From assembly GCA_963921195.1 (NCBI GenBank), contig OY992537.1:128176694-128240693 (forward strand): 64,000 nucleotides of DNA. The letters run 5' to 3'. This document shows, in pieces, positions 1 to 64,000 of the stretch; within the stretch, counting starts at the first letter, position 1, and every line of letters starts with the position of its first letter. The translations under genes and the position numbers were made by a program. Source of the stretch: Pegoplata infirma. Its lineage: Eukaryota > Arthropoda > Insecta > Diptera > Anthomyiidae. The notes below the pieces were generated by a model. The model ran no database searches. It saw nothing but the letters and a program-made list of their open reading frames with translations, and was not told where the DNA came from.

Positions 1-209
1 TTGTCACGTATCTTTGCCGTTCCCCGGGTCTGTTTGGTATTAAATTTCAGCTCAATCGGTCCAGTGGTTCAAAAGTTATAAGCAAAACCCTGAATTTCAA
101 ATAAAGCTTGTCACGTATCTTTGCCGTTCCCCGGGTCTGTTTGGTATTAAATTTCAGCTCAATCGGTCCAGTGGTTCAAAAGTTATAAGCAAAACCCTGA
201 ATTTCAAAT
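1..209. repeat. Two-unit tandem repeat, period 107 bp
   Basis: The unit starting TTGTCACGTATCTTTGCCG at position 1 restarts at position 108 with almost no change and ends near 209. The first unit begins at the window edge, so the array may continue to the left. The unit reads through 'cagctcaatcggtccagtgg', a phrase common in fly interspersed repeats. No coding potential is seen. Confidence 0.85.
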
Positions 210-433
210 TAGTTTCATCTAAAATGCCACGTGTTTTAACAAGTTTGAAAAGCATTGGTGGTAACCAGTGTTGCCAATTTAGCCATTTTCCGGCTAGATT
301 TAGCTCCTTTTGAACTCGTTTAGCCGGAGAAAAAGGCATTTAGCTCTTAGCCGTTTTTTTAGCCATTTTCAAAACTATTTTAGCAGTTTTTTAGCCATTT
401 TTGAGTTTTCGGTTAAAAAATAAGTTTTAGGGC

Positions 434-705
434 GGATTACTCAATGAAAAGTTAGCTGCTAAAGGTACCTACAGACGACGCAATATTATGTACAATATTC
501 AATTATATTGATGGTGTGTGGGTAATATTGACGATTGTACAATGGTCAATCTAACCCACACACCATCAATATAATTGAATATTGTACATAATATTGCGTC
601 GTCTGTATGCACCTTAACTGCCGATTTAACGGAGCCTTATGTCAAAATTTGTATGAAAAAGTTAAATTTAACGGAGAGTTATTTTATAGCGGAGTCTTAG
701 TGTGT
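434..705 (+). mobile_element. GGATTAC MITE, interrupted copy
   Basis: This is a second copy, in opposite orientation, of the intact element at 11121-11240. Its left part (GGATTACTCAATGAAAAG...) and right part (ctgccgatttaacggagcc...) are split by the palindromic MITE at 463-614. The right terminus has decayed: GCGGAGTCTTAG replaces the expected end, so the boundary near 705 is approximate. It is nested inside the hAT element 266-1510. Confidence 0.65.
463..614. mobile_element. 152-bp palindromic MITE with TAA TSD
   Basis: The two halves are near-perfect reverse complements: ACAGACGACGCAATATTATG at 471 is mirrored by the sequence ending CGTCGTCTGT at 606. Ends are AGGTACC / GGTGCAT-type. The trinucleotide TAA flanks both sides (460-462 and 615-617). 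The uninterrupted relative at 11121-11240 has a single TAA at the matching point, which supports the boundary. A 3-bp TWA duplication fits PIF/Harbinger-type MITEs, but no transposase links it to that family. Confidence 0.75.
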
Positions 706-1599
706 TTTTTATACCAAAATAAAGAATTTATTGGTTTTTATGTTTGTACAGATCGATCACTGACTCTAATACTATTTGTTATAAAGGTTTAAGTTGAAAA
801 TTGTAGGAGAAAATTTAATTTCTAAAAATTACAGACATTTCTGATATTCCAATACCGGTTTCACACCACTTTAGTTATGTGTTATCATCGGCAGGATTTT
901 ATATGTTGGTTTGTTTTGTTAATAGGTATATTTAAATTTTTATAAACACCAGTCTTGAACAAAACCACGGATATTTTTGTCATATTCATACCATAAACAT
1001 TATACAAAATTTTAGACGATCTAGTGAAGCCCCTGTCTTTTAAAAATATGTTAAAAACTCCACTTGAAGGCTGATGGATGAATTTTGGCATACATATTTT
1101 TGGAAGTCTTTTGGCCATGTTTCAACGAAAACGGTTCCAAAGGTAAAAAGTTTCACCCCGAATTTAAGTGTTGAAAAAATTTTTTTAAACAAAAATAACT
1201 AAAATTTTTTTTTACTAAAATAAATTTTTTGTACTCAAAATTTTTATAAACATTTTTATAAAAAATTTAAATCATTAAAAAAGTGTTTTCAACTCTCTTC
1301 ATTTTAATTAAGATTTGTAAAAACAGAACCAAAAAATCTCCTTATTTTAATTTATGTATAAAAAACCGTACAAAATATGAATTTACATTAGTTTTTCTTA
1401 AAAAAGTAAAATATATATTTTAGCCTTTTTTTAGCCATTTTTTAGCCGTTTTTTAGCCGTTTTTTCGAATGGATTTAGCCGTTTTTGATTACCAAGTTCT
1501 GGCAACACTGGTGGTAACTAAACAATGCTTTTCAAACTTGTTTAATTTTAAAGCAATGCTTTTTAAGTTTGTTTAGTTCTAAAAGCATTGGTAACTTAA

Positions 1600-2130
1600 A
1601 AATTACACTCGAAAAAAATTTTACACTCAAAAAAAATTTTACACTCAAAAAAAATTTTACACTCTAAAAAAAAATTACACAAAAAAAAATTTAGTTTTTT
1701 TTTTACAAAAATTACAATATTTTGTGTACATACGTACGTGCATTCACTCAGAAATATTTTTACAGTAAAAAATAACATTACACTCGAAAAAAATTTTACA
1801 ATAAAAAAAAATAGTAGTTTTTCTTTTTTTTTTTTAAAAAAAGGCAAAAAAAAAGTTTTTTACTCAAAATAAAATATTTTACACTCAAAAAAAATTTTAC
1901 ACTCAAAAAAAAATTACACAAAAAAAAATTATTTTTTTTTTTTTACAAAAATGACAATATTTTGTGTACATACGTACGTGCGTGCATTCATTCAGAAATA
2001 TTTTTACAGTAAAAAAAACATTAAACTAAAAAAAAAAATTACACTCAAAAAAAAAATTAGTAATTTTTCTTTTTTTTTTTAAAAAAAAGGCAAAAAAAGA
2101 GTTTTTTACTCAAAATAAAATATTTCTAAT
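1600..2130. repeat. A/T-rich tandem duplication, period about 240 bp
   Basis: A unit made of 'acactcaaaaaaaatttt' runs and the segment TTTTGTGTACATACGTACGT (at about 1720 and again at about 1961) is present twice. The second copy has an extra CGTG. Short 'cactcaaaaaaaa' monomers of 18-20 bp are repeated inside each unit. Open frames here are low-complexity Phe/Lys runs and not genes. Confidence 0.7.
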
Positions 2131-2186
2131 CAAAATTGTTAATTTTTTCACGTTAAAAAATGTACTACCCTTTAAAAAAATGCATT

Positions 2187-2240
2187 GTGGAGGGTATTCA
2201 TAGATTCGGCAAAGTCGAATTTAACTTTTCTACTTGTTCA
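2187..2240 (+). repeat. DINE-1/Helentron-like 3' end fragment
   Basis: GGAGGGTATTCATAGATTCGG followed by a small hairpin (ATTCGGCAAAGTCGAAT) and CTTGTT matches the 3' end of the full copies at 37210-37768 and 60198-60751. The rest of the element is missing. Confidence 0.6.
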
Positions 2241-2249
2241 ATATTAAAA

Positions 2250-2915
2250 TATGAGATATTTTTTCTATAGGAAATTCTCAGATTCTGAAAAGTTTTTTCT
2301 ATAGAAATTTTTTTTATACGGCACTCACTTATAATTCTTACGTGAAGCAATAACAAGTTTTTTTCTTAAATATTAAAACTTAAATGTTTTGAAAATGTAA
2401 CGCGCTAGCTTACGAAAAAAAACTTTGTCAAATTACTAGGAAATGTCTCGTTATCCCATTTTACCAATATTTGACAGTTTTCCTTGTTTTTTACCAAATC
2501 GAAATTTACATTTTTTTTTTTGTAATTTTACAATTTTTTTTGTAATTTTACAAATTTTCAAGATAATTTTACAAAAAAAAATCTAGTACTTGCGCAAAAA
2601 ACAGTAAATTTACAATTTTATTGGTAAAAAGCTTGTAAAATTACAAAATTATTAGTAAAAAGCTTGTAAAATTACTAGGAATTCTCGTAAAATAGGAGGT
2701 AGCAAAAAATCTAGAAAAACTACGACACCTCTTTGTAAATTTTATCGTGTCAAAAAAATTGTAAATTTACAAATTTAATGGTACAAACCTTGTAAAATTA
2801 CAAAATTATTGGTAAAAATCTTGTAAAATTACTAGCAATTTTTGTCAAATAGGAGGTAGCAAACAAAAAAAAGTTACAAGTTTTTCTTGTTATTTTACAA
2901 GTTTTTTTTGTGTAG
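2250..2915. repeat. GTAAAATTAC-type interspersed repeat, copy 1
   Basis: After a short piece of the 'tctatagg..ctcagattctg' minisatellite (about 2250-2320) comes a block dense in 'ttgtaaaattac' and the phrase TCGTAAAATAGGAGGTAGC. The same sequence order occurs at 16640-17155, and a related one within 59609-60948. It ends near 2915 at 'acaagttttttttgtgtag'. No coding capacity is seen. Confidence 0.6.
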
Positions 2916-3109
2916 GTCCACGAAAAGGAGCGTTCGATATATCGAACGTGAATATCAGAAAAAAAATCAGTACGCTTAAAAAGTTCGGTAAGAAGATTTG
3001 GAATAAGAAGGTTTTCATGTAAAAAACTTTTGAGATTTCTAGAAATTTTTTATAAAAAATCTGTAATAAAAGACATTTTTGTTTTATAATAATAAATATG
3101 AAATCGTGA

Positions 3110-3121
3110 GGGGGGGGGGGG
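3110..3121 (+). repeat. Poly-G tract
   Basis: An uninterrupted run of G stands out in an otherwise very AT-rich stretch. Similar runs occur near 20370 and at 28434-28458. Confidence 0.8.
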
Positions 3122-3239
3122 AGGGTACTAGTTAAAAATAAATAGGCGATGACAAAAAAATTCTGGGGGTTGTGCCCCCCTGTTTTCAAAATCCTGGATA
3201 CGTCGCTGTCTGTAACTCTAAAAATATTTCAATGAAAAT

Positions 3240-3940
3240 TTTTTTATTTGAACTTTAGACTACATTTGGCAAAAATAACATTTTGGTAAAAATATATCTA
3301 AATCGGTTTTTTTTGTGTGGACCGTTGACGTGTTTTGCCCCATATAGTAAAAGTACATAACTAGTGTATGTAGTAATACAAGTTAGATTTTGGTTCTACA
3401 AGTAGTCAAAAGACATTTACTACCATTTACTTCCGATTCTCTATATGTATGTATGCATGGATGTCATGTCTATGTATTTGTTTGTATACATTTGTATATA
3501 AGTTGCAGCAATTCATTCGTTTTGTGTCGTATATTTAAGCAATTTACTTTAGTTTTTTTTTTGTCGATTTGTTTAGATTTTTGTGTCAATCTTTTAAAGT
3601 TAAATGTTTAATAGTATACTACGATATACATATATTTTAGTTAAGAGTTAAATTTTGTTTTTTTTAACAAACAGCATAAAAGGGGGACATTTGTAATCGA
3701 TATATTAAATTATAGGGAAATTTAAGATAGATAAATGGTAACTGTTGTTTTTAGGTACAAATACTAAAATAATAATAGACCAAAGAAAGATTGATTGCTA
3801 AATGTTTTAAAGACATTTTAGAGTTTAAAATAATTCATAAAGAAATATAAAATATATAATGGAAAATAGGTATATAGAGGAAAAGAAAATTTTTGGTTAG
3901 GTTGACTAATCATATCGATGATCATTAACTAATTGATTGA
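3240..3940. other. No recognisable feature
   Basis: AT-rich sequence with TATGTATGTATG-like simple stretches and one short open frame (3390-3611) without protein-like composition. I see no gene or clear repeat. Confidence 0.5.
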
Positions 3941-3944
3941 TCTG

Positions 3945-4190
3945 CCCAGCAAAATCTAGGTAATGAGTACTCATTCAAAATTGGATTACCTGGTAATGAG
4001 TACTAATAACTCGCTGCGTTACTTTATACCCCAAAAAAGGCCTTACTTTTATCTTACTATGTAAATAGATTTGCGATCTGAATTTTAAAAACCATTTTAC
4101 TGTTATTTTTCTCCCTTTTAGTCCTCTACAAGCGGTTTTAGATCGCGGTTTTTTGATTTTTTTTTTTTTAATAATATACATATTAAAAAT
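3945..4190 (-). mobile_element. CCCAGCAA MITE, partial copy
   Basis: CCCAGCAAAATCTAGGTAATG followed by 'gagtactcatt', 'ggattacctggtaatgag', 'ctcgctgcgttactttatac' and 'atagatttgcgatctgaatt' is the reverse complement of the right part of the element at 39073-39507. The distal end is not clearly preserved. Confidence 0.6.
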
Positions 4191-4224
4191 TTTGAAAAAT
4201 TAAACTTATTTAAAAAGAAAAAAA

Positions 4225-4352
4225 TTGGTGATCAATGTTGGTTCATGGAAGCATTTCAATGCCAGAAAATTTATATTTTTTTATATAAAAAAAAATTATT
4301 TTATTTTAAAATAGCATTCAACTGGTGCATAAGTCCGATTAAAGTACAGGAA
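4225..4352. repeat. Left arm of an interrupted inverted repeat
   Basis: The segment with GGTTCATGGAAGCATTTC, 'aaaatagcattcaactggtgc' and 'ataagtccgattaaagtacagg' is mirrored by two separated blocks, 5215-5255 and 11400-11500. Those blocks are the two halves of the right arm, split by the hAT element 5256-11399. This is the outermost layer of the nest I can trace. Confidence 0.65.
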
Positions 4353-4358
4353 AAATTA

Positions 4359-5045
4359 TTTTCTTTACTAATTAAAACCATGATATTCTCATAGCATAAT
4401 TTTCAAGAAAATTATTTTTTTGTTTTAAATTTATTTATGTTGGTCATTTTAGCAAGACTTAATCGACACGTGTTTCGGAATTTGTCAAGATTCCATTGTC
4501 AAGATTATTTAGCAAAAATAGAAACGGTTTACTACAAAGTAGCAAACGAGTCTAATGACAAATCGTTTGTGCACAAACTAAAGTATTAATACACAAACTA
4601 AAGTATTAACCCTAGTAAAAATATTATGCTAATTTTACTAAATAGATCTAATTTGATCCGTAAAATGGTTGTATCAAAGAATATCTAATTGTATTACTTT
4701 AGATCAAAAAATATAAAAATTGATACAATTTGATCCTGAATTTGGTCAAATCTAATTGGATCAAATTGATCTTATAATATCAATTTTTATATAATTTGAT
4801 GAGCAAAACCAAAATACGAATCTAATCATATATGGAGCAATATCTAACCATATAAAGTGGATCAACCGTATCAAAGTGATAGATACAATTTTATATAAAT
4901 TTATAGGGAAGCATATTAACTCATATAAGATTGTATCAAATTATATATGATTAGACCAGAAAATTTTTTCTCGGGTACATATTCGAAAATAATGACCTCG
5001 AGCCATAATAATCATCCTCACAAAATATAATATTTTAAAGGTGGA
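4359..5045. mobile_element. Long-TIR palindromic element, copy 1
   Basis: Starts TTCTTTACTAATTAAAACC and includes 'ttcatagcataattttcaag', 'taatcgacacgtgtttcgg' and 'acaaatcgtttgtgcacaaac'. It ends with 'aatgacctcgagccataata'. The same blocks, mirrored, build the element at 15445-16134, and another copy is at 38940-39700. The centre (4610-4970) holds a degenerate 'gatcaaattagat' segment related to 17598-17915. Confidence 0.6.
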
Positions 5046-6045
5046 ATAAAACAATTTTTATAAATAAAACAAAATAAAGCGTATTTAGGAAATAACTTTT
5101 CTTATTTGATTTTCTTAAGACGCTTTATTTTACCAAATTTTTGATACCCATTTTGAATTGTTTTTGCAAATTGATAAATTTTTTGCACTTCGCGGATAGC
5201 GATAAATACCCGCTAATTTTTTTTATTTTTCCTGTACTTACATTGGACTTATGCATAGGCTGACCATTCGTACTGATTTGACCAGTACATGTACTGATTT
5301 TGAATCACGTGAACTGATCAAAAATCGTTGTACTGTTTTGTACTGATTTTTTGAAATGTGTACTGATTTTGGAACGTTTCAACATAAAAAATAATTTTAT
5401 TTGAAAATTCTATACTAAGTTTTTATAACTTAAGTCTGACAATGGATATGTTTGTTTACCCAAATTTCTTACTATTTTTACTACAAATGGAAAATTTTGG
5501 TTACTTTTTGTATTGAAATTTTCCAGCAGTAAAAATAATAAAAATGAGTAGATTGTAGCAAGGTAAACAGACATAATGAGATAATGCATATGAATTAATT
5601 TTAAGGAGCTTATATTTTGTGAATCAAGAGGTTTCTTAACGCAAAAATGTATCTGAGCATGAGGTTATTTTGATCTTCATAAATTTATATGAAAAGCGCA
5701 CAGAATCTTTATGGTTTTCTACACTCAAAATAATTCTACAGTAAAAAAATTAGTAAGTGCGTTGGTAATCCAAATCTACTAATAAGTTACCAATTACCAG
5801 TATTACAGTAGTTTTTTTAGTATCTTAAAAGTGCTAAAATTAGTATTTCTTACTGTTTATGAGTAATTTTTGTTGGTAGTCGGTTGTACTAATTTTTTTA
5901 CTATTTTTAGTTCATAAAAGTACTAATATACAGTAATTTATTAGGTTTTTAATTTTTTTTTTGTTAGTAATAATTCCGTAAGGGGGCGCTTGTTTACAAG
6001 CAGAGCTACCAACTGTTTTTGCTGCAAAATCGTTAAATTTGAATT

Positions 6046-7590
6046 CAGTGTTGCCATTATGTTACATTTTGGGTAAGTGCTGGTGCTTTTTTGGTTTTGC
6101 CGTTTTTTAAATACGCGTTTTTAAAGATAAGGTATTTATGGTGTTTTTTTCTATTTTTTTTAATTTGTGATTTTTATATTATTAATAGATTTTGCTGAAA
6201 TTTGAAAGTTAAGCCCAGACCTAATGAAATTTGGAAAATTTTATCCATGTTTGGACCTTGGCCTCATACAAACAACCCCTTTAAATTTGAATTAAGTGAT
6301 TCTAACAATTAATTTAAATTGTGCCGAAGAGGAACTTACGGTGGTGGCGACTCGCCCCATTTGCTTACAGACGGCGGCGTTTGCTCTCAATCGTCGGCTT
6401 ATTTAAATTTTTGGTTATGGAGTTGTATTTTTGTAATGACGCAATCAAAATATGTATTTTTGATAAAGTTAAATATAGAAAATTGGGGTTTATTTTCGTA
6501 AAAATTTCAATACAATTTATTGTTTTTACAAAACCAATTTACACAGAATTTTGAACAACGCTATGCGTTGTGATGGAATGTGATTTCATCTTAGGTGTGA
6601 AGTTCATGTAGTGTGAACGTGGCCTTACTCTATACAGGATTAATGATTTTTTTGGGATAAGACTAAAAATAATGCATGAACCTTCGTAATGCATGAAAAA
6701 TAAAAAAAAAAAAATATGGCCTATGGGAAGCGGTAGGGAACAACTAGTACATATTTTTCCATTTTTTGTGGCTATGCATTACATGGTAATGCATACTGTT
6801 ACTCCCTGTAGATTTAGTCGCCGATATTCAGTTAAAAGAAGCATATTTCTCTCAAAATTGTTTTATATGTGTTTTTTCCAGTAATTAAAGATTTTAAAAA
6901 AATATCCAATCGGTCCATGTTTGGACTTTCCTACTTGTATTTGTGTAAAAACTTTTTGGTACATATTTTCTAATTTTTTTTTTACAACTACGTATTTTTT
7001 TAAATGTTTAATGACTGTTGTTTTTTTAAACAATTTTGTTTACTGTCAAAATCCAAATCCGGCGACCAAATTTGTCTATCACGTCAGGATTTTGAGTAAT
7101 TCGCGGTTAAAGTGCCGAAAAAGGGCATTTTTGACCCTTTTTATATTTTTTTATTTTTTATATTTTTTTTATATGCCCAACAAACTGGTAAACATTTTTT
7201 TGAGAATTTACAAATAAGGACTTTTGGCCGGAAATCGATCTGTCTGGCCCTCTGTGCATTCCATTAAAGCAGTTCTGTGGCTTGATAATTGAATGTAATA
7301 AAAAAAGTTTGTTTAAAATTTAATGTTAACCATTATCTTAATATTACTTGAGTAATATGAATGTAATATTATTTTTACTTTTGATTGTATCAGCTAATTT
7401 ATTGAATTTATAATAAAAACAAATATTTTTATTTTTTTTTTGCTTTTTATCCTTTTTACCTTAAAAACACATTTTCAAATTTTTTTTTTAATATTCTCTC
7501 TTTTCTTGGCGCTGATTTTTGTTTGGTAAATTTTTACCCTTTTCCTACGATTTTTGCGTTTTTTTTTTCATATTGATAATGGCAACACTG
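6046..7590. mobile_element. hAT-type element with imperfect TSD
   Basis: CAGTGTTGCCATTATG (6046) and CATATTGATAATGGCAACACTG (ending 7590) form the same inverted end as the element at 266-1510. The flanking octamers TTTGAATT and TTTTTATT match at 6 of 8 positions, so the duplication has decayed or the end is slightly misplaced. Small open frames inside (6319-6554 and 6693-7217) are not recognisable proteins. Confidence 0.6.
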
Positions 7591-7623
7591 TTTTTATTAG
7601 CGATCATTTGCTCCTTCACAATT

Positions 7624-7819
7624 CAGCAGCAAGCAGCAGACAGCAAAAATTAAGAGTAGACTATTTAATTATAATTTCACTAAAATGCCATATTTTTTAT
7701 TTCTTAACATTGCAAAAGCACACATCAAGTTCCAAATACAATAAGTACAGCTTTTATAAATTTATAATTTATAATTAAACAGGCACTTTATATTTTTTGC
7801 CGTCTGCTGCTTGCTGCTG
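7624..7819. mobile_element. Short inverted-repeat element (CAGCAGCAAGC ends)
   Basis: CAGCAGCAAGCAGCAGACAG at 7624 is mirrored by the segment at 7800-7819 with one mismatch. The ~195 bp between the ends is AT-rich. No TSD is clear. A near-copy of the flank 'gctaccaactgtttttgctg' occurs at 6005 and 7861. Confidence 0.55.
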
Positions 7820-8329
7820 CAGTGTGTGCGAACACTACGTTTGCTCGCATTAACTGCAGTGCTACCAACTGTTTTTTCTGTTTGTTTAGCACTGATGCCA
7901 ACTATTTTTAAAAAAATGTAGCTAGATTGGACAAAAAAATAGCTAGAAATAGCTAAATTTAAAAACAGTTAAAAAATCTAGCTATTTTGTAGCTAGATTT
8001 GTATAAACAGTTGAAAAATCTAGCTATTTTATAGCTAGATTTTGGATTTGTGGTTTTTAAAAGGTTTTATTTGCTAAAGTTTTTAATTAAATAATAAAAT
8101 AAGTTAGTTTTGGTATTAAAACGAATATTTTCAAATATTTTTATTAAATTTTGCAAACAAAAAGTTTAAATACTCATATTTTATATCGCAGATATAATTT
8201 ATAACGCATGAAACTTTAGAAATTGCTTCCAACGCTTAAGTTATTAAATTAAGCTTTTAAATCAATTTCTTTAACAAAGAAACATTATTAATCTATATGC
8301 TATATGTATGTATTTCTGGATTTGCAGAT

Positions 8330-8670
8330 CCTGTGAACTATTTTCTGTGAATTTCTATTTTCTGTGAATCGGCACCTCACTATTTTCTGTGAATCAGCAC
8401 CTCATTTTGTATACGTAAAAAGTACTCATAATAGATATAATTCCTGTAATGGGAACTAATTTTATTTTTTTGGACTTATTTCGTTCGGAGTTCTTTAATT
8501 TTTTTTGGGAGTAAGTATTTTGATTTTAAATAACTCCCAAATATTGGGACTTGTTTCATTTTTTCTTTGGGACTTATTTCATTTCTTAAAGTTGGGAGTT
8601 AATTCATTCCTCTTAGGACTTATATCATTAGGAATTATTTCATTGGGATTTATTTCATTTGGGAGTTGTT
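8330..8670 (+). repeat. Degenerate short tandem repeats
   Basis: CTATTTTCTGTGAATC occurs three times at 8339-8405. Then a loose array of 'gggacttatttcatt' or 'gggagttatttcatt' variants runs from about 8470 to 8660. A frame here (8505-8717) simply reads the repeat and is not a gene. Confidence 0.6.
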
Positions 8671-8746
8671 TCGCAGTACCAAATTTTTTAATACACAATT
8701 ATCTGAATGCGAATTAAAAGCTCGATTATAGCCACTCGTTTTTTTG

Positions 8747-9495
8747 GTTATGAATTCTGTAGCCCGTTTCTGTAATTAAAGTGAGAAGTTTTCGCATCGA
8801 AAAATATGAAACAAAAAATTCCACCGTTTCTCGACTCTGGAATAAAAACTGTTTCTGTATGTCAATGTGAAAAAGCCAGCGTTTGTATTGGAATATTCCA
8901 AGATAGCTGTCAAAAAAGTAATCACTGTGAGAAAATAGTAACAAAACAGAAAAAAAAAACACGGAGCAATTCGAATCATTGTTTATGGATCATTTAAAAG
9001 CAATAAAATAAAAATAAAAAAAATAAAATTACATATTGTTGAGGATAATATATAGCGTTGTATTAATAACAGCATTTTTGCATTTAGAGATTCTTTGATA
9101 TTTCTAAAATTTGTGAAAAATATAATAAATTAGATATTTATACAAACACAAAACAAGTAATTTGTATTTTTCTTACTATTTTTCTCCATTTTTTTTAATT
9201 TATTATTATTTTTTTTAATGTTTTTATTTATTTTTGTTGAAGTCTCGCACCGTTTTAAAATGTGAGTTTTTTTGACACTTCAAATAGAAAAGTTTTCGAC
9301 CAATTACTTTACAGAAACGGGGTTTTTCGCATCATTCCAATAAGTTCAAAAGTTTTCGCACAACAAAGTTACAGAAACAGTAAAATGTGAAAAGTCAGTT
9401 TTTGTGCCGATTTACAATGTTTTTGTTGCATATCACATGTTTCATGCGAGAAATCTTTCGATTCGAGAGTTACAGAAATCAGCTACTGGTGTAAA
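8747..9495. repeat. Weak inverted-repeat segment with GTTTCTGTAA motifs
   Basis: Several 'tttctgtaa', 'ttacagaaa' and 'gttttcgca' motifs occur in both orientations near 8750-8830 and 9290-9490. They suggest an old inverted-repeat element inside the hAT. The ends are not precise. Overlapping frames on both strands at 8726-8997 mirror each other and are not protein-like. Confidence 0.35.
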
Positions 9496-11120
9496 ATTTT
9501 ATCCGTTATTGGAGAGATGAAAACTATTATATTTTAAACCCATAGCTGTTTTTTCTTTATGTTGGTACTAAACTACATTCTCTATGAATTATGCCAATAC
9601 GATACTTGGTTGATGTTGAAAATTTTAAGTAACTTTATCATGGAGAGATTTTTGATAAATTTAAAATTTTTGTTTGAAGTTAAAGGAAATATCATAGAAA
9701 ACCCCTGATAAAACTTTTTGAAAAGTTGAAAAACTAGCAGATGTCATACACACTTAAATAGCACGTTAACGAAATGTCAACTTGAAAATATGGCTAATAA
9801 AACGGTTTAAAAAAAACACTTTTTTACAAATTTTGCGAACAAAAAAAGTAGCTAGATTTGTAGCTAAGAGCTAAATGACTTTTTTTGTCGCTAGATGCAA
9901 AAAAAAATAGCTAAATCTAGCTACAAAATAGCTAAATTGGCAACAATGTTGTTTAGTGCGAAAAAGAATTAGAAAAAGTAACAACGCGATACCCACTCAC
10001 GGAGTGTTTATAAAAAAAATATATGTTACATTTATTTAATTAAATTGTGTTAAAGTAATTATATATAAATGTTTTTTATTTAAATGTGTTTATAATAAAA
10101 TTAATATGCATTAATAATAAAACTACGTCAGTTTTTTTTTAAATCGTTTTTTATTTCAATGATTGTGTAAGAAAAAAATTCAAGCTGAAGAAGAATATGG
10201 ATACACACACGAATACAAAAAAAATGTAGGTATAAAAAAGCGCCCTCTGTAGTAAAATGTTTGTATATACATTTGAACATGTATTAAGAATATATTATTT
10301 CTTTCTTATATTTTTAGCAATCGTTTACGTGGTACAATGAACGCTACATTTTTTTAAACAGCTTAAGAAGATATGTAATTAAGTATATCTTATAACCGAA
10401 GTGAAATAATAAAATAAAAAACCGAAGTGAAATAAAATCATTTATATATAATATTTTTCTGACTTTTATTTATTAAAATTGATTTAGGTAGTAATTTTAA
10501 TCACTAAAATTAGTAATTTTATTTACTAAAATTAGTAGTTTTATTTACTAAATAGGACAAAAATTTTAAATATTTATGATTTTTTTAGTAGTAAATTGCA
10601 GTAATATTTACTGTTTTGTTAGTATTTCTCATGTACTAGATATTAGTAACAAATTTTAGTAATGATTAGCAACGCCTGCACTAGATCATTTTGGACTAAA
10701 ACATTAGTACTCGTAGCTAAATTTTTAGTATTAAATACCCACGTTTTTTTTTGAGTGTATAACGAAAAGTTTACGGAATAATGGATTTTCTATATTTTTT
10801 TAAAGCATGTTAGATGTTCGATAAGGTAATGTCATCAAAATCTATTGCGCTCAGAAAATCAGAACTTAAAACATCTTTTAAGTTTTCTAAAAGAAAGAGT
10901 TATCAAAACTTAAGGGAAAAAGTCTTCAGAATCTAAGAGATTATTTTATTTTCAAAGCCTGAGGGAGTTTGTTTTATTGTCTGCAACTGAAACGATCAAA
11001 ATATTTAAATGAAGTTGTTTGAAGTCAACTAAATTTTCTGCAAAATAACGACAATAGTTTATTTATGACAGTTGTTTTTTAACAGTTGTTTTTACTGATA
11101 TATTAATTGACCCTAAGGCT

Positions 11121-11240
11121 GGATTACTTAATGCTCCGTTATAAAATAACTCTCCGTTAAATTTAACTTTTTCATACAAATTTTAACATAAGGCTCCGTT
11201 AAATCGGCAGTTAAAAGCTAACTTTTCATTGAGTAATCCG
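11121..11240. mobile_element. GGATTAC MITE, intact 120-bp copy
   Basis: GGATTACTTAATG (11121) is mirrored by CATTGAGTAATCC (ending 11240). The interior is identical in order to the split copy at 434-705, in reverse. It supplies the empty site for the palindromic MITE at 463-614. The flanking duplication is not clear. Confidence 0.7.
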
Positions 11241-11699
11241 CATTAAGTTTGTTACTTAAACCGAAACTGTTTGTGTGTTAAAAAAAATCATAAATGTTTT
11301 TCCATGAAAAAAAGTTTTCATAGAGTTATTTCTAGAAAAAAAAAACAACATAAAAACTTGGGCGTACTGGTTTCAGCTCAGAAAAAAATGGTCACCCTAC
11401 TTATGCACCATTCGCATGCTATTTTGAAATAAAATGTATTTTTTTATATATATAATAAAATCTAACTTTTTTGGCTTTCGAAATGCTTCCATGAACAAAA
11501 ATTGATCGGCAAAAATTATTTTTGGAATTTGTTTCATAATAAACTTTATTTAAATTTTTTTTTTCCAAAAACCGCGAACTAAAACCGATTGTAGAGCCCT
11601 TAAAGTACCCTTCTAAAATTTTTGGCAAATATGTAAAACATCGACCCATTCTACCGAACACTTTGTCGCTTATTGTCCAGATCTTTTTAGACAGAGATT

Positions 11700-11863
11700 T
11701 TATTAACATGATAATGCTTTTAGGCTGGTCTCTAATTTCAAAAAAGTTGCAGGACAGTTTGACAATAAAAGCTAGCGATTAACAAAAAAGAAAATAAGAG
11801 TTACTGCTTTCATTTTCTTAAACCAAAAATGTTGGTAACTTGGGTTTGTAACTTTTATAATAA
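11700..11863 (+). repeat. 5' part of an interspersed repeat interrupted by a foldback
   Basis: Sequence from 'ttaacatgataatg' through 'aaagttgcagga' to 'taacttgggtttgtaac' is repeated at 46187-46350, where it runs straight on into 'aattcacc..ggtgaataaaac'. Here the foldback 11864-13446 interrupts it at exactly that point. Confidence 0.7.
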
Positions 11864-13446
11864 CACTGTGCTACAAAAAACACAAAATCGAATATACTTT
11901 TGAAATGAGGTACACCCAAAAAAAACGTTGGTATTCAATACTAAAAATTTTACTAATGAACTAATTTTTTAGTCCAAAATGATCTAGTGTAGGCGTTGGT
12001 AATCAAAACTAAAATTTTTTACTAATATTATTCAAAATCAGTAAAAATTACTAATTTTAGTACTTTGAAGAGACTAAAAAACTACCGTACTACTGGTAAT
12101 TAGTAACTTATTAGTAGATTTTGGTACCAAATCACTTACTAATATTTTTACTGCAGAATTATTTTGAGTGTAGTGAAGTTTGTAGGTCTTGTCGAAAAGA
12201 TTACAAAAATGCCCATAAAACTTGCCAGACACCCTCAAATTTTAAAGTTATTGTAAAAAAACGTTTTTTTGCGACTTTTCTCACTGAACCACGTGTAACT
12301 TAAAAATGTTTCAACCGATTTCCAATTTTGTAACTGTTTTAGAAAGAAGAAGGATAGGGCTTTTTATGTATGTGAATTTGTCTATACATATAAGAAAGAT
12401 ATGTATTGATTTTATCAACAATATATAATTTTTTTGTTATTTTTTTGAAAATTTTTTGAGTTTCTCGATTTTTTTCCGCTATAGTTCGTTTAACAACATT
12501 TATATTGATAAATGTATTCTTAAAGAAAATTTAATTGTGAATACGACGAGTTTTATGCCGAAAAAATCGGATAACAATTGACAGATCTGTGATAATTTAT
12601 CTAAAAAAGAAAATTAATATTTTGCATGAAATTGCCGCTCGGACAACCCAGGCAAAAATAAAAAATAAACGAAAATACTGAGAGGTCGCGTATCATTATT
12701 TTAAAGGTTTTTGGCCCCCTGAATTCGAATTTGACCTTGAAATTGTTTTCTTATTAAGTTTTTGTTTCTTATTAAGTTTTTGATATATCAAAAACCTTAA
12801 GTTAAATATCTCAAAAACCTAATGCGATAGAGCAATTTAAAGGCCAGATTCGGATTCAGCGCACCAAAAACCTTAATAAATATTGAATAAGAGGTCATTT
12901 ATGATAAATTTATTATTTTTTGCCTGGGTTATCTGGACGGCGATTTCCTGCAAAATCTTAATTTTCTTTTTTAGGAATATTACTTATCACAACTCCGTCA
13001 ATTGTTATCCGATTTTTTCAGGATAAAGCTCATCGTATTCAAAATTAAATTTTCTTTTAAAGTGCTTTCATAAATGTAAAGGTTGTTAAACGAACTATAG
13101 CAGATAAAAATTGATAAACTCGAAAAATTTTCAAAAAATAACAAAAAAAAATTAGATATTATAGAAAAAATCAATAGATATCTTTCTTATATGTGTAGAC
13201 CCATTCACACACATGGGAAGCCCTATTCTTCTTATATCCAAAACAGTTAAAAAACTTAAAATCGGTTGAAAATTTTCTGAATTACTCAAGGTTTAGTGAG
13301 CAAAGTCCCAAAAAAACGTTTTTTGAGAATAACTCTAAAATTAGAGGGTGTCTGGCAATTTTAATGGGCATTTTTGTGATCTACTCGACAAAACCAACAA
13401 CTTATACCATGTCACATCAGATGTATTTTTTCACTGTAGCACAGTG
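11864..13446. mobile_element. 1.58-kb foldback element with TAA TSD
   Basis: CACTGTGCTACA (11864) is mirrored by TGTAGCACAGTG (ending 13446). Arms of roughly 500 bp run inward, for example 'cgttgttaaacgaactatag', 'attgttatccgattttttc' and 'gcctgggtt' in opposite orientations. TAA flanks both sides (11861-11863 and 13447-13449). A second copy of the target at about 46345-46352 has a single TAA and no insertion, so the TSD is confirmed by an empty site. The central loop is about 12680-12910. The left arm carries the 258-bp MITE 11913-12170. No transposase is seen. Confidence 0.85.
11913..12170. mobile_element. 258-bp CACTCAAAA MITE at a TA site
   Basis: CACCCAAAAAAAACG (11913) and ATTATTTTGAGTG (ending 12170) are inverted ends flanked by TA (11911-11912 and 12171-12172). 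The right arm of the enclosing foldback is uninterrupted at the matching place, which gives the empty site. The interior is rich in 'ttactaaaatt', as in 5722-10757. This is consistent with a Tc1/mariner-type MITE. Confidence 0.82.
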
Positions 13447-13449
13447 TAA

Positions 13450-13577
13450 TTCATAATAAAAAAATATTCACCAGCTGGTGAATAAAACGTAACTTAATTA
13501 TTTTTCATAAAATTTTTTTTGCATCAGTATTTTTTTAATCAATATTTTTTATCAACAATATTTTTTATCATCAATAT
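13450..13577 (+). repeat. CACCAGCTGGTG motif and start of TCATCAATATTTT array
   Basis: TATTCACCAGCTGGTGAATAAAACG, a perfect 12-bp palindrome with its flanks, leads into T-rich 'atcaatatttttt' units. The order is the same at 46360-46440. The array is interrupted at 13578 by the second foldback. Confidence 0.65.
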
Positions 13578-14793
13578 CACTGCGGAACACTAAAAAATAA
13601 ACAAGAGTTACGACCATCATTTCTATATATTTCGGACATGCTGAATCGAATGGCGTACTCCGTTTTTCGATGTATGGTACAGTTTTCTTGTAAAATGTCA
13701 TTAAAGATTGGCTGATTTTCAGCTGCTTTTTTAACAAAAAAAAATCCAAAGCTAATGATTTTTAAATTTTATGGCATGGAAAACAAAGATATAACTTGTA
13801 GCAATATTTCTAATATAAATTTGGTTTAAAGCTTTTCATCTTAACCCCTTTAATTCGCGGATTTCTTCATTTTTTTAAGTTTTCGCGAAATTAACCGCTA
13901 AATTGGTCTCTGATAAAAAACTTGTATTTTGTGGATCATAAAGGCGTCCATGACACTACGAATAGTGGACAAAAAACAGCTATGTTATATGGACCATCAT
14001 GAAGAAAATCGCGAAAACCCGTTTTTTTGTATATGGCAGCATCACTTTAGGAGATGATTTGAGGCTTCATCTTTTAGTATATAATGTGGGAACCTTAAAC
14101 AATGAACTGACCCAAAATTTGTCCAAAAAAGTTTTCATTTGCAAAAGTTATCTTATCAAAAACTATAATTATTGTATCGCAAACACTGAAATAACAGTTT
14201 TTGTTAAGATAACTTTTGCAAATGAAAACTTTTTTGGACAAATTTTGGGTCAGTTCATTGTTTAAGGTTCCCACATTATATACTAAAAGATGAAGCCTCA
14301 AATCATCTCCTAAAGTGATGCTGCCATATACAAAAAAACGGTTTTTCGCGATTTTCTTCATGATGGTCCAAAGAACCTAGATGTTTTTTGTCCACTATTC
14401 GTAGTGTCATGGACGCCTTTATGATCCACAAAAAGCAAGTTTTTTATCAGAGACCAATTTAGCGGTAAATTTCGCGAAAACTTAAAAAAATGAAGAAATC
14501 CGCGAATTAAAGGGGTTAAGATGAAAAGCTTTAAACCAAATTTATATTAGAAATATTTCTATAAGTTATATCTTTGTTTTCCATGCCATAAAATTTAAAA
14601 ATCATTAGCTTTGGAATTTTTTTTGTTAAAAAAGCAGCTGAAAATCAGCCAATCTTTAATGACATTTTACAAGAAAACTGTACCATACATCGAAAAACGG
14701 AGTACGCCATTCGATTCAGCATGTCCGAAATATATTGAAATGATGGTCGTACCTCTTGTTTTCTAAAATAGTGTTTAGTTTTGTCACGCAGTG
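13578..14793. mobile_element. 1.2-kb near-perfect palindrome (foldback) with TAT TSD
   Basis: CACTGCGGAACACT (13578) mirrors TTTTGTCACGCAGTG (ending 14793). TAT flanks both sides (13575-13577 and 14794-14796) inside an ATCAATATTTTT array. Arms of about 600 bp match almost base for base, with a centre near 14180. Because of this, the same 88-residue frame appears on the plus strand (13999-14265) and the minus strand (14095-14361). It is a shadow of the palindrome and not evidence of a protein. It shares 'ggacatgctgaatcgaatgg' and 'ggcagcatcacttt' motifs with the element at 34879-36964. Confidence 0.88.
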
Positions 14794-14990
14794 TATTTTT
14801 TTTTCATCAATATTTTTTTTTAATCATGTTTTATATGGTTTGAATTGAGAAAGGTGTGAAAGAAAAATTTATTTTTCTAAAAATTTTAAGACATCCTGGT
14901 TCGTTTTTTACTAGTTTCATATAATCCAGTTATTATAATCATCAGAAAAACTTTTAATGTCAAATTTATTCAGTTAATAGTCAATTTTAT
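14794..14990. other. Remnant of T-rich array and AT-rich spacer
   Basis: A few more 'tcatcaatatttttt' units (14796-14830) continue the array interrupted by the foldback. They are followed by AT-rich sequence without a recognisable feature. Confidence 0.5.
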
Positions 14991-15019
14991 TCTATATGTG
15001 AAAATTATTAACAGATCGC

Positions 15020-15110
15020 AGCCGCCAGGGATTGAACCCATGATCTGTAATGTTTTTGCTATTAACTGCCTCTTAGGTACGATCACTCTAGACCGATACG
15101 CTAAGTTGTC
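15020..15110 (-). ncRNA. tRNA-like SINE head candidate (Pol III boxes)
   Basis: On the minus strand TAGCGTATCGG (15103-15093) resembles a Pol III A box, and GGTTCAATCCC (15039-15029) is a perfect match to the B-box consensus. Box spacing (about 64 nt) suits a tRNA-derived SINE or a tRNA with a long arm. The acceptor ends do not pair, so it is not a functional tRNA gene. The adjacent sequence up to about 15300 may be the upstream flank. No SINE body or TSD was established. Confidence 0.4.
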
Positions 15111-15444
15111 TGTTAAGCAAGTATCAACTAAATCATGGTTTTTCAATTCTTGTGTGGTTGTTGCTATTGTTTTTTCGTACAGAAGAAGGTGAAATTGCAT
15201 TATGGTGAATAAATTCAATTTTTTAGTAATCATCATTCGTCCTCCTCTCCTTCATCAACTCTGATCTAAGTACTTATTTTGCAACCTTGCCAGAACATGG
15301 TCTATATTAATTATATAAATGAACTACTAGTTAGTCACTAAATGAGACTAGTTGTAGGTTAATGTTAAGCAAAACTAATTTAAATTTGTTTAAATAAAGA
15401 AGAAGAAAAAAAAATCAATATTTTTTTCATAAATTTTTTTTATC

Positions 15445-16134
15445 AAATTCTGATTAATTTTTATTAAAAAATAAAAATTGTTTTATTCAACCTTTAAAAT
15501 ATTATATTTTGAGGATGTTTATTCTGGCTCGAGGTCATTATTTTCTTTACTAATTAAAACCATGAAATTCTCATAGCATAATTTTCAAGAAAATTATTTT
15601 TTTGTTTTAAATTTTTAATTTTTAATAAAAATTAATCAGAATTTGAACATAATGGTTGGCACGCCATGTGATGAATAACCCTAATATGGAGTTTTTTCTC
15701 ACAACAACAACACAAAAAACATATTGTTGTAGTCCAATGGACTATCGTATGTAAAATTGTTTTAAATATTTTTGTTGGTTATTGACAATCGTTGCCTTAT
15801 TAGTATGGTACAATTTCTTCGTCTTTCTAATTCTCATTGCGAATAGAGGCGAATATGTATTAATATGCTAGTTTGTGCACAAACGATTTGTCATTAGACT
15901 CGTTTGCTACTTTGTAGTAAATCGTTTCTATTTTTGCTAAATAATATTGACAATGGAATCTTGACAAATTCCGAAACACGTGTCGATTAAGTCTTGCAAA
16001 AATGACCAACATAAATAAATTTAAAACAAAAAAATAATTTTCTTGAAAATTATGCTATGAGAATATCATGGTTTTAATTAGTAAAGAAAATAATGACCTC
16101 GAGCCAGAATAAACATCCTCAAAATATAATTTTT
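15445..16134. mobile_element. Long-TIR palindromic element, copy 2
   Basis: The block at about 15505-15610 ('ttgaggatgtttattctggc', 'tcgaggtcattattttc', 'ttaaaaccatgaaattctc') is mirrored at 16010-16134 ('gagaatatcatggttttaat', 'aatgacctcgagccagaata'). A smaller inverted pair, 'attctgattaatttttatt' at 15447 and its mirror ending near 15648, lies in the left half. The unmirrored centre contains 'ttgtgcacaaacgatttgtc'. Related copies are at 4359-5045 and 38940-39700. Confidence 0.65.
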
Positions 16135-16330
16135 TTTATCAATATTTTTTTCATCAATATTTTTTTTCATCAATATTTTTTTTCATTAATTTTTTTTTTT
16201 ATAAATATTTTTTTTCATCAAAATTTAATTTTCATTAATATTTTTTATTATTAATTTTTTTCATTAATATTTTTTTTTTATTAATTTTTTTTTTGTTCCT
16301 AATTTTTTTTTTTTTTTTTATAATCTTTTT
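16135..16330 (+). repeat. T-rich TCATCAATATTTTTT array
   Basis: Degenerate 'tttcatcaatattttttt' units resume here after the long-TIR element. The same array type occupies 46430-47118. Confidence 0.75.
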
Positions 16331-16339
16331 TTTTTGTTT

Positions 16340-16660
16340 CATCAAAATCTTTCTGAGAGATTTTTCCTATAGAAAAATGTCTTGGAATTTTAGACTTTTT
16401 CTATAAGAAAAATCTCTCAGAATCTGAGACTTTTTCTATAGGAAAACGTCTCAGAATCTGAGACATGGAAATATGGGAAAATGTCTCAAAATTTGAGACA
16501 TTTTTCCTATAGAAAATGTTTAAGATACCAAGACATTTTTTTATAGGAAAAAATCTCTCAGAATCTGAGACTTTTTCTATTGAAAAAATGTCTCAGAATC
16601 TGAGACCTGGAAATCTGGAAAAATGACTCAGAATCTGAGATATTTACTAGGAAAAGTCTG
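16340..16660 (+). repeat. Palindromic minisatellite (TCTCAGAATCTGAGA), block 1
   Basis: About nine units of 'ttttcctatagaaaaatgtctcagaatctgaga'. Each unit contains a 15-bp palindrome centred on AGATTCT/AGAATCT. Larger and smaller arrays of the same unit occur at 49365-50660 and 62275-63150, and a trace is near 2270. Confidence 0.8.
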
Positions 16661-17155
16661 GTAATCCCATTTTACAAATATTTGACAGTTTTCATTGTTT
16701 TTAACAAACAAATTTGGATCGAAATTTCCATTTTTTTTTGTAATTTTACCATTTTTTTTTTTAATTTTGTAAAATTCCAAGATAATTTTACAAAAAAAAA
16801 AATCTAGTAAATTCACGAGAATTCCTTGTAATTTTAATTGCGACAAAAAACTGTAATTTTATTGGTAAAAAGCTTGTAAAATTACAAAATTATTGGTAAA
16901 AAGCTTGTAAAATTACTAGGAGTTCTCGTAAAATAGGAGGTGGCAAAAAATATAGTAAAATTTAGTAACCTTATTGTTAATTTTATCGTGTCAAAGAGTT
17001 TATAAATTTACAATTTTATTGGTAAAAACCTTGTAAAATTACAAAATTATTGGTAAAAATCTTGTAAAATTACTAGCAATTTTTGTCAAATAGGAGGTAG
17101 CCAAAAATACAAATAACAAGTTTTTCTTGTCATTTTACAAGGTTTTTTTAAGTGT
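16640..17155. repeat. GTAAAATTAC-type interspersed repeat, copy 2
   Basis: Same order of blocks as 2440-2915: 'atttgacagttttc', 'gtaaaattactagga', 'tcgtaaaataggaggtgg', then 'acaaggtttttttaagtg' before TA. The right end resembles the GAGTG-TA end of 59609-60948. Confidence 0.6.
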
Positions 17156-17597
17156 ATGTTTAAAAAAAATATTAGGGGGTAAAAATTATGAGGCCCCCAT
17201 GGACCAGTAGGAGCGGATTTATGGGGACCGCCTAAGGGGGGATAAATATGTTCTGAAAATATGTTGGGGTTGAAAACCTATTGTGGTTGATCATACATTT
17301 GACTCCTCTAGAGGCACGATTGGGAGCAATATTTTATAAACATGACGTTTTCATATGGTAGCCCCCTTAGGGAGTGGTGATAGGGCTTAAGTATGTTTGG
17401 GAAAAATGTAAGGGTGAAAAAATCTCAAATTTTTCCTCTTTTTTGTCGACTTTGGGGCAGTTGTAGGACTTTTTGTGAATTTTTAAACCTACTCGCATAA
17501 CACAAAATGACCTACTGCCCCGGAGTCCCCCAAAAAGTAGTAACATCGAATATGAAATTTATTTGATTACCCGACTAAAAAAAAGTAATATGGCGCC

Positions 17598-17915
17598 ATA
17601 TATCATTTGATCCCAAAAATCGAGGATCCAAATGTATATGCTTATATCTTATTAGATCTAATTTGATATAATTATATCTAATTAGATCCCAATAATGGAA
17701 CGGGAAATATTATCTAATTTGATATTGTAAGAAATTAGATCAAATAACATATAATAATATATATAATAATATAGAATTATATCTTATTAGACCTAATGAA
17801 ATTTACTGTTCCATTTTTGTGATCTAATTATATCTAATTCTATAAAATTAGATATAATAAGAGCTAATCATATATTTTTGGATCCTCCATTTTTGGGATC
17901 AAATGGTTGATCAAT
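17598..17915. mobile_element. Inverted-repeat MITE with GATCCCAAAAAT ends
   Basis: 'catttgatcccaaaaatcga' at about 17601 is mirrored by 'ccatttttgggatcaaatgg' ending about 17908. Inner blocks 'ttagatctaatttgatata' and 'aatggaacggg' are also mirrored. Arms are about 110 bp. A degenerate relative lies at 4610-4970. Confidence 0.65.
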
Positions 17916-18019
17916 TTATATATAATTATCTATATATATAAAAGAGTTGGGTGAGTGAGTGAGTGACTGACTGACTGACTGACTGATTCATCATCGCCCA
18001 GCCCAAACCGCTGAAGCTA

Positions 18020-19230
18020 GAGACTTGAAATTTGGACTGTAGGTTCACCTCCCGGAATATAGATCCACTAAGGCTGGATTTTTGCCAGTGTTGATTCTAA
18101 GGGGGTAAAAAGGGTAAAAAACTGTACTTTTGGTACTTTTTATATCTCATGAAATAATGGTCATAGCGACTTGAAATTTGGACTGTATGTTCACCTCCCG
18201 GTATGTAGATCCACTAAGGCCGGATTTTTGCCAGTGTTGATTCTAAGGGGGTAAAAAGGGTAAAAAACTGTACTTTTGGTACTTTTTATATCACATGAAA
18301 TAATGGTCACAGAGACTTGAAATTTGGACTGTGTGTTCACATCCTAGAATATAGATCCAGTAAGGTCGGATTTTTGCCAGTGTTGATTCTAAGGGGGTAA
18401 AAAGGGTAAAAAACTGTACTTTAGGTACTTTTTTATATCTCCTGAAATAATGGTCATAGAGACTTGAAATTTGGACTGTATGTTCACCTCACGGAAAAAA
18501 GATCCCCTAAAACTGGATTTTTGCCAATGTTGATTCAAAGGGGGTAAAAAACTGTACTTTTGGTACCTTTTATATTTCCTTAAATAATGGTCCTAGAAAC
18601 TTAAAATTTGGAATGTAGGTTCACCTCCCGGAATATAGATCCACTAAGGCTGAAGTTTTGCCAATGTTGATTCTAAGGGGGTAAAAAGGGTAAAAAACTG
18701 TACTTTTGGTACTTTTTATATTTCCTTAAATAATAGTCCTAGAAACTTGAAATTTGGAATGTAGATTCACCTCCCGGAAAATATGTTCACTGGGGCTGGG
18801 TTTTTGCCAATGTTGATTCTAAAGGGGTAAAATGGGTAAAAAAGTGTAATTTAGGTACCTTTTATATTTCCTTAAATAATGGCCTTAGAAACTTGAAATT
18901 TGCAATGTAGGTTCACCTCCCGAGAAAAAGATCCACTAAGGCTGGGTTTTTGGCCAACGCTGACTACGGGTGTAAAATGGGTAAAAAAGTGTACTTTTGG
19001 TACTTTTTTTTATTTACTGAAATAATGGTCACACAAACTTGAAATTTGGAATATAGGATCCTTTGCTAAAAAAAACAAATGGAAATGGTACTTTTTGAAA
19101 ATTTTGATTCTTTTTGGTACTTTTTTTATTTCTTAAAATTATGGTCATAGAAACTTGAAATTTGGAATGTAGGATCCTTCGGTGAAAAAAACATTTTGGA
19201 AAAAGTACTTTTTGGAAAATGCGTTTCTTA
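18020..19230 (+). repeat. Tandem satellite, period about 146 bp
   Basis: GACTTGAAATTTGGACTGT recurs at about 18022, 18168, 18314 and 18461 and then with more divergence to about 19160. Each unit also holds 'ttcacctcccggaatatag', 'tttttgccagtgttgattc', 'aagggggtaaaaagggtaaa' and 'tgtacttttggtacttttt'. The first three units are very similar; divergence grows to the right. Confidence 0.9.
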
Positions 19231-20115
19231 GGGGGAACCTTTTATAAAAAGTACCTTTTGTAAAAAGTACCTTTTGTAAAAAGTACCTTTTATAAAAAGT
19301 ACCTTTTGTAAAAAGTACCTTTTATAAAAAGTACCTTTTGTAAAAAGTACCTTTTATAAAAAGTACCTTTTGTAAAAAGTACCTTTTATAAAAAGTACCT
19401 TTTGTAAAAAGTACCTTTTATAAAAAGTACCTTTTGTAAAAAGTACCTTTTATAGAAAAAGTACCTTTTGTAAAAAGTACCTTTTATAAAAAGTACCTTT
19501 TATAAAAAGTACCTTTTATAAAAAGTACCTTTTATAAAAAGTACCTTTTATAAAAAGTACCTTTTATAAAAAGTACCTTTTATAAAAAGTACCTTTTATA
19601 AAAAGTACATTTTATAAAAAGCACCTTTTATAAAAAGTACCTTTTATAAAAAGTAACTTTTATAAAAAGTACTTTTATAAAAAGTACCTTTTATAAAAAG
19701 TACCTTTTATAAAAAGTACCTTTTATAAAAAGTACCTTTTATAAAAAGTACCTTTTATAAAAAGTACCTTTTATAAAAAGTACCTTTTATAAAAAGTACC
19801 TTTTATAAAAAGTACCTTTTATAAAAAGTACCTTTTATAAAAAGTACCTTTTATAAAAAGTACCTTTTATAAAAAGTACCTTTTATAAAAAGTACCTTTT
19901 ATAAAAAGTACCTTTTATAAAAAGTACCTTTTATAAAAAGTACCTTTTATAAAAAGTACCTTTTATAAAAAGTACCTTTTATAAAAAGTATTTTTTATAA
20001 AAAGTACATTTTATAAAAAGTACCTTTTATAAAAAGTACCTTTTAGTAAAAGTACCTAAAAAAAGTACCTTTTAGTAAAAGTACCTAAAAAAAGTACCTT
20101 TTATAAAAAGTACTT
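19226..20115 (+). repeat. 16-bp satellite GTACCTTTTATAAAAA
   Basis: More than fifty near-identical 16-bp units. From about 19240 to 19480 units with TTTTGTAAA and TTTTATAAA alternate, giving a 32-bp higher-order unit. From about 19480 the array is almost pure TTTTATAAA. The unit is close to its own reverse complement around GTAC, so each unit can pair with its neighbours. It appears to be an expansion of the 'ggtacttttt' portion of the flanking 146-bp unit. Confidence 0.95.
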
Positions 20116-21200
20116 TTTGAAAATTCCTTTTCTCAAGGGGTAAAAATAGTACTAATGGCACTTTTTATATATCCTGAAATAATGATCATAGAAACTTGAT
20201 ATTTGGAAGGTAGGATCCTTAAGTGAAAGCAAATTCTGGAAAAAGTAATTTTTGAAATTTTCTTTCTTAGGGGGTGGAACGGGAAAATATTTAAACTTTA
20301 GGTACGTTCTTATTTCCTGAAGTAATGGCCCTAGAATCTTGAAATTTGTAATGTAGGATCATTCGGGAGGGGGGGGGGGGGGGAAACATTCTGGAAAAAA
20401 TAATTTTGGGAAATTCCGCTTCTTAGTAGGGTAAAATAGCTAAATAAGTGAACTTCCGGTTATTTTGATATTTTCTGACGTAATGGTTCCATAAACTTAA
20501 AATTTTGGATGTAAAATCCTTCGGTGAAAACCAAAATTTTGGGAAAAGTACTTTTTGGAAATTTCGTTTCTTAACGGGATTAAAAAGTATACTTTTTGTA
20601 CTTTTAATATTTGCTGAAATAATATTCCTAGATAATTGCTATTTGTAATGTAGGATTCCGTTTCTAACGGGGGGCGTAATTTTGGTACTAATTTTTTTTT
20701 GTTCATATAATAATGGCCTTAGAAGCTTGAATTTTGGAATGTGGGGTCCTTCGGTAAAAAAAAAAACAATCTGCTATGCTAAAGTATTTTTAAAAGATTC
20801 CGTTTCTAGAGGTATAGAAAAGTATACTTCTTGAAATAATGATCCTAGGCAGTGAAAACTTGAATGCTGTATTCTTTATTGAAAAAATATTTTGGAAAAA
20901 GTACTTTCTGGAAATTCTGTTTCTAAGAGTCGTAAAGGGCATAAAAAAGTGTAAGGTTGGTACTTCTTATATATCTTGAAATAACGGTTCAGGAAAAAAG
21001 GTTTTTAGAAAATTTAATTTTAAGTGGAAAAGGTGGCAAATGGTAATTTGTACCTATCTAGCTATTAAAGCCTAGAAACTCAAAACTTGACGTGCAGTAT
21101 CCTTCATCCGAAACATCACCCAAGAGATGGACAGGGTAAAAAGGGGTACCTAAATTGGTACAAGTGGTGTAAAATTGTATTTTTATATCTATAAGATAAA
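20116..21200 (+). repeat. Degenerate continuation of the 146-bp satellite
   Basis: Diverged units are still recognisable by 'gaaataatg..cctagaaacttgaaatttggaatgtagg' and 'agtactttttg..aattccgtttctta'. A poly-G run (about 20369-20383) interrupts one unit. Confidence 0.7.
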
Positions 21201-21719
21201 CACAATAGCACTTTTTATTTCTGTAACGCATATATACATATATGGAGAGGAATGAAACTTGCTGGAGATTGAATTGGAAATGGAGTAGACCGGGGAACGA
21301 AATGGAATAGGGCGGGGAACAATATTGAATGATACTTTTTACTAAAATTTTTCGTATTAAACTTTTTTCTCCTATATGTTTTTTTACCCAACATTTTTTT
21401 TATTCCAATTTCTTTTTTCACTGAAATATTTATTCACTCAAGATCCAAAATTCCGATATAAGGGCTCGAAAATTGTTAAAATCTTTTTCACCGGAACGTC
21501 CATGACAACGTACATCCGAAATTATTCGAATTTTATTGTTAAAGTTATTCAATGTAATATTATTTTATGAAAGACTTAAACGTCCACAATTGAATAAAAC
21601 AAAGACTACATATGAGTAATTTTTTGAAATCGGTAGAGTAATCCTGATCCTTCTATTGTCCGGTATTTAACATAACCGGTAACGAAGTTCCGGCGGGCGA
21701 GCTAGTATTAAAATATATA

Positions 21720-24280
21720 TGTTTATATCAAAACTTTTTTACTCGGGTAATTACAAAAGATTTTGGATTTGGTTTTGTTAAAAAAAATTGTGGTTTAATA
21801 AAACCCCAATTTTTCCCAAAAATAAATTTCTAACGATTTATCGTTTAAACAAAATTTTATTTTACAAACAGTTCAAAGTTCATACAAAATTATTATTTTT
21901 ACATATTTTGCGAATAATATCTGCAGTTTTTTTTCTTCCCAGGATTTACCATTTTAATTCATAAAAAGTAACTAATAATAACATAAAAAAATTAGCCGAA
22001 ATTACAATTCCTACATTGAAAACAATTTAAATCCCTAATAATCGCACAAAATCCTACCAAGGGATTTATGCCTATGAAAACTTTGCACGAAAAAACAACC
22101 GAAATGTAGATCACACACAAAAGGTTGACAAATGTATTAATTCCGAAATAAAAAAATATTAAAAAAAATTTATGTAAAGAAGTAAACAACATTTTTAATC
22201 TTTACCTAAACAAATATGGTGGAACCAGAAAATAAACATCATGTTGTGATATGAAAAAAAAAAATAATTAAAATCTGTCTGTATGAAATTAAAATGTATG
22301 AATGGATTATTTTTTTTCAACCCTCATGATGATCACAAATGACTGTTATTTATTTTTTAATATCAAATATGGACGAAATTTTAGAAAACAATAGATCAAA
22401 AAATAAAATATCACAACCGAATAGAGATGTTGATTTTTTTTTTCAAAATTGTTACCTAATAATGAAGACCAACAGAGAAATATGCGAAACTGGTTCTAAG
22501 AGGGATACCATTTTTTAAATGAATAGTTTTTATTTAAGTATTTGGCACAGGAAATAATTGAAGGACAATTTTATATTTGTATGTGTGAAATTTTGTTACA
22601 AATAAATTAAAGATTTACAAGATCATTGAAGTGTAAGTATGTATTTAAATGGGAATTTATAAAATATTCGTTACAATTTTAAGGGCATGTGAATGTCGGT
22701 TATCGGTTATATCTAAAGCCATTTGTCTGTCTACAAATTGCACAGAGATCAAACCAAGAATTTAATATCCGTCTTTAAGGTCGTTTGTCACGATTATACT
22801 GACAATCAGTCTACGCCACTAACCAGTTCTTTAGGATTAATATTATTATTTGTCTGTAAATTAATAATAAAAAAGCTTTCTCTAGTGTCCGTCCTTAAAT
22901 AAATTACTTTCTAAAAATGAAAGTAGAATTCTTAAGAAAATTTTAGTTGTAATCCTAAGTTGCCTACTTGTATTACAATAGGCCAAAGTCAATGACCTTA
23001 AAGTTGTCTGCCAAAAAAGAAACACATGTAATGTCAATGAGTTTAATGAATTGCAGATTAAATTTTACAAAACGAAAAACACAAAAGCAATTTCTAATAA
23101 TATCCTAGCAAAATTTGAGATTACAAAATGCCAGTTATGGCAATAATTTTACAGCAAAGTCATTTTTATATCTTCTTTCGCTATCTGGTCTATGTGAGGA
23201 GTATTTGACTCGGGCACCTCTAATCATATGTCCAAGACTCAATAAATTTGTATTTAAAATTGCCCTAATATATGAAGTTCTCGTTTAGACGCGTTTCAAA
23301 ACAATAGTCAATCTTAGCCATTTTGTTTGGATACAAATAAAGGCATCTGTGTGTATCCCTTGGAAACCTGCAAGTTTGACCTTCGACCTTATGCCACTGG
23401 GAAGACAACCCAAGATGAGAGACTAATGTTTTGTTTTATTATCGTTGGCCTTAATTCTAGCTCATTTTTTCCACCTTTTCTTTACGAATTTTCAAAAAAA
23501 TGTGAAGAAGTGTAAATAATTGGTTGCGTATTTGGTTACTTAAACTATTCATAAATTTTTTTGACAATTACTATAGAAGAACATTTCACAAAAAAAAAAA
23601 AAAATTGTCCCTCTAATCTTTTAAAACAAGAAATATGACAGTAAATACTCCATTAAAAATTCATAAAAATGAAATTTTAATAAAAAAATATCAAATTACC
23701 ACATTTATATCCTGCCTAAATAAACCTCAAAACAATTACTCAGCGCCATTGTCATAAATTTGTTCAGACCAACAAAACAAACAATCATCATCAGCATTTA
23801 TGTCATCAACTAAATAATGAATATTTTTTAATGCAATTTTGTTGTTGATATTTTTTCTTTATTTAATTTTTAAGTAAATATGGAATCATAATAGAATTTG
23901 GTGATAAAAAAATTATATTAGAGGAATTCACTATACAAAACTTTTGCTAACTAAAATTGGGAAATATGTATAAGGAACTGTTACATTGTACGACACCAGT
24001 TTGCACCCATGGTCGGGACCAAAAAGTTCTGAAAGTAGTGCTAAAAAAAGATACCCATGTCCCCAGTTTTCCTAAATAAATTGGTTTTCGCGATTTATAA
24101 GCAAATCAATGTTTTATATATCTGAGTTTTAATTACTTGGGGAAGTAAGGAATCGCGATGACTTAAATTCAGCTGAAATACTTGCAAGTAGTATTAGAAA
24201 AAATGTATGAAACATAAGGAAAATCGGTCCACGGGTTTCAAAGTTATGAAGAAATTTCTCAAGTTTGAATATTTTTTTTC
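21720..24280. other. No gene or clear repeat recognised
   Basis: AT-rich sequence of more varied composition than its surroundings. Short frames at 21992-22192 (minus) and 23327-23515 (plus) show no recognisable domain. It may be older unique or intronic DNA. I see no splice-supported coding unit. Confidence 0.4.
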
Positions 24281-24284
24281 ATGT

Positions 24285-24440
24285 TTTCATCAAGGTTGGT
24301 TACCGAAACGAATAACGGTAAGGGTAACGGTATCTAATTTTTATTTATTTCGGTAAAGGTATCGGTAAGGGTTTTCAAATCGTATCGGTAACGGTATGTA
24401 CCGGTACCGAAACAACCATACCAGTACGTGCCGGTATTAT
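24285..24440. repeat. CGGTAACGGTA-rich block, possible hAT end
   Basis: About ten copies of GGTAACGGTA, GGTAAGGGT or GGTACCG, starting at 'aaggttggttaccgaaacg'. The density of one short motif resembles the subterminal repeats seen at the ends of the hAT-type elements here. No partner end or TSD was found. Confidence 0.4.
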
Positions 24441-24590
24441 TAATTTAGTTAAAAATTTGAAAAAATATATTATTTTTAGCTTTCAGTACTATGCTGAAAT
24501 ATTTTATAGACCCAAAAAAATAGTACAGATTTGATTTGAACATTATTTTTGTCATTTATTTTATGATAATTTGCAAATTATGAATTAAAA

Positions 24591-25080
24591 TAAATAAGGT
24601 TTTTGTTTATCTAGACGTGCTTATTAATATCAAATAATTATTAGGTGTAACACTTTCCCGGTCAAATTTTTTTTCGAAATTTATATGTGCAAATAAATTT
24701 TAGAAATAAAATATAACCCAATTTTCTCTTAATCGCATATATTCGTGCAAAAAACGTCTCTAATAAATATATCTTAATATTTTTTATTTAACCCATTCAT
24801 GACCAATTAAAAAAAAAAATATGTACAAAATTTAAGTCCAGTTGTAATACTTAAAAAAATAATATAATTGATATTTTTTGACACATTTGCTTATTTAAAA
24901 TATTAGATGCGTTTTTTTTTGCACGAATATATGCGATTAAGACAAAATTTGTTTATATTTTATTTTAAAAACTAATTTGCACATACAAATTCCGAAAAAA
25001 AATTTGACCGGGAAAGTGTGACCCGTAATAATTATTTGATATTAATAAGCACGTCTAGATAAACAAAAACCTTATTTATT
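24591..25080. repeat. Foldback repeat with about 190-bp arms
   Basis: The arm 24591-24780 ('taaataaggtttttgtttat', 'ctagacgtgcttattaatat', 'gcatatattcgtgcaaaaaa') is mirrored at about 24895-25080. The loop is about 100 bp. It overlaps the piggyBac-like element 24792-25171 in a way simple nesting does not explain. Confidence 0.7.
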
Positions 25081-25171
25081 TTATTTTTTTTAAGTATTAC
25101 AACTAGCTTTAAATAATTTCCGCAAAAACTTTTTCAAAAATCTTTGCCAAAATATTTTGATCATGCATGGG
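24792..25171. mobile_element. Candidate piggyBac-like MITE, TTAA flanks
   Basis: TTAA (24788-24791) followed by CCCATTCATGACC, and GATCATGCATGGG followed by TTAA (25172-25175). An inner pair, 'agttgtaatacttaaaaaa' and 'tttttttaagtattacaact', is also inverted. TTAA sites with CCC ends are the piggyBac hallmark. The right arm of the foldback 24591-25080 lies inside, but the left arm lies outside. Confidence 0.5.
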
Positions 25172-25299
25172 TTAAATTAATTGTGGCCAAATATATAAAT
25201 TAAACGTGTTTCCTGCACAAAGATATGCTTTTTGTGGTTATAAAATGTTTTTTTAATGATGTTGAAATAAATTTTATAAAAAATTAAGACAGTGCAGTT

Positions 25300-26002
25300 A
25301 AGGGTTAATTTGTGACTAAAATCTCAAGCGGTGGTCAACACCTTTTTAACGATGTATTAGAAGTGAAAATCGGACAAAAAATACCAAAGTTATTTAAGTT
25401 TTCAGTAAATTCGAATTGAAAAACATCAAAAAACTGACATAAACATCTCGTTATCTCGAGTTTGTGGTAAGATTTTTAAAATGTTTTAATGCAGAATCAA
25501 AGAATTCCTAAATATCTATTATATTTGGTCATTCATTGGACAAAAAAAAATTTACTGAATTTTTTATTCAGAAAAATACCATTTTTGGACCATTTTTTGA
25601 CGCGGTTTAGCTCACGGGAGATTATCGCTAGAGCCCAAATATTTTGGGAATCTTCATAGAACATGTCAAAGTTAATTTTGAGGGGGGTACATCATCAACT
25701 TTTTTTTTGAGTCACTCTAAAGTACTTATATTAACTCTACTTTCTTTATTAGGACATTCTCCCATTAAATACTCATAAAGTTTCTTGCTTTCAAAAAATT
25801 TGGAAATTTTCAGGAATGAATTGACGTTCGTTTCGAGGGGTTTCTAATTCCCCCATCATTAGAATTCTTTAGAAAATTAGGTGTTAGCGTGCAAATATCA
25901 AATATTCATATTCTGAATTATCTCAACTAATTGATAGTGAGAAAGCAAATATGATTTTCGAAGTTTTGGTTTGTTCAACAAAAGTTAGAAAATATTTAAC
26001 AG
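25300..26002. other. AT-rich, no gene recognised
   Basis: The phrase GCAGTTAAGGGTTAA occurs at about 25297 and again at about 26322 in the same orientation. It resembles one end of a piggyBac-like MITE, but a matching opposite end was not found. No coding signal. Confidence 0.35.
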
Positions 26003-26010
26003 GTGCACAT

Positions 26011-26621
26011 TAGGGTTATGACTCATTTTTGACAAAATTTTTACCTGTCACCACGTGATAGATAATACAAAATTAATATTAAAAATCGTATTTGCTGGTC
26101 ATTTTGGCAAAAAACCTTCCGCACCAAACAAAATTTCTAAAAAGTCACAGATATTTTTTGTTTTAAGTCTTATTTTTAAAAAATAAGGTAATTTTAAACC
26201 TTCCAATGAATGAATTATATAAAAAAAGATCTTGTGAACACTTACGAATAAAAAAAAGCCGCCCGGACTTTAACTTTTGGAGCTACATGCTGCCAAAGTT
26301 GACGTTATAAATAGTTAACGTTATGCAGTTAAGGGTTAAACCGCCAAATTTGAATCTTAAAGGAATCAAAAAAGTCCCTCCAAAAAGCATTCGTCATTCT
26401 TACCGTAAAAAGCTTTTCCTATGCATCGTTTGGGTATAATATTTTCTTATTTTCAATTAAACTAAGAAAATATAGACCAAATTTCATCTCGTTTGGTGCG
26501 GGAACTTTTTTGACGGAAGCGAAAAAGTAAAAATGCAATTCTTAATATTTTTTTATTGCCTTTTTGGCTAAGGCATGTACATTTTGATATTTGCAAAAAA
26601 ATCCAAAAAGTCATAACCCTA
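26011..26621. mobile_element. 611-bp hAT-type MITE, perfect TSD
   Basis: TAGGGTTATGACT (26011) and AGTCATAACCCTA (ending 26621) are exact inverted ends. GTGCACAT flanks both (26003-26010 and 26622-26629). An inner inverted pair carries 'ttccgcaccaaacaaaattt' and its mirror near 26480. No transposase frame. Confidence 0.9.
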
Positions 26622-26689
26622 GTGCACATGCATATGTTGAAGCATTGCCGCAAAAATGCTATCAGACGTTGGCGATTTGTAAGGCTCGA

Positions 26690-26890
26690 ACTCGACTGCC
26701 TAGTTATCAGCTCATCAGATTACAGATTGTCGGGAATAATCGTTGTTAAATGTGTTCCAAGAAGAACATCCAATGTTTCCGTTGCAATCTCTGTCCATGT
26801 ATCATCAATTCCCTGTGATTTTTTCCAATAAAATTCTCCTGACTGCTCAGTAGTGTGTTCTAATCTTTTTCGACTTCCGAATAAGTTGTT
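26690..26890 (-). pseudogene. LINE ORF2 fragment (linker between endonuclease and RT)
   Basis: On the minus strand this encodes a peptide containing DDTWTE..TETLDVLLGTH. It matches the segment DDNWIDRAEETLDVLLKTH in the longer LINE copy at 56190-56250. In R1/LOA/I-type elements this lies between the endonuclease and the reverse transcriptase. Before and after it the frame decays, and no flanking domains remain. It lies between a hAT MITE and an AACAAA-type MITE. It is a broken relic with no expected function. Confidence 0.6.
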
Positions 26891-26970
26891 GAAAAACAGA
26901 AAAAAACGAATTGTTATATTGACCCTCATATTTGTGAATACAATAAATTTTAGCACTGAAAGTGCTCCTA

Positions 26971-27312
26971 TACAGAAATCAACAAATATCAACAAACGTT
27001 TGTAAATTTTAAATGTTCAACAAAGAAATTCAACAAACACAAACCCAATTAGTTGATCTGACCAAATCACAAAATCTTAATTTTTTTCAACAAAGAAATT
27101 CAACAAGCACAATTTGTTGATTTGACAATTGAATTTTTTTTTTTCAACAAAGAAATTTGACAAACACAAACATTATTTGTTGACATGATAAAATAATTTT
27201 AAAATTAAATTATCGAAGTTTTGTTGAATGGACTGCCGTTTTTACTAAATGTTTGGTTGATTTACAATTGATGTTTGTTGATTTTAATTTGACAATTTTT
27301 TTTTTTTTGTGT
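26971..27312. mobile_element. ATCAACAAA-type MITE, complete copy
   Basis: Starts CAGAAATCAACAAATATC and ends GTTGATTTTAATTTGAC..TTTGTG beside TA. The interior repeats 'caacaaagaaattcaacaa' three times in one half and 'tgtttgttgattt' in the other. It is the same family as the split copy 48016-53193. TA flanks suggest Tc1/mariner type; the exact left end is uncertain by about 2 bp. Confidence 0.6.
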
Positions 27313-28153
27313 ATTAGACCCAATTTGCACCATTGTTGACTTTTCTTCCTACCTTAAAGAAGTCTTGGACACTTTACCTTGTCTGCTATAATTTATTTGG
27401 CCACCAAGGTGATTGAATTCTCTTACCCTTTAAAAGAACTAACAAGGAGAGACTCCCCGGTGTCACTAGTGTATTTAAAAAAACAGGCCATTTTCAAAAA
27501 CCGTTTTTCGGTTTATTCGAAAAAGCTTATTTTTGAAAAACCGGTTTCGGTTATAATGAAAAAAACCGGTTAAAGCGGGTTTTTCTGTTTTTATTCTTCT
27601 GGTCAAAAATAAATTAAACTTATTTATATTTGTTTTTTCTGTAAGGACAGATAGATCACGGGCTCTAATTATATTCAATTAAAATTTCAAATAAAATTAC
27701 TGACAAAATATGTCGCCATTAGGCACGTCTCCGAAACAGAAAATGCAAATTCCTTCATTTGTGTTTGCAATTCCAGATTATGTTGGTAACCCTTGCAAAA
27801 TAATGTAAGAGACAAAAAAGTTAAAAGAAAGTATGAAGTGAGGTTAAGATTGCTAGAAATAGAATTGTAGTGTTAGGTTAGGTTAGGGGTGGCGGAGCTC
27901 AAAATTTTGAACTCCTCGCATAGACCGACTGGTCCATAGCAATACCACATGTTCCTTCAGCGACGAGGATAAAACACGTTAGTCCATGTTGCAAACAATT
28001 TAACGCGCATAAGGTCCATAACTGCGATTTCTTCCAGATTCTCGAGTTCTGCTTTGCCTAAAATTTGTTTGCAATGCCTGGCCAATGCACAGAATATGTT
28101 CAACTGTTTCATCTGTATTAGGTTCATCACATCTTCTACAATTGGAATCAGAG

Positions 28154-28246
28154 AATCCCGCTCCCACTCCCGTCGATTGTTTGGAGCCGTCTGTGAAAAT
28201 ATTTACAGCGTCATTTGGAACGCAACGCCAGTTCGACCAAAATTCT
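28154..28246 (-). repeat. 93-bp displaced duplication inside LINE copy 1
   Basis: This stretch is identical to 28808-28900, 654 bp away and in the same orientation. The second site is the expected place, the start of RNase H with TDGSKQSTG. Here it sits between the '..GHCLIAFHAR' coding segment and the CRRC Cys/His tail, replacing normal coding sequence. It creates a fused frame (28000-28260, minus) that looks like RNase H joined to the tail. Confidence 0.9.
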
Positions 28247-28362
28247 TGCGTGGAAAGCAATTAGGCAGTGTCCCGTGACCACTCCCGTGTTAAGAGAAAG
28301 TAGGTAGCGAGTTCTTTTGAGGTCGTAACGCGGCCAGATTATTCTGGTAATTTTGCTTGTAC

Positions 28363-28912
28363 TTAACTTTCTCCATTTCCTGTTGGCCATGGAAATACCT
28401 TGACAATCACTTCTCGATCTGTAGTACTGCATTGGGGGGGGGGGGGGGGGGGGGGGGGTTCTATATGAACAAAGTCCCTTATTCCATCTGCACCCAGTTT
28501 TGCAACCTCATCAGCCTTCTCGTTCCCGTCTACTCCCTTATGTTCTGGAACCCATATTAGAGAGACGAAGTTTTTGCTGGATAGTTTTTGAAGATTCTCG
28601 TAGCACTCAAAGACGACTTTTGATTTAATACAAAAGCCTCCTAGAGCTTTTAGTGCAGCTTGGCTGTCGACGTAAAAAAATATTATTCTCTCCGATTCTC
28701 CAAGAAACTGTAAGGCTGCCTTATTAATAGCAACTATTTCAGCCTGGAATATGCTACAGCTCAAAGGTAGATTAAAAGATTTTTGTATGTCACAGACGTC
28801 CGCAGTAAATCCCGCTCCCACTCCCGTCGATTGTTTGGAGCCGTCTGTGAAAATATTTACAGCGTCATTTGGAACGCAACGCCAGTTCGACCAAAATTCT
28901 CGAGTCGGAAAT
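28363..28912 (-). pseudogene. LINE RNase H domain, mostly open
   Basis: On the minus strand the frame reads FTDGSK (first catalytic Asp), FQAEIVAI (Glu), FYVDSQAALKAL (Asp) and NEKADEVAKLGADG (last Asp). All four acidic residues of the RNase H active site are therefore present, with WVPEHKG before the last one. RNase H in such LINEs removes RNA during target-primed reverse transcription. After HIEPP the frame runs into a 25-nt poly-C tract that encodes a proline run and shifts the frame. The true continuation (QYYRSRSDCQG.., NRKWRKLS) is in another frame at 28290-28430. It is part of a dead copy. Confidence 0.8.
28434..28458 (-). repeat. 25-nt poly-G/poly-C tract in LINE coding sequence
   Basis: An uninterrupted run of 25 G on the plus strand (C on the coding strand) between the RNase H end and the downstream tail. 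Its length puts the tail out of frame. Sequencing or assembly length error is possible here. Confidence 0.9.
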
Positions 28913-29340
28913 TCAACTTTAAATTTGCGAGTAGTTTGGGCACCATGTAGTCAGTTGACTCTGTGAGTCTGAGGCATGCCTTATATGCCTCACCCTTAGC
29001 AAAGACGTCAATTGGCAGCAGATGCAATATTGTGTCGATGGATGCAGCTGATGTTGTTCTTAGGGCACCAGTGATACTCAGACCCATAAGCCGTTGGGAT
29101 TTTTGGAACTTACTACGAGTCACCTCCCTCACTAGCGCTCTGTGCCAGACCATAACTCCGTAAAGTAAGATAGGTCTTACGATGGAGTATAGATCCAGTG
29201 CGTGATCCTTGGCTCAAGTCCCAATGTCTTGCCGAACATTTTTTTGCATGCATAATATGCATTATTCGCCTTTCTCAATCGTTCATCGGTATTTTGGTTC
29301 CATGATAATTTCTATCTAGAATAATTCCTAAAAATTTCGC
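28857..29340 (-). pseudogene. LINE reverse transcriptase C-terminal part
   Basis: Minus-strand reading gives HAKFLGIILD, then EKANNAYYACKKMFGKTLGLEPRI, then ..VMVWHRAL, SQRLMGLSITGALRTT, and EAYKACLRLTES. This is the thumb and connection region that follows the YADD-containing RT core in the longer copy. A one-base loss near 29195 breaks the frame between IYT and the VRPILLYG region. The segment ALRTTSAASIDTILHLLPI, absent from the copy at 58400, is preserved here. Confidence 0.75.
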
Positions 29341-29839
29341 ATGATTGAAGTGTTGGAAACTGTCAAAATTTATTCTGTAGAAACTATAAATATTCACATA
29401 TATAAAAAACAGTTTTCATCAACAAGACAAACTGACATTTAAAATCCTACTGATGATAACACTAACTAGGGTGTTTGAAACCGGTATGGGAAACACCAGA
29501 AATGTCTATAATTTTTAGAAATTCAATTTTTCTTCTGCATTTTTTCACTTTGAACCTTATAAACTTAATTATATTTTTATAAAAACATTAAACACAAAAT
29601 CGATAAGTGATAGCGAAAATAGTATCATCTGTGTGACACCGTTTAAGGTATCCCATTTAATAAAATTACTGTCGCCCAATTTCGCTGGAAACTTTGACAG
29701 CTAAAATAATTTCGTAGTTTCCTACCGAAACGCCAGAAATAACAATAATTTTTCCATAAGATCTGAAATAAGGCAGTTTTACTATCATTATGACAGGATT
29801 TTTCGATATTTCAACGATAATATTTGGTTTATTGGAAGT

Positions 29840-31240
29840 AGGGTTGCCATTCTTACTGTTTTAAACAGTACATGTACTGTTTTTTATAAAAAGTACTGTT
29901 TTATGCACAGCACCTAAAACAGTACGCAAAAGTACTGTTTTTTAAAGCGTGTACTGTTTTTGTACTGTTTTTTTATACTTATCACCAAAATGTAACATTT
30001 TTCGAAAAATGTTTAATATTTGACAAAATTTTAATTCAATTTTTAAAAATTTAATTTTATACCACACTCAAAAAGAAAAATTATTTAAAAAGTGGAAAAC
30101 TTAACTAAATTCAATAATGATTTAGCTCCATTGCCATGTTTTCCATCTTTTTATCTAAATTTTTCTGAAAAATAAGAAAAAGAAAAAACTAGAAAATGGG
30201 AAAAAATATATTTTATTGCGTACATCTCATTTAAAGTTCCGATTGCGGGCAGACCCCATTAGGTTCGGAACCACCTTAGGCCCAGTCCCATTGGGTCTAT
30301 TAAGGATCGTCATAGATTTTGATTCAACATTGCCCTTTTCGCTCTACCTTGCTTAGTTTTTAGGATACGGGAATTTAAGGGCCCAAAAGGGTCTTTAGAA
30401 TCTTAACGGGATAACTAAAAAACTATTACACAGAGGGATTAAGACGGTCGTGTAAAGAACTACACAAATGTATTTGGCATTTTTTTTTGTTTCGGCAATA
30501 TTTTCTGAGAAATGAGGAACGCTCAAATTTTTAGATTCAAATTGAGGAGTCCATACATTGTAAGAGGACCGGAGATTCTTTAGAGATTTTTAAAATCGAA
30601 AATGAACACTTTTTTGCTCTTTCTGGCTTAATTTTTGAAATTTTTGAAACATTTTTTGAAAAAAAAAATTTCCTTAAATTGCATAAAAATTACTAAACCT
30701 GAAGAAAAAACTTTATCAATTCGAAGAAGATAAATATGATGAACTAATTGATTGCAAAATGTCAAAGAAATTTAAAAAATTTTATTAAATATTACTAAAT
30801 TGTGAAAAAAAAAAACATTTTCCCAAAATTTAGTTAGGCCTTTGTTTGAGTGTAATAATACCGTTTTTGCGTTTGCTTTTTAAAGTCGTGTTTTAATTAA
30901 AACACTGTTTAATGGATTTTTTCATATGTTTTTGATGATTTTAGTTAAGCGAAAGCATAGACTACAAAAGCTTTTCAAGTAAGATATCGCGGCAACTTTT
31001 TTCAACACTGATAAAAAAATAGAATAAATTTGAGACGGTTTACCTAAAATGTTCCACCGTTCTGTTAACAACCTTTTATGCTCGTTTTGGCTGAGATCTG
31101 TTTGAAATCTGGGTAAAAGGGCTAAGTTTTTGTAGTTTGATATAAAATAAGACTTCTAAAAAGTACTGTTTTTATTTGCAATGTACTGTTTTTTGAGACC
31201 AAATGTACTGTTATTCCATATGTCAAATCTGGTAACCCTA
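29840..31240. mobile_element. 1.4-kb non-autonomous hAT-type element, perfect TSD
   Basis: TAGGGTTGCCATTCTTACTG (29840) and AATCTGGTAACCCTA (ending 31240) are inverted ends, and ATTGGAAG flanks both (29832-29839 and 31241-31248). Subterminal 'gtactgttttt' repeats are dense at the left end and present at the right. This family resembles the 5256-11399 element. No transposase frame. Confidence 0.9.
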
Positions 31241-31757
31241 ATTGGAAGTAACAACTAAATTTGAATTCTTTGCAATTGAGAGATAAAATCCTTAGAAAGT
31301 TTATTTAAAAGTTTGTATTGAATTGTTTAAAGAACACAATTAATAATAAATTCCGACATCTGTCCTGGCTGATTTAGCCTATTCCGATTTAAACAACTTC
31401 AAAAAAATGGTTTGCCATCAAATTCTAAGGTGCCAAATTAAAAAAAGAGATATTGATTTCAATATTAAAGGAAGAGACGGACATCCGGACCTCGTTGATA
31501 TATTGATTTTGACATACCATTATGTCCATAAACTGGCTATGGTAGTACCGCGAAGTTATGTAAGTTTTTCTAAAAAACTGTGTATGTCGATATATTTTAA
31601 CCCATTATTTTATAGCTTTTTATAAAAAGCAGTTAACCGACACAAAAAAGCCGGTTTCTCGAATATTCGAAATTCATAACTATTCGAAACCGGTCGAGTT
31701 TCTAAAAATGAAAAAACCGGTTAAACAGTTTTCGGTTTTTAATATTCTAGGTTTCAC

Positions 31758-32226
31758 CCTCCTATCTTCATGAAATTTGGATATGTTGTTCAGAAAAAAA
31801 ATTAATTCGACACGTATTTTTTTTAGCGGCCCAAACTCATTTTTAGGGTGGGTCGATTTGTATGGGGGGAAGTTGACCTTTTTCAGTTTTTTACGATTTA
31901 CGCATATTTATTCAAAATGAGTGTAGGCCATTTGGTATCAGATTAAACGTGATTAAATACCTATCTCGTGATTCTAACAACGTGCCAAAAAAGTAAATAT
32001 TTTTCGACTTTTTAACAAAAATGTCATAAAATTTGGCTCAATATGCCAAAAAGTTGTGCATGTTTGGACACGTTTTTTGCACTCGAAGATAGGCTTTCCA
32101 AAGACCTTTCATTTGGTATGTAACATGACTAGGTTTCTTTGTAGAATATAGGAGATAAACGCAAAAAAAAACCCTCATTTTCAGCCCCTAAATATGAATT
32201 TGGGCCGATAAAAAATACGTGTCCCT
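31758..32226. other. Flank of an older inverted-repeat element
   Basis: The sequence around 27440-27466 plus 31758-31790 ('aacaaggagagactccccgg', 'tgtcac', 'cctcctatcttcatg') is loosely mirrored at 32860-32915 ('agatcggcgggtgacacc', 'agggagaccttccttgt'). This suggests an older element that hosts both the hAT 27467-31749 and LINE copy 2. No gene. Confidence 0.45.
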
Positions 32227-32238
32227 TTATTTTTCCCG

Positions 32239-32830
32239 GAAACGAGAAAGCAGATGAACTCGCGAAACTTGGAGCAGATGGCATAGGTACCACCATAATG
32301 CTTTCACCGCCACTCCAGCATTTCAAACTAAAACGAAATACCCTAACTGTCGCCAAAGCAAATCGAAGATGGAAGGAACTTGGGACAAGTCGTATAAGCA
32401 GAATATTATGGCCACGCTATGATTTAGGAAGAACTAAATTCTTACTTACACTTACGAGAATAGAATGTCGTATGTTGACAGGTTTGATAACGGGACACTG
32501 TCTTGTCGGAAAACATGCAAAGAACATGAATCTTATTACGGACGCAAACTGTAAAAGGTGCGAGACACCAGACGTCGAAGAGACCATTGAACACATCCTG
32601 TGTCACTGCCCAGCTTTGGCACGAACTCGACTATCAATTATAGGAAGTTCACAGTTCGAGACTTTGGAGGAAATTACGAGGATAGACCTGAAGAGCTTGA
32701 AACAATTCGCAATGAAGGTCAATGTATTTAGTTTACACCGATAAGCGGAAAAAGTTTTGTGGTATCGCTATGGACCAATTGGTCTATGCGGAGTGCCCAT
32801 CTGGCACCGCCACCCTAACCTAACCTAACC
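32239..32830 (+). mobile_element. 5'-truncated LINE copy 2 with 12-bp TSD
   Basis: TTATTTTTCCCG occurs immediately before (32227-32238) and after (32831-32842) the body. The body begins in the middle of RNase H (GNEKADELAKLGADG) and ends with three CCTAA units. Severe 5' truncation plus a long TSD is classic target-primed reverse transcription. It is the freshest LINE copy in the window, with its frame open to the natural stop. Confidence 0.93.
32240..32744 (+). pseudogene. LINE ORF2 C-terminus, open frame of truncated copy
   Basis: The frame runs from NEKADELAKLGADG (end of RNase H) to a stop at 32742-32744. From the first internal Met (32298) it is 148 residues. C85, C88, H99 and C102 form a C-x2-C-x10-H-x2-C Cys/His motif ending LCHC, typical of the ORF2 tail of R1/LOA/I-group elements and thought to bind nucleic acid. 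Upstream are the conserved RRWKELGTSRISRILWP and GLITGHCLVGKHAKN blocks. Nothing N-terminal to RNase H is present, so the product could not act alone. The start shown is simply the truncation point. Confidence 0.8.
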
Positions 32831-32842
32831 TTATTTTTCCCG

Positions 32843-34878
32843 CTCTACAAAATAAAATCAATTCTATAAAGATCGGCGGGTGACACCAGGGAGACCTTCC
32901 TTGTAAGTTTTTGTACTTGTCGGTCCGTTCTTAATATATTGCAAATTTCTTCAAAAAAAAGTATTTCAATGATTCTTTCGTACATACCCTTATTAACCAC
33001 AAAAATTATTATAAAAAAAATAAGAAAAAATCTAAAGAAAAGGAAGAAATAAATCTACGCCTTAACAATTAAATAAAAAATTATATGTACATATAATAAT
33101 AAAATAAAACATAATTGATATGTAGGCACTATGTAAAATAATATTTCAGTGAACATAAATAATACACAAGATTTCAACAATTGAAGAAGAAACTGAAAAT
33201 TAATGATATTTTCTATATGGTTGACAAATTGTAGTTTTTTTTTTGTTGTCTGAAAATGGAATTATAATTTTTTTTTGTTTTAGATTTTTGTCAAACTATT
33301 GTTGTCTTTAAGGCAAAAAGGACTTATGCATACATTTTTTGTTTGTGAGACTCTACAAGCTTATACTCATGTCCCTTAGAATAATTGATGTGAACAAAAA
33401 AAAATTGTTTAGGCCTGCTGTGTTTTTAATAAAATAATCATAATAAATCCTTAATAATATTTATTTTTTTTGTAAAGGAATATCATCAAAAGAATGCGAC
33501 ATTATTTTTGGATTTTTTTCATTTTCTTCTTTTTTGTAGGGATATTGACGTAGTTATTATATATGTGTGTTGTAATATATAAGACAGCAGTCGAATGACA
33601 AAAGGACTCAAATAATGACACATTGTGTAATTAAATGCCAGCTTAATGATTATGATCACATTGCGGCTGTTTTTTAGATGATCTAATTTTTTTATACCCT
33701 ACACCAATCTGTGATAGTGGGTAAAATGAGTTTATAATGAGTTTGTAACTCTGCGAAGTATGGGTCCAATACCATCCTTTAAGCATACCGATCGATTAGT
33801 TGTGAGTGTAAAACGGTCCCTAAGGAATTAATATTACCCTTTTTCACTAAAATTTGGTTTTGTGTGGTTTTTCTAAACTAATTAAAGATCTAACGAAATA
33901 AGGAATCAAACCGTGCATGTTTGGACTGAGGAAATATTTTCCAGCAAATACTGATGTAGGGTATTATATGGTCAGTCTTGATCGTCTATCACTTTCTAGC
34001 TTGTTTTTCTTAATTTATTATAAATATTTGTTGACAAATTTAAAATCATTTGTTCTCTTATACACACACAATTATAAAACAGATCCCTCTTTCTTTTATT
34101 AATAAGAAATAAAAAATAATTTCCTTTGTTAAAATTATACTTAAGGCAAAAATTTCATTATAAGATCGTTATGATACCTGAAGTTAAGATCATCAGTATC
34201 AGCATGATCATCATCAATCTTAACATCACCACTACCAAAAATTTCTTAATGTAAAATAAAAAATAATTGTGGTTGATTGCACACAATTTAAGAAGTTTCA
34301 GTTTTTTTCTTCTTTTTTCAAAAGAGTCCTTAAAAATAATCTTTGCTGGATATAATAGAGATTTCATAATGGAATTTGTTATTTGTTTTGCTACTGTTTA
34401 TAAAAAAAAATCGTTTGGATAGATTTTTTCTATTCTTTTCATAAAAAATAAACAAAAAGGATAATAACTTTTTTATTTATGATCGCAAGAATAGATCAAA
34501 CGCGGTTTCTTTTACAGCATACTGTGTTGAGTTATTCAATACAAATTTAATAATGATTATGTTTTTTAAAAGAAATTTTTGTCATAATAGAAATCTTGAT
34601 TGTGTCAAATATTAAAAATCTTGATTTTTAATTTTTTTTTTCTTTTTTTAAATGAAATCAAGTATTTGGAACAGATATAATAGAATGTTTTATGACACAA
34701 GAAGGGTTTAGGATTATGTAACAGATTTGTTTATTATGGCATACATACACTTAAAAATAAGTCCTACCTAAATTTTGGAAAAAAAATTCATTAAAAATAG
34801 TTCATAATTTTTCCACAATTTAGTAAAATCTAACTTGTTGGGAAATTTTCTTAGCTGTACGGAAAGTTCATTTAATTA
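32843..34878. other. No gene recognised; one DINE-like trace
   Basis: AT-rich. The stretch 33690-33960 begins TTTTATACCCTACACCAATC and includes 'gtatgggtcc', resembling the 5' end of the DINE-1-like elements. The rest shows no repeat or coding signal that I can support. Short frames at 33917-34102 and 34158-34367 are not protein-like. Confidence 0.4.
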
Positions 34879-36964
34879 CACAGAGTGACAAAATCTTGAA
34901 TGTTAACAGTAACCTGAGATTTTACCATCAATTTTATATATTTCGGGCATGCTGAATCCAATGGTGCAAACCATTTTGAAATCTAAGGTACAGTTTTTTC
35001 GCGAAACGTCTTCAAAGATTTTCACGTCACCGTGAACTTTTTGAAATAAAAAAGTTATTGTATGCAAAAAAGTCACTCTTTTATAATTGAAATTGAAGGA
35101 CTATAACTGTAGCTACATTTTTAGTACCATATCCGCTATCAAATGTTTGAAACACAATATTTCGCGATTTATCCCATTTTTCAAATTTTTTAGCATTTTC
35201 GGGATTTTAAATGCTTAAGTATATACCGACCTAAACAACCGCTTCAGATAAGTATAGGTGCACCAAATGGGATATATTTCTATGAAAATACATTTCAACT
35301 ATCAAGCGCCTCACTCGGAAAATGAGCGATTAGTCAAAATCTCTCTATGACAGCATCACTTTCCATGATGACCACAAGGTCCAGCTTGTGACATATTGTG
35401 TTAAATCCTAAAAAAAGTAATTGTGTCAAATTTCAAACAAAAATGTTTTCATCTTCAAAGGTTATTGTAGAAAAACATTTATTTCGCCTTACTAAATTAA
35501 ATTATTAAGTTTTAATTACAAAAAAAAAGGGAAATATTTTACTAAATACTACTAATTTAAAAAAAAAAACAAGTAAAAAAGTAAAATTCGGCCGCACCGA
35601 ATGTTTTGATACCCTCCACAATATCAAAAAGATTATTGCAAAAAACTCAAAAAAAAAAAAAATTTAAAAAAAATTTCCGCGAAAAAAAATTTTGGAAAAA
35701 AAATCCGATTTTTTTTTTTTTTTTAAAATGTGTTCGTACTTGTTTAAGTACCTTTCGGTGTTCAATTATGTTCACATATGTCAACCAGCAGCCGAATTAA
35801 AGCATTTTGTATTTTTAGGTTATGTTGAATGTGACAACATTTTTGAGGTGTCCTTACATTTTCGATCATAACTTTTGAACCGCTGAACAGATATCGCTCA
35901 AATGCAATACCAACTGCTCAGGAGAACTTCCAATAAATATGTTAAGTTTCAGTCTTCTCTGTGTAATATTTTGGTCGTGATCACCATTTCCACAGACAGA
36001 CGGACAGACGGACATCGCTAGAATGTCTTAAAATAGATCACTGATCAATAATATATATACTTTATGGGGTCCTAGACCGATATTTCGATGAGTTACAAAC
36101 GGAATGACAAACTTATATATACCCTCTATCACTTAGTGGAGGGTATAAAAAAACACTTGTTTAATATAATTTAGTAGGGCGAAATCATAGAGTAAAGAAG
36201 ATCAGAGATTTTGAAAGGCCCCAAAACAATATGTCACTTTATATAAATTGGTTCTCTTAATGTTTAAGAGAGTTTTTGCATTCAATAGCATAGGCAACAT
36301 TAAGAGAACCAACTTATTGAGAGAGCAAAATAAATGGCATCCAACCAATTTGACACCCACTGGGCGAAATAAATGTTTTTTTATTATAACTTTTTAAGAT
36401 GAAAACATTTTTTGTTTGAAATTTGGCACAAATACTTTTTTGAGGTTTTACACAATATATCAAAATCTGGACCGTGGTCTTGTTAGAAAGTGATGCTGTC
36501 ATAGAGAAATTTTGACAAATCGCGCAATTTTAGTGCTATGCGATTGATAAATGAAAAATATTTTAATAGGAATATATTTCCTTTGGTGCAAATATACTAA
36601 GCTGAAACGGTTGTTTAGGTCGGTATTTATTTAAGCATTTAAAATCGCGAAAATGCAAAAAATGAGAAAAATGGGATAAAACGCGAAACACTATTAAAGT
36701 TCTAAACTTTTGGTAGCGGAATTTGTGTTTAAAATGTGGTTGCAGATATAATCCTTTAAATTCAACTATAAAAGAGCGACTTCTTTGCATACCAAAATAT
36801 TTTTTACTCAAAAAACTTCACGGGGAAGTAAAAATCTTTGAAGATGTTTTGCGAATAAACTGTACCTTAGATTTCAAAATGGCTTGGACCATTGGAATCA
36901 GTATGCCCGAATTATCTAAAATTGATGGTCAAAATCCAGGTTACTTTTTCACCGTCACACAGTG
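34879..36964. mobile_element. Foldback element, copy 3, hosting a DINE-like element
   Basis: CACAGAGTGACAAAAT (34879) and ..CACCGTCACACAGTG (ending 36964) are related inverted ends. Arms (about 34880-35530 and 36360-36964) mirror each other through 'gggcatgctgaatccaatgg', 'ggtacagttttttcgcg', 'gacagcatcacttt' and 'gtttaggtcggtat'. The same motifs occur in 13578-14793. The loop holds a minus-strand DINE-like element (35569-36150). The flanking triplets are TTA and TAA, so the TSD is not clean. The frame 36723-37040 lies in the arm and is an artefact. Confidence 0.75.
35569..36150 (-). mobile_element. DINE-1/Helentron-like element, minus orientation
   Basis: In reverse complement it reads TATACCCTCCACTAAG.., 'cgaaatatcggtctaggacc', 'ccataaagtatatatattat', a short TCCGTCTGTCC stretch, GGAGGGTAT, hairpin ATTCGGTGCGGCCGAAT and CTTGTTTT. 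The order matches the plus-strand copies at 37210, 37951 and 60198. The minisatellite is very short here. Confidence 0.75.
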
Positions 36965-37024
36965 TAATGCACTCATTTACCAAATTTACAGTTCTTTTGG
37001 TTTAGACTGCAACTTTCTTTCCAC

Positions 37025-37195
37025 AGAAATGGGTCAATAGTATATAAACTTAATGAGGTCCTCGACCGATATTTCAATTCGTTTTGCATACAATTATTTT
37101 TTCTAAAAAAAAATTTGCTTTGTCAAGTACACTCAAATATTCAGCAAAACATTATCATGATTCAATGTTTTGGGCTAGAATAAAAAATTCGCAGG
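37025..37195 (-). repeat. DINE-1-like fragment, minus orientation
   Basis: 'tatataaacttaatgaggtc' and 'ctcgaccgatatttcaattc' are the reverse complement of the conserved 5' block of the DINE-like elements. The following 'attcaatgttttgggctaga' also occurs at 47992-48013 and continues at 53196 after a large insertion. Confidence 0.6.
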
Positions 37196-37209
37196 CATTT
37201 TTTAGTCTG

Positions 37210-37768
37210 TTTTTATACCCTCCAACCACAGTATGGGGGTATACTCACTTTGTCATTCCGTGTGTAACGCATCGAAATATCGGTCTAGGACCCCATAAAG
37301 TATATATATTATTGATCAGTGATCCATTCTAAGACATTCTGGCGATGTTCGTCTGTCCGTCCGTCTGTCCGTCCGTCCGTCCGTCCGTCTGTGGAAGACA
37401 CGATACAGTCCAAAGTACAAGAGCTAGGTTCCTGAAATTTGGCAGGAATATGTCTTATGGTATTGGGCTGGTTAAGTTCGAACATGGGCAAAATCGGATC
37501 AGGGGGAAAAAAGTTCCCCTCTTAAGAACTAAACAAACCTCTAAAAAAAAGCCATTTTTTATAGGTTTTTTGTACTTTTGCTTAGCAAACGAAACATTTT
37601 ATGTCAAAAGAAGTTCAAAGTCTTGATGTTGGATCCAGGAAGGTTGTCTCCCACCGACATAACCCCCTCCCCCCCCCCAAAAAAAAAAAAGACGCCCCTG
37701 TTTTTTTTTTTTACGTGTTGGAGGGTATAATAGATTCGGCACAGCCGAATTTAACACTCTCACTTGTT
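37210..37768 (+). mobile_element. DINE-1/Helentron-like element, copy A
   Basis: Begins TTTTATACCCTCCAACCAC, then 'gtaacgcatcgaaatatcgg', 'ccataaagtatatatattat' and a GTCCGTCCGTCTGTCC minisatellite (37346-37390). Then 'ggaagacacgatacagtcc', GGAGGGTATAATAGATTCGG, hairpin ATTCGGCACAGCCGAAT and CACTCTCACTTGTTTT. A 5' block, central TCCG/TCTG minisatellite and 3' hairpin is the DINE-1 (INE-1) type of architecture. No protein is encoded; frames across the minisatellite give RTDGRTDG or VCPSVRPS repeats. Confidence 0.8.
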
Positions 37769-37950
37769 TTTTTTAAATTTGTTACATTGGCCGCTGTTCC
37801 AAAAAAAAGTAATTCACATAAAAAATGTGAAAATAAAAATTTCCGATTTTTTTTGGTGTTCTAGATTTCACATCCGAATTTCTTTTTCGTTTTGTTTCAC
37901 ATAAATAAAATTTGGTGAAAGTAAAACGAATGCACTTTTTTCCTTATAAT

Positions 37951-38511
37951 TTTTATACCCTCCAACCACAGTATGGGGTATACTCACTTTGTCATTCCGT
38001 GTGTAACGCATCGAAATATCGGTCTAGGACCCCATAAAGTATATATTTTATTGATCAGTGATCGAATCTAAGACATTCTAGCGATGTCCGTCCGTCCGTC
38101 CGTCTGTCCGTCTGTCCGTCTGTCCGTCTGTCCGTCTGTCCGTCTGTCCGTCTGTCCGTCTGTAGAAGACACGATACAGAGCTAGACTTCCGAAGTTTGG
38201 CACGAATATGTCTTATATTCCTAGGCAGGCTAAGTTCGGAAATGGGCAAAATCGGACCAAGGGGAAAAAAGTTCCCCCTTGGAGAACTAAACCAACCTAA
38301 GAAAAACCGCATTTTTTGCAGGGTTTTTTGTACTTTTGCTAAGCAAATACAACATTTTTATCTCAGAAGAAGTTCAAAATCGCAAGAAGAAGGTGCCCCC
38401 TAACGTCACCCACCAACCCCCCCCCAAAAAAAAAAGACGCCCCTGGATTTTTTTTTACATTTTGGAGGGTATAAAAGATTCGGCACAGCCGAATGTAACA
38501 CTCTCACTTGT
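37951..38511 (+). mobile_element. DINE-1/Helentron-like element, copy B
   Basis: Same order as copy A, 180 bp downstream and in the same orientation. The minisatellite (38083-38162) is longer and dominated by GTCCGTCT. The flanks 37800-37920 and 38530-38620 both carry 'ttcacat..gtgaaa..tccgaa' phrases and may be one older repeat split by this insertion. Confidence 0.8.
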
Positions 38512-38939
38512 TTAAATTTAAATTACTCGATTCCAACTTCGAATGAAAACGTGATCAACAAAACACTAAACTTGATTTCATGTGATTCGGAAATTTTTAT
38601 GTGAATTAAAAAGTTGTGAAAGACAGAACAGAGGCCATTGTAAATTCGAAAAAAAGTATTTAAGCTTTGACGAAGGAAGGGCGGCTTCTTCCGAAAGCTG
38701 TCGACATCTCCACTTAGCCTGTGTTGCCAATTAATTTTTTCAGATTTTCTCATTGTACGACAAAAATAATTATTTCTCAGAAATAAATATTATGGACTCA
38801 AAACGAAATTAATAAAAACTTCAGTTATAAAATAAAAAGTCCAACAATAAATAAAAACAGAATTAATACTAATGGAAATTTCTAAAATACAGTTGGGAAA
38901 TTTCTCATATTCAGAAACACAAATAGGTGTTTCTGAAAT

Positions 38940-39700
38940 ATTCTGATTAATTTTTATTTAAAAATAAAAATTGTTTTATTCGACCATTAATATATTATGT
39001 TTTGAGTAGGTTTATTCTAGCTCGAGGTCATTATTTCCTTTTCTAATTAAAACTATGATATTCTCATAGAATCCCAGCAATAACTTCCATTACCAAGTAA
39101 TTAACTTTGGGGTTTATAACGAAAATGAGTAACTAGTTACGTCCCAATCTCATTCTTAATTACTTTAACAATGCGATGTCATTGGAGGCAAGGCCTTCTT
39201 TGTTCGCTTACAAAAATGCTAGAAAATAATAGTCCATTCCTAGCTCGCTTACAAAAAGTTAAAAAGGTGACTGCATTGTTTGTTTAGTTGCTCTTATTAA
39301 ATGAGAGAAAAAAATTAACAGTAAAATGGTTTTTAATATATTTTAATGAAACTTAACTGGTTTTTTAAATTCAGATTGCAAATCTATTTACATAGTAAGT
39401 TAAACGTAAGAACTTTTTTGGGGTATAAAGTAACGCAGCGAGTAATTAATACTCATTACCAGGTAATCCAATTGGTAATGAGTACTCATTATCTAGTTTT
39501 TTCTGGGATAATTTTCAAGAAAATTATTTTTCTGTTTTAAATTAATTTATGTTCGTCAATTTTTGCAAGACTTAATCGACACGTGTTTCGGAATTTGTCA
39601 GATCCCATTATTATTTAGCAAAATTAAAAACCTTATACTACAAGTAGCAAATGGTTTTTAATGACAAATCGTTAATGATCAAACTAAAATGGAAATTTCT
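38940..39700. mobile_element. Long-TIR palindromic element, copy 3 (interrupted)
   Basis: 'ctgattaatttttatttaaa', 'tctagctcgaggtcattat' and 'ttctaattaaaactatgata' run to 'ttctcatag'. The thread resumes at 39510 with 'ataattttcaagaaaattat', 'taatcgacacgtgtttcgg' and 'atgacaaatcgttaatga'. The uninterrupted order is known from 4359-4580. The interruption is the MITE 39073-39507. Confidence 0.65.
39073..39507 (+). mobile_element. CCCAGCAA MITE, full copy
   Basis: CCCAGCAATAACTTCC at the left and TAGTTTTTTCTGGG at the right are the ends. It contains several 'attaccaagtaatt' and 'aatgagtactcatt' phrases in both orientations. It sits inside the long-TIR element, whose intact copies show 'tctcatagcataattttc' at this point. 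A partial copy in reverse is at 3945-4190, and a diverged right end is at 61090-61259. Confidence 0.75.
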
Positions 39701-41125
39701 GAAATATAATTTGTATTTTCTGAAATGAAATTTAAGTGGAATGTCGGGACTTTGAACATTTTTTTCATAAAAATGTTTAATTTCTTAACAATACCACAAA
39801 ATAAACTAAAAAAATACGTTTCTAGATGTTGGTTTACATCATTTTCAATTGTATTTCAGAAATATTCAGAAATAGTTTGTAGTGGTAATATGTAAATACC
39901 AAACATTTGTATGTAGTGTGTTCACTTGTCATACATTGTAGCAAAACAATGATGTTGAGGTAGGTCAGCAGTTTATACAAATCAAAGTATTTTGGTTCTG
40001 TTGAGTGTCAATTGTTTTGAATATGATATACTCATATTTGGGAGCAATGGCTTTGAAAGAATTTAGTAAAACTGTAACAGAGCCATAGTAACGGATAGAA
40101 ATGTACTCAATAGTGCATTCATGAAATTGTCGTTACTCTCCGAAACTGAAAGTGACTCATGAAAACTACATACAGATGATGAGTAATAATTTTAGATTAG
40201 AGAATAAGTTATCGAGTGAATTCTATCGATTCACTCAAATCGTAGGCTAAGAATTATTTTCATAAGTTATTTATAAGGCAAAAAATTTGTAAATAAAATT
40301 CAGATATATTCTTACCAGCTAAAACGAATAAACCGTGTTTTATTCAAGTCAGCTACAGAAATTAATAAAATACACCATAAGTTAATTGCAATTAAGATTT
40401 TCCAATTGTATTTAAAATATAGTCTATTGTATTTCAGATTTTTCTATTGTATTTCAAAAATAGTAAAATGTATTTTATCTCTATTCTGCATAAATCAGCT
40501 CTAAAAACATACATGAATTCACTGCATCCTTATAGCGCAGATTAAGCGCTATAAAGAATGCTTTAATCAGCGCTCTAAAGACACGTGATTTCAGTGCATC
40601 TTAAGAGCGCTTTTTCGGTATATCCAACTAGAGCTCTCAAGTGTGACATTGCCTTAGAGAATCATGCATGAATTCTGCAGGTTTGGATGCGCTTCTTTAC
40701 TCGAGTTTCCTTTCCAAAAGCTGCTGCCAGTTCAGCAAAATTTCTGCTTGGTAGGTACTTAAAAATTAAATTTTTTAAGTTTTCACATGTTTATCATTTA
40801 TGAGGGGTTCAAATACCTTTAATTTTGTCCATACAGATTATTCATTCCCTGTCTATTAGATTTTTGAGAGCAAAAATTCTATAATAAAAAATAAAAAATA
40901 TATTTAAATAAAACTGAAATGATTTTCAAAAATCCACGATGACGGAGTGATGAGGAATTTTATTAGATAAAATTCAAAAGAAGAAAAACTTAAATCTGTT
41001 AAGAAGACGAAAAAAATCCATTTTTCCGATTTGCACATTTTCTAAAATTTAACTTTTTTGTTTTGGCAACATGTTGGATTCCACAGACAGACAGATGAAA
41101 GAAGACAGACAAAAGTGTTTGTACG
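39701..41125. other. No gene recognised
   Basis: AT-rich with a few short palindromes, for example the AGCGC-containing run at 40535-40615. No protein-like frame. Confidence 0.4.
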
Positions 41126-41280
41126 GTTGACTCATTTTCAATTAAAACATTGTTGTATTAAAAAACAATTTAGTTGTGTTGACAAACTGTGTTGTTTAAT
41201 TAAAAATCAATTATTTTCTTTGTCAATATTATTAAATTGTTTGTTAATACAAAAACGTTTTAATTGAAAATGAGCCAACA
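41126..41280. mobile_element. 155-bp palindromic MITE
   Basis: GTTGACTCATTTTCAATTAA (41126) is mirrored by 'ttaattgaaaatgagccaac' ending 41280. The arms continue inward as 'acattgttgtattaaaaaac' and its mirror. One short open frame across it is an artefact. Confidence 0.7.
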
Positions 41281-42648
41281 ATAAAATTTTTTTCTGTGAA
41301 TATATTAACCTAATGAATTTTGCATTGACTGACAAATCAATACAACGTTATTTTTTAAGCTATACAGCTTTTAAGATTTGCAATACCCTATTGGGCAGAA
41401 CGAAAAACAATTTTGGTTAAAATAAAGAACATTTTAGTGTAGAATTAAACTTTAAATTTTGCAAATACATACGAGTATTGCGATATTTCGATTTTGCATT
41501 GCATTTTTTTTTAAATTTTTTTTTAAATGTTCTGTATATTGCAACATAATGTTGTTTAATCACGCAGGGAAGAAACATGATTGCGACCAACATTAGCAAG
41601 GGGCAACATAGTATGATTAATAGCTTTATCATAACATGATTATGGCGATCATATTATGAACTTCTCTGATCTTATCATGGTGAAAAAATGTCATTTTATA
41701 ATTGTGGATGATCATAGTATGATTGTCACAATATAATCCAATGTATCAACCACACTATGTTATCCCTACATTAAGGGTGATTTGGTGTGCTGCAATCATG
41801 TTCCAAACTTGTTTTTTCTCTATTTAATCTAACACGACATGCGTCTTTCCGTCTCAAATATTGACATTTATTATTTAATAATCCAATTATATATCATCTT
41901 AGTTCCTACCAACTGACTATAAAAATAATTTAATAGAAAATTTACATATTTATGGCTTCTAACAAACGACATTCACTCATTCATTCATCCATAATTGTAT
42001 TTTAATGGTATTTATTTTAAATATGTGTATAGTTTTGTAGTAAATTCTATTATAAAAAGTAAAAACCTTGCTTAAAATGCAAAAAAATAAAATAAAAAAA
42101 TAAAAATACAAACAAAATATGTAGTAGTAACAAATAAATAAATAGTTAAGTTGATAATAAAATTGTATTAAAAACGTAACAAACTGAAAAAAAAACCGGA
42201 TTAAATTACATTATTCTTTATTTTAATTTTATAAACAAAATAGTATTAATTTAGTTAGTGTATTAAATATTAGTAAAGACTTTTAGCGATGTACAATATA
42301 CAATGTATATAAGAGCAGGCAGTGGCGTCAAATGATTTTTGCACTTAAGTAATACAGTTGTATTAAAAAAGGGGCAGACCGAAAAAATTACATTTTCTAA
42401 ACCCTTGGTTCCAAGTGCTGGACTTTGAACTTCTTTTCATACAAAAATTTTATATTTGGATACCAATTGAACAGTTCATGCGAATAAGAACGAATGGACC
42501 ATTTGCATAATTTTACAAATGAAGATAAAAACGCAACGGTTATGCCTTTAAATCGATCATTGATCAATAAAATAAAAATAATCATTAAACACGAACTGGA
42601 TGATATACGTTTCAAACTAGAGACTAAATGTAATAAAACTGCATTTAC
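41281..42648. other. No gene recognised
   Basis: AT-rich. A weak inverted pair involving 'gcaacatagtatgatt' and 'ccacactatgttatcc' (41600-41770) may be an old MITE. Overlapping frames on both strands near 42397-42682 mirror each other and are not convincing. Confidence 0.35.
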
Positions 42649-43085
42649 AGTTTTTCTTTTCTTGATCCTGTTTCCTTTTTAAAGGACTTCAAAGTTTTAA
42701 AGGATAAAATTTTAAAACATATTTTTTTCTCCTAGGATGCCACTAGTGATAGCAAATTAAAGAGGAGGATCTCCCCTAATTTACCTTTTTTTATTATTTT
42801 AGCATTTTAGAAAAAAGGAGGTAAGTTACGTCCTTTCAAAATTGCGTCCTTCATTATCATTCAAAATTTTCATCAAAATATTTTAATAAAATTTTTAAAT
42901 GACTTTATTCACATCCTTTTATCCTGATATGACAAATTAAAATGGAAAAATTACGGGAGATCCTCCTCTTTCATTTGCCATCACCAGTGTTATCCTAAGA
43001 TAAGTACTAATATTTCAAAAATACTTTACAAAATATATCCTTTAAAACTTTGAAAAGGAAACATGATCACAAAATGAAAAACTTT
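42649..43085. mobile_element. Palindromic element with about 170-bp arms
   Basis: The left arm ('cttgatcctgtttcctttt', 'cttcaaagttttaaaggata', 'agaggaggatctcccctaat') is mirrored by the right arm ('attacgggagatcctcctct', 'atcctttaaaactttgaaaa', 'ggaaacatgatcac'). The loop is about 42830-42930. An inner end pair CACTAGTGAT / ATCACCAGTG could be a separate smaller element. No TSD identified. Confidence 0.7.
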
Positions 43086-43371
43086 AGCAAATCGAGCACT
43101 TTTTGCAAAAACCTTTTTGGATTTTTTCGAAAACTATGGGGGATATGATAAAAAGAGTTAAGCCCAAAATTATTCCTCGGAAAAAATGCTATGTGAGGCA
43201 TTTACACTGCAGTATTAAACGGTCTAAAAATTAAAAAATAATTTTGATTGTATTTTGTGTGGCACGAAATTCAATACATTTTTAATCACGAATAACGCAA
43301 AAACGGATCAAGCTACATCATTTTGGATGACAGATTTCGATTCCACTTCATATAAAATCCACCCTAAATGG

Positions 43372-43443
43372 TTGGCATTAACGCAATTATATGTAACAGT
43401 GGAGCATTGGCATTAACGCAATTATATGTAACAGTGGAGCCAC
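43372..43443 (+). repeat. 36-bp tandem duplication
   Basis: TTGGCATTAACGCAATTATA plus 'tgtaacagtggagc' is present twice in a row, essentially identical, suggesting a recent slip. Confidence 0.85.
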
Positions 43444-44190
43444 AATAATGCTAGTAAATCGATTTTTTTTTTAATTTCAAACGCGAATAACTGGAAAACA
43501 AAATGATTTAAAGAAATTTTGAAGACGGACTTAAAATCACCAGGTCCATTTTATGAATAACGCAGGGCTTCTGATAGCTAAACTTGGGTATTAGGGGTTT
43601 ATAATATGGCTACCGCTTTTTTGGGTCAGCTCTAGTTTTTGAGATATATCCTAGGGAAACTTTGAAAATAGGCTGTTTTTGGCATGTTTGTGAGTCTATA
43701 TTTTCCAACACTTGTCTTACATCCAAAAAGTGAATTACGATTTTAGGTATGTTGGACATGCTGATTACAAAAATACTCTTACTTTTGTTGAGTCATCTTT
43801 AGTTTTTGAGATATCGCTAAAATAATTTTTTTAAATTTATTCCCTCTTTAATTTTGTCTGAATATTTATGCCCTTTTTAATAACTCGAAAACTAAAGCTG
43901 TATGAAAAAAACTAATACCAGTTTTGGAATCCTGGCATCAAAAATAGTTAAGTTCGTGTTTAAAACTTAGGCACTAAATTTTTTTTGGAAATTATAGCCC
44001 AGCAAAATTGGTAAAAAACGCACTTTTTCGACTCTTTAATATCGATTTGCTCGCGAACGCGAGCTGATGCAAACAATTGGATAACAGATTCGGAATCAGC
44101 ACACTTAAATCCATATAAATCAGTTGTCAAAGGTCAGGCAAATTGAAAAAGTTAAAATTTTGTCAACCTGTGTATTCAGCGTTGCAGTGC
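43444..44190. other. Repeat-like sequence, no gene recognised
   Basis: Phrases such as 'agtttttgagatat' recur (43630-43815), and cactttttcgac-like pieces appear in two orientations. It is probably an old transposon interior, but no ends were established. Confidence 0.35.
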
Positions 44191-44198
44191 CGATTTAA

Positions 44199-45916
44199 CC
44201 CATTCCTGCCTAATGGGTATTTAAATACCCAAAAAAGTGTTGATACTTAAAAAAATTTTGCGCGGTCCAGATGGAAGCTATCGGGCTAATTCTTTTTATA
44301 TAAAAAAGAGAAGAGATTGGGCTAAATGTGAACATTTACAAGATTTTTTTTGTTTTGTTCAACTTTTGTTTTTCACTGACAAAAATCGAAGATTTTTCTT
44401 AACCGAAAATACTCAGGACAATTTTATTTTCACGAAAATTTATTGGAGTTATTTTGACACCCAATAGAAACTTCTTGGACCCCTTTCAGCTCAAACAAAA
44501 AATAAAACTAAAAAATTACACGGCCTAATACCCATGTCATATCTCAGGTCGGAGCTGAGGTACATTTTTTTTTTTTATCAACTTCTGTTGTCTTCCAGGC
44601 ATACATATCAAAATTTCATCAAAATCGTACAAGCCGATCTATGGGCAGGCAGTAGGGTATTCAATCGATTAACCGTTAATCGGTTAACCGATTAATTTTG
44701 GTCGATTAACTGTTCGAATAATTCAAAATTGCCAATTTTCAAATAACAAATAAACCGATTAATTTGTGTCGATTAACCGATTAACCGAAATTTATTTTTT
44801 TTAGTACTTTTGGTTATTTTTTGCTGTTTTAGGTTCTGCAAATTACGGTTCTGCTTAAAGAAGTTTAGGTATAAGAAAGAAATCAAACTCTTTGTTATCA
44901 ATGTGTAAAATTGTCGTCAAGAAAATATTTTATCGAGGCCTTAAAAATTTACTTCGGCTTAAAAAAAAACAATTACTTGTTGACCCTAGCTAATTTGTTA
45001 TACATTTCCAGCACAATAGATTTTTCTAAAAGTTTTTCATGCGCCTAATCCGAATCTGGCCTTGCAACTGATCTATCTTAAGATATTTAGGATTTAGATT
45101 TACAATACTGCACTCTAAAAAAGTGAGTACAGTTTCCAACTATAAATTGGGTTAATTTAAACAAATTCAAATAATTTACTGCTATAAATTGTGTAAGTTT
45201 GCAATAATTTTAAGTAGAATTACGCAATTTGTGTAAATTTACCCAATTTATAATAGGAAACTGAAATAATTTTGATTAGAGTGTGAATAAACTCAGATTT
45301 TCGCAATGTTCGGGACCCTATAAAACCGCGAAATATTTTGTGACGTGACAAATAGTTAAGCACATCTGAAAACAAATACTTTTGGAATCCTTTAGATATC
45401 TTTTAAAATCACGGACATATTGACCGATGAAATTATTGCAATTTTAGCAAAAAAAAAAAAAAGAAAACAAATTTTAAACCAAACAATTTTTTAAAATATT
45501 TTTAAGGCAATGTTTTTTTTTTAATAGCTTTATTTTTTGCATTTTTTTCACATTAAATTGGGTCTAAATTTAACATTTAATCATGAGGTGACATTTTTCA
45601 CGTTGGTGTCATTTTGGATTGGGGTCATTTTTCAGTATGCCATACAAAAATTATTTACTTGGGTGAGATTGTTGGGGGTATTTGAAGCTTTGGCATAACG
45701 GATATAGATTTCTTACTTGATTTTTAAAACTAAATATGTACAATTCGTGGTTTTATATTCAATTTAAATTTTAAATTGATATTATTCGGTTAATCGAATA
45801 ATTCAAATTTAACCGATTATTAACCGATTAAATGTCAACCCCGGTTAATTATTTGCTCGATTAACCGATTAAACAAGAGCCTCGATTAATTGAATACCCT
45901 AGCAGGCAGTAATGGG
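44199..45916. mobile_element. piggyBac-like MITE (TTAA) hosting a hAT
   Basis: TTAA (44195-44198) then CCCATTCCTGCC; at the other side GGCAGTAATGGG then TTAA (45917-45920). CCC ends at TTAA sites are the piggyBac hallmark. Removing the nested hAT (44653-45901 plus one 8-bp TSD) leaves about 460 bp, MITE-sized. The frame 44237-44467 within it is not a recognisable transposase. Confidence 0.78.
44653..45901. mobile_element. 1.25-kb non-autonomous hAT-type element, perfect TSD
   Basis: TAGGGTATTCAATCGATTAA (44653) and TTAATTGAATACCCTA (ending 45901) are inverted ends. GCAGGCAG flanks both (44645-44652 and 45902-45909). AACCGATTAA is repeated many times just inside both ends. No transposase frame. 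Confidence 0.92.
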
Positions 45917-45971
45917 TTAAAAATCACTAAAATATAATATATAAATATAAGATAGCCGCATTATCTCGAAA

Positions 45972-46193
45972 ATGGATCGTGCTAGAAAAGTTTGGATGGC
46001 TACTTCGGATTCACAAGGTCCATTTACCATAAAATTTGTTGGTGCCAACTTTCGAATACGTTACAGTGGAACTACAGAAAATAAAAATTCGCAGTTTTTG
46101 GAATCTTGTAACGTAAATATCTTAAAAATGGTGTACCGTAGAAACATTTCGATAGTAGATTTGTATTCAGGAGATCAAAATATTTTAACATGA
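45972..46193 (+). CDS. Unrecognised 73-residue open frame
   Basis: The frame starts MDRARKVWMATSDSQG, is not low-complexity and has a more protein-like residue mix than most frames here. I do not recognise a domain. It lies directly upstream of the interspersed repeat that begins 'ttaacatgataatg' (46187), at the same relative place as a different frame at 11419-11709 on the other strand. It could be a chance frame or the remains of a repeat-encoded protein. Confidence 0.15.
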   Translation: MDRARKVWMATSDSQGPFTIKFVGANFRIRYSGTTENKNSQFLESCNVNILKMVYRRNISIVDLYSGDQNILT

Positions 46194-46430
46194 TAATGTT
46201 TTAAGGCTGGTGCCTAATTTTAAAAAAGTTGCAGGACGCCACCTCAGTTTGACTATATAAGCTAACGATTAACAAAAAATAAAATAAGAATTACTATTTT
46301 AATTTTCTTAAAATCAAAAATTTTAGTAACTTGGGTTTGTAACTTGGATAATAATTCACCTCGTGGTGAATAAAACAAATATTCACCAGTGGTGAATAAA
46401 ACGCAACATAATCATTTTGCATCAATATTT
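46187..46430 (+). repeat. Intact copy of the repeat interrupted at 11864
   Basis: 'ttaacatgataatgttttaa', 'aaaaagttgcagga', 'taacttgggtttgtaacttgg' then 'ataataattcacc' and 'caccagtggtgaataaaacg'. This is the same sequence as 11695-11863 plus 13450-13500 without the foldback, so it serves as the empty site. Confidence 0.75.
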
Positions 46431-47118
46431 TTTTCGTCAATATTTTTTCATCAATATTTTTTTTAAACAATATTTTTTTTTCATCAATATTTTTTTTTTC
46501 ATCAATATTTTTTTTTTCTTCAATATTTTTTTTTTCATCAATATTTTTTTTTTCATAAAAATTTTTCTTTTTATCAATATTTTTTTTTTCATAATTTTTT
46601 TTTTTCATCAATATTTTTTTTCATCAATATTTTTTTTTTTTTCATCAATATATTTTTTTTTCATTAATATTTTTTTTCATTAATATTTTTTTTTCATCAG
46701 TATATTTTCATCAATATTTTTTGTTTTCATTAAAATTTTTTTTTCATCAATAATTTTTTTTTATCAATATTTTTTTTTTTTTTCATAAAATTGTTTTTTT
46801 TTTCATCAATATTTTTTTTTCATCAATATATTTTTTTTTTCATTAATTTTTTTTGTCATCAATATTTTTTTTTTTTCAGCAATATTTTTTTTTCATTAAA
46901 ATTTTTTTTTTCATCAATATTTTTTTTCATCATTTTTTTTTCACCAATATTTTTTTTTTAAAAAACATTTTGTTTTTTATCAATATTTTTTTTTTTTTTT
47001 TCATCAATATTTTTTATAATTTTTTTTTTGATTGAATTGTTTTTTTCATCAATATTTTTTTTTTCATTTATATTTTTTTGTCATATATTTTTTTCCATCA
47101 ATATTTTTTTTTTCATAA
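46430..47118 (+). repeat. T-rich TCATCAATATTTTTTTT array
   Basis: Roughly 35-40 degenerate units of 16-20 bp. Frames through it read FFINIFFFINIF on the plus strand or KKNIDEKKN on the minus strand (46294-46611, 46417-46683, 46853-47035). These are array artefacts and not proteins. Confidence 0.92.
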
Positions 47119-47779
47119 AACTGCACTTTACGGGGTACAGACATTTTGCGGCGGAAAAAATTGGAATTAAAAAAAATTAAATTAAAATTTAAGGTGGTGG
47201 CCCGGGCCCCTCTGGAGCCAAAAAACCGTCCCACCCTTCAGGTTTGTGTGGGTACTTAAGTTAAAGTTAATTAAAAAAGAAAAAGAAAAATAAAGAGGGC
47301 TAGGGCCCAGGACCCTTCTAGGTCCATTAAAATGAGACTTTTTCAAAAAAAAATAAAAATTTTCTGAATTATTAAAATGGAGGTCCAACCAGGTTTTGCC
47401 CGGGCTTAGGGATTACAAACTCTATAAATTAGTTTAGGGTATCGCTAAATAATTTATTTTTTTTGTATCAAGCCTTTTACCCAGTTAATTATTAAATGGC
47501 GAAATTATTGAACAGAAAGACACTAAAAAGGATCTAGGATCTAGGGGGTACAAGTATGTTAAAATACATACAAAAAATACATATTTGCAATCGTGAGCAA
47601 ATTACCTTTTATTTGTATACCCAATGGGTATTACCTATACATACATGTTGGTGGGTAGGGCGGTTTTTTTTCTACCGGGGAGCAGCCACCTTAAATTTGA
47701 TATTTCGTTTTTTTTTAGTTCTAAAGGTGGCATATTTTTTATTTTTTGCCAAAATATTCGGTGCCCGTAAAGTGCAGTT
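47119..47779. mobile_element. Inverted-repeat element with AACTGCACTTTACGGG ends
   Basis: AACTGCACTTTACGGGG (47119) is mirrored by CCCGTAAAGTGCAGTT (ending 47779). An inner pair, 'ggtggtggcccgggcc..ccgtcccaccc' and 'gggtagggcgg..cagccacc', is also inverted. It is unusually GC-rich for this window. It sits at the end of the T-rich array, which seems to continue at 47800. Confidence 0.65.
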
Positions 47780-47869
47780 TAGCCATTACTTTTTAATCAA
47801 ATATTTTTTTTATCAATAATCTTTTTTCATTGAAAACTTTTTTTCATAAAAAACTTTTTTTATCGACAA

Positions 47870-48013
47870 ACACAGACAAACAAATTGATGGATATCCCTA
47901 AAATGTCCTAGAAACCTTTACGGATCAATAACATATAAACATAATGGAGTCCTCGAACGATATTTCGATGCGTTTTGCCAAACTTTACCATGGTTCAATG
48001 GTTTGGGCAAGAG
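47870..48013 (-). repeat. DINE-1-like fragment, left piece of a split copy
   Basis: 'gacaaacacagacaaac', 'ctaaaatgtcctagaaac', 'ggagtcctcgaacgatattt' and 'cgatgcgttttgcc' are the reverse complement of the DINE-like 5' block. The sequence 'caatggtttgggcaagag' is joined to 'caaacttcgcagaaatttta' at 53196 if the TA element 48016-53193 is removed. Compare 37160-37190. Confidence 0.65.
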
Positions 48014-49364
48014 TACACAGAAAAAAACGAATTTGTGATATCAACCAACGTTTGTAAATATTGATTGTTGAAAAAAAAATTAAAAAAAAATGATAAACGA
48101 GTTTGTAATAGTTCTCTAAAATTATTATTTGTATTGACAAACGTACAAAACCTTAATTTTTTTTTCAAAAAAGAACTTCTACAAACGCAAACACAATTTG
48201 TTGATCTGACAAACGTAAAAAACAGGGTTTGTTTTGCTACTGGCAGTAGTCAAAAATTGCATAGAATATAATAATTTTCTAGTATTACTACAGAAAATAT
48301 TAGAATACTAAAGCAATTTTTTTAAATTGCTAATTTATAAATTCAAACTTGAACATATTTTCAAAATGAATATATTCAAATTTTAAAATTTCTGAAGAAA
48401 ATATTTTAGCAAATTTAAAAATTTGAAAATGAAAAAAAAACTGGTGACAGCAAATTTAAAAATTTTAAAATTAAAAAAAAAAACTGGCCACAGCAAATTT
48501 TAAAATTTTAAAATTACAATTTTAGCAAATTTCAAAACATTTAAAATGCTAAAATTGTAAATTTCAAATTCCGAAATTGCAATTTGGTAAATTTGAAAAT
48601 ATTTAACATGCTTGTTTAGAAAACTTAAAAACTGAATATATTACAATTTGAAAACAATACAAATTGAATACACATACATACGTATGTGTGTATGGAAAAA
48701 AAAAATGATGAACGATATTTATTAAACGAATACATAAATATTAAAAGATAAAAATGTTTTTGTGGAGACTTCTAGAATACATTTTCTAAAGTATTTTTGC
48801 CTCCTAAACATAAATCTGTCATCAGAAAAATTTGTATCGCCTTCTCGACACATAGGCATTTTAGTTTTTTGTGGACCAATACCTCAAAACCAAAAATTCT
48901 TTTAGTATTGGAAAAATGTATATTAAATTTTTATATGAGGGTTTCTGCGTCAACCGAGCCACCCCTCTCTCCAAAATTGGTATGAGTTTAAAATTTTTTA
49001 AAAAATTTTAAAATTACTTAAAAATATTTACTTTTGAATGCCGAGTGACGCCTTTTAAATTTCTATTGGCTGATCCAATGTGGCGCCCAATTTGTTTAAA
49101 ATATTACAGATTCGCTTAAAACTCTTTATATATGGGTTCTTGTGGTCGCTTAAAAAGAACTTGCAGTTGGATTTTTAAAATTCAAAATGGCGGACCCAAC
49201 ATGGCGACCAATATTTTTAAAAAATAAACCGATTTGCTTGAAACTTTATATGCTCGGGGTTTTGGGGTCGCTAAAGAAGAATCTGAAGTTAGATTTTCTA
49301 AGTTCAAGATGGTGGATCCAACATGGCGATTAATGATCCGACCCAATGGCGTATACAGGAATCT

Positions 49365-50660
49365 TACACTCTTCTAAAAAAAATGTCTCAGAATCTAAAA
49401 CTTTCTATAAGAAAAATGTCTGAGAATCTAAGACTTTTTTTATAGGAATAAAGTCTTTAAATATTAGCCTTTTTCTCAGAATCTAAGACATTTTCTTTAG
49501 GAAAAATGTCTCAGAATCTGAGACTATTTCTATAAAAAATTCTCAGAATCTGAGGCTTTTCTACATGAAAAATGTTCCAGAATCTGAGAACTTTCTATAG
49601 GAATAATGTCTCTGAATCTGAAAAATGTCTCAAAATCTGAGATTTTTTCTATAAAAAAATCTAAGAATCTGAGGTTTTTCTATATGAAAAATGTTTTAAA
49701 AAAAATGTTTCAGAGACACAAGGTGGGACTTTTTGTGTAGAAAAACGCTAAAAATCTGAGTCTTTTTTATTGTAAAAATATCTTTTTCTATGGGAAAAAT
49801 AATTCAGAATCTGAGACTTTCTCTTTATGAAAAATGTCTCAGAATCTGAGTCTTTTTCTATATTAAAAATATTCCAGAATCTGACAATTTCCTATTGGCA
49901 AAATGTCTGAGAATCTGAGACTTGTTCTATAAGAAAATGTCTAAGTATTTGAAACTTTGTCTATAGGAAAAGTGTTTCAGCATCTGAGACTTTTTCGATT
50001 GGAAAACTGTCTCAGAATCTAAGAAATTTTCTGTAGAAAAAATGTTTGAGAATCTGAGACATTTTCTATAGGAAAAATGTCGAAGAATCTGAGACTTTTT
50101 TATAAGAATCTGAGACTTTCTATAGGAAAATTATCTCAGAATTAGAAACATTTTCTATAGGAAAAATGTCTAAGAATATTAGACTTTTTCTATAGGAAAA
50201 TTTTCTCAGAATCCGAGAGTTTTTCTTTAGGAAAAATGTTTTAGAATCTAAGACTTTTTGTATACTGTTTTCTTTTTAAAAAGGTCTCAGAATCTGAATA
50301 ATTTTTCTTAAAGAAAAGGCGAAGATTTTCTCAGAATCTAAAACTTTTTGTGTAGAATGTTTCAGAATCTAAGAAAATGTGCTAGACTAGAAATATCTCA
50401 GATTCGGGGAAAATGTCTTACAATCGGAGTCTTTTCTTTTAGAAAAGTATTTTATGAATATATTTATAGAATCATTTTCTAAAGTGACTTTTTCCCGAGA
50501 AACGTTTTTCATTGGAAATATGATTTAGAGTCTTTCACTTTTTCTATAACAAAAACTGTCTTAACTGGAAATTGTCATAGAATCTTAGACTTTTCTTTGA
50601 AAAAAAATGCAGATTCTGATAATCTTCATTGGAAAAATGTATCAGCATCTGCTACAATTC
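49365..50660 (+). repeat. Palindromic minisatellite (TCTCAGAATCTGAGA), large block
   Basis: About 1.3 kb of 30-36-bp units, 'ctataggaaaaatgtctcagaatctgagacttttt' in type, with heavy point variation. Each unit has an inverted core and a poly-A and poly-T side. It lies in the loop of the giant foldback. Confidence 0.92.
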
Positions 50661-50769
50661 ACACATTAAAAAAATATTTAAGTCTCTCAAAAAATTTTAA
50701 AATATTAAAAAATTTAAATTTTTTCCCCAACAGTTTTAAACTTACAAAAAAATTAAGAATCTGATTGTG

Positions 50770-51430
50770 TTACATCATAGAGTAAAAATAGTAAGAGGAT
50801 TAATGGGTGAAAAACCTTTCCTTTTCGAAATTTGATTTTTAGCCGTAAACTCTGATTATCTCGGGAGTGAAAACCAGAATACACACAAAAGGAAATCGAA
50901 GAAAAAAGGAAAAAGAACGAATACATTCAAAAGGAATTGAAGAAAAAAACGAATACATTCAAAAGGAACCGAAGAAAAAAAGATAAATAAACGAATACAT
51001 TCAAAAGGAACTAAAGAAAAAAAGTTTTCTTCCTTGAGATAATCGGAGTTCATAACAAGGTTTTCACAATACTTTTTCCCATTAAGCCTCTTACTATTTT
51101 TACTCTATTGTTACATTCAGTCATAGAGTAAAGAAAGGAACATAGGTACGATTAGTGAAAACTTCGTGGAACCCAAATTGAGAACTACGATTATCTCAAG
51201 GCGGGCTGTTTTAGATAATAGAATAGATAAATTGTTTTGTTTTCTTTTCATTTTCCTTTTAAATGCATTTGTTTTTTTTTTTTCTTTATTTCCTTTTGAA
51301 ATGTATTTAGGGTTTCACTTTTTTCTTCGATTTCCTTTTGAAAGGTATTTGGGGTTTCTCTTTTTTTCAATTTCTTTTTGTAAGTATTCTGGGTTCTAGC
51401 CAGAGATAATCGGAGTTCACGGCTAAAAAA
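50770..51430. repeat. Nested inverted repeats with AAAAGGAA..GAATACATTC minisatellite
   Basis: 'tttttagccgtaaactctga' at 50837 is mirrored by 'gataatcggagttcacggct' ending 51426. 'catagagtaaaaatagtaag' at 50777 is mirrored near 51090-51112. Between them, 50887-51030 holds four units of 'aaaaggaa..gaagaaaaaa..cgaatacattc'. Frames on either strand here read the repeat. Confidence 0.65.
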
Positions 51431-53199
51431 AATTAACAAAAGAAGTGCGGTTTCATCCGTAATATCTCTTATTCTTCTTTAGTCTGTGATTCAGTTCAAG
51501 GAAAAGATCATGACAAATTCTAAAACATGTGCTGTTATGAAAATTGTTTGTAAAAAAAAATTGACAAAAAATTTTGGGCCCCTACCGAAATAAAATCCTG
51601 GATACGCCCCTGATCCGACCTAATATTCGGTTCTTCTAAAAAGCCGAGGCGAATATTCTGCCACATTTTTGGCCGAATAAAGAATAATTATATGATATTG
51701 TAGTCACGTGTTGAAAAATGCACCAAACTCGTTTATGAAAAATTTCAAGCAAATCAGGTTACATAAAAAAAATGGTCGCCATGTTGGATCCGTCATTTTA
51801 AATTTGGGAAATTCTAATTATTTTTAAAAAGTATCGCCATGTTGGATCCGCCATTTTGAACTTAGAAAATCTAACTTCAGATTCTTCTTTAGCGACCCAA
51901 AAAACCAGTGCATACAATATTTCAAGCAAATCGGTTTATTTTTAAAAATATTGGTCGCCATGTTGGGTCCGCCATTTTGAATTTTAAAAATCCAACTGCA
52001 AGTTCTTTTTAAGCGACCACAAGAACCCATATATAAAGAGTTTTAAGCGAATCTGTAATATTTTTAACAAACATTGGATCAGCCAATAGAAATTTAAAAG
52101 GCGTCACTCGGCATTCAAAAGTAAATATTTTTAAGTAATTTTAAAATTTTTTAAAAAATTTTAAACTCATACCAATTTTGGAGAGAGGGGTGGCTCGGTT
52201 GACGCAGAAACCCTCATATAAAAATTTAATATACATTTTTCCAATACTAAAAGAATTTTTGGTTTTGAGGTATTGGTCCACAAAAAACTAAAATGCCTAT
52301 GTGTCGAGAAGGCGATACAACTTTTTCTGATGACAGATTTATGTTTAGGAGGCAAAAATACTTTAGAAAATGTATTCTAGAAGTCTCCACAAAAACCGTG
52401 TAACATTTTTATCTTTTAATATTTATGTATTCGTTTAATAAATATCGTTCATCATTTTTTTTTTCCATACACACATACGTATGTATGTGTATTCAATTTG
52501 TATTGTTTTCAAATTGTAATATATTCAGTTTTTAAGTTTTCTAAACAAGCATGTTAAATATTTTCAAATTTACCAAATTGCAATTTCGGAATTTGAAATT
52601 TACAATTTTAGCATTTTAAATGTTTTGAAATTTGCTAAAATTGTAATTTTAAAATTTTAAAATTTGCTGTGGCCAGTTTTTTTTTTTAATTTTAAAATTT
52701 TTAAATTTGCTGTCACCAGTTTTTTTTTCATTTTCAAATTTTTAAATTTGCTAAAATATTTTCTTCAGAAATTTTAAAATTTGAATATATTCATTTTGAA
52801 AATATGTTCAAGTTTGAATTTATAAATTAGCAATTTAACAAAATTGCTTTAGCTTCTAATTTTTAAATTAGCAATAAAGAAAAATATTGAAGGCGTGAAA
52901 TATTTGTAGTATTATATTGTTTAAAAAATTTTTTGTGTATGCTAATTGTAAACCCTGGTAAAAAATCTTTTTTCTTTCCACAAAGAATTTCAACAAACAC
53001 AAAAACTATTTTGTTGACATGGTAAAATAATGTTGATATAAAATTACTCGACTAAGTTTGTTGAAAACAAAATCGAAATTTTGTATTATGTACTAACAGG
53101 CGGCCGTTTTTACTAAATGTTTGGTTGATATCATGTTTAGTTGATTTACAATTGATGTTTGTTGATTTAAATTTGACGATTTTATTTTCTGTGTACAAA

Positions 53200-53956
53200 C
53201 TTCGCAGAAATTTTATATCAATTTGTTTTTACTTTGAAGACTTTTTTTAATTTTTTGCAAAAAAACAGCTCTCGATCGAATATTTTGATTTTTGTTGTTT
53301 TTCTTAGACATCCCAAATATATATTCAATAAAAAAACATTGTGGCAGCAATTTTAGGTTACAGCTTGTTAAGGCCAGTCGCGAGGGAAGTTACGCCCCTG
53401 CTAATTTTCGTCTGTATGTGAGAGATAATCTAGAAAATTAAAAATCAATAAGTTTTTGTTATTTTTTCAATGTTTTTGTTTTTTTTTCTTTTTTGTACTT
53501 ATTGAAGGCACATTTTTTGTTCAATGCACACATTTTATTAACGATAGGGAGGGCTTTTGTTAATTATTTGTAGGATTTTTTAAAAATTAAAATAAAATTA
53601 AATTGGAAATTTTTTTTTGTATAAGCAGGGAAAAAACTAATAAAATAAATGAAAATAACAAATACAAACATATCTACTACATAACTGGCAGAATGGGAAT
53701 GAATTCAATGAAAATTAAAAAAAAAAAATTGCAAAACTTAATCGTATTATGTAGAGGATTTTAATTTAAGCTTTTTGTTTCTGTTTTAATTTTGTTTTTT
53801 GTGTAATACCATGCATATGTTTTGTACTACAATATTTTGTATTATGGCTATAAATGAAAAAAAAGTTGACTAAAAAAAACAAAATGCAGAATAAGTTGAA
53901 TATAATAAAAATAATTTGAAAATAACAATATTGAAATTGTTTATAAATTAATTAAA
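53200..53956. other. No gene recognised
   Basis: AT-rich. The first ~60 bp continue the DINE-like fragment split by the TA element. The rest shows no repeat or coding feature that I can support. Confidence 0.4.
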
Positions 53957-54169
53957 TTAAAAAACTATCGAGTCGTTACACTTATGGCGATGTGCGTTAC
54001 TAACAGGCACGGGTACAGCTTTTGGATTAGAAAGATTAAACCACTTTATTTTAAAGCGACACCTATCAGGTCCATTAATACATACACAATTTTCTGATGA
54101 CAAAACATTCATACATTTTGAAGTGCTGTAAAATTGCACTGAAATGAAGAATTTCGTAAAAAACTTCAC
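53957..54169 (-). CDS. Small cysteine-rich frame, possible terminal exon
   Basis: A minus-strand frame of 70 residues ending in a stop at 53957-53959. It has cysteines in the pattern KCMN..ENCVCING..DRCR..HKCND and a varied residue mix. The minus strand reads TTCTTCATTTCAG just before TGCAATTTTACAGC (near 54140), a good splice acceptor, so the exon could begin there rather than at the Met. The Met-initiated N-terminus (MKFFTKFFISVQ) is too charged for a clear signal peptide. I do not recognise the family. It may be a host exon, a transposon relic or chance. Confidence 0.25.
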   Translation of the reverse strand: MKFFTKFFISVQFYSTSKCMNVLSSENCVCINGPDRCRFKIKWFNLSNPKAVPVPVSNAHRHKCNDSIVF

Positions 54170-54615
54170 CCCAGCGCCATCTACCGGCTCTAAATTTTAT
54201 TAGAGACCTTATTTTTGTTTAATATATATAAATTTTTTTAATTTAAGCCAAATCGTATATACAAAACATCTAAATATTACGACAACAGCGCCACCTATCG
54301 AGATAATTTTAAGATTTTGCCGTAAATCGGTCCAGCCGTTTTAAAGTTTCACAATCACGTACCCGGAATCTTAATTATATGACTTTGTCTACAAAACCAT
54401 TTCCAGATTTTAAAAACTTTTTTATTGAAAAGGTAGCAGAACTTGGAACTCATGAATTTTTAACTTAATGATTAAGTTTGGCCAAATGAATACATCATGG
54501 ATCGCAAAAATCGTTTTTTTTTGGTATTCCAACGATGGCAAAACCTTGTAAAAATTCGGCCTCTTTAATAATTTTTTTTTAAAAAAAGTGTGTAAATTTT
54601 TAGGAGGTTTTTATG
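54170..54615. other. Repeat-like spacer
   Basis: 'agcgccatctaccggctc' and 'cagcgccacctatcgagat' are similar phrases about 110 bp apart, with 'aaatcggtccagccgtttt' between repeats. It is probably a small interspersed repeat. No gene. Confidence 0.4.
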
Positions 54616-54640
54616 TGTAGATAGTAAATGTAGATAAAAC

Positions 54641-55096
54641 ATGAAAGATGCCGTTAAAGCGCTTGAACCTGTATGGGAAGGTGCAAAATTAGAGATTGTC
54701 GATCGCAGAAGTATTCCAACAGCTCCAAACGCAAAAGTTGTACTTCCTGTTTTATGCGAACAAAATTCTGCGTTACAACTTTTAAAACGTCAAAATCCGG
54801 ATATACCAACTGATGACTGGCGCGTTCTGAAAGTTCTGCCTCAAAGCGATAAGGTCAAAGGGTATACCTTCATCCTGCAAATAAATAAGCAGGCTGAAGA
54901 TATCCTCTATCCGAAGTTTGGCAAAATGCGCTGGGGTATGTCAGTGGTATATCTGAGACTGAAACGTAGAAATCCGAGTGATGAGTATCCTTACGCTTTA
55001 GAAAACGGTGAGGTGGAAAGGGACCTTGAGTCTCTAACCGAATCCGCTAAGAATATATCGCTTCCATTACCTGAGTTGGCTCAGATAATGGAATGA
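54641..55096 (+). pseudogene. LINE ORF1 C-terminal part, DUF4780-like
   Basis: An uninterrupted 151-residue frame. The central part (about residues 48-110) reads LLKRQNPDIPTDDWRVLKVL, then KGYTFILQIN and FGKMRWGMSVVYLRLK. This resembles the DUF4780 domain often found at the C-terminus of ORF1/gag-like proteins of insect non-LTR elements, which coat the element RNA. The N-terminal half expected of ORF1 is missing because the copy is truncated at 54625. The first Met used is internal. The stop TGA overlaps the ORF2 start as ATGA, a typical reinitiation arrangement. Confidence 0.75.
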
Positions 55097-56178
55097 ATCC
55101 CACAAGCGTTAAAAACCTCCACCACAGTAGTGCTGCCACGATGGCACTGCTGATGACTCTCATCGAAGGGTCATATGACGTGGCGCTATCCAAAAGCCCT
55201 GGGTGGATGCCACAGGTGAAATTAAAGGGCTTTCGCTTCCAAACTACGATCTACTATTTTCGCAAACAGAAGGTACGAAACGAGCAGCTATTTTGGCAAA
55301 AAAATCAATAAAAGCACTTCTTTTACAGAAATTTAGTACAAACGATTTAACCGCAATGATATGTAAATTAGGGAAGAGGACAATAAATATTATCTCGTCC
55401 TATATGGCGCACAATAAGGACTCACGGGAAAAAGGTTTAGTACATTATAATAGGTTGTGATGCAAATGCACACAACACTTTATGGGGCTCTCCTGATATA
55501 AACGATAGAAGTGAAGAACTACTTCAATTTATAAAAGATTCGGATATAAACATCGCAAACATTGGTTCAGAACCAACTTATATAAGACATAATAGTCAAA
55601 ACGTCTTAGATTTAACACTATATGCAGGTAAACCCGATATGAACTTGGTTGAGTGGAGAATTCTTGATAGGGCTTCTTGCTCAGACCACAAATATTTAGC
55701 TTTTAAAATCGAAATAAATTTTCCTAAATCAAACAAATCTTATAGAAACACTGAAAAGACCAACTGGGAAAAAGTTAGGGAAATAACAAAAAAGGAACTA
55801 ACAATTCTGTCGAATAGGGAAATCTCAAATTATGAGGAAGTAGAAATCGTAAATGATAGAATTACAACAATCCTACGGAACTCTTTCGAAAAATCTTGTC
55901 CGATAAGATACACTCGAAAAAGGCCCCAACCCCCTTGGTGGTCAAAGGAACTGGCAAAAGTACGGAACTCGGTTCAGGAAAGTTTTAACCTCGCTAGGCG
56001 AAATAATACTGATAATAACTGGGCACTTTATAGAACAGAATTAAAAGCTTTTAAGAAACTAATAAGGAAATCAAAGAAAACCAGTTGGGAAAATTTGTGT
56101 AGTAATATAGAAAATACTACAGAAGCTGCCAGACTGAGGAAAATCCTGTCGAAAAAAGTGTTCCACCAATTCTGTTGA
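55093..56178 (+). pseudogene. LINE ORF2 endonuclease (EEP/APE type), frameshifted
   Basis: It starts MNPTSVKNLHHSSAATMALL in the frame opened by the ATGA overlap. A one-base loss near 55185 moves the reading to KPWVDATGEIKGLSLPNYDL. A second break near 55445 moves it to IIGCDANAHNTLWGSPDIND, then PTYIRHNSQNVLDLTL and RASCSDHKYLAF. GCDANAH..W and SDH are the conserved C-terminal motifs of APE-like LINE endonucleases, which nick the target DNA. The QEPW site near the start has QKPW, so the catalytic Glu appears lost. The linker that leads to the RT follows to 56178. Confidence 0.8.
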
Positions 56179-57360
56179 AACGAGAGGATGATAATTGGAT
56201 TGATAGAGCAGAGGAAACACTCGATGTTCTTTTGAAAACACACTTTCCGGGATGTACCACGGATCCGATACCGGATGGTTTTAATTTCGATGCTACCTTG
56301 GAAATTCCTGAACATCTTTTAACCACCGATCGTGTGAAATGGGCGTTTAGTTCATTTAGACCATAAAAATCACCTAGACCAGACGGCATTATACCGGCAA
56401 TGTTGCAAAATGTTGCTCATGGTATAACGCCACATCTGCTAAAAATTTTCAATGCCTGCTTTAGGATGTGGTACATACCAATCGCATGGCAAAAGACTAT
56501 TATAACATACTTACCTAAGAGTCGTAAAATCAACCACGCGACCGCTAAAGATTACCGACCGATTAGTTTGACATCATTTTTGCTAAAAACTGTATAAAGG
56601 ATACTGGACTTACATATAAGGGCTAACCTGGCACCACACTTTATGTCGGATTCGCAACATGCTTATCAGCAGGGAAAATCCAAAGAAAATTCACTCCATT
56701 TGTTGGTACAGAGAATAGAGACATCCCTTGAATATAGGGCTTTTAATAATGTAAGTACGGAGTCGATAATAAGTGCGATGAACAAAGCATCGATCAATCA
56801 CTGCATAATAATGTGGGTTAAGCGAATGCTTTTGAATTGGGAAATTACCGCTGTATGGGGTCAGCTAAGGCCTCACGTTACGCGACAAGGGGTACACCAC
56901 AAGGCGGAGTTCTGTCATCTTTACTCTGGCTGTTAGCGGTAGACCCTATCCTGAAGAAACTTGGAACTTCAACCATCGCTTATGCGGATGATGTCGTGAT
57001 ATTGTCTTGCGGAAAGTATCCGGACACGATACCTGATTTACTCGAGGGGTCATTGAAGATGATGTGATGTGGGCATCAGATAACGGACCCAACGTAAACC
57101 CGAAAAAGACGGAAATAGTACTTTTTACTAGGAGATACAAGATACCAAATTTTAGGAAGATTAGAATCGGGGGAGTTGAAATTCCACTATCACTTCATGC
57201 GAAATTTTTAGTAGTGATTTTGGACAGCAAGCTCTCTTGGAAAACTAACACGCTTGAGAGAATTAAGAAGGCTAACAATGCTTACTACGCATGAAAGAAA
57301 TTGTTTGGTATGACAAGGGGATTAGAGCCTACAGTTACGTATTGGATTTATACTTCAGTG
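56179..57360 (+). pseudogene. LINE reverse transcriptase, multiply broken
   Basis: Blocks in order: EETLDVLLKTHFPG; RPDGIIPAMLQNV; WQKTIITYLPKS; DYRPISLTSFLLK; DSQHAYQQGKS; AFNNVSTESI; GTPQGGVLSSLLW; IAYADDVVILS (catalytic YADD intact); PKKTEIVLFTRR; KANNAYYA. In-frame stops replace sense codons at 56364-56366, 56595-56597 and 57292-57294. There are frameshifts near 56856 and 57064. Between SLEYR and AFNNV about ten residues are missing, including the first catalytic Asp (normally FLDIEGAFN in relatives). It is interrupted at 57360 by a DNA element. Confidence 0.85.
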
Positions 57361-57642
57361 CACTGAAAGAATTTTGTTCATTACGGCTATGAAAACGTAC
57401 ATTGATTCTATGAAAAAAATCATTAGAAGTGAGCCAATGATGCCCTTCATAGAATCTATGAATCAAATTCATAGAAACCAGAAACCTATGAAAAAGTTCA
57501 TAGGCTATGGAAAAAAAAATATTATTCAATTCTATTTTTATTTATTTTATTATTTCAATTTTATTTTTTTTTTTATTTTATTTTTATTATTTCATTTATT
57601 TACTATTTTCTATTTTTAAAAATTTATATTTTTTTTTAACTT

Positions 57643-57718
57643 ATCCCCACCGAGATTCGAACATAAAACCTCTTGTTCGTGAAGCTTAATGTCTAACCAC
57701 TTAGCTAAATTATATAAA
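57643..57718 (-). ncRNA. tRNA-like Pol III promoter, left arm
   Basis: The minus strand reads TAGCTAAGTGGTTAGA (A box, 57707-57692) and GTTCGAATCTC (B box, 57662-57652), 45 nt apart and close to the consensus. The acceptor arms do not pair, so it is a SINE-like head and not a working tRNA gene. It points outward, to the left. Confidence 0.65.
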
Positions 57719-57904
57719 CAAGTAACAACACTTAAAAGCTTTTTTGAATAATATTCTGCTAACATATTAAGTTTGTGTCTTTGCTCTGTCACAACGCTCT
57801 GCCAAAAGCTGTGTGTGTGTTTGTAGAAAACAAATATTTTGTGTATTTACAAAAATGAAGCGTTATAAAACCAAGCGTTAGTTGGCGAGATTTTTCATCT
57901 TTGG

Positions 57905-57985
57905 TGGCGCTGATAGCTAAGGCGTCGACAATTGCCACTTCAGCCGGTAGGTCTTGGGTTCTAGCCCCGGTCAGGGCAGCAATGA
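57905..57985 (+). ncRNA. tRNA-like Pol III promoter, right arm
   Basis: TAGCTAAGGCG (A box, 57914-57924) and GGTTCTAGCCCC (B box, 57957-57968), about 42 nt apart. Alignable with the left-arm copy, but diverged. It points outward, to the right, followed by T-rich sequence from about 57990 that could terminate Pol III. Confidence 0.65.
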
Positions 57986-58302
57986 AAATTTTTTTTTTAA
58001 TGTTTTTTTTATTTTTTTTTATTTTTTTAATAAATTTATTCAACTGTTTTAATTATTGTAACATTATTTTAATTATTTAAAAAAATAAATGGCATATTGA
58101 TGGCATTTTCTTCTATGAATGACATTCATTAATTCTATGAATTTTTTCTATGAATTTAATAAAATCTATGAATAAAATTCTATGAAAAATTTCAGAATAC
58201 TAATGAATATTCATTCAGCCAATGAATTGTTTCATAGATTCTATGAATTTGGTTTTATGAAATTTGTTCATAGATGGAATGAACAATAATTCTTTCAGTG
58301 TG

Positions 58303-59191
58303 GTAAGACCAATCTTACTTTACGGAGTGTTAGTCTGGTATAAGGCACTTGAAAGGGATGCGATACTAAACCAGTTCCAAGGACTTCAACGGCTTATGGG
58401 ACGTAGTATCACAGGCGCTTATAAGGCCTGCCTCAGACACAAACACATAGAGTGGGAGCAGGTTTTACAAACGTGGAGCTAAACCAGAACTTTTCGTTTA
58501 ATCTTCCTTTGGAGCATATTTCAAGCTGACATAGTTGTAATAACTAAGGCTGTGGAACATATCGAGGAAACCAGGGGAGCAACCATAAAATTTTTACGTG
58601 GATAGCCAGACCGCTTTAAAGGCGCTTCAAAGTTATTATATCAAATCTGAAATAGTTTTACAATGTTACGAGAACTTGCAGACGTTGTGTCAGCACAACC
58701 AAGTTAATTTATTATGGGTACCAGGACACAACGGATTACAGCAAAATGAAAGGACAGACGAACTCGCGAAACTTGGAGCTGATGGTGTAGGTACCATGGT
58801 GCTAGTTTAACCATCGCTCCAACACTTCAAAAAAAGACGAGATTCCATAAATGTTGCAATAGCGAACAGGAAGTGGGAAACTAATTACCTTTTATCACTT
58901 ACGAGAAGGGAATGTCGAGCTCTGACAGGAATAATAACTGGTCACTGTCTCATCGGCATTCATGCTAAGAATATTAGACTCATCCCAGACGCCAGTTATA
59001 AAATATGCGCCTCACCAGAAATGGATAAATCGATAGAACACATACTTTGTCACTGTCCAGCGGTGGCAAGAAGTCGCCGATCGATTACTGATCAGGTAAG
59101 CTTTAATACTTTGGAGGATATAACGCGAATGGATCTTAGAATATTAAAGAGATTCGCAATGACTTTGAACGTGTTTAACTTGCGCCGCTAG
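58303..59191 (+). pseudogene. LINE RT C-terminus, RNase H and tail, broken
   Basis: VRPILLYGVLVWYKAL and QRLMGRSITGA are followed directly by YKACLRHKH. About 28 residues present in copy 1 (ALRTTSAAS..) have been lost. RNase H is recognisable as SIFQADIVVITKA, VDSQTALKAL and WVPGHNGLQQNERTDELAKLGADG, with a frameshift before VDSQ and a stop at 58808-58810. The tail continues as GIITGHCLIGIHAKN and ..IEHILCHCPAVARS to a stop at 59189-59191. The first Cys of the Cys/His motif is Tyr here. Confidence 0.8.
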
Positions 59192-59608
59192 CGAAATAGA
59201 AAAAAAGTTTTGTGGTATCGCTATGGACCAAAAGGTCTATGCGAGGTGTAAATCGTACACCGCCACCCTTACCTAACCTATCTGTAGATAGACCAACGAT
59301 ATCCATATGAATACGAAATAATCTTCATGTAATTTAAATCGACACGTATTTTTGGTCTAGATGATATTCGCGAGTAATCGAAATTTCCCGAAGGTCCATG
59401 TTGTTTCATAAGGTGACAACGAAATTTTTAAGCACTTAAATGGCCGATAAGCCGAGACACCCCAACCTTAAAATCGTCTTTCCTTGTTAGAAATAACTAA
59501 TACGAGATCAAACTGAACTAAATAAAAATTCAGTATTCTAACTTAATTTTATTAAAGAAAAAGTCTCAGGACTTTCGGCATAAGTATTATATTCTGAAAC
59601 AATTTCTA

Positions 59609-60948
59609 CACTCAAAAAAAAAACCTTGTAAAGTTACCAAAAAATCTCGTGATTTTACGAGGCTATTCTCGTAAAATAGGAGGTAGGTAAAACTCTCGTA
59701 AAATTACAAGGATTTCCTCGTAATTTAGAATGCGCCAAAAATTGGTAAAATAACCAATTTTATTTGTAAAAATATTGTTTTAAAACCGGAAAAATAAAAA
59801 AATAAAATGGTAAAATTACAAGAAAAAATGGTAAATATTTTTAAAAAAAATGGTAAATTTACAAACCAAAATGGTAAATTTACAAAAAAAAAATTTGTTA
59901 ATCAACATAAATCCTCGTAATAAAATCATTTTTGTAAATAACTGTTTTTTTTTTTGGAAATTTACTAGAATCCTCGTAATAATAATTTCAAAATTTTGTC
60001 AACTTTTTTTTTAAATATTTTTAATAAAAAAATAAATTTGTCCGGGACTTGGAAATTAAAAAAAAAATAGAAAATTTCCAAAAAAAAAAATGTTTTTTTT
60101 TTTTTGTTTAACAACATAAATCCACGTATAACATAATTTTTTGTAAAATACCAGTTTTTTTGTAAATCAACTAGAATGCTCGTAATAAAAACTACAGTTT
60201 TTATACCCTCCAACTACAGTATGGGGGTATACTCACTTTGTCATTCCGTGTGTAACGCATCGAAATATCGGTCGGGGACCCCATAAAGTATATATATTAT
60301 TGATCAGTGATCGATTCTAAGACATTCTAGCGATGTCCGTCCGTCCGTCCGTCCGTCCGTCTGTCCGTCCGTCCGTCCGTCCGTCTGTAGTTAACACGAT
60401 GCAGTCCAAAATAAAAGAGGTAGATCCCTCAAGTTTGGCACAAATATGTCTTGTGTTCCTAGGCAGGTTAAGTTCGGAAATTGGCCAAATCGGACCAGGG
60501 GGAAAAAAGTTCCCCCTTGAAGAACTAAACCAACCTCTAAAAAAATACACTTTTTTACATGTTTTTTTGTATTTTTGTTAAGTAAATGAAACATTTGGTA
60601 TATTTATCGCGATGGGAAGGTGCTCTCAACGTCCCCCACTGACCAAAAAAAAAAAAAGATACGCCCCTGACAAATTTTTGTTTTAATTTTTTTTTTACAT
60701 TTTGGAGGGTATAAAAGATTCGGCACAGCCGAATTTAACACTCTCACTTGTTTTTTTGTTAAATAACCTTTGAAAATGGTAGAATACAATTACGAAAATA
60801 AACTTGTAAAATTACCAATAAAAGTGTAGTTCTCGTTTTAGCAAATTACAAGATTTTTTGTTAAAAAACAAGGAAAATTGTTAAATATTGGTAGAACGGG
60901 ATTACAAGGCATTTTACCAGACGTTTTACCAGTTTATTTTTTTGAGTG
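59609..60948. mobile_element. TA-flanked CACTCAAAAAA element of the GTAAAATTAC family
   Basis: CACTCAAAAAAAAAACCTTG after TA (59607-59608) and TTTTACCAG..TTTTTTTGAGTG before TA (60949-60950). Both halves are dense in 'cttgtaaaattacc' and TCGTAAAATAGGAGGTAGG, as in 2440-2915 and 16640-17155. This gives that family defined ends. A DINE-like element is nested inside at 60198-60751. Confidence 0.75.
60198..60751 (+). mobile_element. DINE-1/Helentron-like element, copy C
   Basis: Starts TTTTATACCCTCCAACTAC and ends with hairpin ATTCGGCACAGCCGAAT, CACTCTCACTTGTTTT. The minisatellite (60332-60389) is mostly TCCG units. Closely similar to copies at 37210 and 37951, which suggests fairly recent spread. 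No protein is encoded. Confidence 0.8.
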
Positions 60949-60951
60949 TAG

Positions 60952-62270
60952 AGACAAAACTTGAAATTGGGATCTCAAAACATTTTTATACGGAAAAAGT
61001 AAGATAGTGAAAATAGTAAATTTTTTATTTCTGTGTGATTTTTAAGATCTGCAAAATAACAAAAATTTGGACCTTAAAACCCCATGGAGATATTATTGGA
61101 GTAATGACTACATACCCACTCGCTTGCGGGGTATGTAGCTTAACATGTGATGTGATGTCATTACTCTTCAAATACGTAATATTATAATCTGGCAGGTAAT
61201 GGTGACTCATTACCAGGTAAGGTTTAAGTAATGAGTGCTTATACCAAGTTTTAACTGGGTAGTTGTATACGAAAATGTATAACTTTTTTACTAGTTATAT
61301 ATTAAACGTATCAATCAAATTGAATCCAAAAAAATTTATTTCATTAATTTATATTGAAATGTTTATGGTTTTTAATATATTTTTCCCTTAAATTTTTTTA
61401 TTGTTTTTATTATTATTATTTTTTTTTCTTTTTCAATTAATTAATGTTTATGAGTTTTACCACGCATTTTCATTATACTTAAAATCGTTAGCGTACAATA
61501 TGTGTATTATTATGATGATGATGATGAAACCGCTATATAACCACATCTGGTTGTTTAAATATTTTACTGTTACTAAAAACAATTCTAAAATTAATATTAT
61601 CAAAATTGAATACGAATCGACAAAAAAAGATGAGCTTGATTGCTTTTTTATTTGTATATTTTTTTTTTTCAATATTACTCATACTTTTTGTTAAATAGCC
61701 AGTAGTAAATTGTCAGACTTTTTGGATGCTCAATGAACCCTAAAATTTCAAAATACTTAAAACTGAAATATTAAGCAATACATATAGGAGTGAAGGGTTT
61801 ATTTAAGTTTGACATTCCGTTTGTAACACTTTGAAACACACTGTTCGCCACCAAAAACATTCCAGTAAAACATCTAACTGATAAAAAAAAACCTATAAGC
61901 TAATAGTGCTTCTCTGTATCGTATTCCTACTACGTTCTTTTTCGTTCTACATCCTCGATTTTATATTAAATGCACTTCCTGATTCCAAATCGGTACTTCA
62001 ATTTTTTCTAGCATATTCCGTTTTCGAGATATTCGCGTTTGAAAATGTTTGTCTAATTTATATAGAATGACTGAGGAAAACGGGACATATCAGTTAAATG
62101 CTTATCACGTGACAGGTAAAAATTGGACTTATCACTAAAACTGGCGCGGATCTGCGGGAGGGGGGAATAGGAAATTTCCTTCACCTTCCCATCCCAAACC
62201 GAATTCGAAAGAAAAAAAAGAAAGGAAAGGGGAGGGGAGGGTAGGAAGGAGAGAAAAAGAAAATTAATAA
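60952..62270. other. No gene; CCCAGCAA MITE remnant and ATG microsatellite
   Basis: 61090-61259 holds 'aggtaatggtgactcattac' and ends TTTTAACTGGG, the right end of the CCCAGCAA MITE family. 61510-61526 is a short (ATG)n repeat. A purine-rich stretch lies at 62205-62260. Frames on both strands at 61401-61694 are low-complexity. Confidence 0.45.
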
Positions 62271-62274
62271 TATA

Positions 62275-63150
62275 TATGAAAAATTACTCGGAATCTTAGA
62301 GTTTTCTATAGGAAAAAAGTCTTGAGCTCTCAAAATTTTTCTTTAGAAAAAATCACAGACTATTTTCTATTGGAAAAAGGAACACACAGAAAACAGATTC
62401 AGTTGTTGCAACTGAATTGTTTGCCAACTGAATTTTTGCGGTTGCACCAACTATCACAATATTCAGTTGCCTCTACTGCCAATTCAGTTGTCTCTACCGG
62501 TAAATATCTATTATAAGAACCGAATATTTTTTGTTAAAATTGGCATTGGTTATAGTGATCGAATTTTAAAAAGCGTTATATAGTTGTACCAATCAATGTT
62601 TTTTTTAAACTGTTTCTTTTGAAATAAAATTTTTAATATTTTTTTCAAGCAATTTTACTAATTTATTTCATAGTAAAAATTTTATAATTTAAAAAGTGAA
62701 ATAAATACATACAATAGAAAAAATAAATTACAACTGATAATTCTGATAGAAAAAATTTAAAATCTAAGAATTTTTCTAAAAAAATTGTCTTAGAATCTGT
62801 GAGACTTTCTAGAGCAAAAATAACTCGAAGTCAAAACATATCTCTTAAGAAAATGAATGTCAATGAAAAAATCTAAAAAATATCTAATTTTTTATAGAAA
62901 CATATCTCAGAATCGGAAGATTTTTCTAAAAAAAATTATCAGAATCTGTAAAAGAATATCTCAGAAAATATAATAGAATATATTCTAGAGAAAAAATAAT
63001 GAGGAAAAGTCTCAAATTCTGAAACTTTTCCTATAGAAAAAGTCTCAGATTCGGAGAAAAAGTTTTAGGTTCTGAGAAATGTTTCCTACAGAAAAAGTCT
63101 CAGATTTTTAGTAATTTTTCCTATAGAAAATGTCTCAGATTCTGATAATA
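62275..63150 (+). repeat. Palindromic minisatellite (TCTCAGATTCTGAGA), split block
   Basis: Units of 'cctatagaaaaagtctcagattctgag' occur at 62275-62375 and 62740-63150. The segment between (62383-62740) starts with CACACAGAAAACAG and may be an insertion. Confidence 0.7.
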
Positions 63151-63908
63151 TTTTTGGGGGAACCTTTGTTAATTTCAATATTCTGGCATTTATAAACCTT
63201 AAATTTGTTACCACTCCCAGGACATTTTGGACTCTATGGATTTCTTGGAAACTGTTTTCCATAGGTGTGCTAATATCTAAAATAAGATTTATTGATTTAA
63301 ATTGTTTGTATTGAGGTTGTAGTATCAACTTACCATCAAAATTTTTAACTTTTTTTACGGAATTTTACATGAGTTTTATTTTAAAATTTAAAAAAACGTC
63401 TGAACACAATAACATTTTTCTTTTAACTAATTACTATTTTAATTTTTTTGACGTTTTAGTTTTGTAATCGAAATGAAATTCTAAAGACCAATTATTAGTT
63501 TATAATACCAATACAAATTTATAATTTAGTAAAATTTTTCAAAAATGAAAAATTATTGAAAATTTGGTTAAGTTAACCAACATTTTCAGTTGTGGATACT
63601 ATTACCTAATGTTTTTGGAATTTATTAATTTAAACAAATGATTATTGGTCGAGAGGGAAAATAAAGACTAAAAGAAACGGTTGTACTTACTAAATATTTT
63701 TCAAAATTTTTTTTAGTTTTTAGTTTGGGTATATTTACCAAATTATTAGTTGTTGATACATCCATTCGGTCACGATTGATAATTAATTATTACTGCAGTT
63801 ATTTACTTGGTATGGTGATAAAAAATTTACAATAACAACTAAAAATGTATAAGATTTATCAAAGTTCCGTTTTCATAATGGAATTCCAACTAAACATTTC
63901 TCTGTGTG
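62383..63908. mobile_element. Candidate element with CACACAGA ends
   Basis: CACACAGAAAACAG (62383) and TTTCTCTGTGTG (ending 63908) are inverted, and AAGGAA lies directly outside both (62377-62382 and 63909-63914). The left end has a loose 'ttcagttg' repeat and the right end 'aactaa' repeats. The pairing spans the second minisatellite block, so it could be coincidental. Confidence 0.35.
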
Positions 63909-64000
63909 AAGGAAGGGAACGAAAAATTTGCTTGTGTAAAAAAAAAAATGTCCCCTATTATATGAAAGGTGTTGAGTTTGTGATAGGTTTTTGGGGTCTT

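Follow-up and report, generated by a model that had tools for sequence, protein, structure and literature searches.

A high-copy, probably CACTA/EnSpm-like element family with two divergent Pol III promoter-like units in Pegoplata infirma

Within the window, the whole stretch of 64,000 nucleotides analyzed here, a LINE is interrupted by a short non-coding element with inverted ends and two tRNA-like promoter units, one in each half (Table 1). The element lies on contig C2 of the 1.38-Gb genome. Its two ends are complementary at 13 of 13 positions, which bears out the inverted ends described in an earlier, sequence-only reading of this DNA. The boundaries set in that reading through the LINE frame are upheld as well, because joining the LINE flanks with one TG gives an open frame through the junction (..YWIYTSVVRPILLYGV..). 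The host LINE of this copy is itself dead, a stop being already present upstream of the insertion. The word palindromic, also used for the element, was too strong, since the inverted parts consist of the ends and the subterminal repeats only. By eye, an open frame at the left end seemed to arise from the repetition of the TCTATGAA motif.

Table 1. Positions of the element and its parts in the window
Feature	Position	Strand	Remark
Non-autonomous DNA element, complete, 940 bp	57361..58300		Member of the young, window-type subfamily
Target-site duplication TG, left copy	57359..57360		LINE frame restored with a single copy
Target-site duplication TG, right copy	58301..58302		LINE frame restored with a single copy
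Left TIR CACTGAAAGAATT	57361..57373	+	End pattern with 2,140 exact genome matches, control 0
Right TIR	58288..58300	-	Pairs with left TIR
Left subterminal CTATGA/TCATAG array	57387..57505		7 motifs within the first 160 consensus bases
Arm 1 candidate Pol III terminator, T5	57618..57622	-	First T run 4-6 long, 54/54 copies scored
Arm 1 B box GTTCGAATC	57654..57662	-	45 nt from A-box start
Arm 1 A box TAGCTAAGTGG	57697..57707	-	Strict A+B pair in arm 1 of 54/55 full-length copies
Spacer separating the two divergent heads	57708..57913
Arm 2 A box TAGCTAAGGCG	57914..57924	+	
Arm 2 B box GTTCTAGCC	57958..57966	+	One specified position off consensus
Arm 2 candidate Pol III terminator, T10	57989..57998	+	First T run >=6 in 55/55 copies
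Right subterminal CTATGA/TCATAG array	58112..58277		8 motifs, consensus position 754 onward

The window holds several other repeats. Three segments (13599-14761, 12180-13400 and 24583-25086) align to their own reverse complements over about 0.5-1.2 kb, with 96%, 80% and 78% identity, respectively, and are classed on this alignment as long palindromic or foldback-like repeats. Inverted repeats of about 1.06 kb, 96% identical and about 2.5 kb apart (48270-49330 and 51833-52888), are possibly the arms of a long-TIR element. A tandem array of 7.2 copies of a 146-bp unit (18018-19057) is followed by a 16-bp array with 47.7 copies within the stretch examined (19237-20000). Finally, an open frame of 152 aa with a Pfam DUF4780 match (54638-55093; E 2.9e-14) lies upstream of an endonuclease-like frame (55441-56175).

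The element belongs to a family of well over a thousand copies. The exact end pattern was matched 1084 + 1056 times in the genome, and words from arm 2 and arm 1 were matched, at one mismatch or fewer, 1,696 (858 + 838) and 1,498 (720 + 778) times; the control gave no match for any of the three. A scan of viral contigs with the arm-2 word gave no stretches. A whole-genome DNA search, in which 40 of 2,749 first-look candidates were scored, returned at least 41 near-full-length matches with 98-100% identity. Loci were sampled as the best matches to the window copy (L001-L030), which biases the sample toward the window subfamily, and as the first 30 by position, all on contig C1, for the end pattern (L031-L060) and for the arm-2 pattern (L061-L090). 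Full-length copies were defined by a BLAST match spanning both ends, and after removal of identical sequences 55 remained. They form four clusters of 37, 6, 11 and 1, the consensuses of which differ by 4.6-12.9%. Ends and boundaries are consistent in all 30 copies nearest to the window copy, and because these copies lie on average 3.9 substitutions from their consensus, the window subfamily is considered young.

A 2-bp duplication flanks each of the 55 distinct full-length copies, with TA in 36, TG in 11, CA in five, and CG, TT and AG in one each. The TG duplication, the constancy of which had been set as a check, is thus constant in length, not in sequence. Flanks were joined for 70 sites (duplicates included) and junctions were inspected at six. 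Five of these are exact empty sites (L008, L020, L025, L035 and L086), where an uninserted relative of the repeat carries the 2 bp once; L025 (96.5% identity) and L086 (97%) are the clearest. At the window's own site (L001), the best uninserted relative is 72.8% identical and the junction is inexact. Elsewhere on C2 (G000:C2:215931307-215933182), two copies abut with zero bases between them (junction C2:215932244/215932245), as expected if the terminal TG of one copy had served the other as target. At locus L042, the left 112 bp of the element (1501-1612) give way to unrelated sequence for the rest of the locus, and this is either a truncated copy or the end of a different element. One copy is adjoined by an aldehyde-oxidase-like gene, of which the best named relative, among the 120 of 304 matches listed, is from Drosophila pseudoananassae (66% identity), with unnamed relatives at up to 77%; the host was accordingly placed as probably a brachyceran fly.

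As to superfamily, the ends begin with CACTG (CACTGAAAGAATT, perfect over 13 bp), a variant start of CACTA-type ends. The attributes of CACTA/EnSpm elements, namely CACTA or CACTG inverted ends, a duplication of 2-3 bp and reiterated subterminal motifs, were all found. The subterminal arrays of TCTATGAA/TTCATAGA comprise 15 motifs, spread over the first 160 and the last 188 bases of the consensus, compared with 0.41 CTATGA/TCATAG per kb in the remaining window, and are candidate sites for a transposase or an accessory protein. They fall in the most conserved part of the element, the outer ~160 bases per side, in which 308 of 321 positions are invariant among three subfamily consensuses. In described CACTA elements, 13-bp ends together with subterminal repeats bound by a TNPA-like protein act as cis-determinants (PMC2613891). 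Pfam Transposase_21 is matched at nine places in the genome, among them C5:6999252-6999725 and C157:43703-44179. Five of the nine lie in stop-free open frames 633-858 aa long, and the 14 control genomes gave no match. Searching for end variants in which CACTGAAAGAATT is followed by C or G gave 82 matches (control 25), none of which is near the nine Transposase_21 places. Ends, duplications and subterminal arrays thus suggest a CACTA-like element, a membership that is unproven and for which we infer the link to a transposase. Placement in a different TIR superfamily, one that also makes 2-bp duplications but is mobilized by an unrelated transposase, is rather unlikely and would leave the rest of the interpretation below unchanged. 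Such a placement would suit the TA found in 36 of the 55 duplications, the fact that no transposase is linked to the element ends, and the CCC start given for the ends of animal CACTA relatives in two sources (PMC1636069; PMC4298943), the first of which also gives 2-bp duplications for them. However, the CACTG start, together with 13-bp ends and subterminal repeats of the kind described in PMC2613891, fits CACTA elements, Transposase_21 matches with long frames exist in the genome, and 19 of the 55 duplications are not TA, contrary to Tc1/mariner, which was rejected on this ground.

Within this element, the two tRNA-like units (hereafter heads) were defined by the box consensuses A = TRGYNNARNNG and B = GWTCRANNC. 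The sequence-only reading had placed an A-box/B-box pair in each half on opposite strands; both pairs are present and outward-facing, but the window arm-2 B box has T for R at one specified position, so that only arm 1 is strict in the window copy. In the two other multi-copy subfamilies, the arm-2 B box reads GTTCGAACC. Strict pairs occur in arm 2 of 21 of the 55 full-length copies. The distance between A-box and B-box starts is 45 nt in all 54 copies scored for arm 1, and 44 nt in 52 of 53 for arm 2, with 45 nt in the remaining one. No strict pair was found on either strand of 284,726 bases outside the element, a total that includes some overlapping sampled loci. First-order Markov shuffles of the element gave a strict pair in 1 of 3000; when one B-box position was relaxed, any pair arose in 15 of 3000, and one pair per strand, as in the element, in 0 of 3000.

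The likeness of the heads to tRNA is, as far as the sequence goes, confined to the boxes, and no tRNA cloverleaf was detected. The Rfam tRNA model had zero matches in the window copy (E up to 1) and in ten loci (E up to 5); the Rfam matches obtained, one in the window copy and 11 in the ten loci, were all sub-threshold and none was to tRNA. ARAGORN made only 'tRNA-SeC' calls, in the window and in 20 of 47 loci scanned, and a genuine selenocysteine tRNA was rejected since the Rfam tRNA model does not support this call. For four predicted transcripts, folding was no better than that of shuffled sequences (z -1.3 to +0.9). In copy L035, the two heads agree at 47 of 92 aligned columns, with the longest matching runs at the boxes. 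The T runs that follow the heads are weak evidence of termination, because the DNA is very AT-rich.

Both heads are a standing part of the family. Among 23 end-sampled copies, 18 have both heads, three have arm 2 only, one has arm 1 only and one has neither; this table was obtained after seven of 30 loci had been dropped as parts of copies already counted, with arms scored over 1.5 kb either side and, for six named copies, over overlapping loci too, and a head displaced beyond the scored stretch by an insertion counts in it as missing. The constancy of both domains, another check proposed earlier, hence holds for these 18 copies and fails for the five that are without one or both. Ends lacking both tRNA-like domains, which were to mark the combination as accidental, are seen in one copy of the 23, and the losses of arm 1 are separate deletions: L053, L056 and L059 are without arm 1 by different deletion junctions, and in this small sample a head-less mobile subfamily was rejected. 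Each of the four subfamily sequences has recognizable boxes. Along the first 72 Mb of C1, an exact arm-2 word lies no more than 600 bp from 30 of the 49 exact arm-1 places, and every one of these 30 pairs is divergent. In the same stretch, near-identical stand-alone heads, which would have pointed to independent SINEs, are rare: with isolation defined as no exact end within 1.1 kb and no other arm within 600 bp, isolated heads are found at 2 of 49 exact arm-1 and 5 of 54 exact arm-2 places. Of the latter, the place at 148209 is a fragment without ends (L061), that at 18850504 sits inside an interrupted element (L073), two more have an end 1.5-2.1 kb off by position, and the fifth is at 47123825; the arm-1 places comprise one with an end 2.8 kb off and one at 61862696. 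Accidental nesting of SINEs was rejected, as head orientation is fixed and A-B spacing near-constant. The central claim of the sequence-only reading, a single TIR element with an outward-facing tRNA-like unit in each half, therefore stands, since this arrangement is kept across the family and the ends behave as transposon ends.

Conservation of the boxes was compared with that of the element interior. Comparing the consensuses of the three multi-copy subfamilies shows no variation at 27 of 28 specified box positions, versus 420 of 580 positions elsewhere in the interior (243 of 345 when AT-only runs are set aside), and 5 of 590 shifted masks equal this box invariance. When all box positions are counted, 37 of 40 are invariant, a value reached by 20 of 590 shifts; with the fourth, single-copy subfamily, in which the arm-1 A box is altered, the figures become 25 of 28 versus 388 of 580, and 15 of 590 shifts. 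The invariant fraction is 0.5 between the arm-2 boxes (consensus 561-580) versus 0.9 (541-560) and 1.0 (581-600) on either side. A damaged arm-2 B box, TTCTAGCC, is carried by 31 of the 55 copies, with four of the 55 not called by the script, in a set that includes 30 copies picked for their closeness to the window copy. As the young window subfamily amplified with the damaged box, the arm-2 B box is not strictly needed. Box conservation is thus suggestive of selection on the boxes and not conclusive, because subfamilies are few (three multi-copy) and neighboring positions are not independent.

Altogether, these data are probably best explained by a high-copy, non-coding, MITE-like family (~0.9 kb) of CACTA/EnSpm-like elements with two divergent type-2 Pol III promoter-like units. 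Support at the sequence level extends to the inverted ends, the 2-bp duplications, the empty sites, the occurrence of both units in most of the copies sampled, their fixed order, orientation and spacing, and the conservation of the boxes above the interior. A Transposase_21 (CACTA-type) transposase would mobilize the element in trans through the 13-bp ends and the TCTATGAA arrays. TFIIIC/TFIIIB would bind the boxes, and two RNAs of ~90-110 nt would be made, stopping at the T runs inside the element. Because the predicted short RNAs end inside the element, retroposition of the whole element from the heads is not expected. Any benefit would most likely lie in promoter occupancy rather than in the RNA, since the predicted RNAs are without a tRNA fold. 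At tRNA genes, chromatin is open or insulated, and promoter occupancy may have the same effect on the element. Our preferred suggestion is that the heads may keep the element accessible, with mere passengers as the main rival. A bolder and rather doubtful proposal is that paired divergent Pol III promoters form a transposition strategy of a CACTA-type MITE, in which TFIIIC/TFIIIB at both heads would keep the ends reachable for the transposase, and selection acting on the element itself would preserve the boxes.

The possibility that a CACTA-like element simply took up genomic DNA containing a divergent pair of tRNA-like or SINE-head sequences, with boxes that have no role and persist by descent, is unlikely on balance, yet it deserves serious weight. 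It would account for the spread of the window subfamily with a damaged arm-2 B box, for the copies lacking arm 1 through differing deletion junctions, and for predicted RNAs that fold no better than shuffles. Boxes kept by descent alone are harder to reconcile with the contrast between box and interior positions (27 of 28 versus 420 of 580 invariant), or with a bin between the arm-2 boxes that varies freely (0.5) next to flanking bins at 0.9 and 1.0. A retroposon origin in a stricter sense, either two tRNA-type SINEs joined head to head with inverted ends by chance or a SINE family that acquired TIRs and still retroposes, is very improbable. The tRNA-like spacing of the A and B boxes (44-45 nt), an attribute of tRNA-derived SINEs, and the A- or T-rich stretches after the heads do resemble SINE heads. 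However, every one of the 55 copies has a 2-bp duplication, and those of SINEs are longer and variable, about 7-20 bp; the Pol III transcripts predicted from the T runs would end internally and omit the element ends; and heads standing alone in near-identical form are rare along the first 72 Mb of C1, with orientation fixed and spacing near-constant. The layout of a single 5' head followed by a body and a LINE-type tail is likewise not seen. The earlier suggestions of a captured SINE or of two SINEs head to head are accordingly not supported: neither a SINE body nor a LINE-type tail nor a duplication of SINE type was found, and no stand-alone source SINE was found among near-identical heads in the first 72 Mb of C1.

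An internal Pol III promoter counts as a defining trait of SINEs and other retroposons. The Twin SINE of Culex also has two tRNA-related regions in one short element, but it is a tandem retroposon, with regions that are neither divergent nor bounded by TIRs. Among the entries listed from open-licence PubMed Central literature (20 of 58 and 12 of 97 in two of the listings), no title or opening of an abstract refers to a TIR element bearing a divergent pair of Pol III heads, in agreement with the earlier reading, which knew of no described family with this layout. Among known systems, CACTA/EnSpm elements such as maize Spm/En and soybean Tgmt* share 13-bp conserved ends and direct and inverted subterminal motifs with the present element (PMC2613891), and animal TRC elements such as SmTRC1 share 2-bp duplications (PMC1636069). 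In contrast, the present element starts with CACTG, not with CACTA (plants) or CCC (animal TRC), its duplication is 2 bp and that of Tgmt* 3 bp, and it carries two Pol-III-like promoter units, with a transposase that we infer. The mammalian MITE MER6 is also a non-coding TIR element (865 bp) and spread SINE-derived sequence; however, it is of Tc1/mariner type, it contains the body of a SINE (V domain), and the part that resembles the fish SINE does not include the tRNA-related head, whereas the present element shows only promoter-like heads, twice (PMC6887750). HaSE2 of Helicoverpa armigera likewise joins a tRNA-related head to DNA-transposon sequence, but its authors regard it as a SINE whose 3' region derives from mariner, whereas the present case is a TIR element with 2-bp duplications (PMC3272025). 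The CMITE elements of corals resemble the present family in an unusually conserved internal region with a suspected role in transposition and in their tandem copies; they are related to piggyBac-like transposons, and their abstract makes no mention of Pol III boxes (PMC2872659).

To our knowledge, no earlier DNA transposon family uses an internal pair of Pol III promoters, and if the reading as a transposition strategy were true, the present family would be the first. A TIR family that keeps two outward Pol III promoters would blur the line between retroposons and DNA transposons. It would also scatter well over a thousand Pol III promoter-like sites across the genome. Its natural variants, with intact or damaged boxes and deleted arms, are suited to testing whether occupancy by TFIIIC/Pol III aids the amplification of a DNA transposon.
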